A DNA stretch of 64,000 nucleotides from a virus, in the IMG/VR virus record IMGVR_UViG_3300042542_003555, positions 96,984 through 160,983 of that record. One strand, given 5' to 3'. Under the pieces are notes generated by a model, which saw only the letters and a list, made by a program, of their open reading frames with translations, was not told where the DNA came from and ran no database searches. Both the position numbers and the translations under genes were made by a program. This document shows, piece after piece, positions 1 to 64,000 of this stretch; the stretch's first letter is position 1; the number at the start of each line of letters is the position of its first letter.

Positions 1-58
1 GACCATTTACTTGGTTTTTAGTGCGGCGAAAGCCGGCTTTTGGGACGCCTCTTGGCAT
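1..58 (-). CDS. Start of a small basic protein (cut by window edge)
   Basis: The first 19 codons read MPRGVPKAGFRRTKNQVNG and the frame runs off the window. AAGGAG lies seven bases before the ATG, and a near-consensus promoter (103-131) lies just upstream. The basic RGVPKAG start recalls small phage DNA-binding proteins, but too little is visible to name it. Confidence 0.75.
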   Translation of the reverse strand, partial: MPRGVPKAGFRRTKNQVNG

Positions 59-102
59 AATAGCTCCTTATCAATAAACTACATTCATCACAATATGGAT
101 AC

Positions 103-131
103 AGTATAGGGCTATTGGTGCAAATTGTCAA
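103..131 (-). promoter_or_regulatory. Early sigma70 promoter, copy 1
   Basis: TTGACA (126-131), a 17-base spacer and TATACT (103-108), followed by GTATCCATA. It drives the gene cut by the left edge. It is one of eight near-identical copies in the first 5.7 kb. Confidence 0.9.
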
Positions 132-136
132 GGGTT

Positions 137-226
137 TTATCCTCTTATTCCTATTAAAAATAAGAGAACCGTTGCTATAAATGCAACAATTCCTGAAGAT
201 AGCAGAATAGCAAGGTCCTCTTTCAT
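137..226 (-). CDS. 29-residue membrane peptide
   Basis: This small ORF starts five bases after the stop of the gene before it and ends at promoter copy 1. A short charged start is followed by one hydrophobic segment (about residues 6-26) and an Arg-Gly end, so it would be a single-span inner-membrane peptide. No clear Shine-Dalgarno is seen; translational coupling is likely. Function unknown. Confidence 0.5.
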   Translation of the reverse strand: MKEDLAILLSSGIVAFIATVLLFLIGIRG

Positions 227-230
227 GTTA

Positions 231-410
231 TCAGGCTGTAAACGGTACTCTGCCCGCCATTGCAGGTTCAAAGGCAAAGTATAGATTCAGGATGGCTAAG
301 GCTAGACTAGTGCCCCATACCTTCCATCCGTTGCCGATTCTATAATCAACCAAAGCCATCATAGCCATGCCAAGTCCGGCAATCATACAAAAAACATTCA
401 TTGCACCCAT
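231..410 (-). CDS. Small two-span membrane protein
   Basis: 59 residues with hydrophobic stretches at about 4-22 and 32-50 separated by a short charged turn. The ATG at 410 is preferred over one at 437 because GGAG lies seven bases before it and it begins next to the stop of the upstream gene. Last but one gene of the operon from promoter copy 2. Function unknown. Confidence 0.7.
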   Translation of the reverse strand: MGAMNVFCMIAGLGMAMMALVDYRIGNGWKVWGTSLALAILNLYFAFEPAMAGRVPFTA

Positions 411-411
411 G

Positions 412-594
412 TTATACTCCATTCCTATATTTTTCAAGTTTATAGTTCCAAAATTCTAAGGTGCTGGCTAATTGCATACCCGCAGCCTCAACCCCAATAA
501 GCTTACCCTGGGGTGACGGATTATTCATTACCGCTTCCAATCGGTGTATTAGGTCAATGATAGAATTATTCATTTCAATTTCCAACTCGGTCAT
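412..594 (-). CDS. Small helical protein, unknown
   Basis: 60 residues, mostly charged and probably helical. The start overlaps the stop of the 147-residue gene upstream by ATGA, and GAGGAAA supplies a ribosome site. Unknown function, part of the early operon 137-1789. Confidence 0.75.
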   Translation of the reverse strand: MTELEIEMNNSIIDLIHRLEAVMNNPSPQGKLIGVEAAGMQLASTLEFWNYKLEKYRNGV

Positions 595-1034
595 ACAGTT
601 TCCTCCTTCAATACTTCATTCAGGTTTTTAAATTCATGACCATAGGCAGATACTAGCCATTCGCCCTGGTCGTACAGGTAAAAATACTCTGCTCCTGTAG
701 GATCATAGTATTCCACAAAGGCATCAAAATTTTCAAAGGTTTTGTATTCGGTGCCTTTTTCACCACGGTCACGACCATAATAAGTGGTCATTTCCTTATA
801 ATTTTGTTTTTCTATTTCATCAAGGTTATAGGTATCGAATGGGTGTTTCACACCAATTTCAGGACCCAGGCTTGATATATCGCCTAGACTGATTAAGGCT
901 TTGATTGTTTCGGGGTCGGTGTAGTTTTCTGCTAGAATAGCACCATTGTGGGAAGGATAGCCATCCCAATGACAATAGACTGCCATGATATCACCATTTT
1001 CCAATTTGATGCCGATAGCGGAACGAGTAGCCAT
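591..1034 (-). CDS. Conserved phage protein with MATRS start
   Basis: 147 residues. The opening MATRSAIGIKLENG and the following YCHWDGYP signature, with a tyrosine-rich second half, match a protein often seen in large phages of Gram-negative bacteria, with no role known to me. A GGAG ribosome site lies before the ATG, and the gene overlaps its neighbours on both sides (TAATG and ATGA). It is the largest gene of this early operon, so it may be its main product. Confidence 0.85.
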   Translation of the reverse strand: MATRSAIGIKLENGDIMAVYCHWDGYPSHNGAILAENYTDPETIKALISLGDISSLGPEIGVKHPFDTYNLDEIEKQNYKEMTTYYGRDRGEKGTEYKTFENFDAFVEYYDPTGAEYFYLYDQGEWLVSAYGHEFKNLNEVLKEETV

Positions 1035-1174
1035 TATTTTTTCTCCATAATAAATTTGATTATTTCCTTGGCGTCCTTCATTGAGGAAGTTTCCACTGCC
1101 GCTTCAATGTAGTCCCAATAGGTTTCTTCGAGGTCATTCAGTAAATGATCCAATATTTGTCGTTTTCGGTTCAT
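1034..1174 (-). CDS. 46-residue helical protein
   Basis: MNRKRQILDHLLNDLEETYW opens a charged helical protein. The start overlaps the stop of the gene before by ATGA and the end overlaps the next start by TAATG. Both junctions and the amphipathic composition support a real gene. Unknown function. Confidence 0.75.
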   Translation of the reverse strand: MNRKRQILDHLLNDLEETYWDYIEAAVETSSMKDAKEIIKFIMEKK

Positions 1175-1341
1175 AGAATGTCCGAATTCAAAAGGTCAAT
1201 CAGGTTGTCCCAAATTTTTTGTTTTTCAGAATCATTAGCGGTTGCCCATTGATTCCAAAATTCTGCCTGTGGACGGAAGCCAGTGGCATCCTTGTGGAGG
1301 TCAGATACCTCCAATTCCTTGAAGGTATATTGATTAGGCAT
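1171..1341 (-). CDS. Small conserved-looking phage protein
   Basis: 56 residues beginning MPNQYTFKELEVSDLHKDAT, rich in Trp and Phe. The ATG at 1341 is chosen over 1359 because it overlaps the upstream stop by only eight bases. The start resembles small proteins of other T4-like phages, from memory and not checked. Unknown function. Confidence 0.75.
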   Translation of the reverse strand: MPNQYTFKELEVSDLHKDATGFRPQAEFWNQWATANDSEKQKIWDNLIDLLNSDIL

Positions 1342-1573
1342 TTTCACGGTCCATAACATAAGTAAAGATTACCCACTTGGCACGGTTCAATAATTGGCGC
1401 TGGGCTTCAATTGTATGAAAATCTGGTTGCTCATAAGCCATCATTTCCTGGGCATCGGATAACATGGATGCGGCTATCATTCCAGGACCAGATAATTTGA
1501 AGGTGATGCTAGATTCTACACTTTCACGCAATTGGGCTTCGGTGCAGCCATACATGGAAATTTCCTGATTCAT
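1334..1573 (-). CDS. Small early protein, unknown
   Basis: 79 residues, Met- and Glu-rich, probably helical. GGAG lies seven bases before the ATG. Second gene of the operon from promoter copy 2. Unknown function. Confidence 0.75.
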   Translation of the reverse strand: MNQEISMYGCTEAQLRESVESSITFKLSGPGMIAASMLSDAQEMMAYEQPDFHTIEAQRQLLNRAKWVIFTYVMDRENA

Positions 1574-1588
1574 TTTAATCTCCTAATC

Positions 1589-1789
1589 TCACAGGTTCAT
1601 ATAATCGGAGCCACCGAAGGCGTACTCCATGCGGGTAACGTACAGGTATTCCTCGGCTTCGGCTTCAGAATAAAAACTTTTGAGTTTGGTGCCTACACGG
1701 CCAGTGGCAGTGGGTGCCCATTCAACCACGCACCACTCAGGCAGGCGGTCGTCATCGCCATCATAAAAATCCACAGAGAATCGTTCCAT
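1589..1789 (-). CDS. Acidic small early protein
   Basis: 66 residues, starting MERFSVDFYDGDDDRLPEW. A longer reading to 1831 would begin inside promoter copy 2, so the ATG with AAGGAG before it is taken. First gene after the promoter. Acidic, with no motif recognised; host-takeover factors are often of this kind, but that is only a guess. Confidence 0.75.
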   Translation of the reverse strand: MERFSVDFYDGDDDRLPEWCVVEWAPTATGRVGTKLKSFYSEAEAEEYLYVTRMEYAFGGSDYMNL

Positions 1790-1819
1790 TACAGTCTCCT
1801 TATCAATCAATATGGATAC

Positions 1820-1848
1820 AGTATAGGGCACCTATGCCGAATTGTCAA
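1820..1848 (-). promoter_or_regulatory. Early sigma70 promoter, copy 2
   Basis: TTGACA (1843-1848), 17 bases, TATACT (1820-1825), GTATCCATA. It heads the eight-gene operon 1789 to 137. The -35 box overlaps the end of the gene before it. Confidence 0.92.
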
Positions 1849-1982
1849 GGGTTATTCAATTCCCATAGCCAATCTTCCAGATTGTCATATTGATAATCTG
1901 CCCATTCCCAAAAAGGTCTTAATAATAGCAGAGGCAATAGCATTGTCAATCTGACAACCCAGGTTAGTACCCACTTACACAC
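1845..1982 (-). CDS. Small membrane protein (GTG start)
   Basis: 45 residues if read from the GTG at 1982, which overlaps the stop of the preceding gene. A hydrophobic Trp/Leu-rich stretch (about residues 4-22) is followed by an acidic, aromatic tail. Longer upstream starts would lie deep inside the neighbour. Probably a single-span membrane peptide; the start is uncertain. Confidence 0.5.
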   Translation of the reverse strand: MCKWVLTWVVRLTMLLPLLLLRPFWEWADYQYDNLEDWLWELNNP

Positions 1983-2196
1983 TTTCACAATTGATAATAT
2001 TAGCATTTGGAAAATATTGTCTAAAAAACAATTCCGCATTAGTTTCATTATTGACACCATTCACCGTGACCTCATAAGGGGTCTCTAGGTCGTGGACCGT
2101 ATAGGTGATGGTATACTTGCCTCGGCCTTCGGAGCCTCCTGTAGCCTTGATTTTAGGCTCCTTGGGCTTGTTTTTACTGCCCTTGGGTCTACCCAT
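1975..2196 (-). CDS. Small protein with AT-hook-like start
   Basis: 73 residues. The start MGRPKGSKNKPKEPK contains GRPKGSKNK, like the AT-hook core (GRP) that binds AT-rich DNA minor groove; the remainder looks like a small beta domain. GGAG lies seven bases before the ATG. DNA binding is an inference from the hook-like motif only. Confidence 0.8.
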   Translation of the reverse strand: MGRPKGSKNKPKEPKIKATGGSEGRGKYTITYTVHDLETPYEVTVNGVNNETNAELFFRQYFPNANIINCESV

Positions 2197-2197
2197 G

Positions 2198-2371
2198 CTA
2201 TACTCCTAGGCTGGTAGGCAGGTCTGCCACGGTAAAGCGGCTAGCATACAGGTTCAGCCGTTGCCAGGCCCATAGGTCTGTTATCTTATTGAAAACAGGA
2301 CCAAACAGGTAGCCTGAGGTTTCAATGCAGGTCTGCCAGCCGCCTGCTACATTCTTACATGTAATTTTCAT
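2198..2371 (-). CDS. 57-residue aromatic-rich protein
   Basis: Begins MKITCKNVAGGWQTCIETSG and continues with several Trp, Tyr and Phe residues. AAGGAG precedes the ATG, the start overlaps the upstream stop by ATGA and the stop lies inside the ribosome site of the next gene. Unknown function. Confidence 0.75.
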   Translation of the reverse strand: MKITCKNVAGGWQTCIETSGYLFGPVFNKITDLWAWQRLNLYASRFTVADLPTSLGV

Positions 2372-2514
2372 TTTTTCTCCTTGAATACTTTTTTCACTTC
2401 GGCAATGGATACTTGCAATTCCATCGATATAAAATCCAGGGTATCGAATTCCTTGCCTTTAGGATCGCCTACTTGTTTGGCTAATTCCAAAACTTTTGTT
2501 TTAAAGGTTTTCAT
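2368..2514 (-). CDS. 48-residue basic helical protein
   Basis: Lys-rich, with a start directly after the stop of the gene before it and an ATGA overlap with the gene after it. The C-terminal half looks helix-turn-helix-like in spacing, but this cannot be established. Unknown function. Confidence 0.7.
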   Translation of the reverse strand: MKTFKTKVLELAKQVGDPKGKEFDTLDFISMELQVSIAEVKKVFKEKK

Positions 2515-2748
2515 TTAAAACTCCTCGCCATAATATCCATAATCCTCATCGGTGCCGTAGCCAGCTGAGGCCATAGCGGAATCAAAATCGCCGTCCATAG
2601 ATTCATCATAAGCCTCGGCCATTTGATCCATCATTTCCTCAAAAATCAATTCTACGTCCCAAATGGACATGTTAAACTTTTCGGCAATTTGCGCCCAGGT
2701 CAGGTCACCAGCGGAAATTTCATCTTGCACTTTTGATACGATATTCAT
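2515..2748 (-). CDS. Acidic early protein with HTH-like start
   Basis: 77 residues. The N-terminal half (DLTWAQIAEKFNMSIWDVE, residues 15-33) has the spacing of a helix-turn-helix of sigma/resolvase type. The C-terminal half is a strongly acidic Asp/Glu/Tyr tail. AAGGAG precedes the ATG; first gene after promoter copy 3. The shape would suit a transcription modulator, by inference only. Confidence 0.75.
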   Translation of the reverse strand: MNIVSKVQDEISAGDLTWAQIAEKFNMSIWDVELIFEEMMDQMAEAYDESMDGDFDSAMASAGYGTDEDYGYYGEEF

Positions 2749-2779
2749 TTGATATCTCCTTTGTTCACGTTATGGATAC

Positions 2780-2808
2780 AGTATAGGGTAAGTGGTGCGA
2801 ATTGTCAA
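2780..2808 (-). promoter_or_regulatory. Early sigma70 promoter, copy 3
   Basis: TTGACA (2803-2808), 17 bases, TATACT (2780-2785), with the shared GTATCCATA. Heads the five-gene operon 2748 to 1845. Confidence 0.92.
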
Positions 2809-2811
2809 GGG

Positions 2812-3018
2812 TTATTCCTCATCCTCATCCTGTGATTCTATAATACCTCGTTCTAGCATTTCCGACAACAATTCGGCGTCGGACAGGTCACGCCATCCCT
2901 TGACACCAAATTCTAGTATATTTGACAAGTATTCAAAATCACGGTTGGCAATACATTCCGTTACGGTATTGATATCATCGGCCAGCAGGTCCTGAATGGC
3001 TTTTTCACGGTTAAACAT
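2812..3018 (-). CDS. Acidic small early protein
   Basis: 68 residues, helical, ending in an Asp/Glu run. The repeated pairing of helical body and acidic tail resembles its neighbour at 2515-2748. Second gene of the operon from promoter copy 4, after a 28-base gap. Unknown function. Confidence 0.75.
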   Translation of the reverse strand: MFNREKAIQDLLADDINTVTECIANRDFEYLSNILEFGVKGWRDLSDAELLSEMLERGIIESQDEDEE

Positions 3019-3046
3019 AATTTACCTTTCTTTGGTTAGTGGCCAC

Positions 3047-3796
3047 TTAGGCAGCCATCATCATAACAGTAGGATACTTGACAAAGCCGCTGGTATCTTT
3101 TTTTGCTTTGCCTTTTGCATACAGGCCAACAATAACACCTTTAGGATCAAGGAATCGCAGGTCGGAATCGTCACCATTGAATACAGGACGGCCATTGTAG
3201 AATTCAGGCATAGGCATTGTTTTCTTGATACCAAACACCGTTGCTACATTGTAACCTTGCTCAATGGCTTTGGCCACGTCGGAATCGTTACCATCAGCGG
3301 CAGAGAATGTCAAGTGGTAGTTAGGAATATGCTTGATTTTACGACCTAGAATCTTGGTGTAATCATAGAATTGTACCTCAGGGAATGCAAAGAAAATATT
3401 GTCATATTGCACACCGTTACGGATAACAGAGTATTTTTCAAAGGCAAGGTCAGAGGTGCCGTTCAGGCGGAATACAGGAATCAGATTAAGCCTTGCGGAT
3501 TGTTTAATTGCTTTTTCAATATCAGCAACCAGCCACTCCATGAAACCTGCTCGTTCCTCAAAGAAAAATTGGGTCTTGCGGATTCTTGCTTTTTGGATAA
3601 CGTTAGTGGTCTCGCCTTTTTTAAACATGCCGCCACGTCCTGCGGTATTGAGGCAGGCTTCCGCACAACCAGGAGTGGCTTTAGGGCAGGTCTGATAGCC
3701 GCTGAGGTTAGCAGGTGCGAGGTGCAGGATATAGGTGTTATAGCCTTGCTTAGTGCCTTTGAGAATCTTAGGATTACCTGTGGATAGCAATTTCAT
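3047..3796 (-). CDS. GP88-family-like protein with Cys cluster
   Basis: 249 residues, by far the largest gene of the early region. It carries a cysteine cluster CPKATPGCAEACL near residue 38 (C-x6-C-x3-C) followed by a Gly-rich turn, later a FRLNGTSDLAFE segment and a GYNVATVFG segment. This pattern matches the phage gene product 88 family, which resembles Gp37/Gp68-type radical-SAM-like phage proteins. The cysteines could hold an iron-sulfur cluster. No substrate is known. AAGGA lies before the ATG and promoter copy 4 is 39 bases upstream. Confidence 0.75.
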   Translation of the reverse strand: MKLLSTGNPKILKGTKQGYNTYILHLAPANLSGYQTCPKATPGCAEACLNTAGRGGMFKKGETTNVIQKARIRKTQFFFEERAGFMEWLVADIEKAIKQSARLNLIPVFRLNGTSDLAFEKYSVIRNGVQYDNIFFAFPEVQFYDYTKILGRKIKHIPNYHLTFSAADGNDSDVAKAIEQGYNVATVFGIKKTMPMPEFYNGRPVFNGDDSDLRFLDPKGVIVGLYAKGKAKKDTSGFVKYPTVMMMAA

Positions 3797-3834
3797 AATT
3801 TTTCCTTTTTCTTATAATCAATCAATATGGATAC

Positions 3835-3863
3835 AGTATAGTGGCATCCATGCCAATTGTCAA
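3835..3863 (-). promoter_or_regulatory. Early sigma70 promoter, copy 4
   Basis: TTGACA (3858-3863), 17 bases, TATACT (3835-3840). Drives the GP88-like gene and the 68-residue gene after it. Confidence 0.9.
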
Positions 3864-3882
3864 TAGGCCAGCAAGGAATATT

Positions 3883-4062
3883 TCAATCCCCAAAGGTGTA
3901 TGATAATTGATAACCTTCTGCCTCATACTGATCCCCAATGGAGATTAGCATTTCCGTAATAACCGCATCGGTAGCGGAAGGATGCTTTTCTTGCAACACC
4001 GCTGTGGAGGTTATCATAAAATCACCATTATCCTTACGGGCACACAAATTAATAAAAAACAT
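3883..4062 (-). CDS. 59-residue early protein
   Basis: Begins MFFINLCARKDNGDFMITST and ends in an acidic GDQYEAEGYQ-type segment. GAGAGGAA lies before the ATG; second gene after promoter copy 5. Unknown function. Confidence 0.72.
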   Translation of the reverse strand: MFFINLCARKDNGDFMITSTAVLQEKHPSATDAVITEMLISIGDQYEAEGYQLSYTFGD

Positions 4063-4076
4063 ATAATTCCTCTCAA

Positions 4077-4268
4077 TTAACCTATTGATAAAATTTCAGA
4101 TTGTTTCAAAATAACACTATTCCTTACACCGCTATAGACTGTTATCGGTTTGATAAGGTCCACATAATAGATTAATTCATTCCTACGCATACGGTATTCA
4201 CGGATTGTACCTTTGACAAGATATTCATTTAGATAATTTCCAGTAATTGTCATTCCGTTAAGGTTCAT
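4077..4268 (-). CDS. Small early protein, beta-rich
   Basis: 63 residues starting MNLNGMTITGNYLNEYLVKG. The ATG at 4268 follows CGGAGATT; a start at 4283 would reduce the leader to almost nothing. Alternating hydrophobic residues suggest a small beta barrel. Unknown function. Confidence 0.72.
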   Translation of the reverse strand: MNLNGMTITGNYLNEYLVKGTIREYRMRRNELIYYVDLIKPITVYSGVRNSVILKQSEILSIG

Positions 4269-4298
4269 ATAATCTCCGTTCAATCAATCAATGGATAC

Positions 4299-4327
4299 AG
4301 TATAGAGGAAAGTGGCTGAATTGTCAA
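4299..4327 (-). promoter_or_regulatory. Early sigma70 promoter, copy 5
   Basis: TTGACA (4322-4327), 17 bases, TATACT (4299-4304), GTATCCAT. Heads the two small genes 4268 and 4062. Confidence 0.9.
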
Positions 4328-4690
4328 TAGTCTATAGTGGATCCGCAGAAAATACTGTTATCCAAAAGATAACCGCAGAATATATCAGAGGAATACTATG
4401 ACCCAGTGGTTCCTGATAGATTTTGGCTATTGGTGCGCTTAGTAGGTCGCTGGTGCCTCTGGGTATTGGGTCTTTATGCGAGCCACCGAGTAATCCTTTC
4501 AGATTGGACAGGCTGAGAGGGTCGGAGAGAGGTTATTTAAGGGTCTCTGATCCATCCATAGTAGCCTGAAAATACCCTCGGAGAACCCTTAAGGGCACGG
4601 AGGTTGTTATACGGACAATCAATTGCAATAATGATAACATCTAGTGCAGGAGTGGATTAGGATACCAGATTTTGCTGCATCTCCAATAGT
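4328..4690 (-). ncRNA. Candidate untranslated early RNA (about 360 nt)
   Basis: No ORF longer than about 15 codons with a ribosome site is seen on either strand. The stretch has its own promoter (4694-4722), which lies directly past a strong terminator (4733-4764), so it is an independent minus-strand unit. It holds a hairpin GTTATC/GATAAC (4357-4373) flanked by a direct CCGCAGAA repeat (4343 and 4373) and a CCCTTAAGGG palindrome near 4590. No U-tract end is seen before promoter copy 5. Function unknown; it could be a regulatory RNA or a decoy. Confidence 0.55.
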
Positions 4691-4693
4691 GTA

Positions 4694-4722
4694 ATATTAC
4701 AGTGGACTGGCTGAATTGTCAA
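4694..4722 (-). promoter_or_regulatory. Promoter of the orphan RNA unit
   Basis: TTGACA (4717-4722), 17 bases, TAATAT (4694-4699). The -35 side matches the early promoter family, but the -10 and downstream parts differ. Nothing translatable follows for about 370 bases. Confidence 0.7.
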
Positions 4723-4732
4723 GGCTTATACC

Positions 4733-4764
4733 AAAAAAATCCTCTAGTTTTTATACTAGAGGAT
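4733..4764 (-). terminator. Intrinsic terminator
   Basis: Nine-base stem ATCCTCTAG/CTAGAGGAT (4739-4747 with 4756-4764), then seven U residues on the minus strand. It ends the Lys/Ala-rich gene transcript from promoter copy 6. Confidence 0.92.
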
Positions 4765-4782
4765 CTTATCATATTACTAAGC

Positions 4783-5082
4783 TTAGGCTGTTGCAAACTT
4801 AGTAACGGTTACAGGGCTAGGCTTTTTGGCTGCCTTTTTTGCTTTGATGCCCACTTTGGGGGTTTCGAGGGCTAGGAGTTTCGCTTTGAGTTTTTCAATA
4901 CGGGCAGCCTTTTTGGCTTCACGGTCTTGGGCTTTGAGTGCCTTCAGCATGGCTTTAGTGGCCTTCTGGGTTGCACGGAATTCCTTGTCGTCCTCTCGGG
5001 CAGCCTTGTACTGGGCACGGAGGGACTTGAGGTTAGCGGCAGCGGAGGCAATATCAGCCTTCAGGAGTTGGAGCTTGGTCAT
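4783..5082 (-). CDS. Lys/Ala-rich coiled-coil protein
   Basis: 99 residues, almost entirely Lys, Ala, Arg, Leu and Glu: a long helix or coiled coil (about 1-75), then a histone-like KAKKAAKKPSP tail. Such composition fits nucleic-acid binding, by analogy with histone H1-like tails. It is a single-gene unit with its own promoter and a strong terminator. GC-rich codons set it apart from later genes. Confidence 0.8.
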   Translation of the reverse strand: MTKLQLLKADIASAAANLKSLRAQYKAAREDDKEFRATQKATKAMLKALKAQDREAKKAARIEKLKAKLLALETPKVGIKAKKAAKKPSPVTVTKFATA

Positions 5083-5116
5083 GGTGTTTCCTTTCGTTTT
5101 TAATCAGTATGGATAC

Positions 5117-5145
5117 AGTATAGGGTACCTGGTGCGAATTGTCAA
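5117..5145 (-). promoter_or_regulatory. Early sigma70 promoter, copy 6
   Basis: TTGACA (5140-5145), 17 bases, TATACT (5117-5122), GTATCCATA. Drives the Lys/Ala-rich gene. Confidence 0.92.
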
Positions 5146-5163
5146 GGGTTTACCTCAGGACTA

Positions 5164-5358
5164 TTAGCAGTCCTCTACCTCAAAATCATCCATGAGGCTG
5201 TCGATATAGTCATTCAGATAACAATTGTAGGCGATCGGATCGCATTCCTTGAGGATGGTCGAGCGGTTGAATTGTATACCTGCTACCTCGACGGTACCTT
5301 CACAATCCAAGGCATCCTCGAACATCTCCACAGCGGTGGCGTAGGATATTGATTCCAT
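5164..5358 (-). CDS. Acidic small early protein
   Basis: 64 residues, net acidic, ending DDFEVEDC, with three further Cys residues. AAGGAG precedes the ATG; only gene between promoter copies 7 and 6. Unknown function. Confidence 0.75.
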   Translation of the reverse strand: MESISYATAVEMFEDALDCEGTVEVAGIQFNRSTILKECDPIAYNCYLNDYIDSLMDDFEVEDC

Positions 5359-5390
5359 TATTTTCTCCTTTAATTAATCACTATGGATAC

Positions 5391-5419
5391 AGTATAGCGG
5401 CATTCCTGCCAATTGTCAA
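5391..5419 (-). promoter_or_regulatory. Early sigma70 promoter, copy 7
   Basis: TTGACA (5414-5419), 17 bases, TATACT (5391-5396), GTATCCATA. Confidence 0.92.
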
Positions 5420-5422
5420 GGG

Positions 5423-5515
5423 TTATTTGGTCTTGCGGTCTTGATAAGCATCCCAGATAAGATAAGGACCTACAAGGACTGTCAGTATTGCAAAGATGAT
5501 ATCGATGGTTTCCAT
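5423..5515 (-). CDS. 30-residue membrane peptide
   Basis: METIDIIFAILTVLVGPYLI opens a single-span peptide with a charged AYQDRKTK end. It starts five bases after the stop of the 43-residue peptide gene and has no clear ribosome site of its own, so coupling is likely. Function unknown. Confidence 0.6.
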   Translation of the reverse strand: METIDIIFAILTVLVGPYLIWDAYQDRKTK

Positions 5516-5520
5516 GATGT

Positions 5521-5652
5521 TTATTTGATAAGGTTGATGATTGTCAGGATTGTATCTTGTCCGTTTTGCAACAGAACGCTTGCAATTGCGATAACAGTAG
5601 CAGAAAAGTAAGCGCCGACAAGGAGGCTTGCTGCAATAATAATACTTTGCAT
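5521..5652 (-). CDS. 43-residue membrane peptide
   Basis: Hydrophobic from about residue 3 to 27, then a short polar tail. GAGAG lies before the ATG; first gene after promoter copy 8. With the next gene it forms a two-peptide membrane pair. Confidence 0.62.
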   Translation of the reverse strand: MQSIIIAASLLVGAYFSATVIAIASVLLQNGQDTILTIINLIK

Positions 5653-5686
5653 TTATATAACTCTCATTTATTGTTTCAGTCTGTAC

Positions 5687-5715
5687 AGTATAGCGGCGAG
5701 GGGTCTAATTGTCAA
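5687..5715 (-). promoter_or_regulatory. Early sigma70 promoter, copy 8
   Basis: TTGACA (5710-5715), 17 bases, TATACT (5687-5692). The downstream part (GTACAGAC) differs from the GTATCCATA of the other copies. Divergent from the plus-strand promoter 44 bases away. Confidence 0.88.
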
Positions 5716-5758
5716 GGGTTAATGCGACAGGTTTTGTCGTTTTACCTACCTCGACCTG

Positions 5759-5787
5759 TTGACAATTTACCTCACTTGCCCCATAAT
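5759..5787 (+). promoter_or_regulatory. Divergent plus-strand promoter
   Basis: TTGACA (5759-5764), 17 bases, CATAAT (5782-5787). It drives the single plus-strand gene of this region. Confidence 0.85.
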
Positions 5788-5823
5788 GTATACATTGATT
5801 AAACAAAACGAAGGAGAAAAAAA

Positions 5824-6063
5824 ATGAATTATTCTTTTAACATCAAATCCACGTACACTGGCATGATGTCCGACCACTATGAGGTTTGTTCTTTTGACAA
5901 CAAATTGATGGGCACTATTTGCCGTAGTGATGTGGAGACTGATGACATTTTCACATATGATGCATTTTTTGCAATGCTCCCTGGGGATGATGATTGGCAT
6001 GATACTGAATTTGCAACATTCGGCGAGGCTCTTGATTTTTTGATAAGAGAATTCAAATCGTAG
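5824..6063 (+). CDS. Acidic protein, divergent single gene
   Basis: 79 residues, Asp/Glu-rich with aromatic residues; no family recognised. AAGGAG precedes the ATG. It has its own promoter and terminator, facing away from all the other early genes. That position and the acidic character would fit a regulator or an anti-host protein, by inference only. Confidence 0.8.
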   Translation: MNYSFNIKSTYTGMMSDHYEVCSFDNKLMGTICRSDVETDDIFTYDAFFAMLPGDDDWHDTEFATFGEALDFLIREFKS

Positions 6064-6072
6064 TATTTTGAC

Positions 6073-6093
6073 AAGTCCTTCGGGACTTTTTTT
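6073..6093 (+). terminator. Intrinsic terminator
   Basis: AAGTCC-TTCG-GGACTT stem with a stable UUCG loop, then a T run to 6093, ten bases after the stop of the plus-strand gene. Confidence 0.92.
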
Positions 6094-6236
6094 GTGCCCT
6101 GGGTGTTGTCAAAAGGATAAGGCTTTGGGAGGGCTTAGTGAAATTAAAAAAAATGCAATATTCTCAAACCCCTAGACCCGTAACTGGAAATCTGGAAGTG
6201 GAACCCACAGAAACCAAAATTTTTTCCGGAGCGGAA

Positions 6237-7070
6237 TCAGAGGATTTTCGAGGTTTTCTTATAGCTCTTTCCTTTTTTACTTGTGCTGTAACCAGTTTTA
6301 CCTTTATTCCATGGTACCCAACCACTCTCAAGTTTTTTCTTCATGGCAGCTTTCATATTCTCTTTAGCTTCTTCAGACATTTTTTTACCTTTATGAGCCT
6401 CAGAAATTTTCTTTTTTGTTTCTTCTGTTGGATTCAGAGTACCATTTTTTCTTTTAGTCTCAGTAATTTTAGCACGACTTTCGGGAGACAGAGTATTGTT
6501 TCTTGTTTCAATTCCTTTCAGATATTTCTCACGAACTTCTGGTCTCCACATGGCTTCTTTGGTTTTCTTTGAGATATACTCTTTGTCCATGTTTTCGACC
6601 ATCTTTTTTCTACTCTGACGATATATCTGTTGATACTCTGAATCTTGATGTTTCTTCAGCATGATTTGACGGATTCGTTCCTTAGTCTCGTCTGTCATAT
6701 TCTTACTGGGATTACCATCAGACTTCCACAGTTCACTCAGATGTACCATGAGTTCTTTTCTCAGTTTCTCGTAGGTTTTAGAGTTTATCTTATAGTCTCT
6801 GTTGGAAGGTGTCTGTGTGAACTTATTAGCCATAGCATTATAGGCATGAAGCATCTGTATGTGTTTCTTTTTGGATAGATGCATCTTGGCTAGGAGGGCG
6901 TGAGCCATGTAATGTTCACGGGCGGTTAAAACAACAAGATTATCAGAATCATCTGACCCACCAAAGCACTTAGGAATAACATGATGAGTCTCTGTGTATC
7001 CAGATAGAGATTCTCTTTGTCTAGATTTCTCCATAAGAGAATCGTACCAGTTCTTATATTTGTCACTCAT
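6237..7070 (-). CDS. HNH homing endonuclease with NUMOD-type repeats
   Basis: 277 residues. The N-terminal part has an HNH core: THHVIPKCFGGSDDSDNLVV (about 27-46), then REHYMAHALL. The C-terminal half has repeated Lys-rich NUMOD3-like segments (TKEKISEAHKGKK-type), which grip DNA in phage homing enzymes. Such genes spread by cutting alleles that lack them. It sits free-standing between the early region and the next operon, and no intron or split gene is evident. Shine-Dalgarno is weak. Confidence 0.85.
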   Translation of the reverse strand: MSDKYKNWYDSLMEKSRQRESLSGYTETHHVIPKCFGGSDDSDNLVVLTAREHYMAHALLAKMHLSKKKHIQMLHAYNAMANKFTQTPSNRDYKINSKTYEKLRKELMVHLSELWKSDGNPSKNMTDETKERIRQIMLKKHQDSEYQQIYRQSRKKMVENMDKEYISKKTKEAMWRPEVREKYLKGIETRNNTLSPESRAKITETKRKNGTLNPTEETKKKISEAHKGKKMSEEAKENMKAAMKKKLESGWVPWNKGKTGYSTSKKGKSYKKTSKIL

Positions 7071-7072
7071 AA

Positions 7073-7258
7073 TTAAACGTATACATCAACTTTACTTGCA
7101 GATACCACAGACTCATGTTGTTTCTGCTGATGTTCTTCTAGCTTCTCTTGCTTGATAGCATTCTCTAAGCGGTCTATACGTTCTCTGTAATCTTCTATAC
7201 GCAAATCTCGTCTAACTGCTAGAAGATTAAGATAATAAGCATTATGGATTCTATTCAT
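7073..7258 (-). CDS. Small coiled-coil protein
   Basis: 61 residues from the ATG at 7258, which overlaps the stop of the zinc-ribbon gene upstream. An Arg/Glu helix (LENAIKQEKLEEHQQKQ) fills the second half. Unknown function. Confidence 0.65.
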   Translation of the reverse strand: MNRIHNAYYLNLLAVRRDLRIEDYRERIDRLENAIKQEKLEEHQQKQHESVVSASKVDVYV

Positions 7259-7763
7259 CTTTTTGTTCCCATTTCTTCCGGCGTTCTTCAGCTTCTTTTT
7301 CTTCTTGTATACCATGCTCTGTTAATTCTACATCACTTTCACAGTATGGACAAATATGTCGTGGGTCTTCAAGTTCATTACCTTCTTTGTCTGCCCAAGC
7401 CCACTCAGCATCATAGCTTTGACCAGTCCACTTACAGTTTGTACACTTGTGAGTAGGCTCTGGTTCTTTCTCTGGTGCTACCCAACTATTCGCATCACCT
7501 AACTCATAGGTAATATCATAGCCACCTTTACGAGAAGTCCAGCAGTCAGAATACTGATGCTCCCATTCTATCTCTACATCATTGTTCCAGGCGTCTTGCA
7601 TCAATTCTTCAACGTCTACTTCACCATTCTCTATGCGTACTAGCAGAGAAACGATCTGATCTTCATCGAGGTCTGGATAGATATCACTGAGTGTTTCTTC
7701 ATCTAGATAAAATGCATACTGCTCGTCTACTTGATGCCATTCGTGTTTGACTATGGTTACCAT
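7251..7763 (-). CDS. Acidic protein with a zinc ribbon
   Basis: 170 residues. The first 100 are very acidic. A treble-type zinc site, CTNCKW near 107 with CPYC near 138, follows, and then a charged helix. AGGAG precedes the ATG. The zinc ribbon suggests binding to nucleic acid or protein; no family is recognised. Confidence 0.8.
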   Translation of the reverse strand: MVTIVKHEWHQVDEQYAFYLDEETLSDIYPDLDEDQIVSLLVRIENGEVDVEELMQDAWNNDVEIEWEHQYSDCWTSRKGGYDITYELGDANSWVAPEKEPEPTHKCTNCKWTGQSYDAEWAWADKEGNELEDPRHICPYCESDVELTEHGIQEEKEAEERRKKWEQKDE

Positions 7764-7924
7764 GATTGCTCCTTCTCTCGTAGTTTCTCAATCTCATCAG
7801 CAGCTTCTTCTAGCAGGTCAGCTATTCTGTCAGGCTGTCCTTCTTGTACCGATTTTCTAGAAGGTATCTGACGGCGTATCTCTGCTCTCTTACGAAGTCT
7901 GTACACTAAGTCATTTTCGTTCAT
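7757..7924 (-). CDS. Small helical protein
   Basis: 55 residues starting MNENDLVYRLRKRAEIRRQI, with the phrase RIADLLEEAADEIEKLR typical of small phage early proteins. It overlaps neighbours on both sides by a few bases, which supports expression. Unknown function. Confidence 0.75.
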   Translation of the reverse strand: MNENDLVYRLRKRAEIRRQIPSRKSVQEGQPDRIADLLEEAADEIEKLREKEQSW

Positions 7925-8124
7925 TGATTTACTCCGAAATACTTTAGAATTTTATCAGCACAATAATGACCATCCATTCCTTTATCACCTAGTTCTTCAC
8001 ATATACTTAAACATTCATAGATAATCAACTCGGCGAACTTTTGAAATAATATTGAATTACTTCCCATATAATTTACTGGATTGAATCCAGCATCTTCAGC
8101 AAGTTCTTTTATTCGGTCGTTCAT
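7921..8124 (-). CDS. Paralogous small protein, member 1
   Basis: 67 residues: MNDRIKELAEDAGF, then FAELIIYECLSICEEL, then ILKYFGV. The same plan recurs at 8542-8751, 9205-9426 and 9889-10137. Such proteins are scattered through T4-like phages without a known function. ATGA overlap with the following gene. Confidence 0.8.
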   Translation of the reverse strand: MNDRIKELAEDAGFNPVNYMGSNSILFQKFAELIIYECLSICEELGDKGMDGHYCADKILKYFGVNQ

Positions 8125-8345
8125 ACAGAATACTCCATCTTCACTTCAATACAGGTACCTTCTAGTGTTTTGATATTACCTTTGTTACCTTTGCCAGCTT
8201 TCTTCACTAATTCTTTCATGTGCTGCTTTTGCAGTTCTACATTGTCTCGGCATTGTTTCTCTGACCGATAGGTTTGTGTTGACTGCATGAACTCACAATT
8301 GCTATTGATACAAATGAATAATACGGGTATAAAAATAAACATCAC
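8121..8345 (-). CDS. Small exported or membrane-anchored protein
   Basis: 74 residues: hydrophobic start MMFIFIPVLFICINSNCEF, then a charged Lys-rich domain with two more Cys. The start is a signal or anchor segment. Overlaps both neighbours by four bases. Unknown function. Confidence 0.75.
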   Translation of the reverse strand: MMFIFIPVLFICINSNCEFMQSTQTYRSEKQCRDNVELQKQHMKELVKKAGKGNKGNIKTLEGTCIEVKMEYSV

Positions 8346-8545
8346 ATATTCACCTTAATAGCGCATTTCTCACAGAGTTGTCTGTGCATATAGACAGCTT
8401 GTTCAAAGGTAGAAGATACTGACCATTTCTCAGTATATCCACCACCGTGATTGTATAGATGAGTCTCATAGCAATCAACATCAAATCCAAGATATGCTGT
8501 AATTATTGATTGTGCATGGTTGTTAGATACAAACAGAATCTTCAT
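8342..8545 (-). CDS. Small protein, unknown
   Basis: 67 residues beginning MKILFVSNNHAQSIITAYLG, with several Cys and His. Four-base overlaps on both sides tie it to the operon. No family recognised. Confidence 0.75.
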   Translation of the reverse strand: MKILFVSNNHAQSIITAYLGFDVDCYETHLYNHGGGYTEKWSVSSTFEQAVYMHRQLCEKCAIKVNM

Positions 8546-8751
8546 TCTTTCATTCCAAAGTGTTCTTCAATATACCCTGCGGCTTTTAACTGACCAGCAT
8601 ACAGTTCATCATTCATACCACGATTGTAGCACTGATCTAAGCATTCTCTGATAATCAACTCAGCGATAACTTCAATTCTGTGTTGGCAATCCTCAGAGAT
8701 ATATTTGTGAGTACCAGACTGAAGCATGATTTCTTTGAGTCTTTTATTCAT
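8542..8751 (-). CDS. Paralogous small protein, member 2
   Basis: 69 residues from MNKRLKEIMLQSG, then IAELIIRECLDQC and IEEHFGMKE. It aligns by eye with member 1 at 7921-8124 over most of its length. A longer start at 8790 is rejected because it would run through the neighbouring gene. Confidence 0.75.
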   Translation of the reverse strand: MNKRLKEIMLQSGTHKYISEDCQHRIEVIAELIIRECLDQCYNRGMNDELYAGQLKAAGYIEEHFGMKE

Positions 8752-8752
8752 T

Positions 8753-8863
8753 CTATATTTCTTGGAGGGCGTACTTATGGGCGGTCCCAACTATCATACC
8801 AGTGTCAGTATCATAGTAATACCACTTAGCGTTTCTCTCACGCCATTCATAGGTTTTGTTCAT
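8753..8863 (-). CDS. 36-residue aromatic protein
   Basis: Starts MNKTYEWRERNAKWYYYDTD and continues TGMIVG. Small phage proteins with this WYYYD...TG pattern are familiar to me, but no function is known. It ends two bases before the next start. Confidence 0.65.
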   Translation of the reverse strand: MNKTYEWRERNAKWYYYDTDTGMIVGTAHKYALQEI

Positions 8864-9008
8864 TAACTTCTTTCTTTAGAAAAACTCTGGAGAATTCTGA
8901 TTTGAATCCATTAACTTCTCGTTTAAATTCATTGTGAGCATCTATAGTTGCTTTTTGTACTGTGGAGCATCCAGATAACAACAAACAGATTAAAAGTAGT
9001 GTTTTCAT
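8847..9008 (-). CDS. Small lipoprotein
   Basis: 53 residues. MKTLLLICLLLSGC is a signal peptide with a lipobox (LSGC, Cys14), followed by a short helical tail. It would be lipid-anchored after processing. Size and plan are like Rz1-type outer-membrane spanins or small superinfection-exclusion lipoproteins; the early location favours the latter. Start overlaps the upstream stop (TAATG). Confidence 0.72.
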   Translation of the reverse strand: MKTLLLICLLLSGCSTVQKATIDAHNEFKREVNGFKSEFSRVFLKKEVNEQNL

Positions 9009-9208
9009 TACCAATCCGTTTCATCAACAAGGGATGCAGTAACTTTCAAAGGAGTACCATGAATTTCTGTTTCCCATTGCATCTCTAGTGTATAACCAAT
9101 ACCAGAATGGTTGTTATAGATTAAATCAAAACCTTGTTTGATATCGTGCTTCTCCACAAGTTCATTAATAATCTTGAGGTCAGCAATGTTCACGGATAGT
9201 TTAGTCAT
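9008..9208 (-). CDS. Small early protein
   Basis: 66 residues, no motif recognised. ATGA-type overlap with the upstream gene and TAATG with the lipoprotein. Unknown function. Confidence 0.75.
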   Translation of the reverse strand: MTKLSVNIADLKIINELVEKHDIKQGFDLIYNNHSGIGYTLEMQWETEIHGTPLKVTASLVDETDW

Positions 9209-9426
9209 TTGAGATTCCTATCAATTAAAAAACGAACATAATCAATATCACCTTCTGCTTCTTGTATATAGGTTTCTATTTCTTTTATAAACAAATCAAC
9301 AAACTTCTGTAGTTCATAGTCATAGTTGGATGACCAGTCAATGGTTGCACCATCTGGCTTCCATGGTTCATCTTCCCACATAGCGAAGCCAGCATCTTCT
9401 GCCAATTTTAAAATTATTGGATTCAC
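9205..9426 (-). CDS. Paralogous small protein, member 3
   Basis: 73 residues: MNPIILKLAEDAGF, then FVDLFIKEIETYI. The conserved N-terminal LAEDAGF and the central LFIKE helix match the family at 7921, 8542 and 9889; the C-terminal FG motif is missing. Four-base overlaps on both sides. Confidence 0.75.
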   Translation of the reverse strand: MNPIILKLAEDAGFAMWEDEPWKPDGATIDWSSNYDYELQKFVDLFIKEIETYIQEAEGDIDYVRFLIDRNLK

Positions 9427-9692
9427 AGGTTACTCCACTTTTTTAGTTTGTCACGTTTTTGATCTTTATAAAATTCCAAATCAGCTTCTTTGAGAATATT
9501 ATTCTTAATGCAGATATCAATCATACAGAGCAAGTCACCAACTTCTTTATTGAGTAATTGATCATTGTATTCTGCCGTGATAGGATTATAACCCCGTAGA
9601 CCAAAACGATGCATCTTTGAGATAACTTGAATAACTTCTGCACATTCTTCTTGCAGAATCACCAAAGCTTCATCACATTGCAACACACTCAT
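9423..9692 (-). CDS. MazG-like nucleotide pyrophosphohydrolase
   Basis: 89 residues. EECAEVIQ (about 15-22) and EVGDLLCMIDI (about 50-60) give the two metal-binding helices (E-x-x-E and E-x-x-D) of the MazG/all-alpha NTP-pyrophosphatase fold. These enzymes hydrolyse (d)NTPs, or reported alarmones, to the monophosphate. In phages they are thought to tune nucleotide pools or ppGpp signalling; the substrate here cannot be told. Confidence 0.82.
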   Translation of the reverse strand: MSVLQCDEALVILQEECAEVIQVISKMHRFGLRGYNPITAEYNDQLLNKEVGDLLCMIDICIKNNILKEADLEFYKDQKRDKLKKWSNL

Positions 9693-9889
9693 TTCAGTAC
9701 ACTCTTGTCAATGCAATGAAAGCTTTCCATTCCTTTTACCATAATACCATTTTTAGTTTTACAGTCATCTGCTTGGTTTCTTGTCGATTCTCCCACAAGC
9801 CAAGAAACACCAAGAATCATTGCCATTGCAACACCAAAGACAACAAGAATGTGTAACCAAGGTCTAGATTCGTATTGAAAATCAGTCAT
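9689..9889 (-). CDS. Single-span membrane protein
   Basis: 66 residues: short cytoplasmic start, one membrane segment (about 11-32), then a tail with two Cys that could form a periplasmic disulfide. Four-base overlap with the MazG-like gene. Unknown function. Confidence 0.75.
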   Translation of the reverse strand: MTDFQYESRPWLHILVVFGVAMAMILGVSWLVGESTRNQADDCKTKNGIMVKGMESFHCIDKSVLK

Positions 9890-10137
9890 TATAATATCCC
9901 AAATTCGTTTTTAATCGCACTCACGTAAACTCCTGCACTTTTGCCATAATGGAAGCCTGCAGGAATTTTCTCTTGCTCTTGCATGATTCTGAATACTTCT
10001 TGTAGAATCTTTCTACCATAATCTTCAACTTCATCAACGTCCGCCCAACTTGCAACAAAGCACTCTCTAGGCGTTTCATTATCAATATAATTCAAAAGGC
10101 CAGCATCAAGAGCAAGTTTTTCAAACTTCTCGTTCAT
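9889..10137 (-). CDS. Paralogous small protein, member 4
   Basis: 82 residues: MNEKFEKLALDAGL, a middle YGRKILQEVFRIM helix and AIKNEFGIL at the end. Most divergent and longest member of the family. Starts at the stop of the next gene's frame. Confidence 0.72.
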   Translation of the reverse strand: MNEKFEKLALDAGLLNYIDNETPRECFVASWADVDEVEDYGRKILQEVFRIMQEQEKIPAGFHYGKSAGVYVSAIKNEFGIL

Positions 10138-10304
10138 GATCTACACACAACTTGAATTTCGGATGCGTTCATACCTTTTTCAATCGCTTTTAGTCTACAT
10201 TCATGAATAAGTGAATTTGAAATTATAGATGCAGCAAACATTAATCCAAAAAAGACTAAAATGCCAACAACGAAAACTAAAGATTCTTTAATACTGTCAG
10301 TCAT
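10134..10304 (-). CDS. Single-span membrane protein
   Basis: 56 residues: one hydrophobic segment (about 9-31), then a short tail with two Cys (HECRLKAIEKG, VVCRS), like its neighbour at 9689-9889. It overlaps both flanking genes by a few bases. The shared plan (one span, two Cys outside) suggests a related role. Confidence 0.7.
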   Translation of the reverse strand: MTDSIKESLVFVVGILVFFGLMFAASIISNSLIHECRLKAIEKGMNASEIQVVCRS

Positions 10305-10458
10305 GATTCACTCCTTGTAATGTTTTCTCTTTAAATGCTCTATGCATTGCTTTACGCCATTTTACTTTCTGTCTCTTGGGAAGAGCATTGTAAATGGTAT
10401 GAAGCTGCTTAGATTCTTTTTCATCTGTAACAAACTTAAAAAACTTAGGACTTGCCAT
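10297..10458 (-). CDS. Small basic protein
   Basis: 53 residues, Lys/Arg-rich (KRQKVKWRKAMHRAFKEK). The ATG at 10458 is chosen because AGGAG precedes it. Probably nucleic-acid binding by charge. Unknown function. Confidence 0.7.
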   Translation of the reverse strand: MASPKFFKFVTDEKESKQLHTIYNALPKRQKVKWRKAMHRAFKEKTLQGVNHD

Positions 10459-10591
10459 CCTCTTTCTCCTTTGCTGCTTGCTTATAAGCTTCAAGTATTT
10501 CAAATAACGAAACTTTTTCTTCCCAATAATCAGAATAGATTACTGGTTCTGTATTTGCTTCTGGTTTCTTAAACGGGATGATGTTGGACAT
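10445..10591 (-). CDS. Small helical protein
   Basis: 48 residues from MSNIIPFKKPEANTEPVIYS. The longer frame to 10702 lies inside the upstream gene and is not used. Overlaps the next gene by 14 bases. Unknown function. Confidence 0.6.
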   Translation of the reverse strand: MSNIIPFKKPEANTEPVIYSDYWEEKVSLFEILEAYKQAAKEKEDGKS

Positions 10592-10943
10592 AATGATCAT
10601 CACACAATGTTCTGACCCATGAAGCATCTCGGCGCTTACCAGGATTACCACAAACTTCACATACATGAATAGATATTTTTTCTGCCATGTCAATAAGACC
10701 ATTCATGTATTCATCTGTGTTATCGGCATAGAATCGTAGACCACCAAACTTCTCTTTGATTTGTGCTACTCTAGGATAATCAACGTTTGATTGTTTAGCA
10801 GCATCATATATCTTTTTTGATAGTATGTCTACAAGGTCAAACCATCCTTTGTCTATGTAAATACCACAATAGACATTTTCATACATCTCAGGATAATTTT
10901 CTTTGAGATGTTTTTCAAATTCATCTAGGTTATTAATGTGCAT
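10569..10943 (-). CDS. Conserved phage protein with zinc site
   Basis: 124 residues. KEKFGGLRFY (about 63-72) and a later CEVCGNPGKRR (about 94-104), with a further Cys and His pair (LCDDHY), form a probable zinc site. The FGGLRFY plus CxxCG plan is common among phage hypothetical proteins. Function unknown. Confidence 0.8.
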   Translation of the reverse strand: MHINNLDEFEKHLKENYPEMYENVYCGIYIDKGWFDLVDILSKKIYDAAKQSNVDYPRVAQIKEKFGGLRFYADNTDEYMNGLIDMAEKISIHVCEVCGNPGKRRDASWVRTLCDDHYVQHHPV

Positions 10944-11145
10944 AGTCTAAAGTTCTCCGTGATACTTCTATCCACTCTGGTCTTGGTGCGCCTGCTGCAT
11001 CAAGAGTCATCATATATTCTTCTGTTACTTGCCAAGTTTCTAACCAAACTATATACTCACCAACAATAGTAGGAAGTAATGCAAATTCTTTTAAATGACG
11101 AATATCGCCTATCTTCGGTTCAGGATTTTTTAGTTTCCATCTCAT
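10933..11145 (-). CDS. Conserved small phage protein
   Basis: 70 residues. The phrase PKIGDIRHLKEFALLPTIV followed by VWLETWQV is a pattern of small proteins found across many phages. No function is known. ATGA overlap with the next gene. Confidence 0.8.
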   Translation of the reverse strand: MRWKLKNPEPKIGDIRHLKEFALLPTIVGEYIVWLETWQVTEEYMMTLDAAGAPRPEWIEVSRRTLDYAH

Positions 11146-11387
11146 GCTGATTCATCTCCATCATATGGATTCAAATACGCATTTATCTTCCTGTTAGCTT
11201 CTTCAAGTGATATAGCATAGACAGTAAATGTCATCACACCTTTAGCATTGATAGAAATGTTAAAAGGTACAGGACCACCACGAAATTCAAAGTCATCGGG
11301 CACAGGTCGCATAATACGAAACTGCTGCGACTGCTTCATTCGATCAATGATTTCGCTAGTTAGCTGGCTGGGAGTTTTATCGTTCAT
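11142..11387 (-). CDS. Small protein, first gene of the 11.4-kb operon
   Basis: 81 residues. The middle (FNISINAKGVMTFTVYAISL) looks like a beta sheet and the end is acidic. It directly follows a good promoter (11394-11422), though no strong ribosome site is seen. Unknown function. Confidence 0.75.
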   Translation of the reverse strand: MNDKTPSQLTSEIIDRMKQSQQFRIMRPVPDDFEFRGGPVPFNISINAKGVMTFTVYAISLEEANRKINAYLNPYDGDESA

Positions 11388-11393
11388 AGTGAT

Positions 11394-11422
11394 ATCATAT
11401 CAAAGAAGAAGTGAATTGTCAA
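11394..11422 (-). promoter_or_regulatory. Sigma70 promoter of the small-gene operon
   Basis: TTGACA (11417-11422), 17 bases, TATGAT (11394-11399). It overlaps the stop of the cupin gene, and would drive the overlapping chain of small genes from 11387 leftward. Confidence 0.85.
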
Positions 11423-11781
11423 GACTGTTTTTGTGAATCTCCTGGCATAATTCTATAGTTGTCTTCCACAGAATCTGGTGTTGATACTTCAATAATCGCA
11501 CCTTCTTCAAAACATACCAATTGATGAGGCACTAGAGGAGGATTATGCCAAGTTGATCCTTTAGTTAGTCTTGTGTGTTTCATTACTGAATCTTTTGTAT
11601 CTATCCAGTTTACTTGAAAATCACCAGATAACACATACCAAGTTTCATCTTTCTGTGCATGAAAGTGCATACTGAATTTAGCACCTTTGTTGAAGTGCAT
11701 CATCTTACCACAATACTTATCGTTGGTTGCCCAGATTTCTTCGTGACCCCAACCTTTTTCTACTTTACCCGATAGCCTCAT
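11419..11781 (-). CDS. Cupin-fold protein, sugar-phosphate isomerase type
   Basis: 120 residues. One cupin domain: HFNKGAKFSMHFHAQKDETW gives the metal ligands (HxH...E) and YVLSGDFQVNW the next strands; a second half-motif HNPPLVPHQL holds the last His. Closest in plan to the C-terminal domain of type II mannose-6-phosphate isomerases and small sugar cupins. The ATG at 11781 overlaps the kinase stop; it belongs to the ADP-heptose cassette. The actual substrate is not known. Confidence 0.8.
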   Translation of the reverse strand: MRLSGKVEKGWGHEEIWATNDKYCGKMMHFNKGAKFSMHFHAQKDETWYVLSGDFQVNWIDTKDSVMKHTRLTKGSTWHNPPLVPHQLVCFEEGAIIEVSTPDSVEDNYRIMPGDSQKQS

Positions 11782-12532
11782 ATATTTCCTCTTTTGTTGG
11801 TGCATATACTCCAAGGTGTTGCACAGTTAATGATGCTGCTATGTTTGCATAGTTGATTGCAATTTGCATATCTTTTGATTCACAGTAGTATACTGCAAGT
11901 GCTGCTAAAAATGTATCACCCGCACCACAAGCATCAGCAACATTTACTTGTGGACAAGGATAATGATTTCCTTTATATCTTGCTCCATTCTTACCATCTG
12001 TAACTATTACATTTCTGTGAAATGAAGTTACCTTTTTACTTTCGGGTGAGTTGATTTTGATAAAAACATTGACTGGAGGAAATATTTGATCAAATTTTTC
12101 AAGATCCGTTTTCTTCGTATCTATGAATATTGGCAGAGAACTATACGCATTAATAATATGTTTTATATTCTTATAATCCAAACTTCCTTTACCATAATCA
12201 GAGATGACAATACAATCATATTCTTTATGAGGAATATCATTTATTGAAATAGGATCAGAAATTGCATCTTCATCTAGTCTAAGAAGTTGATGCCCACTCT
12301 TTTCATCAATGAATCTAGTTTTAACAGAAACTTTATTTCCTACGACTTCGGTGATATTAACACCAAGTGACTGTAAGTTCTTAGAAACATTTGCTGCCAT
12401 ACCAGCAAGTTTTTTGGTGTGGGTGAGTTCCAGAACAGGTACGGGAGCTTCTGGACTTATTCGGTTTACATTACCATAATGATAAACATCATCACAGATA
12501 TCACCGACTAGTAATACGTTTAATCGTTTCAC
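11765..12532 (-). CDS. Heptose 7-phosphate kinase-like (HldE domain I)
   Basis: 255 residues, PfkB/ribokinase family. The active-site signature is ADACGAGDTFLAAL near residue 200, with the Asp base in GAGD, and the N-terminal substrate part reads ISPEAPVPV, as in RfaE/HldE domain I. That enzyme phosphorylates D-glycero-D-manno-heptose 7-phosphate at C1. It is somewhat shorter than HldE domain I (about 315), with a compressed middle. Domain II is a separate gene next door (12501-12893), overlapping by 32 bases. Confidence 0.82.
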   Translation of the reverse strand: MKRLNVLLVGDICDDVYHYGNVNRISPEAPVPVLELTHTKKLAGMAANVSKNLQSLGVNITEVVGNKVSVKTRFIDEKSGHQLLRLDEDAISDPISINDIPHKEYDCIVISDYGKGSLDYKNIKHIINAYSSLPIFIDTKKTDLEKFDQIFPPVNVFIKINSPESKKVTSFHRNVIVTDGKNGARYKGNHYPCPQVNVADACGAGDTFLAALAVYYCESKDMQIAINYANIAASLTVQHLGVYAPTKEEIYEAIG

Positions 12533-12893
12533 TTGTTGAATATCCTTCTACCAAATCAAAAAATATAATCTCTTTACATACTTCTTGTCCTACAATATCT
12601 TTACCTATGTAGTCACTACCTTTAACCATTGCATCATGTTTTGATATTAATTCAATAAGTTCTTCATCAGTATCAAAACAAACAACAGCGTTTACACTTC
12701 TTAGGTGCATCAACATTAACATTCTGTTAACGCAAGAATTAACCGGTCTTGTATGACCCTTTAATCGTTTTACTCTTGTATCAGTATCTACTGCCACAGT
12801 TAGGAAGTCTCCCTGTTCACGGGCAAATAATAATAATTCAAGATGACCTCTATGTAATATATCAAAGGTACCATTGACGAATATTTTTCTCAT
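12501..12893 (-). CDS. Heptose 1-phosphate adenylyltransferase (HldE domain II)
   Basis: 130 residues. NGTFDILHRGHLELL (7-21) is the cytidylyltransferase HxGH signature and VKGSDYIGKDIVGQE the second conserved part, as in RfaE/HldE domain II. It would form ADP-heptose from ATP and heptose 1-phosphate. In enterobacteria both activities are one fused protein; here they are two overlapping genes in the order domain II, domain I. Confidence 0.85.
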   Translation of the reverse strand: MRKIFVNGTFDILHRGHLELLLFAREQGDFLTVAVDTDTRVKRLKGHTRPVNSCVNRMLMLMHLRSVNAVVCFDTDEELIELISKHDAMVKGSDYIGKDIVGQEVCKEIIFFDLVEGYSTSETIKRITSR

Positions 12894-13168
12894 TCTTCGT
12901 GTAATTTCCTTTGCTTGTGGCTTTTTTCTTGCATGGTTTCTTCTTCGAATACTTTTCTTGGATTAGCACACATATGACACTTTGGATCACCGCAGTTGAA
13001 AATATGTTTCTTATGATTTCTATGAGGCTGCAAAAGATAACGCCAGTTGTGCATTGTGCTGCTTAGTTTGTGATAACCATAGTCTTTTGCCAATTGTACT
13101 TGTTTTTTAATCTTTGTTTCTTTTTGATGAATTCTTTTGGAGTGTTTCTCTTTTGTTTCTTGGTCCAT
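12890..13168 (-). CDS. Basic phage protein with Cys/His cluster
   Basis: 92 residues. The core reads WRYLLQPHRNHKKHIFNCGD followed by PKCHMCANPRK: CGDPKCHMC is a zinc-binding knuckle. Proteins with this core recur in T4-like phages of aquatic bacteria. The basic ends suit nucleic-acid contact. ATGA overlap with the adenylyltransferase gene. Confidence 0.78.
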   Translation of the reverse strand: MDQETKEKHSKRIHQKETKIKKQVQLAKDYGYHKLSSTMHNWRYLLQPHRNHKKHIFNCGDPKCHMCANPRKVFEEETMQEKSHKQRKLHEE

Positions 13169-13172
13169 TTTT

Positions 13173-13364
13173 TTACTCGGCTAAGAAAACGGGTGTTGTT
13201 CCTTCATGTACAAAATCTTCAGCTATTTGTTCTGCATCATTTATTCTTGTCTTGTTGATTCTTTGTATATGTTTTCCATCAACAAAAAAATCAATCATAT
13301 AAGTATCTGAAAATTTTGATACAGTTGCTTTTCTATTATCAACCTGATATTCCGACAGTAGCAT
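13173..13364 (-). CDS. Small protein, unknown
   Basis: 63 residues, alternating hydrophobic pattern (YMIDFFVDGKHIQR) suggesting a small beta-alpha domain. Overlaps the end of the epimerase gene by 26 bases in another frame. Unknown function. Confidence 0.65.
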   Translation of the reverse strand: MLLSEYQVDNRKATVSKFSDTYMIDFFVDGKHIQRINKTRINDAEQIAEDFVHEGTTPVFLAE

Positions 13365-14313
13365 TTGATGTTCTCCTTTGTATTGCTTCCCACTGATAGG
13401 CAGTGGTGATTATATCTTTTAGTCCATATTTAGGTTTAAAACCTAAGACTTTTTCTGTATAGTTGGTGTTAGTGTTTACCAATTTAGCAGGATCACCTGG
13501 TCTGCGGTCACTATAGAAAATTTCAAAATTAATTCCTGTTACTTCTTCTACCATTGTAATAACATCCAGAACAGAATAACCTGTACCAGAACCGAGATTA
13601 AAAATGCTAGAAGTTTTATTTTCATTTAGAAACTGTGCTGCCTTTACATGAGCCTCTGCTAAGTCAGATACATGTATATAGTCTCTTATACAGGTACCAT
13701 CAGGAGTAGGAAAATCATTACCATAGACAGTGAAATCATTCCTAGTGAGAATACGGGGAATGAGATGAGTTTCTGGATCATGATTTTCGCCAAACTCCCC
13801 ATCAGGATCAGCACCAGCAACATTGAAGTACCTAAGAATAGCACTATTGACTCCTTCTTTCTTTGCATCTCCTAAAATGATTTCACACATTCGTTTTGTC
13901 TGTCCGTAAACAGATTGTGGTTCTTCTGCTGCACAAGAAGACGAGAAAACAATGTTCTTACATCCATAATCTTTCATTAATCTTAGAATATTGATTGTAC
14001 CGGAAACATTGTTCTCGTAGTAATAGGTGGGCATTTCTTCGCTTTCTCCTACCTCTATAGAACCGGCAAGATGAAAGACAATATCAAAGCTGAACTTATC
14101 ATCATCAAACATTTTACCATACTCTATCTCATCAAGAATATGATCATAATTTCTTATGTCTGTCCGAATATATTCATCACAATATTTCGTTGCCATAAGT
14201 TGTGATGGATGTTTGCGATCCATCACAATCACGTAATAGCCATTTTTCTTCAATTCTTTTTGAAGATGATGACCAATGTAGCCAGCACCTCCAGTCACTA
14301 ATGCTTTCTTCAT
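13339..14313 (-). CDS. galE: UDP-glucose 4-epimerase-like (GalE)
   Basis: 324 residues. Rossmann start TGGAGYIGHHL, then FHLAGSIEVGES and the catalytic SVYGQTKRMCE (Tyr-x-x-x-Lys), followed by RYFNVAGADP and GTCIRDYIHVSDLA, all as in GalE. It interconverts UDP-glucose and UDP-galactose (or the N-acetyl forms). The segment before the catalytic Tyr (SSSCAAEEPQ) lacks the usual AVYG spacing, a small oddity. It overlaps the VWA/protease gene by ATGA. Confidence 0.88.
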   Translation of the reverse strand: MKKALVTGGAGYIGHHLQKELKKNGYYVIVMDRKHPSQLMATKYCDEYIRTDIRNYDHILDEIEYGKMFDDDKFSFDIVFHLAGSIEVGESEEMPTYYYENNVSGTINILRLMKDYGCKNIVFSSSCAAEEPQSVYGQTKRMCEIILGDAKKEGVNSAILRYFNVAGADPDGEFGENHDPETHLIPRILTRNDFTVYGNDFPTPDGTCIRDYIHVSDLAEAHVKAAQFLNENKTSSIFNLGSGTGYSVLDVITMVEEVTGINFEIFYSDRRPGDPAKLVNTNTNYTEKVLGFKPKYGLKDIITTAYQWEAIQRRTSNATVGISG

Positions 14314-16433
14314 GTAATCATTCCAATAAAACGGTTGAGTACAACACGATTGATAACTTTGTTTGTATTGTACTTAGTAAAGGCGTTTACGAGGCCTCGG
14401 GTAGTGTTTGATTTTACTTCAAGTTCACTGTCGGCGTCAACATCAGTTTCGGCACGAATGATGTAATATTCATCATAGCCAGATGTTGTGCAAGTTACAT
14501 TCTTTTCTTTCATGAACTTTTCACGAACGTCATCTATGTTTGCAGTCTTAGGAAACAGTCGTTGAGCGTTTGGTCTAAATTCACGGCTGCTTACAAGATA
14601 GAAACCAATAACATTTGTTTTTGTGACTTGTTTGAAAATTTTCAATGCAGCAGCAGTAAAATGTTCACAACTATAACTTTGAATCTTTTCTGAAATACCT
14701 GTGCTTTGATGACGTAGAACAGCAACATTGGATCCATTTGTTGAAAATGGAAGATCGTTATACATATTTCCAAGTTCTGCTTTTTTTCTAGCTAGTATGT
14801 GACCTTCACCATCAGTAAGAAATACAGTATTGACTACTTGCAGCTTATATTGCTTCTGAAACATCGGAACAATTTTCATTGCTGCAAAGATTGTTTCATT
14901 GAGTGGAGTATATTGCATACCCATCCATTCTGGAAAACCATGAATACGATCTACCAGTCGTGGGTTGTTTGGATATATACTTGATGATCCATGCAGCAGA
15001 ACAGATGCCATATAAGAAAGTTCACTTGCATTCATTTTGCTTGAAAGCAGATTTAGCAAATTGAATGTTTTTAGCATAACATCATTTTCTTGATATTCTA
15101 CTTGAATACCATACTCTTTTGGTTTTTCATAATAATCGTGGTAGAACCTATTTGAGAATGCGTACACTTCAAACGGAATGTTTACTTTCTTACAGAACAG
15201 AACAAGATTTAAGAGTTGCTTAATGGTTGCATTCAAGTAGTTTGTCATAGATCCAGACCAGTCTAGGAAGATGACAAGACCATGAGATTTACCACCAGGA
15301 ACAACAGTCAATCGTTTGAAAATATCGTCATTAAACTTGTATGAATAAATTTTACTCATATTAAGTTCACCAGTTTTTGCAACACTGGCTCGCTTCATCT
15401 GATCCGCATTTTTACGGAGTTCAAATTCTTTCACAAGATAAGAAACAACCTTTGACGATTTTGTTTTAAAGTTGTTGAATGTGGTTGTGCTTACTTGACT
15501 GTTGTAGTAAGATTCTTTCTTATAACGATTGATTATGTATTTGTATGGAATTACAATATTCTCAAGTTTGATATTTTCTGGAACATTACCATAATTGTAA
15601 TCAAGAGAATCTTCACTCAAAAGTTGTTTTTCGTGTTTGCGAAATGCATCATCGGTGTGTGATTCTACTTTATCATCATCATTGAAACTTTCCATTTGAT
15701 CTTCGTTATCAATCTCATCTGAGATTTCAGAAGGTTTTTGTTTTTCTTGTTCTTTGTCATCTTCATCTTCTTCTTCACCATCATCAAAATCCATGGTCTC
15801 TGATGAATACTCAGTATCTTCATTCCACTCCTCTGTGTGAGCTTCTTCTTGACGTTTTTCTTTTTGCTTTTGTTTTTGTTCACGATAGAGTGCTTGAATC
15901 TTTACAGAAAGTTTGATAACATCAACAAAAGTTTCCAATTCATTCATTTCATCAACAATTGCAAGTTCTTCTTCATTGAACTTGATGCCGAGGTGTGCGC
16001 CAATCTTGAAATGAATATTCAAACGGTCTAGAATATTCATACCATTGAGATCAACACCTTCAGTTGCAAAAAAATTATCGTTATAAAGTTGACGATATGC
16101 TTTTGAGAATGAGGAACGCAGGCCAGGATACTTGCGTTTGATAAGTTTCTCAATTCTTGCATCTTCTACAATATTGAGAATAACTTTAGGAATTTTCAAA
16201 TCAATAACTGAATCGTGCCAACCTTCAGTGGGAGTATTCAATGCATGACCAACTTCATGACCAACAAACAGGTCATACATTTCGGGAGTAAGAGTATCTT
16301 TAAGAATAGGAATTACCAGCTTACGCTCTTTTGTATTGAAATAAGCGGTAGGAACTTTCTTGTGTTCAACAATCAGGTTTTCCGTCGCCATCAACTTGGC
16401 GAGTTGTGATTTGGATTCTTGTGTCGTTTGCAT
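14310..16433 (-). CDS. Large VWA-domain and zinc-metalloprotease protein
   Basis: 707 residues. The N-terminal domain has GHEVGHAL (H59-E60-x-x-H63), a zincin motif. A long acidic, disordered linker (about 195-260) leads to a VWA domain with a MIDAS motif LDWSGSM near 395. The plan recalls CobT-like and phage 'peptidase' proteins of large T4-like phages. CobT/CobS pairs are AAA-driven chelatases, but no AAA partner of CobS type is seen in the window. Single transcription start at 16462-16490; substrate unknown. Confidence 0.82.
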   Translation of the reverse strand: MQTTQESKSQLAKLMATENLIVEHKKVPTAYFNTKERKLVIPILKDTLTPEMYDLFVGHEVGHALNTPTEGWHDSVIDLKIPKVILNIVEDARIEKLIKRKYPGLRSSFSKAYRQLYNDNFFATEGVDLNGMNILDRLNIHFKIGAHLGIKFNEEELAIVDEMNELETFVDVIKLSVKIQALYREQKQKQKEKRQEEAHTEEWNEDTEYSSETMDFDDGEEEDEDDKEQEKQKPSEISDEIDNEDQMESFNDDDKVESHTDDAFRKHEKQLLSEDSLDYNYGNVPENIKLENIVIPYKYIINRYKKESYYNSQVSTTTFNNFKTKSSKVVSYLVKEFELRKNADQMKRASVAKTGELNMSKIYSYKFNDDIFKRLTVVPGGKSHGLVIFLDWSGSMTNYLNATIKQLLNLVLFCKKVNIPFEVYAFSNRFYHDYYEKPKEYGIQVEYQENDVMLKTFNLLNLLSSKMNASELSYMASVLLHGSSSIYPNNPRLVDRIHGFPEWMGMQYTPLNETIFAAMKIVPMFQKQYKLQVVNTVFLTDGEGHILARKKAELGNMYNDLPFSTNGSNVAVLRHQSTGISEKIQSYSCEHFTAAALKIFKQVTKTNVIGFYLVSSREFRPNAQRLFPKTANIDDVREKFMKEKNVTCTTSGYDEYYIIRAETDVDADSELEVKSNTTRGLVNAFTKYNTNKVINRVVLNRFIGMIT

Positions 16434-16461
16434 TTTGATATCTCTCTATTGAAGATGATAC

Positions 16462-16490
16462 ATTATCTCATGGATCCAATCATTTGTCAA
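16462..16490 (-). promoter_or_regulatory. Sigma70 promoter of the VWA/protease gene
   Basis: TTGACA (16485-16490), 17 bases, GATAAT (16462-16467), ending 29 bases before the ATG. Confidence 0.82.
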
Positions 16491-16511
16491 CAAAAAACCC
16501 GATTGTTGTAT

Positions 16512-16688
16512 TTACGCAACACTTGTCAAGATGATAACATTTCCTTCTGGTTCTTGTTTTATATCAAGATTTAAGGTTTGACCTTCTTTCCAGCCTAGGT
16601 CTGCCAACATTTCATCTGGAAGTTCAATATAAACATCTCCAGAACCATCTTCACACTCTTTAACTACTGAGGTATATATTTTAGACAT
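16512..16688 (-). CDS. AbrB-like small DNA-binding protein
   Basis: 58 residues starting MSKIYTSVVKECEDGSGDVY. The phrase IELPDEMLADLGWKEGQTL is the swapped-hairpin signature of SpoVT-AbrB/MazE proteins. Members are antitoxins or transition-state regulators; no toxin partner is seen beside it. Homologues are frequent in T4-like phages. Immediately after the 49-residue gene. Confidence 0.78.
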   Translation of the reverse strand: MSKIYTSVVKECEDGSGDVYIELPDEMLADLGWKEGQTLNLDIKQEPEGNVIILTSVA

Positions 16689-16691
16689 AAT

Positions 16692-16841
16692 TTACCCATA
16701 CATGAATTGTTTTCTCAAATCTTCATAATGATCTAAATCTTCTTGCCATCGTCTTTTAATAACCCACTGCTTGATAATCTGTTCAACTTCATCTAGTGCT
16801 TCCTTTTGTTGTTGCAATTTTGCTATATCTTCAGTTTTCAT
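16692..16841 (-). CDS. Small coiled-coil protein
   Basis: 49 residues from MKTEDIAKLQQQKEALDEVE, chosen because GGGGTGA precedes this ATG. A charged helix throughout. Unknown function. Confidence 0.68.
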   Translation of the reverse strand: MKTEDIAKLQQQKEALDEVEQIIKQWVIKRRWQEDLDHYEDLRKQFMYG

Positions 16842-16851
16842 GTTCACCCCT

Positions 16852-17046
16852 TTAATGATAAAAAGAACTGCTATCCATAAGTAAAAAATTACTATTCTTT
16901 TTTGCTTCTCCCATAACTTCAACCATCTTAATAAAATCTTCCACTTCATCGGAAGTCATATCGTCCAACATTTCACTCATTTCCTCCAATAAGACGATTT
17001 CTTCATCTGTAAAATGATCCAGTTCACTCAAATTTAAGTCCGACAT
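16852..17046 (-). CDS. Acidic helical protein
   Basis: 64 residues: strongly acidic (LDHFTDEEIVLLEEMSEMLD). AAGGAG precedes, and the start overlaps the methyltransferase end by 23 bases. No family recognised. Confidence 0.68.
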   Translation of the reverse strand: MSDLNLSELDHFTDEEIVLLEEMSEMLDDMTSDEVEDFIKMVEVMGEAKKNSNFLLMDSSSFYH

Positions 17047-17722
17047 AGCCAACACTCCTTTCATCATAAATTTTTTCTAAACGATTAACTGCAAGTTGAT
17101 AAACTTCGGGAACTATTTCTGTTCCTATCCATTTTCTATCAGAATATATGCAGGCAGCAGCGGTACTACCTGATCCCATGAATGGATCAAAGACAATTTC
17201 ATTTGGATTTGTATAAACATCGAGGAATTGTGAAATCAAGTCTGTCGGATAATTGTCTATATACGTTCCTATAGGCTTAACTATATGCTCAAGTACATCA
17301 GGAATAGACAGATCACTAAAACCTTCCCGAGAAAACTGTTTTCCGGGTCTTTTAAAGGTTAAAATAAAAGAATAGTTAAAGCGATATAGGTTTGCATTCA
17401 TTGAACGCACCCAAATCCTTTGACTTTTATGAATCCAACCTAACTCTTCCATTAAATTTGTGATAAAAGTGTGTTTTTTTACCACTTTCCCGCCCGATTT
17501 GCGGTCACGCAGAACAATTGTTATGACATTATTGACTGGATGAACTTGAGAGAAAGTATCTCTCATCAAACTTTCCCACTTTTTCACAGATTCATCAGGA
17601 TTTTCCCCAATTTCATCAAAATCCGGTGGGGAGGTGATGACATAGTGATAGTTTAAGTTCCACTTTAGAACTTCCAAACAATCTGTATTGTATAGAATAC
17701 AATTATCCAAAGGTGCGTACAT
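17024..17722 (-). CDS. DNA methyltransferase (beta class, N4/N6 type)
   Basis: 232 residues. Catalytic motif IV TSPPDF near residue 31 comes before the SAM-binding motif I FDPFMGSGSTAAAC near 180, the order of beta-class amino methyltransferases (PF01555). SPP is usual for N4-cytosine enzymes, but the aromatic residue expected after it is Asp-Phe. No restriction gene is nearby, so this is a solitary enzyme, probably for protection of phage DNA or regulation. SD is AAGGAG. Confidence 0.85.
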   Translation of the reverse strand: MYAPLDNCILYNTDCLEVLKWNLNYHYVITSPPDFDEIGENPDESVKKWESLMRDTFSQVHPVNNVITIVLRDRKSGGKVVKKHTFITNLMEELGWIHKSQRIWVRSMNANLYRFNYSFILTFKRPGKQFSREGFSDLSIPDVLEHIVKPIGTYIDNYPTDLISQFLDVYTNPNEIVFDPFMGSGSTAAACIYSDRKWIGTEIVPEVYQLAVNRLEKIYDERSVGYVGLKFE

Positions 17723-17837
17723 TAATTTTCTCCTTATGCTTCACTTTACGTGTATATCTTACATCAATTTTGTGTTTTTGTGGGGCAGGAATAGGTGTGC
17801 GACATACAGGTTTTGGTATTTTCACAATTATCTTCAT
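17703..17837 (-). CDS. 44-residue basic protein
   Basis: Starts MKIIVKIPKPVCRTPIPAPQ and continues Lys/Arg-rich. GAGG lies before the ATG; its stop overlaps the methyltransferase start by 20 bases. Very basic with repeated Pro; unknown function. Confidence 0.68.
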   Translation of the reverse strand: MKIIVKIPKPVCRTPIPAPQKHKIDVRYTRKVKHKEKINVRTFG

Positions 17838-17838
17838 T

Positions 17839-18192
17839 TTATCGCCTCATTTTGGCCATATCTTTTGCTTCAGTATCATTAAAAACAGGTACTGCATTAG
17901 ATTTGTGTAGAGTTCCGATACCGATCATCTTATCACCCGTATAGGTGACTTTTTCTTTCTTATTCCAATTAGCTACTTGTACACCGGTATCTATTGATTT
18001 GAATTTTTTATGATCACGTTCAGCAGGAATAACAAGTTTGGGAAATTTACCAGTTGACTTGAAAGTTGACGGAGTTATCTTTTTAGAAACGACGCCGATA
18101 CCAACTTTACGGCACCATGCATCATATTCTGCTTGTTGCACCTTTGTCAACTTCTTCGGTTTTGATTTGCGAATGTGTCCGTAAATTATCAT
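17839..18192 (-). CDS. Basic phage protein, unknown
   Basis: 117 residues, starting MIIYGHIRKSKPKKLTKVQQ. Includes YDAWCRKVGIGV and a later MIGIGTLHKSNAVPVF. I have seen this plan in T4-like phages without a role. Directly behind a perfect consensus promoter, so probably strongly expressed early. Confidence 0.78.
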   Translation of the reverse strand: MIIYGHIRKSKPKKLTKVQQAEYDAWCRKVGIGVVSKKITPSTFKSTGKFPKLVIPAERDHKKFKSIDTGVQVANWNKKEKVTYTGDKMIGIGTLHKSNAVPVFNDTEAKDMAKMRR

Positions 18193-18220
18193 AATGTAAA
18201 TCTCTAATGAATGAGACTAC

Positions 18221-18249
18221 ATTATAGCAATGAACAAACAAATTGTCAA
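18221..18249 (-). promoter_or_regulatory. Perfect consensus sigma70 promoter
   Basis: TTGACA (18244-18249), 17 bases, TATAAT (18221-18226). Drives 18192 and the methyltransferase operon. Confidence 0.93.
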
Positions 18250-18262
18250 CTACTATTTTGTT

Positions 18263-18445
18263 TCAATATTTGAAACGTCTAAATTCTTCATCCTCTCCAT
18301 GGCGATTCTCATATTCCCATTGTTTTAACTTTTTCTTAACTTCGCCATGTTCTTTGAATTTTCTTTTCTTTTTTGAAGATTTCGTAAATTCATAATCATC
18401 ACCGTAATCATCATTTTTACGGAATTTACCAGCAAATTTACTCAT
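18263..18445 (-). CDS. Highly charged small protein
   Basis: 60 residues, nearly all Lys, Glu, Asp, Arg and Phe/Tyr; probably disordered. Small proteins beginning MSKFAGKFRKNDDYGDD-like are known in T4-like phages. Unknown function. Confidence 0.75.
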   Translation of the reverse strand: MSKFAGKFRKNDDYGDDYEFTKSSKKKRKFKEHGEVKKKLKQWEYENRHGEDEEFRRFKY

Positions 18446-18463
18446 TTGGTTTTCTAGACTCCA

Positions 18464-18841
18464 TTATTTCATTAGTAGGAACTTGATGCCTTTCATTTTA
18501 CCTTCAGGCGAGGTTTCTTTATCTCCATTTCTGGAAATAAAAAATATATCGGAGTGAGGATAGCACATTTGTACTATTTTGAGAAGTTGACATGCGGTAC
18601 CGTCAGTATCATTATACATAAAAACTTCATCAACGTATTTGATACTTCTGACGATATCCGATCTTGAGTTGTAGTTTTGAACAAAACCTTTTTCATACTT
18701 TGTTAGGTAAATATCGGAGTGTACACCGACAATTAGCCAATCACCTTTTTTTCTAGCCTTTTTGAGAAATTCAATATCTGATAATTCTATAGGATCAAAA
18801 GTGCCAATCGTTACAATTATTTTTTCTTTTCTTGTTTTCAT
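18464..18841 (-). CDS. Cytidylyltransferase-like nucleotidyltransferase
   Basis: 125 residues from MKTRKEKIIVTIGTFDPIEL. GTFDP matches motif 1 of the HIGH superfamily, but the HxGH that should follow is degenerate (ELSD), and the ISRNG near the end replaces the usual ISSTxIR. Fold retained, catalysis doubtful. It overlaps the DUF6433-like gene by four bases. Confidence 0.7.
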   Translation of the reverse strand: MKTRKEKIIVTIGTFDPIELSDIEFLKKARKKGDWLIVGVHSDIYLTKYEKGFVQNYNSRSDIVRSIKYVDEVFMYNDTDGTACQLLKIVQMCYPHSDIFFISRNGDKETSPEGKMKGIKFLLMK

Positions 18842-19260
18842 GGTAACATGTTGGGAAAACACTCCTTGACAAAATTATATGTCAATCCTTTTACACCTAA
18901 ATCTTTCTTAAATATTCCAATAATCACTTCTGCTTCTCTTGGTTCTAAAGATTCTAAAAGTTGAATTAGAAGTTCATTCTTTCTCTGTTCTGTTAAATTT
19001 TGAGAAGTAGGATGTCCTTCTTGAAACAAATAAATTCTTCTTAGTTCTGTTCCTAGATGAGCAAAAGAAACACCAGGTAAGGTATCAGGAATTTTATAAT
19101 TATCAGGAATTTCTTTCACAGTCCATTTGTAATTTGGATGAAAGGTGTATTCCAAAACTTTAACAAGGGTTGGAGAAAGATTGTTTTGTATTACGAGTTT
19201 TCTATCTGCCTTTGTCTTTACTTCTTCAAATTCATCCAATATTTCATAAATGTTTCTCAT
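18838..19260 (-). CDS. DUF6433-like T4-type phage protein
   Basis: 140 residues, all helical: MRNIYEILDEFEEVKTKADR at the start, LEYTFHPNYKW in the middle. I recognise this as the DUF6433 type found in T4-like cyanophages. Role unknown; its position next to RNase H suggests DNA metabolism. Confidence 0.72.
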   Translation of the reverse strand: MRNIYEILDEFEEVKTKADRKLVIQNNLSPTLVKVLEYTFHPNYKWTVKEIPDNYKIPDTLPGVSFAHLGTELRRIYLFQEGHPTSQNLTEQRKNELLIQLLESLEPREAEVIIGIFKKDLGVKGLTYNFVKECFPNMLP

Positions 19261-20117
19261 TAAAATTCCTCAATAACGTCCATCAGGTTCTTCAGTCGGT
19301 TCTCAATAAAGTAATTCAACAACTTACTTCTAGGAGCAGGTTTTGTTTCTTCATAAGTATTTATGATTTTCTCCTTTATATCACCTGGTATTAAAGACAG
19401 GTCAATTAGGAGTTGATTACGGGTAAAGCCAGTATTTGCTATAGATTCATAGTTACTGTAATGCTCAGATAGAAATTTATCTAGTTTTCCTTTTGTAATA
19501 GGAGTCTGACGTTTATCTAGAACAAAACAATCTGAAGAAGATAAGATATTTGGTATACCATCACCTTTGTCACCTTTGATGATTTTTTCTTTCAGGTCTT
19601 TTTGTGGATTCTCTGAAATGACAAACTTCTTCAAAGCAGGATTATATTGCTTTACACTAAATTCACTTCTACTGTTATATGCTTGAAGTTGTAAGAAATC
19701 ACCATCACTGGAAAGAATCAAGATATTTTCGTGCATGATATGACGAGGAACTAATGTGCCTATAATATCATCAGCTTCGGCCCCTTCAACATCAATTACT
19801 TTGTATGGAAAATTTTCCTTGAGTTCGCTTTTTAGTTTGGCGAGAATATCAAAGATTAGGTGCCAATCAAGATCAGATTTCTCTCTGGCTTTTTTGCGGC
19901 CTGCTTTGTAGAAAGGAAATACAGATTTACGCCAATAGTTACGATTGTCGCAACACAGCACAATTTCACCATATTCACGAAATTTATTGGTGTGGGTGCG
20001 AATGACATTGAGCACCATATGGCGAACTAGTCCTTCTTCCAGTTTCACATTTTTTTGGGATGCAATCTGAGCCATGATGCCAGAAAGCAGGACTTGATTT
20101 AGGTCAATTAATATCAT
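19260..20117 (-). CDS. rnh: RNase H (T4 type, 5' to 3' exonuclease)
   Basis: 285 residues, the family B FEN/RNase H fold. Metal-binding clusters are visible: VEGAEADDII near 108, LSSDGDFLQL near 134 and the helix-hairpin segment KGDKGDGIPN near 185. In T4 this enzyme removes RNA primers from lagging-strand fragments. Starts ATGATATTAATT at the end of a promoter region and ends at the start of the DUF6433-like gene. Confidence 0.92.
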   Translation of the reverse strand: MILIDLNQVLLSGIMAQIASQKNVKLEEGLVRHMVLNVIRTHTNKFREYGEIVLCCDNRNYWRKSVFPFYKAGRKKAREKSDLDWHLIFDILAKLKSELKENFPYKVIDVEGAEADDIIGTLVPRHIMHENILILSSDGDFLQLQAYNSRSEFSVKQYNPALKKFVISENPQKDLKEKIIKGDKGDGIPNILSSSDCFVLDKRQTPITKGKLDKFLSEHYSNYESIANTGFTRNQLLIDLSLIPGDIKEKIINTYEETKPAPRSKLLNYFIENRLKNLMDVIEEF

Positions 20118-20144
20118 GATAACACTCTTTGTTCAGGAAACTCT

Positions 20145-20173
20145 ATATTACACTAGTTCATTTACTTTGTCAA
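20145..20173 (-). promoter_or_regulatory. Sigma70-like promoter upstream of rnh
   Basis: TTGACA (20168-20173), 17 bases, TAATAT (20145-20150), ending 28 bases before the rnh ATG. The same TAATAT -10 occurs at 4694. Confidence 0.72.
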
Positions 20174-20492
20174 ATATATTTGTAACAAAGCTACCAGATG
20201 TTGTTGTTTTTTTAGCAACGAAGCCATAAAAATCACAGGTTATCATTCTGGAAACATATTCTAGAGGTTCTATTAAAATTGCTTCAAATAAATCCGGATC
20301 TATAGGATTACCTTCATCATCTCTTTTGAATACCATAATATGATACATATTTCCCAATTCACTCATATCAAGACTTTCACCTGGATCTCTATATTTTGCT
20401 CCTTCAACACTTACAGAATCTTCTTCTGGTCCAGGAACAAAGAAGAAAGCATCAAAATTGTCATTCTTCATTTCTTTGAGAAACTCTAGCAT
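20148..20492 (-). CDS. Unknown acidic protein
   Basis: 114 residues. FFFVPGPEEDSVSVEGAKY and a beta-rich middle; ends in a helix. AAGGA precedes the ATG at 20492. The reading overlaps the end of the GIY-YIG-like gene. Unknown function. Confidence 0.7.
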   Translation of the reverse strand: MLEFLKEMKNDNFDAFFFVPGPEEDSVSVEGAKYRDPGESLDMSELGNMYHIMVFKRDDEGNPIDPDLFEAILIEPLEYVSRMITCDFYGFVAKKTTTSGSFVTNIFDKVNELV

Positions 20493-20898
20493 TATAGTCC
20501 TTAATATGTGATTTTCTAACTCTTACCATTATCCAAACGTTGTAGTAATCTTCACTTTCCATCACACCACGAACGAACTGTTCCTTCGCTTCAAGATATC
20601 CACATTCACCTTTTGTTTTGCATAGATGTAGAATCTCTCTAGAAAAGTTTTCTTCTCCGTGTAGTTTAACATCATTTACAAGTTCTGTGTTGGAACCATA
20701 GTAAGTTTGCCAATCACTTGCTACTTTCACTTTTTTCTTTTTACCTTTGACTTGTTTGGTTTTGGCAGAATAAAAAAATTTCTTACCTATGTATTTTCTT
20801 TTATTCGTGAGATTAGTAATCTCGTAAACGAATCCGTAGTTATCACCAATCAAGTCTTCCGTAAAATCAATATTATTATATGTCCAATTTAGTCCCAT
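20461..20898 (-). CDS. GIY-YIG-like endonuclease domain protein
   Basis: 145 residues. GFVYEITNLTNKRKYIGKKF (about 22-41) matches the GIY-YIG opening strands, followed by YYGSN and Glu-containing KEQFVRGVM. T4-like phages carry a small conserved protein of this plan in their core. Whether it is a homing enzyme or a repair nuclease is not visible. Confidence 0.78.
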   Translation of the reverse strand: MGLNWTYNNIDFTEDLIGDNYGFVYEITNLTNKRKYIGKKFFYSAKTKQVKGKKKKVKVASDWQTYYGSNTELVNDVKLHGEENFSREILHLCKTKGECGYLEAKEQFVRGVMESEDYYNVWIMVRVRKSHIKDYNARVSQRNEE

Positions 20899-21074
20899 TC
20901 TTCATCATCTTCAGAGTCCTCATCTTCTATATATTCTTCTTGAATTTCTTCGATGGGCTCTCCGCAAAATGGACAATGTTCTGGATATTCTTGAGACACA
21001 AATTCCTCAGTATAGTTAATTTGATAAGATGATTCGCAGTTGTGACATTCTGCTGTTATTATTTTGTCGTTCAT
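20889..21074 (-). CDS. Small zinc-ribbon protein
   Basis: 61 residues. CHNC near 10 and CPFC near 34 build a zinc ribbon; the tail is very acidic (EEYIEDEDSEDDEEWD). Directly downstream of nrdB. Small zinc ribbons beside nrd genes in phages have no set function. Confidence 0.78.
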   Translation of the reverse strand: MNDKIITAECHNCESSYQINYTEEFVSQEYPEHCPFCGEPIEEIQEEYIEDEDSEDDEEWD

Positions 21075-21083
21075 TTTGTTTCC

Positions 21084-22070
21084 TTAGTGTGCCCATACAT
21101 CCGCCCAATCTCCAGACAAAGCACCTTTCGCATAATCAGTTGCTCTATTCTCAAAGAAGTTGGTGTGTGTTGGTGCATTAATCATTTCTTCTACCCAAGG
21201 TAGAGGATTTCTTTTTACTTTAAAGATTCCTTTTAGTCCTAGACTAATCAATCTTCTATCTGCAATATAACGAATATATTTTTTCACTTCCTCAGCAGTC
21301 AGTCCTTCCATTTCATTTACACTAAATGCCAAGTCAATAAACTTATCTTCAAGTTCAACCATTCTTTCAGCAATAGTATAAATTCTGCTTTTCAAATCGT
21401 CGTTCCAAATTTCCTTATTTTCTTCAACATAAGTTCTAAACAACTTAATCATAGATTCGCAATGTTGTGTCTCATCTACAATTGACCACGTTACAATCTG
21501 ACCCATACCCTTCATCTTACCGGTGCGTGGGAAGTTAAGTAACATGATAAAGGAACTGAATAGTTGCATTCCTTCGGTGAAAGCAGAGAATACTGCAATA
21601 TGAGTAGCAGTAGAAGTCCTATCGCCATTCTGTGAGCTAAGATTAAGAATATAATCGTGCTTCTCACGCATCTCTGCATATTCCAAGAATTCATTGTAGG
21701 TTGTCTCCGGTAATCCTAGTGTCTCAATAAGATGTGAGTATGCTGCGATGTGTAGTGCTTCTCTTGCTGCAAAACCAAGAAGCATCATTCTCACTTCAGG
21801 TTGAGCAAAGTATGGTAGATAGTTTTTAACATAACCACCAGCAACATCAATATCGCCTTGAGTGAAGAATCTAAAAATATGTGTTAGGAATTTCTTTTCT
21901 GAGTCTGTGAGTTTTTTCTTCCAATCTTTTACATCTTCTAACATTGGAACTTCTGTGTGAAGCCAGTGAGACTGCTCATGTTTCAACCATGAATCATATG
22001 CCCACGGATAGTTAAATGGTTTAAACGATGTTCTATCTTCTGTTAAATCTGATTGTTGCTTCTTGATCAT
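21084..22070 (-). CDS. nrdB: Ribonucleotide reductase beta subunit (class Ia)
   Basis: 328 residues. The metal ligands and radical Tyr are visible: FTQGDIDVAGG holds the first Asp, and REALHIAAYSHLIE gives Glu, His and the Tyr four residues later, as E115/H118/Y122 in E. coli NrdB. The diferric-tyrosyl radical would be made here for the NrdA subunit. GGAG precedes the ATG. The alpha subunit gene follows the two genes upstream. Confidence 0.94.
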   Translation of the reverse strand: MIKKQQSDLTEDRTSFKPFNYPWAYDSWLKHEQSHWLHTEVPMLEDVKDWKKKLTDSEKKFLTHIFRFFTQGDIDVAGGYVKNYLPYFAQPEVRMMLLGFAAREALHIAAYSHLIETLGLPETTYNEFLEYAEMREKHDYILNLSSQNGDRTSTATHIAVFSAFTEGMQLFSSFIMLLNFPRTGKMKGMGQIVTWSIVDETQHCESMIKLFRTYVEENKEIWNDDLKSRIYTIAERMVELEDKFIDLAFSVNEMEGLTAEEVKKYIRYIADRRLISLGLKGIFKVKRNPLPWVEEMINAPTHTNFFENRATDYAKGALSGDWADVWAH

Positions 22071-22087
22071 TCTTCTTCTTCTCCTGT

Positions 22088-22726
22088 TTATTCTTCATAC
22101 ATTACGGTATTAGTATCACCTAATGTCCATTTTGGTTTTTGTTCTACAACATATTTCTTTGTACATACCTTAAAATCTGGAAACTTCATTTCTTTTGGAT
22201 TGCTTGCTGCATCTAAAAATAAACAACGATTATTTGGTTGTGCTGCGAACTGTCCATTATCTAGTTGCATAAAGTTAAAGCTCTTATGGTCTTCTGGCCA
22301 TTCTGCATAACTTGTATCAATAATATTCAAGTCGGGTGCAGAATGGTCTACTGTAAATAGATATTCGCCCTCATAGAAGTTTTTATCTTTTGCATAAAAC
22401 TTGCAAGTCAAGTTGCGTAGAAATGCTTTTTGTATGACTGCAAAATCATAACTAAAACAATCCCAGATTTGTAATGTGTCTAGAGGTAAAAACTTCTTAG
22501 GGTCAAGATTCTCTGTGCGTGATACATACGCATGTAAAGGTAATTTGTCATAAACTGCGCCATAGTTTGGTAAGTATGCCTCTATTCTAAATGCTTGACC
22601 ACGAATGCTTTTGATTGATACCCATATACACGGTTCATATTCACCATGCCCCTTTTCAAAGTCATATAAAAACTCTTTGCGTATATAACAATGAACTGGT
22701 GGTATGTTAGCTACAAGATGTGCCAT
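22088..22726 (-). CDS. Conserved phage protein between nrd genes
   Basis: 212 residues from MAHLVANIPPVHCYIRKEFL. GAGGAAGAGAAG precedes this ATG, so a longer reading to 22804 is rejected. The beta-rich sequence with SIRGQAFRIEAYLPNYGAV resembles a hypothetical protein carried next to nrdB in T4-like cyanophages. Unknown function. Confidence 0.78.
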   Translation of the reverse strand: MAHLVANIPPVHCYIRKEFLYDFEKGHGEYEPCIWVSIKSIRGQAFRIEAYLPNYGAVYDKLPLHAYVSRTENLDPKKFLPLDTLQIWDCFSYDFAVIQKAFLRNLTCKFYAKDKNFYEGEYLFTVDHSAPDLNIIDTSYAEWPEDHKSFNFMQLDNGQFAAQPNNRCLFLDAASNPKEMKFPDFKVCTKKYVVEQKPKWTLGDTNTVMYEE

Positions 22727-22853
22727 TTTTCTTCTCTTCCTCTTTTTTACATTCAATAGGTGGCTTTTCTGGCCATACTTTTTCTTTAATGTATGTTGCA
22801 CCAAACCAACCCCATGCGGAAAAGAAACCCCACATAATGATTTCGCCTATCAT
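22707..22853 (-). CDS. 48-residue membrane protein
   Basis: MIGEIIMWGFFSAWGWFGAT gives one membrane span, then a Lys/Glu tail. GGAGAAATAAT precedes the ATG. A small WGFFSA membrane protein at this place is familiar from T4-like marine phages. Unknown function. Confidence 0.72.
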   Translation of the reverse strand: MIGEIIMWGFFSAWGWFGATYIKEKVWPEKPPIECKKEEEKKNGTSCS

Positions 22854-22854
22854 A

Positions 22855-23496
22855 TTATTTCTCCATTAATCTATTGACAAAATTCAACAACAGATGATGC
22901 TTATTTCCATTCCAGTGTTTTTTCATCCATGAATAACTATCATACCAATGTTTTTCTGCTTCAAGATGACATGCAATTAGTCCTATGTTATTTTGTATAA
23001 TAGCCATAGGATCACCATTCATGTATCTTGCTATCGTTTCAAATTTTGTTTCATCTCCTGTAACTGCAAATCCATCGTAAAAGTACATTCTTTCCCGCTG
23101 ATGGTTCCAGTCAACTTCCAAATATTTGGCGTGTGGTCTTTTTGTGTCTGTGTTTGGTCTTTTAATATACTGCGTGGTGGTAACGTCATCAGATAGAACA
23201 TCAAGATAATAGTGGTTGGCCCAATAACCACCCATACAGATTCCGAGATACTTACCACCATCTTGTACAAATCTACGGATTCTGTCGCCATTATTGGCAA
23301 AGCACATATCAAACTTACTAGCATCACCAAAGCCGCCTGGGATGCATACAATATCAACGTCATCAAAGAAGTCATCTTCAAGTTCATGTTTAGTGAATAT
23401 CTTAAACCTATAGTTCGGTGTCAATGCATTAATGATACCATTGCCTGATTGCACCGAACAATACGGCTGGTGCATAAACATTGCAATCGTTTTCAT
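22855..23496 (-). CDS. Class I glutamine amidotransferase-like protein
   Basis: 213 residues. CIPGGFGDA (oxyanion strand), GKYLGICMGGYWA (nucleophile elbow, Cys near 87) and IACHLEAEKHW (His-x-Glu) form the triad of class I glutamine amidotransferase-like enzymes, close to the BPL_N type. No synthase domain is attached. Its place between nrdA and nrdB suggests a nucleotide or DNA-base modification role, unproved. Starts at the stop of nrdA. Confidence 0.8.
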   Translation of the reverse strand: MKTIAMFMHQPYCSVQSGNGIINALTPNYRFKIFTKHELEDDFFDDVDIVCIPGGFGDASKFDMCFANNGDRIRRFVQDGGKYLGICMGGYWANHYYLDVLSDDVTTTQYIKRPNTDTKRPHAKYLEVDWNHQRERMYFYDGFAVTGDETKFETIARYMNGDPMAIIQNNIGLIACHLEAEKHWYDSYSWMKKHWNGNKHHLLLNFVNRLMEK

Positions 23497-25280
23497 TAAC
23501 CCTCACATGCAATACAATCATTTCCTTGTGCAATTTGTGTCATATCAAGTTCTTTAATTACTTGGCGTTCAATTCTCTTTGATACTTTATCTGCTTTACC
23601 GATCTTTTCACTTCTGCAATAGTACAGCGACTTCAAACCTTTCTTCCACGCCATGAAATGAATAGCATGTATGTATTTGATATTTGCATCAGGTCTAAAG
23701 AATAGATTCAAAGACTGTGCTTGATCAATATATTGTTGTCTATCTGCTGCTAGGTCAATTACCCAACGCTGATCAATTTCCATTGATGTTTTAAATACAG
23801 CCTTTTCATTTTCATCAAGAATGTCTAGGTGTTGTACTGAACCATCGTTTGCAATAATACTAGACCAAATATCATTATACTCTTGTTCATCGGGTACTTT
23901 CTTTTTGATGATTGCATCTAGCCATCTATTCTTGTTTAAATAGGCTCCAGAAAGAGTATCTTGTCTATAGGCATTGGCACGATAAGGCTCAACAGAAGGG
24001 CTAGTATTCCCCATGATAATAGAGCTAGAAGCATTAGGAGCAATGGCCATAAGATGACTGAAACGATATCCGGTCCCTCCAGCATCTGGCGCTTCACCAC
24101 GTTCACTCCCCAATTCAAGATTCGCTTCATTTAATTTTTCTCTGATGTGTTTAAAGATTTTGTTGTTGGCGACTTTTGCCATGACACCCTCAAAAGCAAT
24201 ACCATTACGCTGTAGATAAGCGTGGAAACCGAGAGCACCAATCCCAATGCTACGCTCACGGGATGCAGAATATTTTGCACGGCTGATTGTGTCAGGAGCA
24301 TTATCAATAAAATACTGTAACACGTTATCAAGCATCTCAGCAACATCTCTGAGGAATAATGGTTCGTTCTTCCATTCATCATAAGTCTCCAGATTCAATG
24401 ATGATAAACAACATACTGCGGTTCGTTCTTCATTGGTGGGTAACACAATTTCACTGCAAAGGTTAGATTGATGAATTTTCAATCCTTTATTTTTCAACCA
24501 TTGAGGCATTTGTTTGTTACTTGTATCAATAAAGTGAATGTATGGTTCACCAGTATGCATTCTCAATTCTAGAATCATCTGCCACAAATGTCTTGCTGAT
24601 ACTACTTCTCTTACTTCTCCACTATGCGGATCTTTTAGTTCCCAATCATCGTTTGCTTGTGGATCTAACATGCAGTTTTCAATGATGGACATAAAGTCAT
24701 CTGTGATATTGATACCGTGATGTAGATTTAAACATCTGACGTTTGGATCTCCCGTTGGCTTTCGCATCTCCAAGAACGGAATAACGTCAGGATGAGATAT
24801 GTCAAGATAAGCGGCATAAGAACCACGGCGAGTGCGGCCTTGACGATAAGCCAAAGAGCTTGAATCATAAATTTTAAGATGAGGCATAACGCCAGTAGAC
24901 TTATCATCAGCAGAGCGGATGCCAAAGCCAATACCCACTCCACCTCCGAGCATACTGAGCCAATTAGTTTCTGATAAGTTGTCAACTAGTCCTTCCGCAG
25001 TATCTTCAATATAGTTGAGAAAACAAGATATAGGCATTCCACGCTTAGAACGACCAAAAGAAAGAATAGGCGTAGAATAAGATAGCCAATGTCTACTACT
25101 ATATTCATACAACCTTTGAGCATGTTCTGGATTACTTCCGAAACTCTTTGATACAAATGCAAATCTGTGTTGCGGAGATTCTTCATCTTCTCGCATATAT
25201 GATTCTTTAAGTCTTTTGATTCCAAGTTCATCAAATAATTTATCTCTCTCTAAGTCTATCTTGATTCCTAAATATTCCAT
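23496..25280 (-). CDS. nrdA: Ribonucleotide reductase alpha subunit (class I)
   Basis: 594 residues. Active-site features: MPISCFLNYIED (first redox Cys), NLCSEIVLPT (Asn, radical Cys, Glu) and AVCCLSSLNL (second redox Cys). The C terminus NDCIACEG carries the shuttle cysteines. At 594 residues it is shorter than E. coli NrdA (761) and lacks an N-terminal ATP cone, so overall allosteric dATP inhibition should be absent, as in several phage enzymes. Partner NrdB at 21084. Confidence 0.95.
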   Translation of the reverse strand: MEYLGIKIDLERDKLFDELGIKRLKESYMREDEESPQHRFAFVSKSFGSNPEHAQRLYEYSSRHWLSYSTPILSFGRSKRGMPISCFLNYIEDTAEGLVDNLSETNWLSMLGGGVGIGFGIRSADDKSTGVMPHLKIYDSSSLAYRQGRTRRGSYAAYLDISHPDVIPFLEMRKPTGDPNVRCLNLHHGINITDDFMSIIENCMLDPQANDDWELKDPHSGEVREVVSARHLWQMILELRMHTGEPYIHFIDTSNKQMPQWLKNKGLKIHQSNLCSEIVLPTNEERTAVCCLSSLNLETYDEWKNEPLFLRDVAEMLDNVLQYFIDNAPDTISRAKYSASRERSIGIGALGFHAYLQRNGIAFEGVMAKVANNKIFKHIREKLNEANLELGSERGEAPDAGGTGYRFSHLMAIAPNASSSIIMGNTSPSVEPYRANAYRQDTLSGAYLNKNRWLDAIIKKKVPDEQEYNDIWSSIIANDGSVQHLDILDENEKAVFKTSMEIDQRWVIDLAADRQQYIDQAQSLNLFFRPDANIKYIHAIHFMAWKKGLKSLYYCRSEKIGKADKVSKRIERQVIKELDMTQIAQGNDCIACEG

Positions 25281-25293
25281 TTCTTCTGCCTTA

Positions 25294-25938
25294 TTATTGT
25301 TGTACGAATTCTTCTATCATCGGGAAAATAGGTTCAATAGCCTTTGCACATGCTATAGCAATTTCTTGATGTTCTTTTTGTGTACCATTTGCACTCCTGA
25401 GTTGTATATAGTGTACCCAAGAACGTAAAGTTCCGTTCATATACAGGCGAGAAGGGGTCATACCCTCAGGTAATACTACTCTCGCTTGTTCTTTAGCAAT
25501 CCCGTTTTTTATTGCCCAATCGTAGACCTGTTGTACTTTAAATGCTACTGCTGCTTGGTGTTCTTGCCATCTTTCTTTAGTATATTCATCATCAGTTTCA
25601 ATACTCTTTTGGCGATTTTTATAATCCTGTAGTCTTGCTTCACGGTATTCAAATTCATTTTCCACAACCGCATAACGTTGACTAAATTCTTGAAAAGAGA
25701 ATGACCTATGGCGTAATATTTGCCTGGCTATGTCTCTTGTGGTATTGATTTCTAAACATACATTGACCATTTCAAGTGGTGACCAATGTTGATGTTTAAT
25801 TAGGTAACGAACCAGCTTTTCTGCTGTATCGTTATTATCTTGGTTTGCTGGATTAGAAACTCTAGCAACAAAGGCTACTTGTTCCAAGAGGTTTCTTCCA
25901 TCAGTTCCTTGAGAGTGAGACACTAGTTTTACATTCAT
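25294..25938 (-). CDS. thyX: Flavin-dependent thymidylate synthase
   Basis: 214 residues. RHRSFSFQEFSQRY (about 77-90) is the ThyX motif RHR-x7-S. It makes dTMP from dUMP with FAD and folate. In line with nrdA and primase. No thyA is seen. Confidence 0.95.
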   Translation of the reverse strand: MNVKLVSHSQGTDGRNLLEQVAFVARVSNPANQDNNDTAEKLVRYLIKHQHWSPLEMVNVCLEINTTRDIARQILRHRSFSFQEFSQRYAVVENEFEYREARLQDYKNRQKSIETDDEYTKERWQEHQAAVAFKVQQVYDWAIKNGIAKEQARVVLPEGMTPSRLYMNGTLRSWVHYIQLRSANGTQKEHQEIAIACAKAIEPIFPMIEEFVQQ

Positions 25939-25953
25939 TATAAAATCTCCATA

Positions 25954-26991
25954 CTAAACTTTTTTCCATTTGGAAAACTCAAGATTAGCTCTCAAATTAC
26001 TGAAAGTAAATTTATCTATAATATCCAATATTTCATCAGGCGAAATTCCTGCTAAAATCATGTCATTTATATCTTTTTGCTTGATGTTTTCCGGCAGTAA
26101 TGTTACATTATATCCAGAAGCAATTGCTTTGCCGATTTGCTTTACAATATCTTTGTTTCTTGGTTCATTATCATACACTAAAACAAAATCAGTTAGCTCT
26201 AACTTCGCTGCTCTTGTTAGGTCCGCATCAGCAGTTGCAATTGCGTTTGGTAAAAACATTGAATCAATTGGTCCTTCAACAACATAAACTTTTTTATTTC
26301 TATTTAATTTATTCAACCCATAAAACTTCATGTGTCCTTGAAGTAATTCATTCTCCACCAAGGTGATTGTGATGTAACGGATCTTTGATTCCGATAGCGC
26401 CCTACCCTGTATGGCAAAGAGTTCATTATTTTCGTCGTAGAACGGTATGATAAGCCTAGGGTCTTCCGATTTAAGATTTTCCTTTTCAACACCGAGAGAT
26501 TGTACCAACATCTTGAAATCAGGCGCAAAGAATAATTCCGAGAAATATTTCTCAGGAATCTTCCTCGCTTTAACATATGCTTTCGCATAATGCGATTCTG
26601 GTAAGGACTCAATTGTATCCAACTCGATCTTCTTTTGCGTTGCCTTTTCATTGAACGCAGGTTGACTCTTGAATTCCTCAAAGGTTGGTTTCGGATAATT
26701 ATGATTCCCGGTCTCCCCGTTAGTGAACCTTTCATAGGTATACTCTTTCAGTAAGGATGGATCTACAAACTTTAGAAAATTGTAAAAGGTATGACTGGCA
26801 CCACAATTATGGCACCTGAAAAAGTAGTCATTACTTTTCTTGTAAACAAAACCTCTGGCTTTGGATTTATTCTTTTGTGAATCGCCACAAATAGGACACC
26901 TAAAGTTATACAGGTCTTGCTTTTTTTGAGCAAAACGTTCTAACTTTGGTGAAACTAGGTGTAGGAATTTTCTGTCAATATAGATGCTCAT
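25954..26991 (-). CDS. DNA primase (T4 gp61 type)
   Basis: 345 residues. Zinc ribbon CPICGDSQKN then CHNCG (about 34-66), linker, TOPRIM domain with VVEGPIDSMF (Glu), and LVYDNEPRNKD (Asp). With gp41 helicase at 49484 this would make Okazaki primers. GC of codons as in the replication block. Confidence 0.9.
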   Translation of the reverse strand: MSIYIDRKFLHLVSPKLERFAQKKQDLYNFRCPICGDSQKNKSKARGFVYKKSNDYFFRCHNCGASHTFYNFLKFVDPSLLKEYTYERFTNGETGNHNYPKPTFEEFKSQPAFNEKATQKKIELDTIESLPESHYAKAYVKARKIPEKYFSELFFAPDFKMLVQSLGVEKENLKSEDPRLIIPFYDENNELFAIQGRALSESKIRYITITLVENELLQGHMKFYGLNKLNRNKKVYVVEGPIDSMFLPNAIATADADLTRAAKLELTDFVLVYDNEPRNKDIVKQIGKAIASGYNVTLLPENIKQKDINDMILAGISPDEILDIIDKFTFSNLRANLEFSKWKKV

Positions 26992-26997
26992 GTTGTA

Positions 26998-27026
26998 ATG
27001 ATATCACAAATTTGACAGATTGTAAA
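26998..27026 (-). promoter_or_regulatory. Sigma70-like promoter of the primase operon
   Basis: TTTACA (27021-27026), 17 bases, TATCAT (26998-27003), ending seven bases before the primase ATG. The leader would be very short. Confidence 0.6.
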
Positions 27027-27037
27027 GTGGTAAAAAG

Positions 27038-27466
27038 TTATTTACCGATAAGACTGGAAAAAGTTTCTAAATTAATATTTGATATTAACCAAGATATGGC
27101 AATAACACCACCAACTACCATCCACTTCCATTGCAGAAGTTTATCTAAAGATTCTTTTTCTTTGGAATTATGATCCTGCATATCTTTACGCATGGCTTTC
27201 AATTCATCCATGAGTCTCAACTCAGAATCTTGCAGCTTATCAAGAACCGTGTCTATTCTAACATGGATTTCTTTGATATCTGTCTCTGTTTCTAATCTTC
27301 TATTGTCCATGTCTGTATATATTTTAGCAATATGTCTGTCGTGCTGATCGACCAGTTTCTCCATCACCTTATCCATTTTGTCGCAAAGAGTACATAGGGT
27401 GCTGACTTGTTGTTTCAGCACCCCTACGTCAATTTGCAGATTCACTACTTCTTTATCGTCAGACAT
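27038..27466 (-). CDS. Coiled-coil protein with C-terminal membrane anchor
   Basis: 142 residues from MSDDKEVVNLQIDVGVLKQQ. Long coiled coil (about 5-105) then one membrane segment (about 112-130). The plan recalls antiholin or phage 'hemolysin XhlA-like' proteins. It sits at the end of the lysis cassette. A start at 27505 would overlap the next gene and is not chosen. Confidence 0.72.
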   Translation of the reverse strand: MSDDKEVVNLQIDVGVLKQQVSTLCTLCDKMDKVMEKLVDQHDRHIAKIYTDMDNRRLETETDIKEIHVRIDTVLDKLQDSELRLMDELKAMRKDMQDHNSKEKESLDKLLQWKWMVVGGVIAISWLISNINLETFSSLIGK

Positions 27467-27476
27467 TTCTATTTCT

Positions 27477-27656
27477 TTACTTTTTTTCTGGAATTTTTGT
27501 ACCATCTAATTTCTTATGTACTTTAATTGTTTTACATACTTCTTTTTCTTTTTTAGTTTTGTTATCATATTCTTTGACACATACTTTTTTTTCTTCTGCG
27601 GCATACACTGATGTTACAAGAAATAATGCAATTGCTAAGGCAAATATGTAGTTCAT
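27477..27656 (-). CDS. Small exported protein
   Basis: 59 residues. MNYIFALAIALFLVTSVYAA is a signal peptide with an AXA-type end, followed by a Lys-rich domain with two Cys (VCVKEY, EVCKT). Periplasmic location is likely. Part of the lysis cassette by position; function unknown. Confidence 0.7.
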   Translation of the reverse strand: MNYIFALAIALFLVTSVYAAEEKKVCVKEYDNKTKKEKEVCKTIKVHKKLDGTKIPEKK

Positions 27657-27880
27657 TTTTCTTCCTTTTTAGTAAATTTTTCAGATGCAGTAAATCCTAA
27701 TCCTGCGATAACAATATACATCATTGAATCAAAGGCTTCTTTTGATACATGATATTCGGTAAATAGCTCTGTCATAAAAGCAACAGAACACATTAAAAAT
27801 GCTGCTAAAGTAATAAAGCGTTTGCTGCTGACAGTCTTATTAGTTCCATCAGCAAGCAAACTATTAAACCACATTCTCAT
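27653..27880 (-). CDS. Holin-like two-span membrane protein
   Basis: 75 residues with membrane segments at about 21-41 and 49-66, a short turn and a Lys-rich end (SEKFTKKEEK). This is the plan of a class II holin. It overlaps the exported protein gene by four bases. Which of the membrane proteins here is the true holin cannot be said. Confidence 0.65.
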   Translation of the reverse strand: MRMWFNSLLADGTNKTVSSKRFITLAAFLMCSVAFMTELFTEYHVSKEAFDSMMYIVIAGLGFTASEKFTKKEEK

Positions 27881-28393
27881 TTACTTCTCCGGATGAGGAG
27901 GTTGTTCTGGTGCTTCTTTACCCCCAAACCCAGAAACTACTTCAGCCTTTACTGGCATAATACCACCACTCATCATGCCTGAAGGTGCTGATACAACTGG
28001 TGCTGGTGGTGGAACGTCATGCATGACTTTTTTGGTTGCTTCAAAGTTATCATTGGCCATCTTTTGTGCCTGAAGCATTGCCTCTTTATCTTCTTTAGAT
28101 GTTCCTGCTAACATGATACCTGATAGAGTACCCGTTAAGAATGTAGCAATGGGAACAATCAACTCAAAGAACTTTTGGTCAATTGGAGAAATTGCATTGA
28201 GAGGTTGCGTTACAAAAATAAGAGAATATAACACAACAAAGACGATTCCAGTTAATGTTAATGCTAAACATATGCCAATAAAAAACTTCAATCTAGACAT
28301 CAACTGTTCATCTGTATATAGGAATGGTTGATTATTTTCCACAGTTTGCTCCTTGTGAAACAGGCGGTGTATTAATTGTTTGAGTTGGTTCAT
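27881..28393 (-). CDS. Membrane protein of the lysis cassette
   Basis: 170 residues: cytoplasmic start, two membrane segments (about 34-61 and 78-96), then a Pro-rich tail (PPPAPVV, PEQPPHPEK). Second holin candidate; the long tail is unusual for a holin. It ends next to the ATG of the 75-residue protein. Confidence 0.65.
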   Translation of the reverse strand: MNQLKQLIHRLFHKEQTVENNQPFLYTDEQLMSRLKFFIGICLALTLTGIVFVVLYSLIFVTQPLNAISPIDQKFFELIVPIATFLTGTLSGIMLAGTSKEDKEAMLQAQKMANDNFEATKKVMHDVPPPAPVVSAPSGMMSGGIMPVKAEVVSGFGGKEAPEQPPHPEK

Positions 28394-28607
28394 CTTTTGG
28401 AGGTCCTAATCTAGGGTCACGTTGTCCTTTAAATACATGTTCTGGACAAGTTCTTGTCACATCACATATAGGTGCTTTGCAAATATCCTTATCCCAATTA
28501 GCAGGATCCTGACAAGGATATCTGAATCTATCTCCACTACACATTGCCATACCTATCGGCAGCAATAACAACACAAGCATAAACTTTGCTAGTTTTGCAT
28601 CTGTCAT
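28332..28607 (-). CDS. Exported Cys-rich protein
   Basis: 91 residues: hydrophobic start (about 6-22) ending in MAMCSGD, then a domain with six more Cys (CQDP, CKAPICDVTRTC). Could be lipid-modified at the first Cys, though the lipobox is poor. Disulfide-rich periplasmic protein is the best guess. Confidence 0.68.
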   Translation of the reverse strand: MTDAKLAKFMLVLLLLPIGMAMCSGDRFRYPCQDPANWDKDICKAPICDVTRTCPEHVFKGQRDPRLGPPKDEPTQTINTPPVSQGANCGK

Positions 28608-28608
28608 C

Positions 28609-29223
28609 TTATGCTCCTAATACGTGCAATGCATGTTCGTAGTGTTTTATTCTATCATCGAGTCCTATTGTTCCACCATTGATTCTCTTTGTCATGGTAA
28701 CAATATCACCACTATCTGCGTATTGATTTAGTTTGTTTGTTTCCCAGAACCAACATGCTGATTGTGCAGCACCTTCAAACGTTTGAGTATACTCTGCTGC
28801 TTCTTCTGGAGAGATTTCTAGTGATGCAGCAAACCAAGTATAGTTTGTTTTGCCTGTCAGTTGAATTAATCCACGACCACGATATTTCCATCCGTCACCA
28901 GATGCTTCGTTACCGTTACCCATACGGTCTGCGTAGACACGATTCGCAATCTTTTGTGGATTTCTTTCGTATGCTTTTGCTGTGGCCATATCTGGAAAAT
29001 ATTTTTTGAAAGTCTTCATCAAACTTTCTGCTCTGTAGTTCAGGTTTTCTGTAAGAAAGATGAACCCACCAGATTCGTGGGCACATTGAGCCATGAATGC
29101 TGCAATACGTTTTGGTGTGTTTATTTCATAGTCAGGAAATAGTTGACTTAGTGCTTTATGCCACTGATTAATATATGGATTTTTTGGAAGCAGTTGTTTT
29201 AATTGTTCTTTTGTTAGTTCCAT
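28609..29223 (-). CDS. Endolysin, glycoside hydrolase family 19
   Basis: 204 residues. AFMAQCAHESGGF (about 43-55) holds the catalytic Glu and YRGRGLIQLTGKTNY (about 114-128) the second conserved loop of GH19 chitinase-type endolysins, which cleave peptidoglycan glycan strands. No signal peptide is seen, so release needs a holin. It lies between the o-spanin gene and the exported Cys-rich gene. Confidence 0.9.
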   Translation of the reverse strand: MELTKEQLKQLLPKNPYINQWHKALSQLFPDYEINTPKRIAAFMAQCAHESGGFIFLTENLNYRAESLMKTFKKYFPDMATAKAYERNPQKIANRVYADRMGNGNEASGDGWKYRGRGLIQLTGKTNYTWFAASLEISPEEAAEYTQTFEGAAQSACWFWETNKLNQYADSGDIVTMTKRINGGTIGLDDRIKHYEHALHVLGA

Positions 29224-29234
29224 TTAATTTCACC

Positions 29235-29501
29235 TTATTTTATACTTTCGAATATTTTTTTCTGTTTAGCATACCAAATATTCCACTCATCAACCTTTAT
29301 TGAACACTCATAATATTGAGTATAATTTTCTACAACTTTGGTGTGTAAATCTACGATATTTATTTGATCGCCTTCCAGTTTTCTAAGCGGCTCACACTTT
29401 TCTGTTAGTGATTTTGGTGCTTCTGGAAATTTAGCTACCACTGGTACTGTAGTAGAACAACCAACTAACAACAAGGATAGCAATAAAATATAGGTTTTCA
29501 T
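29235..29501 (-). CDS. Outer-membrane spanin (Rz1-like lipoprotein)
   Basis: 88 residues. MKTYILLLSLLLVGCSTTVP has a lipobox (LVGC, Cys15), followed by a Pro-containing and helical region. It overlaps the i-spanin gene by ATGA. Together these make the two-component spanin complex that joins inner and outer membrane during lysis. Confidence 0.82.
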   Translation of the reverse strand: MKTYILLLSLLLVGCSTTVPVVAKFPEAPKSLTEKCEPLRKLEGDQINIVDLHTKVVENYTQYYECSIKVDEWNIWYAKQKKIFESIK

Positions 29502-30025
29502 TTTGGTTGCGCTGCCTTATTATGTTCTTCAATTATAATTTTAGGGATAGGGCAATTTTTGATTGCATCTTGTAGTTCTTTTTGCTTAACCAAAAATGCC
29601 TGTCTTTCTTCTTCACTCATATCTTTAGTTACTTCTTTAATTACTTCTACTGTATCGCCTTTAACTAAACGATTAATATATTCAATTTGAGTTTTACCTT
29701 TTTCTTTAACAACTTTAGTTCGCTCAACAACTCTTATTTCAACTTCTTTATTGACTTCTTTTGATTGTTCTTCGGCAACTTTAACTTTTTCTTCTAACTC
29801 TTTTACTCTAGCTTCCCATTGATCGTTATTGTATATTGCACCAGACATAAAGACACCAAGAATTATTAGGGCTATAGATATTAGTTGTATCGGTGTTTTA
29901 TAAACGTAGATAGGTGGAATAAACTTAGCTAAGAATTTAACTAAGTAAGTTGATATTAATCCTATCACACCAACAACAAGTGCCGCATAAAAAATCCAAT
30001 CTGGTAGCCATTTTAAAATCCACAT
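29498..30025 (-). CDS. Inner-membrane spanin (Rz-like)
   Basis: 175 residues. Membrane segments at about 11-35 and 45-64, then a long coiled coil (about 70-140). Rz proteins usually have one N-terminal anchor; two hydrophobic stretches here make the topology uncertain. Overlap with the lipoprotein gene supports the spanin call. Confidence 0.72.
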   Translation of the reverse strand: MWILKWLPDWIFYAALVVGVIGLISTYLVKFLAKFIPPIYVYKTPIQLISIALIILGVFMSGAIYNNDQWEARVKELEEKVKVAEEQSKEVNKEVEIRVVERTKVVKEKGKTQIEYINRLVKGDTVEVIKEVTKDMSEEERQAFLVKQKELQDAIKNCPIPKIIIEEHNKAAQPK

Positions 30026-30036
30026 ATTACACTCTC

Positions 30037-30264
30037 TTACGCTTTAGGTGGTTTTCTAGTTAATGTTGGATACTTTTTTTTCATAGGCATCTTTACTGCT
30101 GTTGCACTCACAGGATCAGTCGCACTTTGTACACCAGTGACAACTGTTGGTCCTGCTGAACCATCTTCTTTAACGCAACTACCTTTTGAGTACGGTGTTT
30201 TGCCTGGAACTTTTCTATATCCTGACCAGCAAAGTTCTCTGATATCTTTGAATTTCTTTTTCAT
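30037..30264 (-). CDS. Small basic structural-type protein
   Basis: 75 residues from MKKKFKDIRELCWSGYRKVP, whose SKGSCVKEDG phrase recalls the N-terminal part of the next gene. The ATG shares a base with the stop of that gene. Unknown function. Confidence 0.7.
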   Translation of the reverse strand: MKKKFKDIRELCWSGYRKVPGKTPYSKGSCVKEDGSAGPTVVTGVQSATDPVSATAVKMPMKKKYPTLTRKPPKA

Positions 30265-31274
30265 CAGCAATTCCACTTTCTCAGCGATTTATTAATTCTG
30301 CTATTTGGATCTCTTGCTGTCTTTGCCGAGGTTAATCTGCGTTTCATGCCAGACATTCTTGCACAGAATGACTTTCTACGATTCCATGCTTTTGAACCTT
30401 TCTTCAACTTTGATGGCTTTGTTGTTACAGCCATTGAAAGTTTAGAACCAGGATTAGCACGACGATACGATGCAATACCTTTACGATTTAGGCCACCTTC
30501 AGGATCTTTACCTGCTGATCTTTGCCATGCTGGTGATTTTTCCATGATAGAGTCTTCTGTCAGAATCTCATCATCACCAATATCAAAATCTTCTTTCAAG
30601 CCTGCAATAAAGTTGTAATCGTCCATTGTTAGGACACCTTTGTTGCGAATCTCAATTAGTCTTTCTGTGATAGCATGAAGTTCCATGTCATCTTTAACAT
30701 CTTCTCTTGCTAGTTCTAGCATACGAATCATGAGAGGAATGTTTAAGGTAATAGTATCTTTTTTGTCGGTGACCTCAGTAACAAACTGTCTAAATGATTT
30801 CACTGGTTCTCTTTCTTCTTTTACTGATCTCCAACCACCACCTTTTGACTTGTACCATTTAGAAGCCCAGCCGTTTGCATACGCTGAAGGATATACATCA
30901 AACTTTGATCTTGCAAGTGATTTTGCTCTAGCCCAGAGTTTAGGATTCGTTGGTTTATTTTTTTCTTCTAAATGTTCCATATCTTCACTCAACTTTCCTT
31001 TTCCGTAACTTGATACATTGATAGGAGCACCTTTTCTTTCTGGATTAGGATCGTGCTTTCTTTTTGCTCTTACCGCAGCAGCACGTTCTTTCTTTGAAAG
31101 TGACGCTCTCTTTTCTTTTGACATACATTTTGGTTTCGCTTCACCCGGTTCTCTTGCACAAGGACCAACAACTTCACCTTTAGAATTAATTCTTTTCCAA
31201 TCGCCTTTGGGGTGAGTCTTGCTGAACCACTGTCTTAAATCTTCATTCTGTAAAAACCTTTTTAGTGATTTCAT
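30264..31274 (-). CDS. Multidomain basic phage protein (DUF5872/DUF6321-like)
   Basis: 336 residues. About 13-75: HPKGDWKRINSKGEVVGPCA then a Lys/Arg run, like DUF5872. About 105-150: LWARAKSLARSKFDVYPSAY and ASKWYKSKGGGW, a common companion. About 245-335: SPAWQRSAGKDPEGGLNRKG and SFCARMSGMKRR, like DUF6321. Fused modules of this type occur in T4-like aquatic phages and large eukaryotic viruses. Probably virion-packaged and nucleic-acid binding by charge; no activity is known. DUF names are from memory. Confidence 0.72.
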   Translation of the reverse strand: MKSLKRFLQNEDLRQWFSKTHPKGDWKRINSKGEVVGPCAREPGEAKPKCMSKEKRASLSKKERAAAVRAKRKHDPNPERKGAPINVSSYGKGKLSEDMEHLEEKNKPTNPKLWARAKSLARSKFDVYPSAYANGWASKWYKSKGGGWRSVKEEREPVKSFRQFVTEVTDKKDTITLNIPLMIRMLELAREDVKDDMELHAITERLIEIRNKGVLTMDDYNFIAGLKEDFDIGDDEILTEDSIMEKSPAWQRSAGKDPEGGLNRKGIASYRRANPGSKLSMAVTTKPSKLKKGSKAWNRRKSFCARMSGMKRRLTSAKTARDPNSRINKSLRKWNC

Positions 31275-31657
31275 ATCTGCCTTAGTAAAGCTTCTATCTT
31301 TAAATCTACTGATATGTTAGAGGTTGCAATGTCTTTTCCTCTAATGCCTTTCACCATTAACGGTAGCAGATTGAGATACATCAAGAAAGTTTTTAGGATG
31401 TCATAATCTTTTTCATCAATGCGATAAAACAATATTCTTGTTGTAGCTTCTGCGCCAAATACGTTATATAACAATACCAAATGATTCAGTATCAGTCTTT
31501 CTTTTAATTCTTTTGTTGTTTTATATCTGCGAAAGAGTCTTTTAAGATACTTTGTTCTTTTTAAGTCTCCTTCAAATTCAGACATAATACAGTTAGGTGA
31601 TTCATATGCCTTTACTGCATACATCATGAAATTTTCTTCATTCAAATCATCAAACAT
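31271..31657 (-). CDS. Conserved T4-like phage protein
   Basis: 128 residues beginning MFDDLNEENFMMYAVKAYES; all helical. LILNHLVLLYNVFGAEATTR is the clearest conserved part; I recognise it from T4-like cyanophages, where it lies with structural genes. Function unknown. ATGA overlap with 30264. Confidence 0.78.
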   Translation of the reverse strand: MFDDLNEENFMMYAVKAYESPNCIMSEFEGDLKRTKYLKRLFRRYKTTKELKERLILNHLVLLYNVFGAEATTRILFYRIDEKDYDILKTFLMYLNLLPLMVKGIRGKDIATSNISVDLKIEALLRQI

Positions 31658-31665
31658 GCGTTAAA

Positions 31666-31689
31666 GTGGGGAAGATTTCTCCTCCCCAC
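31666..31689 (-). terminator. Hairpin after the surface-protein gene
   Basis: Stem GTGGGGA/TCCCCAC (31666-31672 with 31683-31689) just after the stop at 31700 and before the next ATG, with only a short U run (CTTTAA). It may be a partial terminator or a processing/stability hairpin. Confidence 0.45.
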
Positions 31690-31699
31690 ACTTTCAAGA

Positions 31700-32377
31700 T
31701 TAAGTTACGGTAATTACGCCGTTTGAAGATGTTGCAGATACTCCTTGATCTGCTGCTGTAACAGTAACACGGAATCTGTGGGTGTTTACTGTTGTATCTG
31801 CTGGCTTGACAAGTAGTGTTGCTGAGGTTCCACCGGTGTAGTTTGTATTCGCTGGTGTTCCATTTACAACGTTCGTCCATCCTAGCGAACCAGCTGCATT
31901 GTTGACTTGCCACTGATATGTTAGAGCGGCAGCGGTGTTTCCAGTCAGTGTTGGTGTTACAACAAATGTTGCTGAGTTAGCATATAGCGTGTTGGCAACA
32001 ACAGAAGCGGCTGAGGTTACTGCTAAAGAAATTGCTACGTTCGGGAATAGTTGTGCATCACCATCTTTAATGACGGTACTTAGTGCAACAAGAGTTTCGT
32101 ATTGAACACGATTTGCTCTTCCACCTGAACCTTGAGTTTTGAGTACCCAACCAGTATGTGCTCCCTTATTATTGAGAACAGTAACTTCTTGAGAGTCTAG
32201 TCCGAATAGACCAATCGTTTCGGCGGCAGTGTATACGTTGGCTGTAGTATTTGCATATAGTAATGCTACGTTGGCCGCTGTAGGTGCTGCTCTATTTGGA
32301 TTTGCAGGTGCAATTGCTGAGTTTACCGCCCAGTAAGGTGCGTTTGCTGAGTTGTCGTTATTACCCCATGAGGACAT
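31700..32377 (-). CDS. Virion protein with C-terminal Ig-like domain
   Basis: 225 residues. The N-terminal domain MSSWGNNDNSANAPYWAVNS...ANVALLYANTTAN and GAHTGWVL is a known phage structural domain. From about 115 an Ig-like fold follows (TYQWQVNNAAG, SATLLVKPADT), rich in Thr, Ala and Val. Such domains decorate capsids and bind surface glycans. AAGGAG and a late-type promoter (32409-32416) precede the ATG. It is likely among the most abundant virion proteins. Confidence 0.85.
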   Translation of the reverse strand: MSSWGNNDNSANAPYWAVNSAIAPANPNRAAPTAANVALLYANTTANVYTAAETIGLFGLDSQEVTVLNNKGAHTGWVLKTQGSGGRANRVQYETLVALSTVIKDGDAQLFPNVAISLAVTSAASVVANTLYANSATFVVTPTLTGNTAAALTYQWQVNNAAGSLGWTNVVNGTPANTNYTGGTSATLLVKPADTTVNTHRFRVTVTAADQGVSATSSNGVITVT

Positions 32378-32408
32378 GTTTTTCTCCTTAAATATCCTGT
32401 TTGTTGAT

Positions 32409-32416
32409 TATTTATT
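32409..32416 (-). promoter_or_regulatory. T4-like late promoter
   Basis: AATAAATA on the minus strand, one base off TATAAATA, 32 bases before the ATG of the virion surface protein. Confidence 0.55.
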
Positions 32417-33653
32417 TGTTTGTATTGTTGTCATCAGCATCTTGTGCATCTTTATTTGAACGCACTTTCATTCTAGGATCCAACTCAACAATATCTCTTT
32501 TTTGTTTTGTTAAAGTTGTTCCACCAGATAATACTGCGGCAGCATCAGACTCTTTTTTAACTTTGCTTGCTTTATCATCAGACTTGGAAAATTTAGGCTG
32601 TTTGCCATATGATGATGTACTTTTATCATCTTTTTCCCAATCATAGGTATCTTCTTTCATGCCTTTTTTCTTATATAACGCCTTGATGATTCTGGCAGAC
32701 CGAGATAGTTCTTTTTTACGTTCGGATACTCTAGTTAATGTTCCTTTTGGGTCATCATATAATACAGATTCTACTTTATACTTCTTCTTAATTTCAGACT
32801 GCTTTGATAATCTTTCTTTGTCATCTTCAATATCATATGACTTACCTAATTCCTTGTAATAGTCTGAGTGTGGCAAACCACTTTTCTTTCGGAGTTCTTG
32901 GTGTTTAGCATGAAGTGTGTTCCGAACACTTCCTTCTTCCAGTTCGACTTCCTCATTCATACCATCTTCGTTCTTGCTGGACATATAATGTCCAACAGTA
33001 TCCATATAGTCTGCGGCTAGAGTTATTTTCGATTGAACCCAAGCAGGAATTTGCATCTTAGGATCTTTTACAGCAACTCTTAGTTTTGCAATTGCATCAT
33101 CTAGAATATCAAGTTGATTTAGAACCATGCTACCTTCATCGTCAAGCTGTTTGCCCATAGCGATTGCAACATGATCTTCATTTTGTGCTTCTTTATTATG
33201 ACTTCCTGGACCACGTGGAGTTTTTATTTCCATTGATCTGGTATGTAATTTCTTTTTCAATGCATGTTGATGCTGATGGGTAGGAGTCATTTGTTCTTCG
33301 ACTTCTTCACGCTGAGTAGCGGCCCATTGCTTAAATTGATTAGATTTAGCATGAGCTATTTTGGAGTCTGTGCTAACCTGTACTGGATTAATTCCTCTAG
33401 AGAGAAGATATCTATGAAGTTGATTATTTGCTTCATCCAAATCTACTTCTTCTCTTTGAGTTGTAACCCACTGTTTAAATTGATTAGATTTAGAGTGGGC
33501 TATCTTTGTATCTTTTGATAAAGTTTCAGGATTAAGTCCTCTAGACAAAAGATATTTGTCAAGTAAGCCACTTTCAGTTATGTTTGCTTTGGTAGACCAT
33601 GGATCCCATGGATTCTTACCAAATGATTCTTTGAAGGTCTTCTTATTCTTCAT
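32412..33653 (-). CDS. Repeat-containing virion-internal-type protein
   Basis: 413 residues, very charged. Near the start two copies of a 41-residue repeat occur: YLLSRGLNPETLSKDTKIAH... and YLLSRGINPVQVSTDSKIAH..., each ending QFKQW(V/A)(T/A)TQREEV. The copies are separated by DLDEANNQLHR. L-x-E motifs fit the T4 prohead protease cut rule (I/L-x-E). A head-internal, processed protein is inferred. The 5' neighbour is 33643-35388, overlapping by 11 bases. Confidence 0.7.
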   Translation of the reverse strand: MKNKKTFKESFGKNPWDPWSTKANITESGLLDKYLLSRGLNPETLSKDTKIAHSKSNQFKQWVTTQREEVDLDEANNQLHRYLLSRGINPVQVSTDSKIAHAKSNQFKQWAATQREEVEEQMTPTHQHQHALKKKLHTRSMEIKTPRGPGSHNKEAQNEDHVAIAMGKQLDDEGSMVLNQLDILDDAIAKLRVAVKDPKMQIPAWVQSKITLAADYMDTVGHYMSSKNEDGMNEEVELEEGSVRNTLHAKHQELRKKSGLPHSDYYKELGKSYDIEDDKERLSKQSEIKKKYKVESVLYDDPKGTLTRVSERKKELSRSARIIKALYKKKGMKEDTYDWEKDDKSTSSYGKQPKFSKSDDKASKVKKESDAAAVLSGGTTLTKQKRDIVELDPRMKVRSNKDAQDADDNNTNK

Positions 33654-35388
33654 CTTTTTTCTCTGAAGTCATACCAGCTTTACCAATCATTTCTTTTTTC
33701 ATAGCCATAAATGACTTTAATTTTTTTGGTTTATTCATATGGCTGGTTTCATCAAGTTCAACATCTTCATTGGTTTTCATCTTTTTCATTCTATCAACTG
33801 CTTTATGGACACCTTTGTCTCTGGTACCAGGAGTCAACAGAGCAACACCTCTATTGCCGCCTTTTCCTGGAAGATTTTCTTTTTTAGCTTTATCTACATA
33901 GCTACGCAAAGTACCATGGCTCAGTTCATCGATCTGTTCAACTTCTTCTTTTGTATGGCGTGTTTTAATTTTCTCGATTGCACGGTTTATTCCCTGAACT
34001 CTTTTTTCTTCTTTGTTTCTATCTCCACCAATTAGTGCCTTGTTTGCCTTTGTGGAATATCTTAACATGGTTGAAGTTTTAAGTTCATCAATTTGTTCAA
34101 TTTCTTCATTTGTTTTTTTAGCAATTTTAGATACGGCTTTTGCCATATTTTCATTACCTTTATTATTTTTTGAACGTGGAGAAACCATAGAACCACGCTT
34201 TTGCAAATAAGATGATAATGTGTCTTTTGACAACTCATCAAGTTGTTCTTCTTCTTTTAAAGCATCTTTCTTAACCATCTTCTTCACCAATGCTCTATCT
34301 TCCTTTTCGTCCTCATGTCCTTCATCTTCTTTTTCATCTTCTTTTTCTTCGCTCATAGGACCTGCTTTGAACTTTACTTTAGTGCTTCTGCTATCTGAGC
34401 CAGGACCAACATCATCTTTTTGTTTTGTTGGTTTGTTTGCACCAGAGATAGCATCTTTTGTTCTTACATCTGGATCAATTTCTTCTTCAACTTCATCATA
34501 TGCTTCTTCTTTCATGCCATGTTTAATTTTGGCATTCATACGAGCAGCAGCACGTTGAGCCCTACCCAACATAACATTGGCACGGCTTTGACGCATTGCT
34601 GCCGCCACCGCACCTACAACTTTATCTTTTTCATCTTTAGACTGAGTTTTTGCTTCATCAAGTTCAACTTCATCATATGCTTCTTCCTTCATGGCTTGTT
34701 TTGTAGCAGTAGCGTACATTACATCTTTCCAACGTGACCCATAACGCTTTTTAAGACCCGCTGTGTCTTTCTTCATTGACATAACGATATCTTCTTTCTT
34801 TTTCTTTTGAGTATCACTCATTTCTTTTTCATCAATAGGAAGTGCAGACTTTTTACCATACATTGATTCAATTAGTTGTTCAGCAAAAGACAATCCTTCT
34901 GTCATTTTCTTTTTCTTTGAGCGCAGAAGTTTAAAATCATGCGAATCAATTTTACCATTTTTATTAGCATCAATCTTGTGCTGATTGCCTTTTAGTTCTT
35001 CCTTGTGCATATCCTTTTCATGCTTACCAACTTCTTTTTTAGCAATCTCTTTTGCCTTTGGTTCATCTACACAATCATCAGCTTCTTTGTATAGTTTAGT
35101 GTTCGTAAATCTATCTTTACGAGCACCATACTTCTCTCTTTTCTTTGGTTCTTTTTTTGTGTCATCATCATCATCTTTCTCTGGCTCATCAGCTTGACGA
35201 CCACCACCATAACGTGTTCCCAATTTGATTCCCGCACCACCACTAGGCTTAGGCGCACTAGCTCTCTTTTGAGCATCAGCTACAGTAGGAAATGCTTCAT
35301 TAAGTTGTTCAGGCTCTTTAGATTCTGTAGCAAGAACTTTATTAACTGCGTCAATTAATGATTGGGACACTCTATCTTTGGCAAACAT
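33643..35388 (-). CDS. Large Lys/Glu-rich protein with DEL repeats
   Basis: 581 residues. A repeated unit (E-E-x-(E/I)-Q-(I/L)-D-E-L-S-x-x-T-L-x-S-Y) appears as LDELSKDTLSSYLQKRG, IDELKTSTMLRYSTKA and IDELSHGTLRSYVDKA, with LDEAKTQSK and LDETSHMNK as part copies. Each holds an (I/L)-D-E cut site for a T4-type prohead protease. An EF-hand-like DANKNGKIDSHDFKLL (about 146-161) is also seen and could bind calcium. Probably packaged in the head and cleaved; inference only. Confidence 0.7.
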   Translation of the reverse strand: MFAKDRVSQSLIDAVNKVLATESKEPEQLNEAFPTVADAQKRASAPKPSGGAGIKLGTRYGGGRQADEPEKDDDDDTKKEPKKREKYGARKDRFTNTKLYKEADDCVDEPKAKEIAKKEVGKHEKDMHKEELKGNQHKIDANKNGKIDSHDFKLLRSKKKKMTEGLSFAEQLIESMYGKKSALPIDEKEMSDTQKKKKEDIVMSMKKDTAGLKKRYGSRWKDVMYATATKQAMKEEAYDEVELDEAKTQSKDEKDKVVGAVAAAMRQSRANVMLGRAQRAAARMNAKIKHGMKEEAYDEVEEEIDPDVRTKDAISGANKPTKQKDDVGPGSDSRSTKVKFKAGPMSEEKEDEKEDEGHEDEKEDRALVKKMVKKDALKEEEQLDELSKDTLSSYLQKRGSMVSPRSKNNKGNENMAKAVSKIAKKTNEEIEQIDELKTSTMLRYSTKANKALIGGDRNKEEKRVQGINRAIEKIKTRHTKEEVEQIDELSHGTLRSYVDKAKKENLPGKGGNRGVALLTPGTRDKGVHKAVDRMKKMKTNEDVELDETSHMNKPKKLKSFMAMKKEMIGKAGMTSEKKDEE

Positions 35389-35389
35389 G

Positions 35390-37285
35390 TTATTTCTCCT
35401 GTTTTTGTTTCTTATTCTTTTTAATTAACAATCCTACTGTTTTATCTTGATCTTTGTAAGTTTGCATGGGTTCTTTATTTGTGGCGCCACCTAAAACACC
35501 ACCAACACCCATATCTACAGCACCAGGATCGTCTATTGCTTCTTCTATCTTTTGATTTCTAAATCGATTGAAACTTATGCGAAGTCCTGCTGCGGTACCT
35601 TCCTTTATATATTTATGCTTAGAAAGTTCTGTATCTTCACGATAAGTTACATCACCAAGACCCGACATAGGATAAACTGTTCCTTGTTGTCTTGTATCAT
35701 ACTCTGGTCCTATTCCCGCTACATTTCTCAGACGTTGATTCTGTGTTGGTGAATCAACTAATCCTTTTTTCTTTAGTTTTTCTTTGTCTTTGCTGAAGTT
35801 GCTTTCTTTGGGCGGCGGGTTGACTTTGAGGGTGGGTTCTCCTTCAACGTAGGTTCTGAAGATGTAACTGGAGTTGCTGGCAACGTCTCCGTCTCGGACA
35901 TCATCGATTCTTCCTGCTTTTCTGGCAATTTGGATGGCTGGGGCGTTGTTGTCGGCAAGGACTCTTCCAGTTTTGGTTCTGCTTTTGTTTGTAGTTGCTG
36001 TAGTAGGGACGGTTCTTGAACTTGCGGCTTGAATAGATTTAGAATCCATTTTAACATTTTCTTGCTCCTTGAATAGTAATGAAACTTTTTCGTTAATGTT
36101 TAGTTTCTTGTTTCTCATCAACCAATCAATTGATGCTTCATTTAGTGTATTTCTATCTAAAAAATCATTCACATGATCATAAACATCACTTATTGATTCT
36201 TCAACTATTTCTAAGTTATCGTTATTCTCAAACAGATTAAAGTCATCAAACATTTCGTGAAACTTTACTTTATTAACTTGTGCTTTGTTCCATTTCTCTT
36301 GACGAACGGATTCGGATATCATTCTTTTTAATCCGAGGTTGCGTTGACGGCTAACTTCATTTAGAGTGTCAACATATATCATCATGGTAGAATACCCAAG
36401 TTCCTCTAATTCTTCTCTGATGGTGCAAACAATATCAATATTATCTGCTGATCCGTTGATGACCAGCGGACTACGATGACGAATAGCTTCTCTACGAAAA
36501 TCTTTGCTACTTTCAGACAGTCTCTTTTTATCCATCAGATAATCAAATGCCTGAACTGTGCTTAGTTCAACGGCTCTTTGTTCTGCAATACCTTCACGGA
36601 TGATAATGTCTTTACCTGACCCTGGTCCACCAGTAATAAAGATTGCTTTGAACATACCACGATTCACATCTTCATGTAAACCCATTCCTTTACGAACATC
36701 ATTGAATAGTTCTTTAGCATGTTTATCATTTTGTTGCATGTGTGAAGAAAGATTACTCTTGAATGATTTGTAATCATTGTTCTGTGCATGATTACGCATA
36801 TCAGTTCCAGAAACGCCTTTCGTTCTTTCACCAGATGACGATACAGTTATCTTTTTGAAGTTATATGAACCGTGTTTAAATGGACGACCTGCATCATCAT
36901 GCGTTCTACCGTTATAATGATTGAGCAATCTTCTATATTCATCTACTCTATCTGCACCAGCAATAACATGAAGATGCGTATATCCAGCTGCATGAGCATC
37001 AGATGCATGATGCATAATAGTAGGTTTTTCTTTACTTGATGTTATAATATTTGTACCAGGAAACGCTCTTTTTAAATGCTTTAATTTAGTGTCTGGTGAT
37101 AAAGGATTCTTTTTGGCATCTTGTGAATGAGATGCAATGACCAAATGATCCGAATTCTCTTTCTCTGCTGTTTTCTTTAGACCTTCAACATTTTCCTCAT
37201 GGCCTTTTGTTGGAGGATTCATACGACCAAACAACATCGTAAGTTTTTTTTGTTGTTCTTCTACTAGTTGTGAGAATCTTTTCAT
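35390..37285 (-). CDS. Nucleotidyltransferase-kinase fusion
   Basis: 631 residues. Domain 1 (about 15-200): GRMNPPTKGHEENV is the HxGH signature of NadM-type nucleotidyltransferases, and VSGTDMRNH the closing motif. Domain 2 (about 210-380): ITGGPGSGKDIIIREGI is a P-loop of the zeta-toxin/kinase type. The remainder is low-complexity, with VEGEPTLKVNPPPKESNF-type segments. The fusion occurs among structural-gene neighbours in T4-like aquatic phages. NMN adenylation or another nucleotidyl transfer is the best-founded activity; the kinase substrate is unknown. It starts in the stop of the ligase-like gene. Confidence 0.78.
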   Translation of the reverse strand: MKRFSQLVEEQQKKLTMLFGRMNPPTKGHEENVEGLKKTAEKENSDHLVIASHSQDAKKNPLSPDTKLKHLKRAFPGTNIITSSKEKPTIMHHASDAHAAGYTHLHVIAGADRVDEYRRLLNHYNGRTHDDAGRPFKHGSYNFKKITVSSSGERTKGVSGTDMRNHAQNNDYKSFKSNLSSHMQQNDKHAKELFNDVRKGMGLHEDVNRGMFKAIFITGGPGSGKDIIIREGIAEQRAVELSTVQAFDYLMDKKRLSESSKDFRREAIRHRSPLVINGSADNIDIVCTIREELEELGYSTMMIYVDTLNEVSRQRNLGLKRMISESVRQEKWNKAQVNKVKFHEMFDDFNLFENNDNLEIVEESISDVYDHVNDFLDRNTLNEASIDWLMRNKKLNINEKVSLLFKEQENVKMDSKSIQAASSRTVPTTATTNKSRTKTGRVLADNNAPAIQIARKAGRIDDVRDGDVASNSSYIFRTYVEGEPTLKVNPPPKESNFSKDKEKLKKKGLVDSPTQNQRLRNVAGIGPEYDTRQQGTVYPMSGLGDVTYREDTELSKHKYIKEGTAAGLRISFNRFRNQKIEEAIDDPGAVDMGVGGVLGGATNKEPMQTYKDQDKTVGLLIKKNKKQKQEK

Positions 37286-38457
37286 TTTGCTCTTGCTAGA
37301 CGATTCAATCTATTGAATTCGTTCCTGTCGTTTAGTTTAGAAACTGTACCTTCGTGATTTACGACGAAGCCTTCTGGTTTTACTGACTGTCCTTTGATTT
37401 CATGCTCTAATCCGCCGGTGTGTTGTGCCAAAGTACGAACTAAAACATTTTTTGCATTTTGTAAATGATGATGTACGTCAAAGACGTTTTCAAGATTTTG
37501 TTTGTGAACATTTGTGTGTTGTATTAGACTTGCTAGTTGATCTTGATATTTTTTCTTGCCAGCATCAGTCTTTTTCTTGTCTATTTCTTTAGTTAGTTTA
37601 TTTTCTATATGTTTTTGTAGACCTTTAACTGACGGTTTTTCTTGTGTGTCAACTGTTGAATTTATATATGTTTTCATATGCTCTCTAACAGGATCAATAG
37701 AGAGGTACATATGAGGATTTTTGTCGTGAATTCTTTGTGCTGCGGCTACATGCTTTGCGTACTCTGTATGTGCAGATTTGGGCATTACAACTTTTGAAGT
37801 ATCATGACCTGGAAGTCTATGATAAACGTCAGGATGTTCAGCAAAATTTGATAGATCGGGACTGTAGTTTGCAGTCATTGCTTTTGCTGTGGGTCCTACA
37901 TACTCTGTATGATTGTATATACCAAACTTTGCTTTGGCTATTTTTTTACCATCTTCGGAATTTTTATTTGCAGAGTATTTGATAACGTTTGGTGTGAAGG
38001 TATACTTGTCACCTTCTTTTTTCTTATCTTTATCTGAGAATAAAACATCACCTTGATAGACACCTTGTTTTGGTGTTATCTTCGGTAAATGCTGCAATGC
38101 AGACTTGAGTTTTTCAACTAAACCAGGTGCGTGACCATGATTCTGTTGAATGTCTTTTTCTGTATAATTAATCTTTGGGTTTTTGTTAAATGCAGACTTA
38201 GAAGCAACGAAGAACTTGCCAGTTTCTGGATGATGACCATAAACAATAGATGGAGAACCATCATGTTTCATGGTAAGTGTCGAATCGTGTGATCCAGCAA
38301 TAATATGATTATGTGCCTGATCTAAAGCACCAATTGCGTGTTCAAAACCTTTGGCTCCATCATTGATAGGATGGTCCTCTAGATGCTCAATGTGCTTGAG
38401 TTTTTCGCCTTCCGGTTCTGTAGTTTCTTCTTTTAGAAAAGTCTTGAATTTTTGCAT
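37282..38457 (-). CDS. Ligase-like nucleotidyltransferase (DUF6267 type?)
   Basis: 391 residues from the ATG at 38457 (GAGGAATCA before it; the frame extends to a TTG at 38475). A sequence TMKHDGSPSIVYG (Lys near 64) fits motif I (KxDG) of covalent nucleotidyltransferases; GVYQGDVLF near 135 resembles motif III and KPEGFVV near 360 motif IV, with VSKL as a possible motif V. Together this suggests an RNA/DNA-ligase fold. The family name DUF6267 is from memory. Coupled by ATGA to the nucleotidyltransferase-kinase gene and preceded by a perfect late promoter. Confidence 0.68.
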   Translation of the reverse strand: MQKFKTFLKEETTEPEGEKLKHIEHLEDHPINDGAKGFEHAIGALDQAHNHIIAGSHDSTLTMKHDGSPSIVYGHHPETGKFFVASKSAFNKNPKINYTEKDIQQNHGHAPGLVEKLKSALQHLPKITPKQGVYQGDVLFSDKDKKKEGDKYTFTPNVIKYSANKNSEDGKKIAKAKFGIYNHTEYVGPTAKAMTANYSPDLSNFAEHPDVYHRLPGHDTSKVVMPKSAHTEYAKHVAAAQRIHDKNPHMYLSIDPVREHMKTYINSTVDTQEKPSVKGLQKHIENKLTKEIDKKKTDAGKKKYQDQLASLIQHTNVHKQNLENVFDVHHHLQNAKNVLVRTLAQHTGGLEHEIKGQSVKPEGFVVNHEGTVSKLNDRNEFNRLNRLARAK

Positions 38458-38497
38458 TGATTCCTCAAATGGCAATACCCTGTGATTACCTATTGAG

Positions 38498-38505
38498 TAT
38501 TTATA
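38498..38505 (-). promoter_or_regulatory. T4-like late promoter
   Basis: A perfect TATAAATA on the minus strand, 41 bases before the ATG of the ligase-like gene. Confidence 0.78.
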
Positions 38506-39310
38506 CGATTAATTTGTCTATTATTTCGCCCATGTTATAATTGGGAGTATAACCCAACTGCGTGATTTTAGTGATATCCAATACCATGTCCTTTGTCTGA
38601 ACAATCTTATGAAACTCGGCAGTTTCAACATTTTCTATCTTGGATTTTGAGTTTAATTTAGTTGCAGCATATTTTACTGCCTCTACTAACGGAACGGCGA
38701 GACCATTTCCTATGTTGTAGATTTCATTGATATTTCCTTTTGAGATAACCAGATTGATTGCATGAACTACATCATCAACATAAATGTAATCACGGAAAGC
38801 CATACCACCGTCATACAGAGATATTGTATTTCCAGCTTTCAGTTCCCCAATCATATATTGTAATGCATTCTTCTTTTTAGATACTTTTTTGTCAGATTCT
38901 CCCAAAACATTTGCCAAACGAAGAATTCGATATTTTATACCAAAGGTTTCACAATATGAAATGAGAAGTTGCTCGGCAGTCCGTTTGGTTATGCTATAGA
39001 AGCCTTTTGGATTGCAATGTGCTGTTTCTTTGGCTGGCAATTCAACATCACCATATACAAACCAAGAACTCACAAAGTTAAATGTAACATCTCTGCGCTT
39101 GCAAGATTCCAAAGTTTTTATCAGAGTGGTTAGATTTGTCTCTATGTCGATATATGGGTTTTCCCAGACATTGTAATTATCTACGGTAGAAATAAAATAA
39201 AGAACTTCATTTGATTTTACTTCGTAGTCATTTCTATCATTTATTATAACATTTGGAGTTAGTTCAGCATATCTGCTTCCCACGAATCCTGCGCCAAGTA
39301 CATTTACCAT
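38501..39310 (-). CDS. SDR nucleotide-sugar epimerase/reductase
   Basis: 269 residues. NAD-binding VLGAGFVGSRYAE, catalytic YSITKRTAE (Tyr-x-x-x-Lys) and AFRDYIYVDDVV, the extended SDR type of GalE, RfbJ and RfbE. Next to the RfbH-like dehydrase, it may act as the final reductase or epimerase of a 3,6-dideoxyhexose. Substrate inferred from context only. Confidence 0.78.
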   Translation of the reverse strand: MVNVLGAGFVGSRYAELTPNVIINDRNDYEVKSNEVLYFISTVDNYNVWENPYIDIETNLTTLIKTLESCKRRDVTFNFVSSWFVYGDVELPAKETAHCNPKGFYSITKRTAEQLLISYCETFGIKYRILRLANVLGESDKKVSKKKNALQYMIGELKAGNTISLYDGGMAFRDYIYVDDVVHAINLVISKGNINEIYNIGNGLAVPLVEAVKYAATKLNSKSKIENVETAEFHKIVQTKDMVLDITKITQLGYTPNYNMGEIIDKLIV

Positions 39311-40584
39311 TTTTTACATACTCCTTCAATGTAATTTAAAACTTTTTCGTTATACAGTGGAGAACATCCAATAAAGAACACATTACTCAAAGCTAGGTTT
39401 GAGTTTGGGTATTGCTTGTAGTCATCTAGATGTTTGTACCCTGGATGTAAAAGAATATTACCACTGAAGTAATTTCTAGTTTGAACTTTATTAGACTCAA
39501 AGTGAGACACTAGCAACTCTTTCATATCTTGTGATTCACAGTAGATGGGAACGCCAAACCAAGAAGGATCTGAGTTTTCTGTAGCATTAATAACTCTTGC
39601 ACCAGGAATATTATCTTCAATATATTTTTGAATAGTTTCTTTATATTCTCTGCGTTTACTTTCAAGCATATCAAACTTTTTCAATTGTTCAAGACCAATA
39701 GCACCTTGAAGATCAAGAGGTTTTAGATTATATCCAATGTTTGTAAACAGATATTTGTGATCAATAATACCATCATAATTCTCAAGCCAATTGTCAAATC
39801 GTTTACCACAAGTTCCGCATTCTAGTAGATTGTTTGAGCCTACGCAATAACAATCTCTACCCCACCATGAAATGCTTCTTGCCTCTTTGATGAAATCTTC
39901 ACTGTTTGAACACACCATACCTCCTTCACCCGTACTAATATGGTGAGCAGGATAGAATGAGGTTGTCCACGTATCATAATAATCTGTAATTAATCTTCCG
40001 TTCCAGAGTGAACCTAGAGAATCGCAATTATCACCGAGCAAAGTTAACCCATATTTGTTGCATATGTCAACAATCACATCCATGTTTGGAGGATTACCCA
40101 AAACAGGAGATACAAAAATTGCTCTTGTCTTTGAATTGATTTTTTCTTCAATTTTACTAACATCAAAATTTAATGTTTCAAGTTCAATGTCAATGAAAAC
40201 TGGTTTCATTCCATTCTGAATGATAGGTGCGATAGTTGTTGGGAACCCGACAGGAGAAACAATAATCTCATCGCCGTCTTGCCACTTGTAATATTTTTTA
40301 GCAGCAGTCACCATCACAAGATTTGCTGAACTACCTGAGTTCACCATGTGAGAGTATTTGACGTTGAATCTTTTGCTAAAAGCATCTTGAAATTCAGATA
40401 CCTTTTCTCCAGAAACAATCCATGCACCATTTAGAAGTGCATCTATTGCAGCATGAATTTCATTATGATCCCAGAGTTGACCTGAGTATTGTACGAACTG
40501 ACCTTCTTGATAGTTGTCATAGTTTTTGACATACTTAGGAAGAATGCTCTTAGATAATGCTTCAATCATTTCATTTGTTGTCAT
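39304..40584 (-). CDS. RfbH-type 3-dehydrase (PLP, iron-sulfur)
   Basis: 426 residues from the ATG at 40584 (GGAGAAAACAA before it). It is a DegT-fold enzyme, but the usual PLP lysine is replaced by His in SFYPAHHISTGEGG, as in E1/RfbH. Cysteines in WGRDCYC and ECGTCGKRF give the 2Fe-2S site, and DHKYLFTNIGYNLKPLDLQG is the RfbH closing part. E1 dehydrates a CDP-4-keto-6-deoxyhexose at C3 with an electron donor reductase (RfbI/E3), not seen here. Step toward paratose, abequose or tyvelose-like sugars. Confidence 0.86.
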   Translation of the reverse strand: MTTNEMIEALSKSILPKYVKNYDNYQEGQFVQYSGQLWDHNEIHAAIDALLNGAWIVSGEKVSEFQDAFSKRFNVKYSHMVNSGSSANLVMVTAAKKYYKWQDGDEIIVSPVGFPTTIAPIIQNGMKPVFIDIELETLNFDVSKIEEKINSKTRAIFVSPVLGNPPNMDVIVDICNKYGLTLLGDNCDSLGSLWNGRLITDYYDTWTTSFYPAHHISTGEGGMVCSNSEDFIKEARSISWWGRDCYCVGSNNLLECGTCGKRFDNWLENYDGIIDHKYLFTNIGYNLKPLDLQGAIGLEQLKKFDMLESKRREYKETIQKYIEDNIPGARVINATENSDPSWFGVPIYCESQDMKELLVSHFESNKVQTRNYFSGNILLHPGYKHLDDYKQYPNSNLALSNVFFIGCSPLYNEKVLNYIEGVCKKW

Positions 40585-41513
40585 TTGTTTTCTCCATACC
40601 ATTCTAATGTTTTTTGTATTCCTTCTTCCAAAGTGTATTTTGGTTTATATCCAAGGGCTGATATCTTGTCACAATTAATAGCATATCTTCTATCGTGACC
40701 TGGTCTATCTAGTACATATTCTATCAGATTTTCGGGTTTATTCATAGCACCTAGAATCATTTTTACCAGTTCTATATTAGGAATTTCTGTACCACCACCT
40801 ATATTATATTTCTCTCCAATCTGTCCTTTCTCTAGGATTAGATTGATGCCATAACAATGATCATCAACAAACAACCAATCTCTAACATTTAGACCATCAC
40901 CATATACTGGTATCTTTTGATCCTTTGCTGCTTTCTTTATGATGGTGGGCATAAACTTTTCGGTGTTTTGACCGGGACCATAATTATTGGAACAGTTTGT
41001 TATGATAGCTGGTACATCATATGTCTTGTGAAATGCTCTAACAAAATGGTCACTTGCTGCTTTTGATGCAGAATATGGATTGTTTGGCTGATATTGTGTT
41101 GTTTCGTGGAAGCTATCATTCGATTCTAATTCCAAACTGCCGTAGACTTCATCAGTTGAAATATGAATAAACTTTTCTAATGAATCTAAGTTTCTTGAGT
41201 GCTGTAAAAGATTGATTGTGCCTAGAATATTTGTATCAACGAAAGGTTGACAATCCTTAATTGAGTTATCAACATGAGATTCGGCAGCAAAGTTTACTAT
41301 ATGTTTTGGTTTAAACTTGTTGAAAATAGTTTTAATTGCTTCGCTATCTTTTATATCTGCATGATAAAATATAACTCGTCCACTATCGGTAAGAGATGCA
41401 ATGTAATTATAATTAGATGCGTAAGTTAGATTGTCAACACAAATGATTTCCTCATCTGTATTCCAAAGATAATTACCACCAATAAAACCTGCTCCACCTG
41501 TAACTAAAATCAT
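40581..41513 (-). CDS. rmlB: dTDP-glucose 4,6-dehydratase (RmlB)
   Basis: 310 residues. VTGGAGFIGGNY, FAAESHVDNSI, HISTDEVYGSL (the Asp-Glu pair), YSASKAASDHF (Tyr-x-x-x-Lys) and DRPGHDRRYAI all as in RmlB/RfbG. It makes the 4-keto-6-deoxy sugar that the RfbH-like enzyme would take. RmlB uses dTDP-glucose, whereas E1 enzymes use CDP sugars, so the carrier nucleotide is unsettled. No RmlA/RfbF is seen, so the activated glucose must come from the host or from outside the window. Confidence 0.9.
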   Translation of the reverse strand: MILVTGGAGFIGGNYLWNTDEEIICVDNLTYASNYNYIASLTDSGRVIFYHADIKDSEAIKTIFNKFKPKHIVNFAAESHVDNSIKDCQPFVDTNILGTINLLQHSRNLDSLEKFIHISTDEVYGSLELESNDSFHETTQYQPNNPYSASKAASDHFVRAFHKTYDVPAIITNCSNNYGPGQNTEKFMPTIIKKAAKDQKIPVYGDGLNVRDWLFVDDHCYGINLILEKGQIGEKYNIGGGTEIPNIELVKMILGAMNKPENLIEYVLDRPGHDRRYAINCDKISALGYKPKYTLEEGIQKTLEWYGENK

Positions 41514-42181
41514 AACTCCACTCCATAATGTTTTGCAATACCATGTTTACCGTGAAAACCTAAACTCTTACCTAGCCATGGTGAACTCATGTTATGTTCT
41601 ATGCTAAATTTATCTACTATATCACCATCGGCAAATTTAATATCGTATTTTTCTTCAAGTTCTTTTCTATGTATCTTGCAGATAATGTTATCTTCAGGAA
41701 TAACTTTATCACCATATGCATCAAATACATAGTTGTCTGGATTATTAATAACTTCTTGTGGGTAATCTGATGTTTTACTTTTAACGTCTAAATCTAATAA
41801 TGCATCATATAATTTTCTACTCCTCAGACAAAATCCACCATTACCTACCATTCCATTATTCCATCTAGCACCAATATAATCATAGTTTAGAAACTCTTTG
41901 TCCCATGCATTTCTATTTACTGCAAATCCATCGGAATGAATAATAATATTATATGGTTCTGTAACTATGTGCGGCACTAATTTCAGAGTGATGAAATTAT
42001 ATTCGTCAGTATATCTTTTAAATTTGTTTATTTTTATCCAAGTTACGGGAAATTCATCTGTACTTAAATTGACATCACTAAACCAATAAACCCTACTTAT
42101 AGGAATACAGGACATTGTACTTTTCAATGCCTTAATTGTTGGCATGTAGTTTAATGCATCAATACAGGTCAGACTAATCAT
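41510..42181 (-). CDS. DUF5672-like glycosyltransferase
   Basis: 223 residues. IIIHSDGFAVNRNAWD, YDYIGARWN...MVGNGGFCLRSRKL and the EDNIICKIHRKEL acidic site match the DUF5672 glycosyltransferase-like group. Starts in the sugar cassette, ATGA overlap with rmlB. Confidence 0.8.
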   Translation of the reverse strand: MISLTCIDALNYMPTIKALKSTMSCIPISRVYWFSDVNLSTDEFPVTWIKINKFKRYTDEYNFITLKLVPHIVTEPYNIIIHSDGFAVNRNAWDKEFLNYDYIGARWNNGMVGNGGFCLRSRKLYDALLDLDVKSKTSDYPQEVINNPDNYVFDAYGDKVIPEDNIICKIHRKELEEKYDIKFADGDIVDKFSIEHNMSSPWLGKSLGFHGKHGIAKHYGVEL

Positions 42182-42815
42182 ATGGGTATGGATCTACAAA
42201 AGTTCCTGCTGAGTGAGCATACTGAAGAACATCATGACCAAAGAAATTTCTATAAATGTCTAATATATGCACTTGGTCCAATAAGTTTGATTCTTTGACA
42301 GAATCATACCAAACGTATTCTAGGTCTTTTTCGCAACGCCATAATTCATCCATTGATAATGTTAGATTGAAAAAGTTTATCTCACTAAAATACATTTGTG
42401 TACCCAAACTGACATCGTTTCCCCACTTTGCTGTAACTGCTTTTTTGCCGGTCTCTTTACACTTCTGTATGATATCATGATAATCTAAATCTGGCTTATT
42501 ATCATATGCCATCTTCAGTAGATATTTGAAATTTTCAGGTATTAATTTTACTGCATTTCTCATAAGTGTCAACTCTGCGACACCATGATTTGTCGTTCTT
42601 TGTGGAACACCATCAAATGAAAATCTATTATCTTTATCATAAACAAATACATCACAATAGTTTTGTGTGTCTATATCTATAGGCGAGTGTGTCGCAAGAA
42701 TAACATAATGACCTTCCTCTGACAACATTTTGCAGAGTGTTCTAGTCATTTTTCTTTTTTCTTCTTGATGATTACCTCCACAGTAAGAGGTAACTATAAT
42801 TGCTGTATCGTTCAT
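42174..42815 (-). CDS. Glycan-related protein, likely glycosyltransferase
   Basis: 213 residues. The start MNDTAIIVTSYCGGNHQEEK is a GT-A-like first strand; YDNKPDLDYHDII could hold the metal site. Similar in size to neighbours. Family uncertain; context gives the assignment. Confidence 0.6.
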   Translation of the reverse strand: MNDTAIIVTSYCGGNHQEEKRKMTRTLCKMLSEEGHYVILATHSPIDIDTQNYCDVFVYDKDNRFSFDGVPQRTTNHGVAELTLMRNAVKLIPENFKYLLKMAYDNKPDLDYHDIIQKCKETGKKAVTAKWGNDVSLGTQMYFSEINFFNLTLSMDELWRCEKDLEYVWYDSVKESNLLDQVHILDIYRNFFGHDVLQYAHSAGTFVDPYPYD

Positions 42816-43519
42816 GCTGTTCTATAGGTAAAAGTTTCTTTCATGTCATCTCTATATGCTTCCGATGGCAGATACCAACGATTTGTTTCACCCGGGTGCA
42901 TATCGTATGCATTGGGTTCACCGCTACCGTGCCAACATTCAAGATCAAAACGATGATGTGGTTGTCCTTCAAACTGAGGCTTAAACATATTTTCAGGTGG
43001 AGTTTTGAGTCTACGACACTTTCTCAGATATGATGCTTTTGCCCAGAAAAAATTACCTGCATAAAAGGGATGTGGAGGATTATTTAAGAATGCAGCACCA
43101 CACATATCATAACCTTCATCAAGCTTTGCAACACAGTCTCTCCATTTTTCTATATTCCAGTATTGCATGTATCTTCGCCAGTTTTGATGACCACCAGGAC
43201 CATGACTTGCTCCTTTGTGTGTCATGAAGCAAACATAAAATTCTTCATCGTTTTCATGACAATATTCTTGCAAATAGTTTACTGAAGTTGCCTCATACCA
43301 AGGCTGATAATCTTGACTATAATAGAGGAGGTCAACGTTCTTTCTATCTTTCCATCTTTCTTCTAACCAAGAATAATTTTCTTCGTTAAAGTGTGCAAAG
43401 AAATATGCTTGGTCTACAGCATCAAGTAATCCTGTTTTTTCTAACAATTCTGTTTGCTCTATTGTGATGTCTTTTCCACATCCAATATCAATCATATGAC
43501 TGAATAATTTAATTTTCAT
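42812..43519 (-). CDS. Probable glycosyltransferase
   Basis: 235 residues. FMTHKGASHGPGGHQNWRRY and FYAGNFFWAKASYLRKC are typical of capsular and glycan glycosyltransferases (hypothetical GT-A group). ATGA overlap with the gene after it. Donor and acceptor are unknown. Confidence 0.7.
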   Translation of the reverse strand: MKIKLFSHMIDIGCGKDITIEQTELLEKTGLLDAVDQAYFFAHFNEENYSWLEERWKDRKNVDLLYYSQDYQPWYEATSVNYLQEYCHENDEEFYVCFMTHKGASHGPGGHQNWRRYMQYWNIEKWRDCVAKLDEGYDMCGAAFLNNPPHPFYAGNFFWAKASYLRKCRRLKTPPENMFKPQFEGQPHHRFDLECWHGSGEPNAYDMHPGETNRWYLPSEAYRDDMKETFTYRTA

Positions 43520-43520
43520 A

Positions 43521-44222
43521 TTATACCCATTTTGTTTGTTCTAAGTTATGCCAGTAATGAACAATTATTCCTTTACCTAACGTTGAATTGAAAGGAGTAG
43601 TATGTAGTAGTCCGTGACCAGAGTAAAAGTATATGATATTTTGTGGACCATTTTCTAATGCGCCAGCAAAATGACTTGTTCCAGTATCGCCACCAATGAA
43701 TGTTTTGCAGGTCATTATGTGATCTAGATTCTTCAGAAAATCGGTAGACTGTTCCCAGCCTTCAACTTCATCTATTGGAGTTTCTAGACATAAAACTTTT
43801 CTATAGTTAGGATAAAGTTCATTATTATGTTTGATAATATTATCAAATACATATTTGGGCCAATTTCTGTACGTATTATATTCAGCATTAAATAGAGGAA
43901 AGATTACAATCTTGTCTTCTTTGATTTTGCTATTTGGTATCTTAACTAGGTCACCAGACAATCCTCTAAAGTCCCAAAGATTAATATTATTCCAAGTTAA
44001 CTGTCTTTCTCCTGCAATTTCAGAAAAATAATCAGTATTTCTCAACAAGAACTTATAAAATTTTTGACAATGACTTGTTGAAGATATTGAGCTAGGAAGC
44101 AAATGAAATTTTATATTTGCGTCATCTGTTTTTCTGAGATATTCTACAACATTAGCTACGGCAATCATATCACCGTTTCTTAAAGGACCACCAAAGGCAC
44201 CGAGAGGAACATTAATAATCAT
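43521..44222 (-). CDS. GT9-like glycosyltransferase
   Basis: 233 residues. GGDTGTSHFAGAL near 190 is the donor-binding loop of ADP-heptose-type GT9 transferases (GT-B). The protein is shorter than typical GT9 enzymes (about 320-350), perhaps trimmed at the N-terminal domain. In view of ADP-heptose genes at 11.7-12.9 kb, a heptosyl donor is possible but unproved. Confidence 0.75.
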   Translation of the reverse strand: MIINVPLGAFGGPLRNGDMIAVANVVEYLRKTDDANIKFHLLPSSISSTSHCQKFYKFLLRNTDYFSEIAGERQLTWNNINLWDFRGLSGDLVKIPNSKIKEDKIVIFPLFNAEYNTYRNWPKYVFDNIIKHNNELYPNYRKVLCLETPIDEVEGWEQSTDFLKNLDHIMTCKTFIGGDTGTSHFAGALENGPQNIIYFYSGHGLLHTTPFNSTLGKGIIVHYWHNLEQTKWV

Positions 44223-44953
44223 AATTTAAAGTCTCTTATATAAACTAGTTTTGAATTTCTGTTTTGATAGTAGTGTAGTTTGTAATCATACTCAACACCC
44301 CAGCCTTGCCAATTTCTTAAATCTTCATCCCAAAGAATGTAGCAATCTTTTTTCATCAAGTCAGCAACAATACCTATACCAGTGAACGTAGTAATAAATG
44401 GATTTGGATTATTTTTTATTAAAGAACAATTATACACTAAATCTTTTTTATAGTCAAGATATTGTGCTTTTTCTTTTGGTATAATTTCTGCTGATTCTAT
44501 TAAGTTTGAATATCTTCTCTCATCAACATCTACTGCATCTTTTGATGACCATCTATCTCCAACAATTAATTTATCTGAATGATAGTTAATGTCTAGCTTA
44601 GGTACTTGCAATTCAAAATCATCATCAATATCAAAGTTTATCTTATAATTGTCTTTGAGAAAATTATAAAATTTATGACATACTATTGGACTATCACCAT
44701 GATCTTTTTCTTCTCCTATGTCATCTAAAATCATGTATCTCTGAGCCACTGTTGCTTCTTCATGCATGAATTTTATTTCGCCAAACATTTCTTGTTGCAA
44801 CAACAATTCTTTTATACCAACAAATCTTTCTAGTCTATCGCAAATGACGAATGAAAATTTATATTTTAGTGTCTTATGTAAACCAGACAAAGCAGGGAGA
44901 CAATGCATGAAGTCTCCTAGATTATGAATTCTTGGTGAGTAGATTTTAATCAT
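44219..44953 (-). CDS. GT-B-like glycosyltransferase
   Basis: 244 residues. IHNLGDFMHCLPALSGLHK at the start is the GT-B/GT9 acceptor loop (GD...LPAL). The C-terminal half lacks a clear donor-binding DTG; FTGIGIVADLMKKDCYIL stands in its place. Substrate unknown. Confidence 0.68.
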   Translation of the reverse strand: MIKIYSPRIHNLGDFMHCLPALSGLHKTLKYKFSFVICDRLERFVGIKELLLQQEMFGEIKFMHEEATVAQRYMILDDIGEEKDHGDSPIVCHKFYNFLKDNYKINFDIDDDFELQVPKLDINYHSDKLIVGDRWSSKDAVDVDERRYSNLIESAEIIPKEKAQYLDYKKDLVYNCSLIKNNPNPFITTFTGIGIVADLMKKDCYILWDEDLRNWQGWGVEYDYKLHYYQNRNSKLVYIRDFKL

Positions 44954-45774
44954 GCTTGGTCATTATATGCTTTGAATATTCTGAACCAATCATTTGAATC
45001 AGCAGGATGCAATTCACAATCTTGTGGACTACTTAAATAAGACATCAATAACAATGTTTGATCATCATCAATCAAGTTGTTTTGTAGTAGAACATCCAAA
45101 TTCTTTAATACTAGGTCTTTAAGTGTTGACCATTTTTTTGTTCCTGCTACAATATGACATCCTTGAATATAAACATCTCCGGTGTAGATGATACTATCTA
45201 TTGGTCTATTTGATTCAATTGGATATTGATTGAAGAAGTGAATTTTTTCACGGTCAAAGTTATAGGTCCAACGATTTGATGATGGTATAGTTGTATCATT
45301 ACGAACATAACCAAAATCAATCCAAGCAGTCAAATCATTTGATATCAATCCTTTCTCAATTGCATCAGTGACATACCATGCCTTGAAAATATTGACTAGA
45401 ACATAGTCGGCATGCCAATATTCAATGAGTTGAGGATTAACTACTTTCTTATAATAATTGGGATCATCCATAACTTTTTGAACCATCGGTTTGATTAGTT
45501 CATATCTTTGAGGCATGTATGATTCTGTCGTTACGACCTTTGTTAGATGTTCCAATCCATAATGTTTTCTGATAGATAGAACAGTCTCTATAAGATCCGG
45601 TGTTGTATAAACAACCATTTCATTTTCAAGTTTTGCTAAATTGCTGAAAAAATGCAAATACTGATCTACACTCCTATGCTGATAGAATGGCAGTTCTCTA
45701 CCATGTTTTACTTTTGGTAAATTACCTCTACCAATATCATAGAATGCTGTAACTACTGAAATATCATTATCCAT
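44950..45774 (-). CDS. HtrL/YibB-like glycosyltransferase
   Basis: 274 residues from MDNDISVVTAFYDIGRGNLP, with GAGAG before this ATG; it overlaps the upstream stop. VVTAFYDIGRG and LTAWIDFGYVR are the HtrL/WlaTC signatures. Members sit in LPS and capsule loci. Substrate unknown. Confidence 0.8.
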   Translation of the reverse strand: MDNDISVVTAFYDIGRGNLPKVKHGRELPFYQHRSVDQYLHFFSNLAKLENEMVVYTTPDLIETVLSIRKHYGLEHLTKVVTTESYMPQRYELIKPMVQKVMDDPNYYKKVVNPQLIEYWHADYVLVNIFKAWYVTDAIEKGLISNDLTAWIDFGYVRNDTTIPSSNRWTYNFDREKIHFFNQYPIESNRPIDSIIYTGDVYIQGCHIVAGTKKWSTLKDLVLKNLDVLLQNNLIDDDQTLLLMSYLSSPQDCELHPADSNDWFRIFKAYNDQA

Positions 45775-46615
45775 ATTTTCTCTCAATCTTTTCTTTCCAT
45801 TCGGGTACCCTGTTGTATTGGTGCACCATTACATATTTCTCACCATTGCTTGTATAAGCATATTCCCCATCAAAAGTAGGCTCAGGACTCAATAGATGGG
45901 GTCTGAAGCTGTTTATTTTATTTGGGTCTACTGTCGTGCCGCATTCACATGCCCAATTCGTGTCGTGATCATTAAATTTGGTAAGTGAATAGTATGGTTC
46001 AATAGATAACATAACATTAACACCAGCTTGATCTGGTGTTGGATGTTGAACATTGTTTATTGCAAGAGATACTGCCAGAGAATAATCTTTGAACATATCA
46101 AATTCGCCAGCCATTGAACCCGCATTATAAATCGGTCTATTTTTCATATGATGATAAAGTTGTGGGAAACATTCTGCCATGTTTTGATTTCCCCATGCTT
46201 CATCTTTATATTTTAGGCCTTCACATCCATAGTTTAGTTTTTTATTACCTAAGTTTTGTTCAAGCCATTCTGACGGGTTACTCTGAAATACAACATCAGA
46301 GATATCAGTAGAAATAACATATCGTATATCCTTTAACTGAGATAAAACTGCCCAATAGAAATAATGCCTGAGCATAGGAACTTGAAACGTTAATCCTTCT
46401 GCGAATAGATACCCATCATTATTTGCGTTTCGTTTGTCTGTAGTAAGATAAACTTCAACACCTTCATCTTTGAGTTTATTGAAAGTTTCGTCTTTGATGT
46501 TGAATGCAATAACTCCAACTCTGCCTTTGAAGCCACACATTTTAATTGAGTTCACCCAATATTTTAATTTGTCGTATCCATATTCAGATACGGCACTAAT
46601 AATCATATCTTGCAT
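45767..46615 (-). CDS. GT-A glycosyltransferase
   Basis: 282 residues. YVISTDISDVVFQSNPSEWL carries the acidic D-x-x-D metal site used by GT-A enzymes of the galactosyl/hexosyl type. NAGSMAGEFDMFKDY follows as the second typical site. Start either 46615 (GGAAAAA before it) or 46606. Confidence 0.76.
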   Translation of the reverse strand: MQDMIISAVSEYGYDKLKYWVNSIKMCGFKGRVGVIAFNIKDETFNKLKDEGVEVYLTTDKRNANNDGYLFAEGLTFQVPMLRHYFYWAVLSQLKDIRYVISTDISDVVFQSNPSEWLEQNLGNKKLNYGCEGLKYKDEAWGNQNMAECFPQLYHHMKNRPIYNAGSMAGEFDMFKDYSLAVSLAINNVQHPTPDQAGVNVMLSIEPYYSLTKFNDHDTNWACECGTTVDPNKINSFRPHLLSPEPTFDGEYAYTSNGEKYVMVHQYNRVPEWKEKIERKYG

Positions 46616-47394
46616 AATTTTTTTCCTAAATCTTCAATGCTACCAGTAATATAAATTGGATTGGATATGAGTTTCAGTTCTTTGACTAGTTTTGTATTGT
46701 CTATAATGAACTGCTCTTTGACAACATCACTGGTACATAAAAACTCACCTTTACCATAACCTCTAATTAAATGTTTTGCTACTTTACCGATTTCGAGTCC
46801 ATGATTTGAACTCAAGTTATATATTCCTGTAAATTTTCTTCTTAAAATTTTATCCAACATACATGCTGATGTAGTTACATCAATAAAGTCTCTTTTCGTT
46901 TTTTCACTAATTGAAAATACAATCTTTTCACTATGCTTCAATTGATCCATACAGAAACCCATAAAAGATTGTCTGCCCAATTCAAAACCAAATAGATTTG
47001 ATCCTCTCACTATAACTGCTCTATCACCAAATTCTTTTTGAATTTTGTTCTCACAAATTAATTTGTTCTCACTGTAAAAATCAAATGGATTTGTTGGACT
47101 TTCTTCTGTATATGTTTTTAACTCTACTGATGAACCATAAACTTTTCTGGTAGATATCATTACATAGTGACAGTTGTTTTCATATGCAATTTTTGCTATT
47201 TCATAATCAACATCAATCTTTTCATTATATACTTGAGTTTTAAACACAGGATTCAATGCACAATTGATGATACCATCGTATTGAGAAAAATCAACATGAT
47301 GAATATCTTTATATGCAACAATATCATAATTTTTCAGTTTGACTAATTCATTTCCAATAAAACTAGTCTTACCTACTATCAATCTTTTCGCCAA
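46603..47394 (-). CDS. SDR nucleotide-sugar reductase, RmlD-like
   Basis: 263 residues. RLIVGKTSFIGNELVK replaces the usual GxxGxxG with GKTSFIG; FYSENKLICE holds Tyr-x-x-x-Lys. Likely reduces a 4-keto sugar, as RmlD does. The weak Gly-rich loop is odd for cofactor binding. In the sugar cassette; substrate inferred. Confidence 0.74.
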   Translation of the reverse strand: MAKRLIVGKTSFIGNELVKLKNYDIVAYKDIHHVDFSQYDGIINCALNPVFKTQVYNEKIDVDYEIAKIAYENNCHYVMISTRKVYGSSVELKTYTEESPTNPFDFYSENKLICENKIQKEFGDRAVIVRGSNLFGFELGRQSFMGFCMDQLKHSEKIVFSISEKTKRDFIDVTTSACMLDKILRRKFTGIYNLSSNHGLEIGKVAKHLIRGYGKGEFLCTSDVVKEQFIIDNTKLVKELKLISNPIYITGSIEDLGKKLCKI

Positions 47395-48089
47395 GGAAGT
47401 TTTCCTTTATAAAAGTCGTTCATCACTTTATTGCCTTGATCAAAAAATTCTTTTGTAACAGAACCAGCATTACCATCTACCTTATAGTTGACGGTATATT
47501 TTCCTGTGCAATCCCACTTCTTAAAGTTAGTTGCTATTGTGTTAAAAAATACTCTATCTTGACCCCAACCACCATGCCATACAGATGCTAATCTTATCAG
47601 AACTTCACGGCGAACACAATAACTATTTGTGTCAATGTGGTGAGTATTTGTCCATGCCATCCATTTGCCAAGACTTTCACAATCATCATTAAGCAAAAAA
47701 TCTCCTTCTTTGTTCATAATTCTTCTCAGAGAATATGACCATTCTAGGTCTTCTTTTTCGATTAGGTCTATACAGTTTTGTACATGTGTTGGTTCAAACC
47801 AACAGTCTTGATCAAGAAATAAAACATAATCTTCGTTGACTAGATGAGAGAAGGCAGCATAAACTCTATGACCATAGAAGCCATTAGCACCAACATTTTC
47901 TGGAAGGTAACACTGTCGGAAATTGCGGTGACCTAAGAATTCGTCAGCAATAGGTTTAACTCTACCTCTAAATTGTTCACCATCACATACCAAATAACAC
48001 TTGGTTGGATATGTTTGATTTAATACACTTTCAATCGCATCACGTACCTCAGGAGTACCTGTGGTGGGTAAAATAACAACAGCACTCAT
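47379..48089 (-). CDS. GT2 family glycosyltransferase
   Basis: 236 residues. VVILPTTGTPEVRDAIESVL and YVLFLDQDCWF (the DxD metal site) are GT2 hallmarks. The ATG at 48089 follows GGAGTGATT. First gene of the sugar cassette. GATAAATA lies only 12-19 bases before the ATG, which is too near to count as a late promoter. Confidence 0.85.
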   Translation of the reverse strand: MSAVVILPTTGTPEVRDAIESVLNQTYPTKCYLVCDGEQFRGRVKPIADEFLGHRNFRQCYLPENVGANGFYGHRVYAAFSHLVNEDYVLFLDQDCWFEPTHVQNCIDLIEKEDLEWSYSLRRIMNKEGDFLLNDDCESLGKWMAWTNTHHIDTNSYCVRREVLIRLASVWHGGWGQDRVFFNTIATNFKKWDCTGKYTVNYKVDGNAGSVTKEFFDQGNKVMNDFYKGKLPWRKD

Positions 48090-48099
48090 AATCACTCCA

Positions 48100-48339
48100 T
48101 TATTTATCGCTTATACAATAGCCACCTTTAAACTTGTAAACATTTGATGTGACCGAAATTTGTTCGTATAGCTCATTATCATGACACATGTATGGATCCT
48201 TATAGTTAATCATTAGAAAGTATCCACCAACACAAAGCACACCAACTATCAGTAATATAGGTAGATATTTAATTATACTTGGCAAAACTTGTAATATTTG
48301 CGGTAAGTTTTGCAGAAGTTTTTGTAAAATATCTTTCAT
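48100..48339 (-). CDS. Small membrane protein
   Basis: 79 residues: amphipathic start, one membrane segment (about 27-47), tail with two Cys (MCHDNELYE, GYCISDK). Between the sugar cassette and the helicase block. Unknown function. Confidence 0.7.
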   Translation of the reverse strand: MKDILQKLLQNLPQILQVLPSIIKYLPILLIVGVLCVGGYFLMINYKDPYMCHDNELYEQISVTSNVYKFKGGYCISDK

Positions 48340-48345
48340 TATTTT

Positions 48346-48630
48346 TTAACCTCTAGTCAGCTTGAGTATCCTCTCAATCTGTTTTTCAATAACTGGTTTA
48401 CGATTCGGCCAGTAAATATATTCTTTATCGGCAGTTTGATATAGTTTCTGTAGAAAAGGAATAATCATTTTTTCTACTTCATTCAATCGTGTTTTATAAT
48501 CATCTGCTGTTTCTGCTGTTTTATTAATTACAGAATTATATTCTTCTTCTGATACTGCTGAGAAACCAAAATCATCAGTTGAGCTTTCGTATTCTTTAAA
48601 TACCTTATCAAAATCATATGATAGACTCAT
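48346..48630 (-). CDS. Small helical T4-like phage protein
   Basis: 94 residues; the C-terminal part YIYWPNRKPVIEKQIERIL, with YWPNR, is recalled from T4-like cyanophages. ATGA overlap with the gene before it. Unknown function. Confidence 0.75.
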   Translation of the reverse strand: MSLSYDFDKVFKEYESSTDDFGFSAVSEEEYNSVINKTAETADDYKTRLNEVEKMIIPFLQKLYQTADKEYIYWPNRKPVIEKQIERILKLTRG

Positions 48631-49451
48631 ACCTTAACTCCACCTGCAGGTTTTCTTGCTAATCTGAAACTTGCCATAACATCAATAGATGTGGGTTTAG
48701 TTTTGTCTTTGAGTCCTCTTGGTTGAATACGAACTTCTAGTTTCGCATTAAGTTCTCGTAATGTAGTAATTTCTGTTGCACCAAATAATTGAGCAACCAT
48801 TTTTTTCTCTTGAAAAGATAAACTTCCAGTTTCTTCTAAAAACCAAATAGTGTCTTTTAACATCATGAACATAATACTATGATCAGCATTAGTATTTAAA
48901 TTATCATGAAATTTTTTATGATAATGATCTAATACTTTTTGACCCAAACCAGAATCGCTAATATTTGCTATCGAATAATTATCAGTATTATTTACGAAAT
49001 GCTCCAGTCTCATTCTTCTTTGCGGGAGATTTTTCTCTACTGATAACATTCCAGAAGATATCTTTTTAAATTTATATGTAGGTTTTTTGGGAGTGTCAAA
49101 ATACGAATTAAAATCTTTCAATAGCCTTTTTCCATTAGCAATTGCGCCTGGAGTGGCATTCATTACCTCTAACAATTGTTGTTTATCGTTATCGGTATCT
49201 GCATCGGGTGCATCAAATTCTGTTCCATCAAACGTCCAGTTTCTCATTGAACCCATCTGTGCGGTATAGTCAGACTTATATTCAAAAAACAAATCAACAC
49301 GTTTTTTATTAACATAAACTGTAAATCCAAAATCTGGAAATCCTGTTGCGAACCCGGCAGGAGAAGCAAATGCTTCAGGATTCCCTAAAAGTTTTTTTAC
49401 TTTTTTATATGCAGCTTCTTCATCTAATAGTGCTTGTCTATTGACACCCAT
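48627..49451 (-). CDS. Unknown protein with PD-(D/E)xK-like motif
   Basis: 274 residues. FPDFGFTVYVNKKRVDLFFE then YK (about 38-59) has the spacing Asp-x3-Glu-x-Lys of PD-(D/E)xK nucleases; the remainder is helical. No other nuclease feature stands out, so catalysis is only a suggestion. It follows the helicase gene and has AATAAATA (49478-49485) before it. Confidence 0.55.
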   Translation of the reverse strand: MGVNRQALLDEEAAYKKVKKLLGNPEAFASPAGFATGFPDFGFTVYVNKKRVDLFFEYKSDYTAQMGSMRNWTFDGTEFDAPDADTDNDKQQLLEVMNATPGAIANGKRLLKDFNSYFDTPKKPTYKFKKISSGMLSVEKNLPQRRMRLEHFVNNTDNYSIANISDSGLGQKVLDHYHKKFHDNLNTNADHSIMFMMLKDTIWFLEETGSLSFQEKKMVAQLFGATEITTLRELNAKLEVRIQPRGLKDKTKPTSIDVMASFRLARKPAGGVKV

Positions 49452-49477
49452 GTTAGTACCTCAAAGTTATATTTGAA

Positions 49478-49485
49478 TATTTATT
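49478..49485 (-). promoter_or_regulatory. Possible T4-like late promoter
   Basis: AATAAATA on the minus strand, 26 bases before the ATG of 48627-49451; one base off TATAAATA. Confidence 0.45.
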
Positions 49486-50887
49486 AGACTTTGAAGCCAC
49501 CAAACTTCTTTTTCATGGAAGATAACCGTTCTCTTTCACCAAAAGAATTTAGAGGCTTATCGTCATCTTTTCCAGCATCTATAATATCGTCTTGTGCTGA
49601 CTGTTCCACATCATACAGCTTCATCTTTGATCTGTCAATACCTATGGCAAATCTTTTATGTGTTGTTGGGTCAGAATATCTATTTTTCAACTGTTTCACC
49701 ATGATCTGGTTCAAGGCTTCAAGTTCTTCTGATGTTATCAAAGCGAACATCAAGTCTGCGGTAGCTGGCAAACCAAAAGACTCACTTGTGTCCTCAAGTC
49801 CTGGGTCTGAATTTGTGTAACCTGATCGTGTTGTTTGTGTTGCAGAAACAATTGGTACTCCGAACTCAACGGCCAGACCTCGCAGTTCTTCGGCAATTGA
49901 TTTGATGTAGGTATAAGAGTTAACGCTTGCTCCTGGTTTGATTCTTGCAGAGGCGCAAATATTAAGATAATCAACAAAAATAATGTCAGGCATGAAGCTA
50001 CGTTTGAGATGTAATTCATTTAAAAGTGTCCTAAAATGTACTGTTGAAGCACTTGCAGTTGGATATTCTTTGATGATAAGTTTACCCGTAGTATTTTCAC
50101 GAACTCTGGACACTTTCTTATCATACATTTCCTTTGAGAGTTTGATCAAGTCATCAACTGTAACATTCAGTAGATTAGCATCTATTCGCTCTGCAATCTT
50201 TTCTTCTGCCATTTCAAGTGTGATGTAAAGAACATTCTTACCTTGCACCATACAACCAGCGGCAACATGGCACATGAACAGAGACTTACCTACACCAGTA
50301 CCCGCCAAGGCAATGTTAAGGGTCTTAATAGGGAGACCACCTTTGGTAATCTTATTGAAGAACTCAAGGTCAAAAGGAATTCGTTTTTCTTTTCTATGAT
50401 AGAATTCATAACGCTCATCTGCATTATCTAAGTAATCGTGACCAATATTAGTATCAAACCCTACACCCAATGCGTCTGCAAGTATCTTGGGAATAGCTCC
50501 TTTTTCCTGTGCTTTATCTTTTCCATCAAGAATAGAAATAGATGCCAAGACGGCATTATAAATCGCTTTTTCTTGACAAAATATTTCGGATTGTTTAAGG
50601 AGCCAGTCGATTTTGGAACTTTCCTTATTTTGCTCAATTTCATGTATATAATCTTCGCATTTCGCCACCTGGTCATCCGTAAGATTTTTCTTTTCTTTGA
50701 CGGCAAGTGTAATAGCCTCAATCGTTGGTGTAGTGTTGTAAGATGATACGAATGATGAAATTTCATCAAAAATTAATCTTTCTGTTCTGTCTGAAAAATA
50801 TTCTGGTTTTATGAAAGGAATTACCTTACGGAGATATTCCTCGTTGCAAATCAGATTCCTCAGTATCACTTGTTCCAGTTTCATCAA
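49484..50887 (-). CDS. Replicative DNA helicase (DnaB/gp41 type)
   Basis: 467 residues. N-terminal helical domain, then a RecA-like motor: LAGTGVGKSLFMCHV (Walker A), LYITLEMAEEKIA (H1a), PDIIFVDYLNI (Walker B) and VPIVSATQTTRSG (H3). It unwinds DNA 5' to 3' ahead of the polymerase, with the gp61-like primase at 25954. Confidence 0.94.
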   Translation of the reverse strand: MMKLEQVILRNLICNEEYLRKVIPFIKPEYFSDRTERLIFDEISSFVSSYNTTPTIEAITLAVKEKKNLTDDQVAKCEDYIHEIEQNKESSKIDWLLKQSEIFCQEKAIYNAVLASISILDGKDKAQEKGAIPKILADALGVGFDTNIGHDYLDNADERYEFYHRKEKRIPFDLEFFNKITKGGLPIKTLNIALAGTGVGKSLFMCHVAAGCMVQGKNVLYITLEMAEEKIAERIDANLLNVTVDDLIKLSKEMYDKKVSRVRENTTGKLIIKEYPTASASTVHFRTLLNELHLKRSFMPDIIFVDYLNICASARIKPGASVNSYTYIKSIAEELRGLAVEFGVPIVSATQTTRSGYTNSDPGLEDTSESFGLPATADLMFALITSEELEALNQIMVKQLKNRYSDPTTHKRFAIGIDRSKMKLYDVEQSAQDDIIDAGKDDDKPLNSFGERERLSSMKKKFGGFKV

Positions 50888-51164
50888 TAATATCCTGTTC
50901 TAGGTTGCCTGACATTACTTCTACCAATAAATCCCCAAGATAGTTTTTGAAGTTTTCGTCTTTCTCCAACTTCTTAGGTTTATCAGCAGAAGATTCTAGC
51001 ACATCATATGCGAAAAGTAAATACACATTCCCTGCTCTTTCTTCAAACTTTACCTTGCCATATTTAAATACTGTGTCTTTATATTTACCTTCTAGTAAAC
51101 GAATATGCACTGATTCTGGATCATCTTTAGGATAGATGAAACAATAGTCAATTCCTTCAGTCAT
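50826..51164 (-). CDS. Conserved protein between uvsX and helicase
   Basis: 112 residues; an OB-like beta start (YCFIYPKDDPESVHIRLLEG) and acidic helical end. It overlaps uvsX and helicase genes, a position kept in T4-like aquatic phages. Unknown function. Confidence 0.75.
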   Translation of the reverse strand: MTEGIDYCFIYPKDDPESVHIRLLEGKYKDTVFKYGKVKFEERAGNVYLLFAYDVLESSADKPKKLEKDENFKNYLGDLLVEVMSGNLEQDIIDETGTSDTEESDLQRGISP

Positions 51165-52236
51165 TTTCCACTCCGTTTGTAGTTTCTACAGCAAAAACAT
51201 CTTCCACTTCTTCATCCGAAATGATTTCTCCATTTGCAATACAATATCTGCTTTCGATGAATTCACGGAAGGACTTTTGTTTTAAGATAGAAAGCCAGAA
51301 ATCTTTAGTATCTGTATCTTTCAGTCTATACTTCTTATCTTCATATACCCCATCTTCATCACGGCGAGAATACCAGCCATTACTTGGTTTTACCACATGA
51401 CCGCTTTCGAGTGCGATATCCAGTAGACCAGACCACTTGCTAATACCACCATCAAAGGATACAGAAATAGGAATTTTAGATTTTTCTTTAACATACCTGC
51501 TCTTTTCTACGTTTATAATAAAGTTATAACCAACAATTTCTTGTCCTTCTTTTTCTTGTTGACGACCAATTATAAAAATATTGTCGGCTGAATAGTAAGA
51601 ACCGGTACCACCACCAACAATATCTTTTGGGAACATACCAATTTCTTTGTATGTATGGTTGACAACAATCATAGGAATATCTTTCATTGTCAAATGTGGT
51701 GTTACCATGCGAAATAGAGACTTAACTTGTTTAGCTCGACTCATATCAGCAACAGATTTTTGTTCTAGTGCATCTTCAACTTCTTTCTTTGATGCGAGAT
51801 TACCAATTGAATCTACAACAATAATTACCTTGTCATCACGCTCTAGGCTTGAGAGTTGTTGCATGATATCAAATTTCAACTGCTCAATATCCGTAATAGG
51901 AGTATGGAGCACCCTGTCTGTGTTGATACCAAAACTATCAAAATAAGATTGCGGAGTACCGAACTCCGAATCATAGAATAGAAGTGCTGCATCTTCATAT
52001 TTGTCCAAATAAGATTTAGCCATCAGTAAACTAAAGGCAGTTTTGAAGTGCTTTGATGGTCCTGCCCACATTGTAAGACCTGGGGTAAGACCACCATCTA
52101 GTTTACCACTTAGTGCAATATTTATGGCTGGCACAGAAGTGGGAATCATATCTTTCTGTGTGAAGAACTTTGATTTTGATAGAATAGCAGATTCTTTGAT
52201 ACTGCTGTTCTTTTTGATTTTGTCAAGAACGCTCAT
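51157..52236 (-). CDS. uvsX: UvsX recombinase (RecA-like)
   Basis: 359 residues. PAINIALSGKLDGGLTPG then MWAGPSKHFKTAFSLL (Walker A) and DKVIIVVDSIGNL (Walker B). UvsX promotes strand invasion for recombination-dependent replication. The start overlaps the membrane coiled-coil gene by ATGA. Confidence 0.93.
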   Translation of the reverse strand: MSVLDKIKKNSSIKESAILSKSKFFTQKDMIPTSVPAINIALSGKLDGGLTPGLTMWAGPSKHFKTAFSLLMAKSYLDKYEDAALLFYDSEFGTPQSYFDSFGINTDRVLHTPITDIEQLKFDIMQQLSSLERDDKVIIVVDSIGNLASKKEVEDALEQKSVADMSRAKQVKSLFRMVTPHLTMKDIPMIVVNHTYKEIGMFPKDIVGGGTGSYYSADNIFIIGRQQEKEGQEIVGYNFIINVEKSRYVKEKSKIPISVSFDGGISKWSGLLDIALESGHVVKPSNGWYSRRDEDGVYEDKKYRLKDTDTKDFWLSILKQKSFREFIESRYCIANGEIISDEEVEDVFAVETTNGVEND

Positions 52237-53288
52237 TTATTATCCTTTTCTTTAAATGCCAATGGTGATTCTTCATAATCATATTTAGGTTCTAATTTTT
52301 TCAAAGGTGGTATAGATTCACCAGATGCTTCATCTATGACTATGACATTTTCTTTAGATACGTGTAAAACCTCATCAGACCTTTTCTCAGGTCTAGGTTC
52401 TTCTTTCCTGGGTACTTCTTCATTAGGCGAATCCTGATCTTCCTCAAGTTTTCTTTTCGCTTCCTCCATTTTTTCAAGTACCCTCTGGTATACAGGGTCC
52501 TTTTCTCTTTCATCATACTTCTTTTTCTTGGGTTTCTCATCATTTTTTTCCATTGAGATGTTACTTGCTATCAATAATAGTACAGCAAGAGGATCAAACA
52601 CAATCATAATTAAAATGATTACCAATCTAACTGCTTTATCTATAATATCTGCATCACCAGAACCATATACAAGTTCAGCAACATATTTTATTGGTCCAAA
52701 GTCTGATTCTGCTTTTCGTAATTCATTCGCCAACGGCGCTTTCTCATCTGTAAGCTTAGAAATTTCTTTCTGCGTTTTTGTAATTTCATCAGATAACTGT
52801 GTACGTTCTTTCTGTTGGGACTTTCTAATTTGAATAGACCTTTCGGCAGACCTTTCCGAATCTGAACGTGCCATAACTTGATCCACCGCCTCGTCAAGCT
52901 GTTTAAGTGTCTTGCGGTCGGCATCAATATTCTCCTTCAGTGTTTTAATCTTTTCATCAATTATAGCCACCTTATCAGAAATAGGACTAATGTCTGATGC
53001 GTGTTCTAGGTGTGCTTTTGATAGATAACCGAATATACCCATAGAGGTAATTAGCATCAAAATAGCAACAGCACTCGTCAGATAGTATTTTAATATTCCA
53101 GGTGAAGTTTTCCAGTTACGATATAGCCATGATGCTGTTACCAGTTTTGCAGATTCTAAAACTGAACCCATGAAAACAACAGGCCAAAATGCACCAGGAA
53201 ATATTGCAGCAAGGCCAATTACTGAATAATATGCTGCTACTGCTGACAATAATATGGCATTTATAAATGTAAAGAGTGCGGTGCTCAT
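52233..53288 (-). CDS. Membrane protein with a central coiled coil
   Basis: 351 residues. Three membrane segments near the N terminus (about 5-25, 31-52, 72-90), a long coiled coil (about 105-200), a fourth segment (about 222-243) and a charged, disordered tail. Four-base overlaps link it to both polymerase and uvsX. Its place between them suggests a membrane site for replication or a tape-like virion role, neither shown. Confidence 0.76.
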   Translation of the reverse strand: MSTALFTFINAILLSAVAAYYSVIGLAAIFPGAFWPVVFMGSVLESAKLVTASWLYRNWKTSPGILKYYLTSAVAILMLITSMGIFGYLSKAHLEHASDISPISDKVAIIDEKIKTLKENIDADRKTLKQLDEAVDQVMARSDSERSAERSIQIRKSQQKERTQLSDEITKTQKEISKLTDEKAPLANELRKAESDFGPIKYVAELVYGSGDADIIDKAVRLVIILIMIVFDPLAVLLLIASNISMEKNDEKPKKKKYDEREKDPVYQRVLEKMEEAKRKLEEDQDSPNEEVPRKEEPRPEKRSDEVLHVSKENVIVIDEASGESIPPLKKLEPKYDYEESPLAFKEKDNK

Positions 53289-55816
53289 CCGAAAAAGTCC
53301 TCAAGTGTACTTTGCTTGTCTATGTGCCAATTCATACAATCCAAAACTACTTTAATAGGCTCAAGAAAAGCTTTCTCAAATTGCATATCATAATCTATAT
53401 AACGACCCAAGTCAAATTCTTCGGGCAACTTTACCGGAAATGAAATCACCATATCCTTGAATGGGTTTGGAACCTTCAAGTATGAGAACTTGATTTTTTC
53501 GCCCTCGTTGATGAGAGGATATTTCTTTGTTAGACCTTTTTGTTTAAGTGTGTGATTATATATGATTGCACCCTTAACATGAATTGGTGTTCCTTTGGAA
53601 TATAAAGTTGTTGGGTGTGAATATTTTTGAATACCACGAATGCCTCTAGGAAAAGAAACATCTTCTGCTGGTAACTTTTTAAATTCTTCTTTGAATTCGG
53701 TAATAAATCTCTGAACTTGTTCTTCAGTACCACTCATCATTAACTTGATTATTTCTTCCATCTTACCACGAATAAATTCGGGAGTAGAAGATTTTACCAT
53801 TTCAAGACCCATTACTTTTAGATGTGGTTCCGAATATTGAACACCTTCATTATTATACACATTCATGATATAACGTTTTTTGGCTGTCCAAATTGCTTTG
53901 TCTGCCAATGCTTCACGTTTCATTTGCATCTTTTGTTCGTAAGCATGAACATAATCAGCAAGCTCTTGATAGCTTTTGTCAATAAACGGTTGAATCTTAT
54001 CTTCACAGATTTTATCCATGAAGGCGATAACTTTTTGAGGTTCTTGTGGTGATTGATACACCTTTTTAACAAGTGAGCCAAGATTAAGATAAATCGAATC
54101 TGTGTCTGAGGCGATAACATAGTCTGTGTCAGTTTTTAATAGAGTATTCATGTACTCGTTGAGTTTCTTTTCGATCCAACGAATTGATAATTGACCAGAC
54201 ATAGTAACTGCAAGAGCGATTCTCAAATCAAAGAAACGAAAGAATTCATTACCCATTGCACCATAGGCAGAATTCAAACAAACTTTTTTTGCAAGTTGTA
54301 GATTGTTATATCTGGCAATACGTTTTTCAATTGCGAATCTCTTTGATGCATCCTTCTCATCTTCAAGTTCTTGTTTTGCTATAAGTGCTTTCTTCTTGTA
54401 TACCTTACGATCTTCATACATAGAAGCCATCATCTTAGGAAGAAAACCTTGTGTGTCTGTACGAAAGAATTGTGCATTAGGTGTCAAAGCAACACTAGAA
54501 AGATTGTCTGTGTTGATTTTCTTATCAAGTAATTTGTCAACAGAAACACCTTGTGAAAGAACTTCACGCATTTCATCCGTATAATTTTCAGGCAACACAA
54601 GCATCTCTGGTGATAGGTTATATTGCATGATCAAGTGTGGGTATAGACTGTTTAAGTCAAATGATGCGACCCAATCATGTTTACCTATCTGTGGTACTTT
54701 AACGTAGGCACCTTCAAATGCTTCTGATTTATTTCTTCGTTCTGTCGGTGGAACTATGATATTATCTTTATGTAAGAAGTTGAAGATGAGGGTATCCCAC
54801 ATACGAACTTGTGCAAATACATCGTCATAGTTTGTTTTACTGTCGTAAGCCAAAGTCAACGCAAGTTCAATCAACTTTAGCTTATCTTCAAGTTGTTCAA
54901 TCAGTTCAACGTCAACGATGTTATACTCAATAAACTTTTGAAAGTTAAGTTTGTAGAGTTGATGTAGACTTTCATATTCGGAATAATTTACTTTTCCTCT
55001 TTCAAGTTCCACATGAGCAATATGATCTAGTCTGTATGATTCTTGTGATGCACCACCAGGAGCATACTTACGATAGAGTTCAATATAATCAAGCATGGGT
55101 AAACCAACAAACTCATAAACTGTATGAGACTTCGCCATCAATATTGCTGTTCGTTCTGAAATGTATCCCCAAGGTGATAGCGACTTTGCCTCACTCTCAC
55201 TTAGAATATGTTTAAATCTATTCACAAGATATGGGAAGTCAAAGAACTTGATATTCCAACCAGTGACAATATCAGGATAATTTTTTGTCCAGAATTCTAG
55301 AAACTTTTTGCAAAGAGAATATTCGTCTCGGCACTTCGTATAGATTTCATCCCCTCGCACTTCATAATCACCGCAACCCCAAACATAAGTTTTACCACCA
55401 AGATATTTTACGGCAATAGCAGTGATTGGTTCTGTTGCTTGATATGGATCGGGAAACCCATTCTCTGAACCAACTTCAATATCAATGATTGCTGTTTGAA
55501 TGTGTGATTGATCCCAATCAATGTCATCAGGATATTCTTCGGCAATGTAGCAATATTCAAACTTAGTATTGCCATACACTTTTTTATTGGACACATCTTC
55601 ATTTCTTTTGATGTAGTCTCTGGCTTCCCTGATAGACGAGAATTTGAATTCATGAAGATACTCACCATCCAAAGATTTGAATGGTGTTTCTTTGCGAACT
55701 ACTTCATAGAGTGATGGTTGATATTCAAACTTTTCTTTAACTCGTTTGCCGTTAACAACACCACGAAAAAGAATGTTGTTACCCAAGCATTGAACGTTTG
55801 TGTAGAAATTTGCCAT
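53285..55816 (-). CDS. DNA polymerase, family B (T4 gp43 type)
   Basis: 843 residues. Exonuclease: AIIDIEVGSENGFPDP (Exo I), NIKFFDFPYLVNR (Exo II), YNIVDVELIEQL (Exo III). Polymerase: FDLNSLYPHLIMQY (motif A), KKVCLNSAYGAMGN (motif B), ASDTDSIYL (motif C). It is close to gp43 length (about 900). The sequence runs without break, so no intron or inserted element. Confidence 0.96.
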   Translation of the reverse strand: MANFYTNVQCLGNNILFRGVVNGKRVKEKFEYQPSLYEVVRKETPFKSLDGEYLHEFKFSSIREARDYIKRNEDVSNKKVYGNTKFEYCYIAEEYPDDIDWDQSHIQTAIIDIEVGSENGFPDPYQATEPITAIAVKYLGGKTYVWGCGDYEVRGDEIYTKCRDEYSLCKKFLEFWTKNYPDIVTGWNIKFFDFPYLVNRFKHILSESEAKSLSPWGYISERTAILMAKSHTVYEFVGLPMLDYIELYRKYAPGGASQESYRLDHIAHVELERGKVNYSEYESLHQLYKLNFQKFIEYNIVDVELIEQLEDKLKLIELALTLAYDSKTNYDDVFAQVRMWDTLIFNFLHKDNIIVPPTERRNKSEAFEGAYVKVPQIGKHDWVASFDLNSLYPHLIMQYNLSPEMLVLPENYTDEMREVLSQGVSVDKLLDKKINTDNLSSVALTPNAQFFRTDTQGFLPKMMASMYEDRKVYKKKALIAKQELEDEKDASKRFAIEKRIARYNNLQLAKKVCLNSAYGAMGNEFFRFFDLRIALAVTMSGQLSIRWIEKKLNEYMNTLLKTDTDYVIASDTDSIYLNLGSLVKKVYQSPQEPQKVIAFMDKICEDKIQPFIDKSYQELADYVHAYEQKMQMKREALADKAIWTAKKRYIMNVYNNEGVQYSEPHLKVMGLEMVKSSTPEFIRGKMEEIIKLMMSGTEEQVQRFITEFKEEFKKLPAEDVSFPRGIRGIQKYSHPTTLYSKGTPIHVKGAIIYNHTLKQKGLTKKYPLINEGEKIKFSYLKVPNPFKDMVISFPVKLPEEFDLGRYIDYDMQFEKAFLEPIKVVLDCMNWHIDKQSTLEDFFG

Positions 55817-56127
55817 TAACTAGTGATGAGTTGTTTGGTTGGAGGAAGTACAATACCCGACCCAAAAATCTGATTATAATTGTTTAGATATTCTTGTGCT
55901 GGTGAATATTCATATACTACATGTTTTCCCGCAATGATATATTCACTATCTTTTTCTTGGTCTGCATGTATAGGCCAGGGTGCAAATCCTACGTTCGGTT
56001 GTCCATTAGGTCCAGCCATAACAGCGATTCTAACTGGATTGACAACTCTATAGCCAAGTTCACCAGACTCAACTTCTGCCATAATATCTTCTCCAGTAAC
56101 TAGTTTGAGAACTAAAACGTTTTCCAT
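55816..56127 (-). CDS. Sm-like fold T4-type protein
   Basis: 103 residues: LVLKLVTGEDIMAEVESGEL, then VNPVRIAVMAG and APWPIHAD. The small beta-barrel pattern resembles LSm/Hfq-like proteins of T4-like aquatic phages. GGAG precedes the ATG. RNA binding is possible by fold only. Confidence 0.68.
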   Translation of the reverse strand: MENVLVLKLVTGEDIMAEVESGELGYRVVNPVRIAVMAGPNGQPNVGFAPWPIHADQEKDSEYIIAGKHVVYEYSPAQEYLNNYNQIFGSGIVLPPTKQLITS

Positions 56128-56155
56128 AATATCTCCATAGGGTTAAATGTGTGTC

Positions 56156-56184
56156 ATAATATCATACTTTTTCATGAAAATCAA
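56156..56184 (-). promoter_or_regulatory. Sigma70-like promoter of the replication block
   Basis: TTGATT (56179-56184), 17 bases, TATTAT (56156-56161), 29 bases upstream of the Sm-like gene and the polymerase operon. Confidence 0.6.
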
Positions 56185-56196
56185 GAGGTTGTCTGG

Positions 56197-56204
56197 CATA
56201 AATA
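56197..56204 (+). promoter_or_regulatory. T4-like late promoter, plus strand
   Basis: CATAAATA, one base off TATAAATA, 31 bases before the ATG of 56235. It would drive the plus-strand cassette. Confidence 0.6.
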
Positions 56205-56234
56205 ATAAGCGTCCACTAAATTTAAGGAATTATA

Positions 56235-56468
56235 ATGTATTGGAACCCACAAGCAGTTCTCAATTTTCCATATACAGTAAATGACGTTATGGACAAACAC
56301 ACTACTTTTTTATGCGAGTTTGTTGACTTAAAAAGAAATGGTTATCATCATTTTACAAAAGCATACAACAATCTTACTTATGGGTTCTGGAGCCCTTGGT
56401 TAAAACAATCCGACACATATGTAAGCAACTTCGCCGAACATCTTAAATTGACTCTGAAGTTAAAGTAA
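56235..56468 (+). CDS. Small phage protein, unknown
   Basis: 77 residues starting MYWNPQAVLNFPYTVNDVMD, with aromatic YHHFTKAYNN and WSPWLKQ. AAGGA precedes the ATG. A helical phasin-like outline has been seen by me in phage homologues, but no function is known. Confidence 0.75.
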   Translation: MYWNPQAVLNFPYTVNDVMDKHTTFLCEFVDLKRNGYHHFTKAYNNLTYGFWSPWLKQSDTYVSNFAEHLKLTLKLK

Positions 56469-56512
56469 TACATTAGTTTTCTTCGTTATGTAACGTTTAA
56501 ATTACGGAGAAA

Positions 56513-57298
56513 ATGGATCCATTTACACTATTTGCTTTAGCTAATGGTGCAGTACAAGCGGTTAAAAAAGGCTGTGAACTATATAAGGAAATAGCAAGCG
56601 CCACCAATGATGTTAAAGGCGTCCTGAACGATCTTGAGGAACAATTTAATTCTCGTCATAAAGATAAGCCTCCTACTGTTGCTGAGAAAAATCAGTATAT
56701 AACAGAAAAAAACCGCATAATTGAATTAAGCAAACAACAGCCTAATGATGTCTATACGCAGATAGGGGAAGAACTTGGCGTATATTTTGAAAATTATGCA
56801 AAGTGTTCTGCCATCTTTGAGGAAGAAGCAAGACATGACCATGAAGTTTACACAGGAGAAACTAGTCTAGGTAAAAGAGCTTTACAACGGGTTCTTATGG
56901 AAAGCAGATTAAGTGCCATGGAAGCAGAACTTCGTGAGCTTATGGTTTACAACTGTCCTTCGGAATTAGGTGATTTATACACCCGTGTCTATGGTATGAT
57001 GGAGAGGATGAAAAAACAACAGGCTGTAGCATGGACTAAGAAAAGAGAACAAGACAGAAAAGCAGCTAATGTAAAAAGACGTAGGATAGAAAAAATAAGA
57101 TGTGAGGCTTGGAAATATGGGTTGAGTGTTTTTATTATAATCTATTTAACCTGGCTAATATGGGCAGTGGTACAAATAAGAATAGAAGTCTATCCTGAAC
57201 TTGGTCGTTGTTTGATACCAAAAGGTAGTGTAGTATATAATTGGTACAATAACTTAAAATGGATAGATTGTGAGTTTAAACCTAAAGAGGAAAATTAA
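56513..57298 (+). CDS. Coiled-coil protein with membrane segment
   Basis: 261 residues: amphipathic start, coiled coil (about 15-190, with KKREQDRKAANVKRRR), one membrane segment (about 203-225) and an extracytoplasmic tail with two Cys. GGAG precedes the ATG. Late plus-strand gene of unknown role, probably virion- or envelope-related. Confidence 0.76.
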   Translation: MDPFTLFALANGAVQAVKKGCELYKEIASATNDVKGVLNDLEEQFNSRHKDKPPTVAEKNQYITEKNRIIELSKQQPNDVYTQIGEELGVYFENYAKCSAIFEEEARHDHEVYTGETSLGKRALQRVLMESRLSAMEAELRELMVYNCPSELGDLYTRVYGMMERMKKQQAVAWTKKREQDRKAANVKRRRIEKIRCEAWKYGLSVFIIIYLTWLIWAVVQIRIEVYPELGRCLIPKGSVVYNWYNNLKWIDCEFKPKEEN

Positions 57299-57589
57299 AT
57301 GAAGAAGATTTTACTTATCGCTCTAATGCTCGTTTCTAGTTTTACATATTCAGAAGAAAGACAAAAGCCAGTTGCTTGTTATCAACTATCTGAGATGTTG
57401 AATAACCTGAAAACAAATCATGGAGAAAAACTTGATTTTGTTGTTACGAATCAAATGTACAGAAGTTTTATTACCAATATTGCTATGTACAGAAATGAAC
57501 AAACTGGTTCATGGACAATGATAGAGTATGGAGAAAATTTTCAAGGTGAAGGTTGTATTATAGGATCAGGAAAAGACACTACATCATAA
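57299..57589 (+). CDS. Exported protein
   Basis: 96 residues: MKKILLIALMLVSSFTYSEE is a signal peptide; the mature part has two Cys (ACYQL, EGCIIG) that may form a disulfide. Starts one base after the previous stop. Function unknown. Confidence 0.76.
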   Translation: MKKILLIALMLVSSFTYSEERQKPVACYQLSEMLNNLKTNHGEKLDFVVTNQMYRSFITNIAMYRNEQTGSWTMIEYGENFQGEGCIIGSGKDTTS

Positions 57590-57590
57590 T

Positions 57591-57664
57591 TGGTTGCGGG
57601 CCCAAGATTCGAACAAGGAACTGAGGATTATGAGTCCTCTGTGATACCGTTTCACCAACCCGCC
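57591..57664 (-). tRNA. tRNA-Met(CAT), copy 1
   Basis: Anticodon stem-loop GAGGA-CTCATAA-TCCTC, GTTCGAATC T-arm and encoded CCA. Position 1-72 is a G/A mismatch, but the initiator G-C triple is missing, so it is an elongator or an Ile(CAT) tRNA. Confidence 0.88.
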
Positions 57665-57674
57665 ATATATTTAG

Positions 57675-57757
57675 TGGTGCGAGTAGACGGATTTGAACCG
57701 TCACGCCGAAGCGGGAGATTTTAAGTCTCCTGTGTATACCAATTTCACCATACTCGC
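57675..57757 (-). tRNA. tRNA-Leu(TAA)
   Basis: Loop CTTAAAA, acceptor GCGAGTA/TACTCGC, a class II variable arm (CGCTTCGGCG), and encoded CCA. Confidence 0.92.
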
Positions 57758-57764
57758 ATTATTT

Positions 57765-57841
57765 TGGTGCCCCAGAGGAGAGTCGAACTCCTAAAATTTG
57801 GCTTCTAAGACCAACACGTATACCAGTTCCGTCACCGGGGC
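57765..57841 (-). tRNA. tRNA-Leu(TAG) with short variable arm
   Basis: Loop CTTAGAA, acceptor GCCCCGG start with encoded CCA. The variable region is only five bases, whereas Leu tRNAs normally have a long arm. Confidence 0.85.
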
Positions 57842-57853
57842 ATAAATACTTTT

Positions 57854-58033
57854 ATGAACTACGACTACTACGAACGAACTTTTGGCCGTCATGCCTCTTA
57901 TACTAGTGATACAAAAGGAAAAAATTTCATTCCTATGTATAACGAAATACCTAAAGAACACTATGAGTTTGTGCCAATGAGATGGCCAACTTATGGTGAA
58001 ACTTTTGGTGCACCCTCTAAGAATCGAACTTAG
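57854..58033 (+). CDS. Possible 59-residue plus-strand ORF between tRNAs
   Basis: Starts MNYDYYERTFGRHASYTSDT and continues IPKEHYEFVPMRWPTYGE, a natural-looking composition. CATAAATA lies six bases before the ATG with no ribosome site, so a transcript would be almost leaderless. Its last eight codons lie in the tRNA-Phe gene. Real gene not certain. Confidence 0.4.
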   Translation: MNYDYYERTFGRHASYTSDTKGKNFIPMYNEIPKEHYEFVPMRWPTYGETFGAPSKNRT

Positions 58034-58081
58034 TTCATCGGTTCTTCAAACCGCTGCTATGACCACATCAGCTAAAGGTGC
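58006..58081 (-). tRNA. tRNA-Phe(GAA)
   Basis: Loop TTGAAGA, acceptor GCACCTT start, T-arm GTTCGATTC, and encoded CCA. Confidence 0.9.
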
Positions 58082-58082
58082 T

Positions 58083-58157
58083 TGGTGCATCGTGATGGAT
58101 TCGAACCAACGACAACCTGCTTGTAAGGCAGGGACTCTACCACTGAGCTAACGATGC
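58083..58157 (-). tRNA. tRNA-Val(TAC)
   Basis: Stem CTGCC with loop TTACAAG region giving anticodon TAC, acceptor GCATCGT, T-arm GTTCGAATC, and encoded CCA. Confidence 0.92.
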
Positions 58158-58158
58158 T

Positions 58159-58404
58159 TTAATCAAATATTCCAATAATTTCATCGACATTTATTTGATA
58201 CAAATTATCCATTAATTTAGTTGCTTTATTCCAATTAATTAAAAGAATATTGTTAACTTCAACATCAGTAACTTCTGGTCCAATTGCAATAACTCTTGCT
58301 TTATCTGCCTCATCATTACTTTTAAGAATAATACCAGATGATGTGGTCAATTCTTTTTCAAGTTTTTCTACTATAACATTATTTCTAAGAGGTGTCAAGT
58401 TCAT
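58159..58404 (-). CDS. GroES-like co-chaperonin (gp31 analogue)
   Basis: 81 residues. PLRNNVIVEKLEKELTTSSG then IILKSNDEADKARVIAIGPE is the Cpn10 barrel with mobile loop. T4 gp31 replaces host GroES to let GroEL fold the large capsid protein. It is short and lacks the C-terminal extras of gp31. AAGGA precedes the ATG; it lies between tRNA-Val and the DUF458 gene. Confidence 0.85.
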   Translation of the reverse strand: MNLTPLRNNVIVEKLEKELTTSSGIILKSNDEADKARVIAIGPEVTDVEVNNILLINWNKATKLMDNLYQINVDEIIGIFD

Positions 58405-58422
58405 TTTAATATTCCTTTTAAT

Positions 58423-58893
58423 TTAAGCCGCCAATACTTCTTTCAATCTATCTGCTGCATAAGAAGCCGCAAATGCTCTTGGCTTTACCATAGGTATCAC
58501 ATTACATGTACCACGAATATAACCAACTGCTTGTTGAATGACACAAGATGATCCATGCATTTCATTAGGATTAATATCTAAGTGTACTTCAACATAACGA
58601 TTTTCTAATACATCAGCAAGACTTTGAAACAGTTCTGATACTTTATATACTTCATTCATCAAACGCATAGAAGGACGATCCTTACGTTGATCATAATCTC
58701 TTTCTCTTGTTACTTCACCAAAAATTTTACAACCATGGCGACCATCTATATGTACAACAATTGCTGTTGTGTAATCTGCATACCAAACACCATTCATATT
58801 AAATCTTTCGGAGTCTGCACCTAGATAGATTTTTGTTTCTGGTGACTGAGCAAGAATATACTCTTTTACTTCCTCTAGATTTAATTTTTTCAT
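58423..58893 (-). CDS. YkuK/DUF458-type RNase H-like protein
   Basis: 156 residues. IYLGADSERF (first Asp), EVHLDINPNEMHGSSCVIQQ (second Asp) and VKPRAFAASYAADRLK (last Asp) follow the DUF458 pattern, an RNase H-fold group. Nuclease activity has not been settled for the family as far as I know. T4-like aquatic phages often carry it. GAGG precedes the ATG. Confidence 0.82.
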   Translation of the reverse strand: MKKLNLEEVKEYILAQSPETKIYLGADSERFNMNGVWYADYTTAIVVHIDGRHGCKIFGEVTRERDYDQRKDRPSMRLMNEVYKVSELFQSLADVLENRYVEVHLDINPNEMHGSSCVIQQAVGYIRGTCNVIPMVKPRAFAASYAADRLKEVLAA

Positions 58894-58911
58894 TTTGTTC
58901 CTCTATGTTGT

Positions 58912-58985
58912 TGGCTCCGGTGGAGGGAATCGAACCCCCACTAACGGTTTTGGAGACCGCCGCACTGCCATTATACTACACCGGA
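58912..58985 (-). tRNA. tRNA-Trp(CCA)
   Basis: Loop CTCCAAA, acceptor TCCGGTG/CACCGGA, G73 and encoded CCA. Confidence 0.92.
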
Positions 58986-58986
58986 A

Positions 58987-59253
58987 TCATTTTTTATCTA
59001 ATGTATTAATTTCATTAGTAATGTAATCACCAGATTTATCACTAATTCTATTCATTTCTTTTAGTGCATCTAACACACAATCTTCTGTACTTAGGATATC
59101 TTGAAAATCTGAAGAACTTTTTTTAATGTTGCACTTACATTTTTCACATTTACATTCTTTTTCTTTTTTAAAGATTTTGTCCCAGTTGTCATTATATGTT
59201 TTTTGATCCACACTGAATGGTCTGGGATTACTTCCTTTGCCACCATCAGACAT
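58987..59253 (-). CDS. Small Cys-cluster phage protein
   Basis: 88 residues: MSDGGKGSNPRPFSVDQKTY, then WDKIFKKEKECKCEKCKCNI with five Cys in C-x-C-x2-C-x-C spacing, probably metal-binding. A start like this followed by WDKIF is common to small proteins of T4-like aquatic phages. GGAG precedes the ATG. Confidence 0.78.
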   Translation of the reverse strand: MSDGGKGSNPRPFSVDQKTYNDNWDKIFKKEKECKCEKCKCNIKKSSSDFQDILSTEDCVLDALKEMNRISDKSGDYITNEINTLDKK

Positions 59254-59273
59254 ATTTAACTCCTATTAAAAAT

Positions 59274-59347
59274 TGGTCCTCTCTGATGGTAACGATCCAA
59301 CGTCTACCGCTTATCAAGCGGGTGCTCTACCTTTGAGCTAAGAGAGG
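59274..59347 (-). tRNA. tRNA-Ile(GAT)
   Basis: Stem CCGCT around GATAA loop, acceptor CCTCTCT/AGAGAGG and encoded CCA. The T-loop reads ATCGTTA instead of TTCGANN. Confidence 0.85.
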
Positions 59348-59349
59348 AA

Positions 59350-59425
59350 TGGCCGGTCCTGAAGGAATCGAACCTCCACCTGTAGGTCCGTAGCCTACCG
59401 TAATCATCCATTTTACTAAGGACCG
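59350..59425 (-). tRNA. tRNA-Arg(ACG)
   Basis: Loop CTACGGA, acceptor CGGTCCT/AGGACCG, T-arm GTTCGATTC, and encoded CCA. Confidence 0.9.
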
Positions 59426-59430
59426 ATAAT

Positions 59431-59589
59431 AAATTTATAGCCGGTGTGTACACATTGAGGCATCACCCTCTCCCGACACTCCGTTCACTAAGCACAGCCG
59501 TTCACTAATTCCTGATTGATGGTCAGTTTTCGTTAATACTAAGCCATGTAGTCATCCTTCCCACTGGACTCTGCTCCTGCTATAAATTT
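59431..59589 (-). ncRNA. Stem-closed RNA element C between tRNA-Met and tRNA-Arg
   Basis: Arms AAATTTATAGC (59431-59441) and GCTATAAATTT (59579-59589) pair perfectly over 11 bases. In the transcript the 5' arm starts directly after the CCA tail of tRNA-Met. Inside are a TTAGTGAACGG direct repeat and a TGTGTACACA palindrome. No ORF. Confidence 0.65.
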
Positions 59590-59664
59590 TGGTGGTAATG
59601 GAGAGATTCGAACTCCCAACACACACCGTATGAAGGTGCTGCACTACCATTGTGCTACATTACC
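59590..59664 (-). tRNA. tRNA-Met(CAT), copy 2
   Basis: Loop TTCATAC, acceptor GGTAATG/CATTACC, T-arm GTTCGAATC, and encoded CCA. Copy 1 lies at 57591; one may read AUA as Ile. Confidence 0.9.
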
Positions 59665-59668
59665 TAAT

Positions 59669-59745
59669 TGGTCTGAGTAGAGAGGATCGAACTCCCGACC
59701 TCCTGCTCCCAAAGCAGGCGCACTACCAGGCTGTGCTATACTCAG
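59669..59745 (-). tRNA. tRNA-Pro(TGG)
   Basis: Stem CCTGC with loop TTTGGGA, acceptor CTGAGTA, and encoded CCA. Confidence 0.92.
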
Positions 59746-59752
59746 ATAAAAC

Positions 59753-59826
59753 TGGAGCGGGATATCAGAATCGAACTGATAACAGGAGCTTGGAAGGCTC
59801 ACGTTTTACCATTAAACTAATCCCGC
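59753..59826 (-). tRNA. tRNA-Gly(TCC)
   Basis: Loop CTTCCAA, acceptor GCGGGAT/ATCCCGC, T73 and encoded CCA. Confidence 0.92.
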
Positions 59827-59829
59827 ATT

Positions 59830-59903
59830 TGGTGCCGCTTGATGGAATCGAACCAACGATTGATGCTTACAAGGCAACTGTTATGCCATTTAACTAAAGC
59901 GGC
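59830..59903 (-). tRNA. tRNA-Thr(TGT)
   Basis: Loop CTTGTAA, acceptor GCCGCTT/AAGCGGC, and encoded CCA. One mismatch in the anticodon stem. Confidence 0.9.
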
Positions 59904-60643
59904 TATAATGCTTCAATAATTTTTTTACCTACTCGTTGTACATCTCTGGTATTTCTTTCACCTAAGATGACTATTGTATATTTCTCGCCATTTTTTGTCA
60001 AGAGCATTGCCAGACATTTGCCGGCAGCATTAGTGAAGCCAGTTTTTGATATCTCAATTTCTTTATATTCTTTTAATAAGTTATAATTTGTATTTTGAAC
60101 TACCAAATTACGTTTTACTTTTCTTCTTGTATATTGTGTTACATGCATTTGTTCTATTGCTGCAAGATTTTTCATTGTGTCAAAATTATATGCATAATTT
60201 AATAATATTGATAAATCTCTTGCGTTGCTTATATTATTTCTTCCTATACCAGAAGGATCTTCATATTGCGTATGAATCATTCCTAACTGTTCTGCTTTGT
60301 GATTCATGTTAGCAATAAAACTACTTCTGCCGCCTGAGTGTGCTTTTGCTAAAGCTTCGGCGGCTTGATTATCACTTTTAACTAATAATAATTTTAACAA
60401 TTCTTCTCTACTTAACTCTTTTCTACCCAAAAAACCTCTGTAGGAAACTTTTTCGTTTAATGATGCACCACTTTCAATAACAACAATTGCAGTCATTAGT
60501 TTTGTAACACTTGCAATTGGTCTTACTCTTTCAGATGCATATTCATGTACTACTTCATCTTTTGTTACATTATAAACATAAGTTGTTGCAGATGATACAT
60601 GTGCCGACAATAATAAAGATAAAATGAGAATTAATTTTTTCAT
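59903..60643 (-). CDS. D-alanyl-D-alanine carboxypeptidase-like (S11) protein
   Basis: 246 residues. Signal peptide MKKLILILSLLLSAHVSSA, then the three penicillin-binding motifs: IASVTKLM (SxxK), VKSDNQAAE (SxN) and ISKTGFTN (KTG). It would act in the periplasm on muropeptide stems, as PBP7/DacA-type enzymes do, and lacks the C-terminal membrane anchor. Rare in phages. CAGGAAC precedes the ATG, and a late-type promoter overlaps tRNA-Ala's CCA (60669-60676). Confidence 0.85.
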   Translation of the reverse strand: MKKLILILSLLLSAHVSSATTYVYNVTKDEVVHEYASERVRPIASVTKLMTAIVVIESGASLNEKVSYRGFLGRKELSREELLKLLLVKSDNQAAEALAKAHSGGRSSFIANMNHKAEQLGMIHTQYEDPSGIGRNNISNARDLSILLNYAYNFDTMKNLAAIEQMHVTQYTRRKVKRNLVVQNTNYNLLKEYKEIEISKTGFTNAAGKCLAMLLTKNGEKYTIVILGERNTRDVQRVGKKIIEAL

Positions 60644-60668
60644 CTTTGTTCCTGTGTGTGTAAAGGTT

Positions 60669-60676
60669 TATTTATG
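60669..60676 (-). promoter_or_regulatory. T4-like late promoter before the carboxypeptidase gene
   Basis: CATAAATA, one base off TATAAATA, 25 bases before the ATG. It shares its first bases with the CCA tail of tRNA-Ala. Confidence 0.55.
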
Positions 60677-60748
60677 GTGGAGGATAACAGAATCGAACTG
60701 TTAATCTCGGCTTGCAAAGCCGATGTTATCCCATTTAACTAATCCCCC
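60675..60748 (-). tRNA. tRNA-Ala(TGC)
   Basis: Loop TTTGCAA, acceptor GGGGGAT/ATCCTCC with one G-U pair, and encoded CCA. Confidence 0.92.
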
Positions 60749-60766
60749 GACCGCCTCACACGCTAC

Positions 60767-60852
60767 TGGTGGGTGCTCTCCGATTCGAACAGAGAAGGCC
60801 TAGACAACGGATTTACAGTCCGCCCCCGATACCATTACGGGACTAAACACCC
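60767..60852 (-). tRNA. tRNA-Tyr(GTA)
   Basis: Loop CTGTAAA, a class II variable arm, acceptor GGGTG start, and encoded CCA. 86 bases. Confidence 0.92.
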
Positions 60853-60859
60853 TAAAACT

Positions 60860-60934
60860 TGGCTCCGGAGGTTGGGATCGAACCAACGACATATGGATTA
60901 ACAGTCCACCGTTCTACCACTGAACTACACCGGA
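60860..60934 (-). tRNA. tRNA-Asn(GTT)
   Basis: Loop CTGTTAA, acceptor TCCGGTG, G73 and encoded CCA. Confidence 0.92.
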
Positions 60935-60941
60935 ATAAATT

Positions 60942-61018
60942 TGGCGACACTTAGGGAATTCGAATCCCTGACCTCTGCCGTGACAGGGCAGCGTTCTAAC
61001 CAACTGAACTAAAGTGCC
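60942..61018 (-). tRNA. tRNA-Asp(GTC)
   Basis: Loop CTGTCAC, acceptor GGCACTT, G73 and encoded CCA. Downstream neighbour of RNA element B. Confidence 0.92.
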
Positions 61019-61020
61019 AT

Positions 61021-61229
61021 AATAATATGGTGATTGGACGCCACGCCAACTTTCTGCTTACCACAAGGATGCCTTTCGGCTTCGCATTACTGGGTTGTTT
61101 CAGCGCACAGCCACTATACAGTGACCAAATCCCTTACCTTGCTTCTTCACCATATTGAAACACACTGGGACTCCATTGGAGTGAATTATCTTCGGAACAA
61201 CCCTTAGAACCAATGTGTTTCAATATGGT
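61021..61229 (-). ncRNA. Structured RNA element B between tRNA-Lys and tRNA-Asp
   Basis: A 16-base perfect stem ACCATATTGAAACACA (61149-61164) with TGTGTTTCAATATGGT (61214-61229) extends to 20 bases if one G-U pair on the minus strand is allowed. The upstream arm includes the CCA of tRNA-Lys. Inside is an ACTCC/GGAGT hairpin. A pseudoknot may form between 61196-61203 in the loop and 61092-61099 downstream (GGGTTGTT with AACAACCC). A GCC-GAAA-GGC tetraloop hairpin and a TTGG/CCAA hairpin follow. Confidence 0.72.
61149..61229. repeat. Inverted repeat closing RNA element B
   Basis: 16 of 16 bases pair (61149-61164 with 61214-61229); four more allow one wobble. It covers the tRNA-Lys CCA tail. 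Confidence 0.9.
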
Positions 61230-61300
61230 AGGTGCGGAGAATTTCGAAATCTCGACTTACCGGTTAAAAGCCGGTTACTCTGCCTCTGAGTTACGCACCC
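61226..61300 (-). tRNA. tRNA-Lys(TTT)
   Basis: Stem CCGGC with loop TTTTAAC region giving TTT, acceptor GGGTGCG/CGCACCT (G1-U72), and encoded CCA. It lies between structured elements A and B. Confidence 0.9.
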
Positions 61301-61774
61301 ATTATCTTATCACTCTTGTCACTATCCATAACAGGACTCCTTTTTAAAAAATTAATCTTGCTTAGGCTACTTGTTTTCCACGCAAGCCCCTATGCTGAGT
61401 TGTTACCCTGTCCACATTATGTTGAGCATTTGTCACGCATAATGAACGCTGCTATGTTGTTTGAAACACCGGAAACGCCGATTTCGCAGAGTTTATGTTT
61501 CGCTGACGGTGCCATAGCCACCGGGACTCTCTCGTTTACCACACGCTACTTTCAGGAAAGTAGTAACCGGAACTTATATGGTATAATCTACCAAGCATAT
61601 TGTGCTTGTATCACAGTTAGTTATACCATATTAAAGTATTATCTGCTCAATTTAGGAAATTGGTGCGCTTGCCATCCATAGCCGAGAGCGGTTATATTAG
61701 GATCAGTCGCCGGCTGCTTTGACCCGAATAGTGTATGCGTCCATACACGATACCCTGATAATACTTTAATATGG
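61301..61774 (-). ncRNA. Large structured RNA element A between tRNA-Glu and tRNA-Lys
   Basis: 474 bases with no ORF having a ribosome site. An 18-base perfect stem (61626-61643 with 61757-61774) closes a 113-base loop; its 5' arm starts with the CCA of tRNA-Glu. Further stems: 61731-61737/61742-61748, 61648-61653/61657-61662, 61580-61586/61621-61627 enclosing 61592-61597/61603-61608, 61546-61552/61557-61563 and 61507-61511/61519-61523. The dense structure strongly suggests an ornate non-coding RNA; it may join element B across tRNA-Lys. Confidence 0.75.
61626..61774. repeat. Inverted repeat closing RNA element A
   Basis: CCATATTAAAGTATTATC (61626-61643) and GATAATACTTTAATATGG (61757-61774) pair over all 18 bases. 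Confidence 0.92.
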
Positions 61775-61846
61775 CACACCCAACCGGATTCGAACCGGTG
61801 TTACTGCCGTGAAAGGGCAATGTCCTGACCACTAGACGATGGGTGC
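61772..61846 (-). tRNA. tRNA-Glu(TTC)
   Basis: Loop CTTTCAC, acceptor GCACCCA/TGGGTGT, G73 and encoded CCA. Its CCA tail is part of the closing stem of element A. Confidence 0.92.
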
Positions 61847-61890
61847 ATCGTATTGCTAAATTGTTAAAGAAACTCAACTACAGAAACATC

Positions 61891-61919
61891 ATTGTACACT
61901 GGCTCAATCGTTTTGTCAA
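61891..61919 (-). promoter_or_regulatory. Sigma70 promoter inside the tRNA array
   Basis: TTGACA (61914-61919), 17 bases, TACAAT (61891-61896), ending 45 bases before tRNA-Glu. It would drive tRNA-Glu, elements A and B and tRNAs beyond. Two hairpins precede it after tRNA-Cys (GTTGC/GCAAC and GTTGTA/TACAAC). Confidence 0.82.
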
Positions 61920-61958
61920 GCGTGTTGTACAAATACAACATGTTGCTACTTTTGCAAC

Positions 61959-62036
61959 TGGAGCAACGGGTCAGATTCGAACTGACGGTTTTAAGGTTTT
62001 GCAGACCTTTGCATTGGGCCACTCTGCCACCGTTGC
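61959..62036 (-). tRNA. tRNA-Cys(GCA)
   Basis: Loop CTGCAAA, acceptor GCAACGG/CCGTTGC, T73 and encoded CCA. Confidence 0.92.
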
Positions 62037-62042
62037 GTCAAC

Positions 62043-62132
62043 TGGTCCTTCGGTGTGGAGTCGAACCACATCCTGGGTCTTATCTGGACAAATGCTTATA
62101 AGGCATCCTGCTCTACCGTGAGCTACCGAAGG
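62043..62132 (-). tRNA. tRNA with Ile(TAT) anticodon and long variable region
   Basis: Anticodon arm GATGC-CTTATAA-GCATT gives TAT. Acceptor CCTTCGG/CCGAAGG, A73, encoded CCA. The variable region is about 20 bases (class II size), which Ile tRNAs do not normally have. Confidence 0.85.
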
Positions 62133-62191
62133 TCATTCTTAAATATAAAATAAAGAAGCAAAAAAATGATAACTACAACTATCGCAGCCAT
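62123..62191 (-). CDS. 22-residue membrane peptide
   Basis: AGGAG lies nine bases before the ATG of MAAIVVVIIFLLLYFIF, a pure membrane segment ending KNDLR. An alternative ATG four bases upstream opens an 18-codon ORF. Its stop is inside the 5' end of the Ile(TAT) tRNA gene. Confidence 0.5.
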   Translation of the reverse strand: MAAIVVVIIFLLLYFIFKNDLR

Positions 62192-62223
62192 TCATAATTA
62201 CTCCTTTCCTTTTGTTCGTTAAT

Positions 62224-62316
62224 TGGCGGAGATAGTTGGATTCGAACCAACGGATCATTTTTAAGATGATCGACGGTTTAGCAAACCGCTGCCTTAAGCC
62301 TCTCAGCCATATCTCC
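62224..62316 (-). tRNA. tRNA-Ser(GCT)
   Basis: Loop TTGCTAA, class II variable arm GATCATC/GATGATC type, G73 and encoded CCA. Confidence 0.92.
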
Positions 62317-62421
62317 TACTATTACTGCAAACTTATAAAACGAAAACATCACAGTAGCCATAAAAAAGCCCATTGCTATCCAATAACCTAATATTGTTAA
62401 TACAATTATTGCTATAGACAT
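62278..62421 (-). CDS. 47-residue membrane peptide overlapping tRNA-Ser
   Basis: AGGAGAACAA precedes the ATG of MSIAIIVLTILGYWIAMGFF, which gives two membrane segments (about 2-24 and 25-36). The last dozen codons (DMAERLKAAVC) lie in the tRNA-Ser(GCT) gene. The strong ribosome site makes expression likely. Confidence 0.58.
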   Translation of the reverse strand: MSIAIIVLTILGYWIAMGFFMATVMFSFYKFAVIVGDMAERLKAAVC

Positions 62422-62435
62422 TTGTTCTCCTATAT

Positions 62436-62520
62436 CCATAGTAAAACACATTCTTGGATTCTCGTAACAGTAATCCATGACCCCGGGCGTCATTATGTGT
62501 TTGAATGTGTTTTACTATGG
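62436..62520 (-). ncRNA. Three-way-junction RNA element D between tRNA-Ser and the membrane peptide gene
   Basis: An 18-base perfect stem CCATAGTAAAACACATTC (62436-62453) with GAATGTGTTTTACTATGG (62503-62520) encloses two small hairpins: ATGAC/GTCAT and GGATT/AATCC. The 5' arm in the transcript begins with the CCA tail of tRNA-Ser(TGA). 85 bases, no ORF. Confidence 0.75.
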
Positions 62521-62605
62521 CGGAAGCGGTGAGATTCGAACTCACGGACCTTTTACAGTCGGCAGTTTTCAAGACTGCTGATTTAAACCACTCATCCACA
62601 CTTCC
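62518..62605 (-). tRNA. tRNA-Ser(TGA)
   Basis: Loop CTTGAAA, class II variable arm, acceptor GGAAGTG/CGCTTCC, G73 and encoded CCA that is shared with the stem of element D. Confidence 0.92.
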
Positions 62606-62614
62606 ATAAATCTT

Positions 62615-62689
62615 TGGGGTGTCTAACGAGTACCGACCTCGTACCTACTCTTTCACAGAGAGTAATGCTACCACTACACCATAGACACC
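62615..62689 (-). tRNA. tRNA-His(GTG)
   Basis: Loop CTGTGAA, extra G at position -1, C73 and encoded CCA. T-loop GTCGGTA departs from TTCGANN. Confidence 0.85.
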
Positions 62690-62691
62690 AC

Positions 62692-62765
62692 TGGCAGGGA
62701 CATTAGGATTCGAACCTAAACTAACAGAGTCAAAGTCTGCGGTGCTGCCGTTACACTATGTCCCA
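62692..62765 (-). tRNA. tRNA-Gln(TTG)
   Basis: Loop CTTTGAC, weak T1-T72 mismatch as usual for a Gln weak first pair, G73 and encoded CCA. First tRNA of the array after the terminator. Confidence 0.9.
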
Positions 62766-62773
62766 ATATAAAC

Positions 62774-62802
62774 AAAAAACCCCTAGTTTTTACGCTAGGG
62801 GT
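62774..62802 (-). terminator. Intrinsic terminator
   Basis: Stem ACCCCTAG/CTAGGGGT (62779-62786 with 62795-62802), then a U run on the minus strand. It ends the unit of the 31-codon gene; tRNAs beyond need readthrough or another start. Confidence 0.92.
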
Positions 62803-62828
62803 CTTGTGTTTAGATTAAGATTTCTAGT

Positions 62829-62924
62829 CTATACACGGACCCCAAAGGCGAACCATGACGCATCACCACAATTAATTGTGTGATACTCTGGCTGACTTAT
62901 AATGGGTTTGCGTATGGACAACAT
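62829..62924 (-). CDS. 31-residue peptide in its own transcription unit
   Basis: Starts MLSIRKPIISQPEYHTINCG and ends DASWFAFGVRV. It is the only ORF between a strong promoter (62958-62986) and a terminator (62774-62802). AGAAAG nine bases before the ATG is a weak ribosome site. The longer frame to 63020 starts upstream of the promoter and is dismissed. Function unknown. Confidence 0.62.
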   Translation of the reverse strand: MLSIRKPIISQPEYHTINCGDASWFAFGVRV

Positions 62925-62957
62925 TGTAATCTTTCTAACTAAATTTAATATGTTAAC

Positions 62958-62986
62958 AGTATATAGTAAACTTTTTGGTTTGTCAA
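62958..62986 (-). promoter_or_regulatory. Sigma70 promoter of the 31-codon gene
   Basis: TTGACA (62981-62986), 17 bases, TATACT (62958-62963), CTTGACA context like the early promoter family. The downstream bases GTTAACAT differ from the family. Confidence 0.88.
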
Positions 62987-63004
62987 GGGTTATTTTGATG
63001 TTTT

Positions 63005-63514
63005 TTATGAAACTTTCCATTTTATTGGAATTGAAACTATTGGATCATCAGGATTCTTAAATTCATCAAAGATATTCCAAAGATGATGCATCACTACAAA
63101 TTTATATAATAATCCTGGTTCTCTACCGTATGCATCAATCTCCCAAGGATGATCCCAATAGTCTACCTTACTTTGATCTATCTTTTTATTTTTCCATCTA
63201 GATAATACATCGTCGGTTTCGTTCATGATATATTGTTTAACATGTACCATCTCATGTGCAAGTGTTTCCAATATTAATCTTGCCCCAATTCCCGAATGTA
63301 TCTCTATTAGAAATTCTCTAGGTTGTTTTCCTTTGTTATATCCAGAAATACTGGCATAACCATATTCTTTGATTTTCTTTGTAAAGACAATTTTAGTCTT
63401 ACAGTTATTGCTAATTCTTTTATTTGGGATTAATTCTTGGGCAAAAAAGGAGGCTGCCTCAGACACAAAAGGCTTAAAGTCTTTATCTGGACAATTGACA
63501 ATCTTGAACTGCAT
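63005..63514 (-). CDS. SprT-like zinc metalloprotease
   Basis: 169 residues. ETLAHEMVHVKQY (about 84-96) is the HExxH zinc motif, and WDHPWEIDAYGRE (about 118-130) the third-ligand region of SprT/Spartan-like proteases. Spartan cuts DNA-protein crosslinks, so a role on phage DNA is possible. Late promoter at 63544. Confidence 0.85.
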   Translation of the reverse strand: MQFKIVNCPDKDFKPFVSEAASFFAQELIPNKRISNNCKTKIVFTKKIKEYGYASISGYNKGKQPREFLIEIHSGIGARLILETLAHEMVHVKQYIMNETDDVLSRWKNKKIDQSKVDYWDHPWEIDAYGREPGLLYKFVVMHHLWNIFDEFKNPDDPIVSIPIKWKVS

Positions 63515-63543
63515 CGGTGTTCCTTTGTGTACCTATGCATCAT

Positions 63544-63551
63544 TATTTATA
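63544..63551 (-). promoter_or_regulatory. T4-like late promoter
   Basis: TATAAATA on the minus strand, 30 bases before the ATG of the SprT-like gene. Confidence 0.7.
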
Positions 63552-63552
63552 T

Positions 63553-64000
63553 TTAACCTCTCTCCGACCCATCTGACGGCTCTGAAGTCTTGAAAATCAT
63601 CACTCCACATTCAGTTAAGAACTTCAATCCATCGCTGGAACGATAATCTTTCTCATAGTATACTGTTTTGATACCAGCGGTAAATATCTGTTTGGCACAG
63701 TCAATACAAGGAGCATGAGTTAAAAACATAGTAGCATCTTTGCCAGATTCTGTGCTTTTGGCCAACTTTGCAATAGCATTGGCTTCCGCATGGATTACTT
63801 CTGGTTTTGTTTTTAGTCCACCATCTTCATTTGTATCTTCACAGATATTACTCCAACCAGATGGCATTCCATTATAACCAATAGAAACAATTCTATCTTC
63901 TTTAACTATAATAGCACCAACTTGTAAACGAACTGCTGATGATAATTCAGCAAATCGTTTTGCTACATCCATGTATGCTCTAATATATTTAAAGAAGATA
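63553..64000 (-). CDS. dCMP deaminase (5' end outside window)
   Basis: VIHAEANAIAKL (His-Ala-Glu) and APCIDCAKQIF (Pro-Cys-x-x-Cys) form the zinc deaminase site; QVGAIIVKEDRIVSIGYNGM is the usual start region. It turns dCMP into dUMP for ThyX. The frame is open to the window edge (FFKYIRAYMDVAKRF), so the true start lies beyond 64000; an ATG at 63972 is internal. Confidence 0.9.
   Translation of the reverse strand, partial: IFFKYIRAYMDVAKRFAELSSAVRLQVGAIIVKEDRIVSIGYNGMPSGWSNICEDTNEDGGLKTKPEVIHAEANAIAKLAKSTESGKDATMFLTHAPCIDCAKQIFTAGIKTVYYEKDYRSSDGLKFLTECGVMIFKTSEPSDGSERG

Follow-up and report, generated by a model that had tools for sequence, protein, structure and literature searches.

In the T4 tRNA cluster, the stable RNAs RNA C and RNA D (species 1 and 2 RNA) lie directly behind tRNA-Arg; we know of no function for either. 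In T5, stable RNAs annotated as having unknown function (RNA1, RNAI, RNAIII, RNAIV, RNA2, RNA2H, and RNAX) are located inside the tRNA array. The large phage RNAs GOLLD and ROOL are found near tRNA islands (PMC12286853), and the IVS elements (intervening sequences) of bacterial 23S rRNA are excised by RNase III (PMC4990558). Here, we analyzed a 64,000-nucleotide stretch of viral DNA (positions 96,984 to 160,983 of IMG/VR record IMGVR_UViG_3300042542_003555; hereafter, the window), in which 4 spacer RNAs (elements A to D) lie in a tRNA array on the minus strand. Elements A, B, and D belong to a large family of RNA cassettes that are exchanged among uncultivated T4-like phages and have apparently not been described before. 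Literature searches, mostly outside subscription journals, found no description of these hairpins.

Analysis of the spacers behind the tRNAs, all on the minus strand, revealed that (i) element A (61626..61774), a 149-nt structured RNA behind tRNA-Glu(UUC) (61772..61846), has a closing stem of 18 perfect pairs (61757-61774 with 61626-61643) that opens with the first C of the tRNA CCA; (ii) element B (61149..61229), an 81-nt hairpin cassette behind tRNA-Lys(UUU) (61226..61300), has 16 perfect pairs, or 20 counting one G.U (arms 61210-61229 and 61149-61168), and its stem begins 1 base ahead of the CCA, which lies within the 5' arm; (iii) element D (62436..62520), an 85-nt hairpin cassette behind tRNA-Ser(UGA) (62518..62605), has 18 perfect pairs (arms 62503-62520 and 62436-62453) opening with the first C of the CCA; and (iv) element C (59431..59589), a 159-nt RNA behind tRNA-Met(CAU) (59590..59664), has 11 perfect pairs (14 with one mismatch; arms 59579-59589 and 59431-59441) beginning at the base immediately 3' of the CCA. 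These tRNAs were detected by ARAGORN, and tRNA-Ser(UGA) also by the Rfam tRNA model. The geometry agrees with the original prediction, which gave A, B, and D perfect stems of 16 to 18 bases including the CCA and gave C an 11-base stem one base past it. When the spacers were dinucleotide-shuffled to give 200 control sets, no stem close to one of the 23 tRNA ends exceeded 11 pairs, a length attained in 3 sets. The stems of A, B, and D are thus far beyond chance, whereas the 11-pair stem of C is borderline on its own. The fold z-scores were -5.0 for A, -7.2 for B, -8.1 for D, and -2.2 for C.

The array contains 3 predicted promoters on the minus strand, each matching 11 of 12 consensus positions: the sigma-70 promoter TTGACA-17-TACAAT (61891..61919), located upstream of tRNA-Glu and conserved in close relatives; TTGACA-17-TATACT (62958..62986), located upstream of Gln-His-Ser-D, with a predicted terminator (62776-62805) between it and tRNA-Gln; and TTGACA-17-TACAAT (59973..60001), located in an S11 peptidase-like gene upstream of Thr-Gly-Pro-Met-C. 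Judged from the sequence, the cassette RNAs are very likely expressed. Between element A and tRNA-Lys, a small linker hairpin (61576..61631), whose 11-pair stem (61621-61631 and 61576-61586) also uses the 3' arm of A, has relatives in 4 other loci (L183, L188, L217, and L218). It is followed by a conserved region, R2 (61301..61575; GGACAGGGTAACAACTC...), which has relatives at many loci; near 61324, its downstream end includes the start codon (ATG) of a short ORF, along with an AGGAG resembling a ribosome-binding site. Downstream of element B lies a further spacer RNA, E (61019..61148), a relative of which follows a different cassette in L180. The motif AACAACCC in E could pair with GGGTTGTT in the loop of element B.

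A tRNA-blind search of IMG/VR yielded at least 134 such hairpins, and a collection filtered for CCAT...ATGG ends contained 282 with about 185 different interiors; these are not counts of independent events, since related phages share ancestry. Among the tRNA-blind matches, 95 of the 134 listed start exactly at a tRNA CCA, which supports the shared CCA-linked architecture originally proposed. Cassettes, mostly 60 to 230 nt in size, were recognized by a stem at a tRNA CCA with the consensus CCATANNRAARYRYAYT. Elements B and D fit this consensus closely; the stem of A starts at the CCA and is related yet more divergent; and the stem of C (AAATTTATAGC) starts past the CCA, which sets C outside the cassettes, as a member of a separate RNA family. 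The original prediction had described the stem sequences as different and the elements as a shared design rather than a copied repeat. The stems do differ in their particulars, yet the consensus CCATANNRAAACACATT is common to B, D, and hundreds of hairpins of other phages; the architecture is shared, but the elements also fall into exchangeable RNA families, mostly with one stem consensus. In the stems, positions 5–18 were paired in 94% of cells compared with 71% when the arms were re-dealt. We found 44 families with at least 2 members, 34 present in at least 2 contexts and 21 behind at least 2 tRNA isotypes. The interiors were not clearly more conserved than the stems within families (mean identity of 0.86 and 0.89, respectively; 0.88 and 0.86 between different contexts).

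Comparison with relatives indicates that each element is an RNA module whose closing stem, long in A, B, and D, is kept by compensatory change. Such changes, on which the original prediction was made to depend, were seen in the families of A, B, and D; the D family consists of 3 sequences with only two pairs showing a double change, a result matched in 60 of 500 shuffles. For the class II RNA (model R1), which is absent from the window, double changes were found in 25 of 34 pairs. The comparison further indicates that a given module can follow more than one tRNA or turn up at several locations, and that one site holds different modules or none across close relatives. Relatives of A follow tRNA-Glu in L024, L206, and L256 and lie elsewhere in L063, L229, and L180, with stems that are different yet paired. 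The interior of B recurs behind tRNA-Gln in L108 and L109, and that of D behind tRNA-Lys in L188 and L201. Behind tRNA-Ser, where the window carries D, the site is empty in L164, L170, L094, and L098. Element C is 90% identical at the same site in L171 and has a 72% relative at another place in L188, and the corresponding spacer is just 1–2 nt in L164 and L092. Empty or swapped sites occur between tRNA pairs that are 98–100% identical. Turnover is not confined to hairpins: close-relative pairs differed in 35 of 50 cases at hairpin sites and in 51 of 113 at non-hairpin spacers of at least 36 nt. Many spacers of relatives carry stems at the CCA, but some relatives have the same tRNAs and no hairpin, which the original prediction would have counted against itself; we attribute these cases to gain and loss of cassettes, not to an absence of structure.

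The hairpins show a preference for tRNA-Lys(UUU), Glu(UUC), Gln(UUG), and Leu(UAG). Among spacers of at least 36 nt, the hairpin share is 88% for Lys, 66% for Glu, 43% for Gln, and 37% for Leu(UAG), and 0–4% for Trp, Met, Cys, Val, and Arg(UCU). Longer Lys, Glu, and Gln spacers do not account for this bias, because equally long spacers of other isotypes are almost hairpin-free. The Glu, Gln, and Leu(UAG) hairpin units are usually located downstream of a near-consensus sigma-70 promoter, and tRNA-Glu genes with such a promoter (at most 1 mismatch, within 150 nt) carry a hairpin in 30 of 32 cases. Hairpin-bearing tRNA-Lys genes mostly have no promoter of their own. Promoter proximity alone was also rejected as the cause, because among the remaining isotypes (all but Glu, Gln, Lys, and Leu(UAG)), tRNAs that follow such a promoter carry a hairpin in only about 3–4% of cases. 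The recurrent proteins encoded near the hairpins are, as read from their sequences, ordinary T4-like phage proteins, and no partner gene stood out among them.

We lean, with a little better than even confidence, toward reading elements A to D as exchangeable, expressed, structured RNA cassettes of phage tRNA operons, with the stem serving as a processing stalk. Transcription from a sigma-70 promoter would yield a precursor of the form promoter-tRNA-cassette(-tRNA-cassette), in which RNase P would free the tRNA 5' ends and the closing helix would act as a processing stalk comparable to that of pre-rRNA. The length and pairing of the stems are compatible with excision by RNase III, and the cutter would probably be the host enzyme; no RNase III family match was found in the phage record, which may be incomplete. 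Cutting of the stem would release a stable small RNA and leave a short tRNA trailer to be trimmed back to the CCA. The common stem would allow cassettes to be swapped by recombination through the arms, and the cargo RNAs would probably act in trans during infection. Several observations weigh against this reading: the cargo-poor mini-hairpins at some sites, interiors not clearly more conserved than stems, the usual absence of an own promoter at hairpin-bearing tRNA-Lys genes, the turnover of non-hairpin spacers, and the few double changes in the D family.

An alternative that we regard as unlikely is that these are selfish mobile hairpins like the 23S rRNA IVSs, the interior having no job and the long stem rendering an insertion at a tRNA end harmless because RNase III could remove it. 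The anatomy is the same (terminal inverted repeats, a variable interior, scattered gain and loss, and transfer between hosts), RNase III does cut IVS stems (PMC4990558), and some Lys-Asp sites retain mini-hairpins of 38–41 nt that hold hardly any cargo, which is dispensable there. However, interiors recur as conserved families, some of them covarying; an insert under no selection would be expected behind every kind of tRNA, whereas the hairpins cluster on few isotypes and behind promoters; and no target-site duplication was seen between filled and empty sites (L228 and L186, L116 and L113, and the window and L164). The missing duplication also weighs against a DNA-level element, such as MITE-like transposon ends or a recombination site with only incidental RNA pairing, which we judge highly improbable. 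Its inverted repeats do have a consensus and its contents are swapped, and terminal inverted repeats are a MITE-like trait; but at CCA sites the element is always on the strand side of the tRNA, the phage has no match to reverse transcriptase families, and no pattern match was found in 84,980 prokaryote species genomes, a result by which we also rejected a host origin of the cassettes. Moreover, the non-standard stem pairs occur at fixed positions, A.C at position 8 in 94/266 and U.G at position 16 in 148/266, both of them wobble pairs that are isosteric in RNA; at most of the remaining positions, pairing is missing in 1–3%, and at positions 17 and 18 in 5% and 17%.

The model of the original prediction, in which pairing of the CCA delays tRNA maturation and release of the tRNA competes with folding of the RNA as a control step, seems improbable. 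The CCA is paired in 176 of the 282 filtered hairpins, most of these pairing at least 1 base further into the tRNA end, and few isotypes are affected. Nevertheless, the motif is also found behind non-tRNA RNAs, the paired UGG is often partly contributed by the GG of the following tRNA, and many tRNA-Lys, Glu, and Gln genes of relatives are hairpin-free. Such competition cannot be the general purpose, because the relatives of A in L063 and L229 keep closing stems of about 20 pairs distant from any CCA; CCA pairing is common, not essential. A more speculative use of the cassettes, which we consider rather doubtful, is as hypervariable counter-defense RNAs that would decoy or inhibit host factors (PrrC-, PARIS-, or Cas13a-like) whose targets are tRNAs with U-rich anticodons. 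A strong promoter would drive them together with the replacement tRNA-Lys, Glu, Gln, and Leu, and phages would exchange them as host defenses change. The favored tRNAs Lys(UUU), Glu(UUC), Gln(UUG), and Leu overlap those on which Cas13a has the greatest effect (PMC11042736), and PrrC targets Lys(UUU) (PMC10264068), but Thr(UGU), which Cas13a also cuts, is hardly ever hairpin-bearing here (1/76).

Viewed as RNA cassettes with a processing stalk, the elements would, if confirmed, constitute a large class of small viral RNAs that has apparently not been catalogued. Stable RNAs like those annotated in the T4 and T5 tRNA clusters can, as this family shows, be numerous and exchangeable and be arranged as cassettes that share a stem and are linked to particular tRNAs and promoters; their processing (the RNase III stalk), mobility (arm-to-arm exchange), and possible involvement in the contest for tRNAs become directly testable. 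A scan of the window with 4227 Rfam models returned only tRNAs at gathering scores, no rRNA, and otherwise weak chance-level matches, and no family was found for A to D or for cassettes in the relatives scanned at gathering or permissive thresholds. Twenty-one representative cassettes had no match in 50,697 isolate phage records, the small cassettes being compared by blastn only.

Unlike the window, T4 has no long stem at a tRNA CCA; its RNA C folds better than shuffled sequences, whereas its RNA D does not. Several T5 stable RNAs fold with closing stems as here, but T5 has no stem of at least 11 pairs at any tRNA 3' end. The class II covariance model had no match in T4, T5, or phiKZ and thus gave no sign of homology of that RNA to T4 RNA C and RNA D or to the T5 RNAs. 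One related locus (L099) carries a GOLLD RNA; in contrast to GOLLD and ROOL, the cassettes are mostly 60 to 230 nt, and those of the window and the relatives scanned match no Rfam family. Works on phage tRNAs that counter anticodon nucleases treat the tRNAs themselves, and we found no partner RNA cassette described there. The 23S rRNA IVSs resemble the cassettes in having a long inverted-repeat stem around variable cargo and a scattered distribution, but the cassettes lie in phage tRNA spacers, not in rRNA helices, comprise very many cargo families, and prefer particular tRNAs and promoters.

The virus record is 160,983 bases long, and the window is its end. ARAGORN called 23 minus-strand tRNAs between 57.6 and 62.8 kb of the window, and a tRNA-like match (60771–60852) is apparently a tRNA-Tyr missed by ARAGORN. 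An S11 (D-alanyl-D-alanine carboxypeptidase-like) gene with a signal peptide, recognized by sequence (59903–60643, minus strand), lies within the array and has relatives in 13 loci, several at an equivalent array position. The original prediction of four spacer RNAs closed by stems at or next to a tRNA CCA was confirmed on the minus strand for all four stems: (i) stem A (element 61626–61774) has 18 perfect pairs, and its first base is the first C of the tRNA-Glu CCA; (ii) stem B (61149–61229) has 16 perfect pairs and starts one base before the tRNA-Lys CCA; (iii) stem D (62436–62520) has 18 perfect pairs and begins at the CCA of tRNA-Ser(UGA); and (iv) stem C (59431–59589) has 11 pairs and begins immediately past the tRNA-Met CCA. 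In each of 200 sets of shuffled controls, the longest stem in the vicinity of the 23 tRNA 3′ ends had 6–11 pairs; thus, stems A, B, and D are far above chance, whereas the C stem alone is borderline. The fold z-scores were −5.0 (A), −7.2 (B), −8.1 (D), and −2.2 (C).

Three protein searches yielded approximately 170 loci of related phages (L-numbers), many with the same tRNA array. A perfect stem of at least 10 pairs lies near the CCA at approximately 30 of 614 distinct tRNA ends, and a mismatch-tolerant count gave 48 hairpins behind 603 tRNAs (20/23 for Glu(UUC), 13/20 for Lys(UUU), and 15/560 for all others). Because the stems have a common consensus, IMG/VR was searched with the tRNA-independent pattern CCATATNRAARYRYANT-N20-50-ANTRYRYTTYNATATGG, which returned at least 134 hairpins in at least 120 stretches. 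In 95 of the 134 hairpins listed, the start coincided exactly with the first CCA base of a tRNA called by ARAGORN, a number that reflects placement at tRNAs rather than CCA pairing in all members, since the pattern itself starts with CCATAT and finishes with ATATGG. Many of the remaining listed hairpins lie behind other recurrent structured RNAs, in tandem with another hairpin, or behind tRNAs missed by ARAGORN. The pattern had zero matches across 84,980 prokaryote species, and 21 representative hairpins had none among 50,697 isolate phage records. Upstream of cassettes in non-tRNA contexts (L175, L213, L216, and L230), a recurrent RNA (AGTAGGGTGGTATGTAGG...GGACCGGGATTCC..CAGCAACACTGGC) enters the CCA of the 5′ arm and may represent a further type of structured RNA in such arrays.

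In total, 282 unique hairpins were gathered and filtered for a CCAT start and an ATGG end, so that CCA pairing among them is partly by construction. Most are 60–130 nt long, and some reach 270 nt. At stem positions 5–18, 94% of cells are paired, compared with 71% when the arms are re-dealt. An A·C opposition occupies position 8 in 94 of 266 hairpins and a U·G position 16 in 148 of 266; most other positions are unpaired in 1%–3% of hairpins, and positions 17 and 18 in 5% and 17%. A·C and U·G are isosteric wobble pairs, which points to selection acting on RNA rather than on DNA inverted repeats. The 3′ arm finishes within 4 bases of the next tRNA start in 71 cases, often sharing the first GG of that tRNA.

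The interiors fall into approximately 185 families. Among the 44 with at least 2 members, 34 occur in at least 2 contexts and 21 behind at least 2 tRNA isotypes, counts of families, sites, and isotypes being uncorrected for shared ancestry. Every window element has relatives. In L188 and L201, D follows tRNA-Lys, and two stem pairs are altered on both sides; in L108 and L109, B follows tRNA-Gln, and six pairs are so altered. A follows tRNA-Glu in L024, L206, and L256, where its stem has undergone compensatory changes, and occurs in L063 and L229 with no CCA adjoining and the long stem kept. C has relatives in L171, at an unchanged site (90%), and in L188, elsewhere (72%). In a second RNA class (class II, approximately 124 nt), not present in the window, 25 of 34 pairs have changed on both sides. 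In the window (61019–61229, minus strand), GGGTTGTT in the B loop and AACAACCC in spacer RNA E could pair over 8 bases; the E counterpart in L180 is AACCT, with AGGTT in a different upstream cassette, hinting at loop–loop contact between modules.

Cassettes are also gained, lost, and exchanged. The Ser–Ser site that holds D exactly past the CCA in the window is empty in L164, L170, L094, and L098; the Met–Arg spacer is 164 nt in the window versus 1–2 nt in L164 and L092; and between Lys–His tRNA pairs 98%–100% identical, L186 has no cassette, L228 one, and L255 another. No target duplication was visible at the cassette sites compared. Where flanking tRNAs are at least 90% identical, the cassette or its presence differs in 35 of 50 comparisons of hairpin sites; this hypervariability is suggestive but not unique to them, since ordinary long spacers differ in 51 of 113.

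Among spacers of at least 36 nt, hairpins follow Lys(UUU) in 88%, Glu(UUC) in 66%, Gln(UUG) in 43%, and Leu(UAG) in 37%, compared with 0%–4% for Trp, Met, Cys, Val, Arg(UCU), and Ser(GCU). A near-consensus sigma-70 promoter often lies within 150 nt of hairpin-bearing tRNA-Glu, Gln, and Leu(UAG), and rarely of hairpin-free ones. Directly behind such a promoter, tRNA-Glu carries a hairpin in 30 of 32 cases, and isotypes other than Glu, Gln, Lys, and Leu(UAG) in 3%. The tRNA-Lys mostly has no promoter of its own and is usually the second tRNA where a promoter lies within 600 nt. In the window, a predicted consensus-matching promoter (TTGACA-17-TACAAT, 11 of 12 positions, 61919–61891, minus strand) precedes tRNA-Glu, A, the conserved region R2 (61301–61575), tRNA-Lys, and B, and further predicted promoters with 11-of-12 consensus matches precede the D and C units. 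An intrinsic-terminator-like hairpin (62776–62805, minus strand) lies just 5′ of the first tRNA (Gln), downstream of a strong promoter-like site at 62986.

At the level of sequence comparison, the cassettes are shown to be structured RNA modules with compensating stems that are exchanged, are placed at tRNA ends, and favor a few tRNAs and promoters. They would be expressed as part of a tRNA-led precursor, in which RNase P would act at tRNA 5′ ends, trailers would be trimmed back to CCA, and the closing helix would serve as an RNase III stalk, by analogy with pre-rRNA and rRNA IVS (PMC4990558). The RNase III is assumed to be the host's, since the phage record had no RNase III family match. Cassettes might be swapped via recombination through the stem arms. 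Pairing of the CCA may slow tRNA release, as in the competition originally proposed; such a delay is not the general purpose, however, as relatives lacking this pairing show.

Cas13a most strongly affects Lys, Gln, Glu, and Leu tRNAs (PMC11042736), and PrrC targets tRNA Lys-UUU (PMC10264068); the favored tRNAs overlap with both, so that a part in counter-defence is an attractive, though unproven, idea. Hairpins are almost never found behind Thr(UGU), which is likewise targeted by Cas13a.

The related loci hold other RNAs. Group I intron matches lie amid tRNAs and cassettes in L217 (13185–13378, 53.4 bits) and L219 (189–441, 49.3 bits; minus strand; gathering score 50). A betaproteobacterial tmRNA match (L180, 13913–14302, 137 bits), in a viral contig rich in tRNAs and cassettes, is either phage-borne or a host stretch. 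In the cassette-bearing phage L229, ARAGORN called a tRNA whose anticodon is CUA (amber; 1637–1715), and another such phage, L099, has a GOLLD RNA within its tRNA array (13722–14186, 189 bits).

The class II RNA model had no match in T4 or T5. RNA D of T4 begins one base past tRNA-Arg and is followed by RNA C, and several RNAs of this sort are annotated in T5 with unknown function; long stems beginning at CCA are absent from both phages. GOLLD and ROOL RNAs also occur near tRNA islands (PMC12286853), but they are larger than the cassettes and distinct from them.

What the first reader, a model, noticed from the sequence alone, without database searches (positions are those of the whole stretch)
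61021..61774. Possible giant structured RNA split around tRNA-Lys
Two dense structured spacers (61301-61774 and 61021-61229) lie on either side of tRNA-Lys. They hold an 18-base and a 16-base perfect stem, at least six more hairpins, a GAAA tetraloop and a probable 8-base pseudoknot (61196-61203 with 61092-61099). The full run is about 750 nt. From established knowledge, GOLLD and ROOL RNAs are of similar size, are phage-linked, sit by or around tRNAs, and form multimeric cages. Membership of either family, or of a new one, is inference.
Basis: partly seen in the sequence, partly recalled or inferred. Interest (0 to 1): 0.82.

Follow-up and report, generated by a model that had tools for sequence, protein, structure and literature searches.

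The report
New knotted RNA in phage tRNA arrays
Between two tRNA genes of an uncultured T4-like phage lies one member of an apparently undescribed family of ~200-letter knotted RNAs, found next to tRNAs in many large environmental phages but in no searched cultured phage, with an unknown and probably translation-related job.

Summary
The structure is real; "one giant RNA split around tRNA-Lys" is not. Relatives show the spacers are assembled from independent modules. The Lys-Asp spacer is only a 34-nt hairpin in most relatives. The Glu-Lys spacer holds two recurring RNAs. (1) A 219-nt core (61355-61573, minus). A covariance model trained only on distant relatives finds it end to end (E 1.8e-13). 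nhmmer places it in 277 fetched viral loci (199 distinct sequences). It has conserved hairpins, a well supported pseudoknot (P3/P4), two weaker ones, and very strong covariation (225 doubly changed cells against 73±7 shuffled; 0/500). (2) A 145-nt element (61627-61771), closed by a 15-pair covarying stem; its motif occurs in at least 119 viral contigs. G·U over A·C excess and 2029/0 co-directional tRNAs fix the strand. Neither element matches an Rfam family; GOLLD and ROOL are not found here. GOLLD sits as a separate gene in the same array of some relatives, so the core is not GOLLD. The core usually begins 0-5 nt after a tRNA CCA or a stop codon. Blastn finds no relative in 50,697 phage records. 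I read it as a tRNA-like RNA gene, cut out of the tRNA polycistron and acting in trans, probably on translation. Expression and function are untested.

The parts
61355..61573 (-). Core RNA (type A): full-length match to covariance model R1
   Evidence: cmsearch E=1.8e-13, 49.6 bits, model 1-204/204, filters off; the model was trained only on type B relatives. Covariation within type A: 80 doubly changed cells against 32 +/- 4 shuffled.
61544..61563 (-). P1 hairpin of the core, CUACUUU/AAAGUAG
   Evidence: 100% paired in 29 type A sequences, 4 of 7 pairs with changes on both sides; 92% paired in type B
61501..61523 (-). P3 stem CGGU/ACCG, with the 5' strand of P4 (GCUAUG) in its loop: pseudoknot
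   Evidence: coordinates
61447..61456 (-). 3' strand of P4 (CAUAGC), crossing P3
   Evidence: 91% paired, covarying to CUAGG/CCUAG in relatives
61412..61444 (-). P6 stem CAUUAUG/CAUAAUG, its 3' strand ending at the conserved GGAC
   Evidence: 6 of 7 pairs change on both sides across type A, 74% of cells paired
61395..61413 (-). Most conserved stretch, GGACAGGGUAACAACUCAG (small stem around UAAC)
   Evidence: Found by pattern in 97 viral stretches. A search not keyed on it still finds variants GGACRGNGUAACNNCYCAG with compensating changes.
61359..61394 (-). P7/P8 hairpin with conserved GGGC...GURGC internal loop
   Evidence: 95-100% paired P7, many doubly changed pairs
61627..61771 (-). Element A: second recurring structured RNA; its closing stem extends into the CCA of tRNA-Glu (61626-61643 / 61757-61774)
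   Evidence: 15 relatives: 96% paired, 57 doubly changed cells against 16 +/- 3 shuffled, 0/500; motif in at least 119 viral contigs
61573..61631 (-). Small hairpin between element A and the core (11-bp stem AUAUGGUAUAA)
   Evidence: recurs in L065, L310
61291..61343 (-). Conserved Shine-Dalgarno plus mini-ORF MDSDKSDKIMGA*, ATG at 61329, overlapping the 5' end of tRNA-Lys
61226..61300 (-). tRNA-Lys (UUU)
   Evidence: ARAGORN, Rfam
61149..61229 (-). Inter-tRNA hairpin C (16-bp perfect stem, including the ACCA of tRNA-Lys)
   Evidence: replaces the 34-nt plain hairpin of relatives
61019..61156 (-). Hairpin element D (stem AAUAUGGUGA/UCACCAUAUU, GAAA tetraloop at 61071-61080)
   Evidence: 8 other distinct sequences at about 82-89% identity, in other contexts too
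61772..61846 (-). tRNA-Glu (UUC), upstream neighbour

Best explanation
The Glu-Lys spacer carries an RNA gene (61355-61573, minus), one member of a widespread family of ~200-nt pseudoknotted RNAs in the tRNA arrays of large uncultured phages. It is transcribed within the tRNA polycistron (inferred from orientation and packing). It is cut out by the enzymes that trim tRNAs: its 5' end comes from maturation of the upstream gene's 3' end, its 3' end from processing at the next hairpin or tRNA (inferred). It then persists as a stable, compactly folded RNA that acts in trans, most likely on the host translation machinery that the phage tRNAs also serve (inferred, weakest step). Beside it lie an unrelated structured element (61627-61771) and variable inter-tRNA hairpins. 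These are separate modules, not domains of one giant RNA.
For: Shown: a type-B-trained covariance model finds the window RNA over its full length at E=1.8e-13. Covariation: type B 225 doubly changed cells against 73+/-7 shuffled and at most 64 when partners are slid, 0/500 shuffles; type A 80 against 32+/-4. Model hits reach E 1e-50 to 1e-61 across the fetched sets. 18 of 20 large virus records that I picked carry it, 8 with two copies. Strand: G-U exceeds A-C in all three alignments (117:54, 73:36, 25:2), and all 2029 tRNAs counted around 147 distinct copies lie on its strand. Gene-like packing: 69 copies start within 12 nt of a tRNA 3' end and 39 more within 20 nt of an in-frame stop codon, mostly 1-5 nt. 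Gain and loss as a unit: type B lies between tRNA-Thr and tRNA-Gly in L008 and L012, while that spacer is 3 nt in the window.
Against: There is no expression data, so processing and stability are inferred. A 3'-terminal position after unrelated genes would also suit a cis-acting element. No trait points specifically to the ribosome; the translation role rests on company (tRNAs, GOLLD). Two of the three proposed pseudoknots are only moderately supported in type B (67% and 59% of cells paired). The search patterns bias which relatives were collected. Loci from one contig were counted separately in some tallies.
Confidence: 0.6

Rival explanations
1. Cis-acting 3'-end or processing element: the fold blocks 3'-to-5' exonucleases or positions nucleases, so protecting or maturing the tRNA or mRNA directly upstream. 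It has no role as a free RNA.
For: It starts 0-5 nt after either a tRNA CCA or a stop codon. Inter-tRNA hairpins in the same arrays pair the CCA of one tRNA with the start of the next, so cis processing elements probably do exist here.
Against: About 200 nt with crossing helices and long invariant unpaired stretches is far more than a barrier needs, and plain 34-nt hairpins occupy the neighbouring site. There are only 1-2 copies per genome among 20 or more tRNAs. Two paralogous types are kept side by side in 31 loci.
Confidence: 0.22
2. A self-cleaving or otherwise catalytic RNA that makes the exact 3' end of the upstream gene.
For: Pseudoknotted core, invariant loop nucleotides, and a 5' boundary at the end of the upstream gene.
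Against: No match to any Rfam family, known ribozymes included. Most known self-cleaving ribozymes are shorter and leave a 2',3'-cyclic phosphate, unsuitable for a tRNA (established knowledge). Its placement after protein stop codons fits poorly.
Confidence: 0.08
3. Part of one giant RNA of the GOLLD/ROOL type spanning both spacers.
For: Same habitat and roughly right total size.
Against: No GOLLD or ROOL match. GOLLD is present as a separate gene in four relatives. The Lys-Asp half is absent from close relatives that keep the core.
Confidence: 0.03
4. Degenerate spacer DNA (decayed tRNAs, recombination debris) without function.
For: Array spacers change fast and some hairpins contain tRNA fragments (L012). 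One spacer folds no better than shuffled.
Against: Compensatory change far beyond shuffles and slid controls in three independent alignments.
Confidence: 0.02

Closest known systems
GOLLD RNA (Rfam RF02032)
   Same: Structured RNA of unknown function in phages, beside or among tRNA genes, environmental origin (PMC12286853); found in the same arrays as the new RNA in 4 of 21 records
   Different: About 800 nt (416-position model) against ~205 nt; no sequence or model match; the two coexist as separate genes
ROOL RNA (Rfam RF03087)
   Same: Phage RNA near tRNA islands with multiple pseudoknots (PMC12286853)
   Different: 574-position model; no match in this record or in 20 relatives
T4 stable RNAs C and D (species 1 and 2)
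   Same: 119-139-nt RNAs inside a phage tRNA cluster, same strand, abutting the preceding tRNA; function unknown (established knowledge)
   Different: The covariance model does not match them (1.7 bits, E 2.3) nor any part of the T4 record
Dicistrovirus IGR IRES (analogy of shape only)
   Same: About 200 nt, chain of pseudoknots (PMC8002689)
   Different: Eukaryotic RNA viruses; cis-acting; no homology claimed or tested

Membership tests
GOLLD (RF02032) | Match to the Rfam covariance model at gathering score | tested here: not met
   No match at E<=10 in 60900-61900 or 61350-61580, nor in the whole record. The same model scores 198 bits in L107, a positive control.
GOLLD (RF02032) | Location in or next to phage tRNA array | tested here: met
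   23 tRNAs in the window, all on the same strand
GOLLD (RF02032) | Length of ~400-800 nt or more as a single RNA | tested here: not met
   The conserved unit is ~205-220 nt; the second spacer is not conserved with it
ROOL (RF03087) | Match to the Rfam covariance model | tested here: not met
GOLLD/ROOL-like cage RNAs | Homo-oligomeric cage | not testable with these tools
   Needs cryo-EM or native gel
T4 RNA C/D | Detectable homology | tested here: not met
T4 RNA C/D | Gene within a tRNA cluster, abutting the preceding tRNA, same strand | tested here: met
   In the window itself two other modules sit between tRNA-Glu and the core.
T4 RNA C/D | Stable RNA in infected cells | not testable with these tools
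   No transcriptome
Any Rfam 15 family | Match at gathering score, or a credible match at E<=10 | tested here: not met
   none. on a type B member: only four weak matches (E 0.2 or worse) to short unrelated models, one spanning 102 nt.
New core RNA family (this report) | Full-length covariance-model match, conserved GGAC..UAAC..CAG and P7/P8 with GGGC/GURGC, tRNA array location | tested here: met

The most novel reading that the evidence does not exclude
A previously undescribed class of large-phage noncoding RNA, with two co-existing paralogous types, that acts in trans with a biochemical job of its own in translation takeover or counter-defence. It would be carried with other structured RNA modules (element A, hairpin D, sometimes GOLLD) as an RNA toolkit of the tRNA array.
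Probability: 0.5. Interest if true: 0.85.

Novelty: new variant of a known kind. Interest (0 to 1): 0.72.

Why it matters
Phage tRNA arrays are known to hold a few mysterious stable RNAs (T4 RNA C and D, GOLLD, ROOL). This adds at least one large family, and a second well supported one, neither of which matched any Rfam 15 family. The core is absent from the cultured phages searched, yet common in environmental large-phage contigs. With a covariance model, two subtypes and several natural sites lacking the RNA, the question of what structured RNAs do inside tRNA arrays can be tested directly.

Tried and rejected
GOLLD/ROOL membership: rejected. One 750-nt RNA: rejected from relatives. The 8-bp pseudoknot: close to chance level and not conserved. 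Folding energy as evidence: not decisive. T4 RNA C/D homology: none. Blastn against cultured phages with the spacers and with two type B cores: no related match; E. coli genomes: none. Host genomes: exact 19-mer absent; two hits to a second pattern are not members. First alignment A1 contained a wrong reference (L230, my error) and was discarded. A mistyped degenerate pattern returned nothing and was replaced by a correct one. A weak second hit in the window (62657-62810, 13 bits) and a 99-nt hit in a cyanophage (17.8 bits) are judged false. The weak mir-653 hit is just the long hairpin. Literature searches gave no description; open-licence papers only, and paper supplements were not searched.

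Full report
What was checked. The window is part of a 160,983-base virus record whose minus strand carries a long tRNA array (23 tRNAs called). The phage is T4-like: its DNA polymerase, UvsX and ribonucleotide reductase match the phage families, but its polymerase is only ~51% identical to the best cultured match, cyanophages. Folding energy alone does not distinguish the 471-nt spacer from shuffled sequence (z -0.9) and does so only modestly for the 207-nt spacer (z -2.8).

The two spacers are not one RNA. Thirteen loci from viral contigs share the neighbouring peptidase gene. In most of them the Lys-Asp spacer is a 34-nt hairpin, and in L012 a 76-nt one, not 207 nt. The Glu-Lys spacer is 283-402 nt there instead of 471, and only its 3' part is shared with the window. 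The window's extra pieces are independent modules. Element A (61627-61771) sits where relatives have a plain hairpin. Hairpin D (61019-61156) recurs directly upstream of the core in other phages (for example L322: D at 53-172, core from 175).

The core RNA. A 16-base conserved string from the Glu-Lys spacer hit 97 viral stretches, and nearly all have the same structured context with compensating changes. A second, independent pattern from the middle of the RNA gave 97 stretches, whose version of the first string varies in a paired manner, which removes the circularity. On a 30-sequence alignment that contains no window-type sequence, a 54-pair structure scored 87% standard pairs. 36 of 54 pairs have changes on both sides, and 225 cells are doubly changed against 73±7 in shuffles and at most 64 when partners are slid; 0 of 500 shuffles reached the observed values. 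A covariance model built from that alignment finds window 61355-61573, minus strand, end to end at E=1.8e-13 with filters off. The window copy is thus a distant subtype ('type A') of the same family. Type A has its own covariation: 80 doubly changed cells against 32±4.

Architecture (5' to 3'). A short C-rich start; hairpin P1, whose loop can pair back to the start (moderate support, 67% of cells paired in type B); stem P2 (clear in type B); stem P3 crossed by P4 (a pseudoknot; P3 97.5% paired in type B); variable hairpin P5; stem P6 (in type B also a crossed pair, 59% paired); the conserved GGACRGNGUAACNNCYCAG; and a P7/P8 hairpin with GGGC...GURGC, ending in CA. The P3/P4 pseudoknot is well supported; the other two are tentative.

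Strand and gene-like packing. In all three alignments G·U outnumbers A·C at paired positions (117:54, 73:36, 25:2), which fixes the transcribed strand as the tRNA strand. Around 147 distinct copies, all 2029 tRNAs counted are on the same strand as the RNA. 69 copies start within 12 nt of a tRNA end and 39 more within 20 nt of an in-frame stop codon, mostly 1-5 nt. In the window, element A and a small hairpin lie between tRNA-Glu and the core. The RNA is therefore packed like another tRNA gene. The steps from here (co-transcription, release by tRNA-processing enzymes, action in trans, a role in translation) are inference.

Distribution. Across the fetched loci nhmmer profiles find 138 distinct type B and 61 distinct type A sequences in 277 loci, with both types on one locus in 31 (some loci come from the same contig). 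18 of 20 large virus records (163-365 kb) that I picked have it, 8 with two copies. The family was not found by blastn in 50,697 phage records, by one exact 19-mer in 84,980 bacterial and archaeal genomes, or in E. coli genomes. A remote relative below blastn's reach cannot be excluded. Between tRNA-Thr and tRNA-Gly, type B is present in L008 and L012 but the window has a 3-nt spacer, so the RNA comes and goes as a unit.

Element A. Fifteen relatives share its 15-pair closing stem, internal hairpin and third stem: 96% paired, 57 doubly changed cells against 16±3, 0/500. At least 119 viral contigs hold its motif, and 79 of the core loci also hold element A. It is a second structured RNA for which I found no Rfam match.

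Relation to known RNAs. Rfam 15 gives no match to the core, even at E<=10; a type B member gives only weak matches to short unrelated models. GOLLD is absent from the window's record but is a separate gene in the same array of four relatives, for instance 442 nt from a core copy in G016. ROOL was not found. GOLLD and ROOL are phage-linked, tRNA-proximal RNAs of unknown function that form cages, and GOLLD has been reported to bind ribosomes in pull-downs (PMC12286853). T4 RNA C and D are the classic stable RNAs in a phage tRNA cluster and have the same placement, but are not detectably related. The new RNA thus belongs to the same kind of thing, phage tRNA-array RNAs, without belonging to any of those families.

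Verdict. I am very confident that a conserved structured RNA is there, confident that it is not GOLLD, ROOL or a 750-nt RNA, fairly confident that it is undescribed (limited by Rfam 15 and an open-licence paper library), and much less sure of what it does.

Noticed in passing
window 61291-61343 (minus): A Shine-Dalgarno plus 12-codon ORF (MDSDKSDKIMGA*) overlaps the start of tRNA-Lys(UUU). The same AAGGAG..ATGGATAGTGACAAGAGTG block recurs in ~17 distinct contexts, nearly all directly ahead of a tRNA with a TTT anticodon; in L033 it starts a longer ORF. Possibly a Lys-related leader peptide.
   Followed up: partly
window 61626-61643/61757-61774, 61149-61164/61214-61229; L003 5593-5626, L004 4281-4314: Inter-tRNA hairpins pair the CCA end of one tRNA with the TGG of the hairpin end or the GG start of the next tRNA, so both tRNA ends sit in one helix; perhaps a shared processing substrate.
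   Followed up: partly
L012 4334-4410 (Glu-Lys hairpin): A hairpin loop contains a tRNA-like fragment (GGTTCGATTCC), suggesting decayed tRNAs or captured fragments in spacer loops.
   Followed up: no
31 loci, e.g. L012, L024, L032, L290: Type A and type B core RNAs coexist as paralogues in one array, always on the same strand in the pairs listed, some only a few hundred nt apart.
   Followed up: partly
G002, G015, G016, G021 (L037, L235, L290, L107): GOLLD RNA at ~200 bits in large environmental phages that also carry the new RNA.
   Followed up: partly
window 60771-60855 (minus): A probable tRNA-Tyr (GTA) not called by ARAGORN in the window but called at the same place in L003 and L004.
   Followed up: no
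window 61019-61156 (minus): Hairpin element D is itself a recurring module (8 other distinct sequences), several times directly upstream of a core RNA.
   Followed up: partly
L066 8800-9455 and many type B loci: When the core follows a protein gene it is often the same ~190-aa coiled-coil-like protein (KQKLNDEVLELNIKTEIPLSDETVALLQAEGLL*) with no credible PHROG match.
   Followed up: partly
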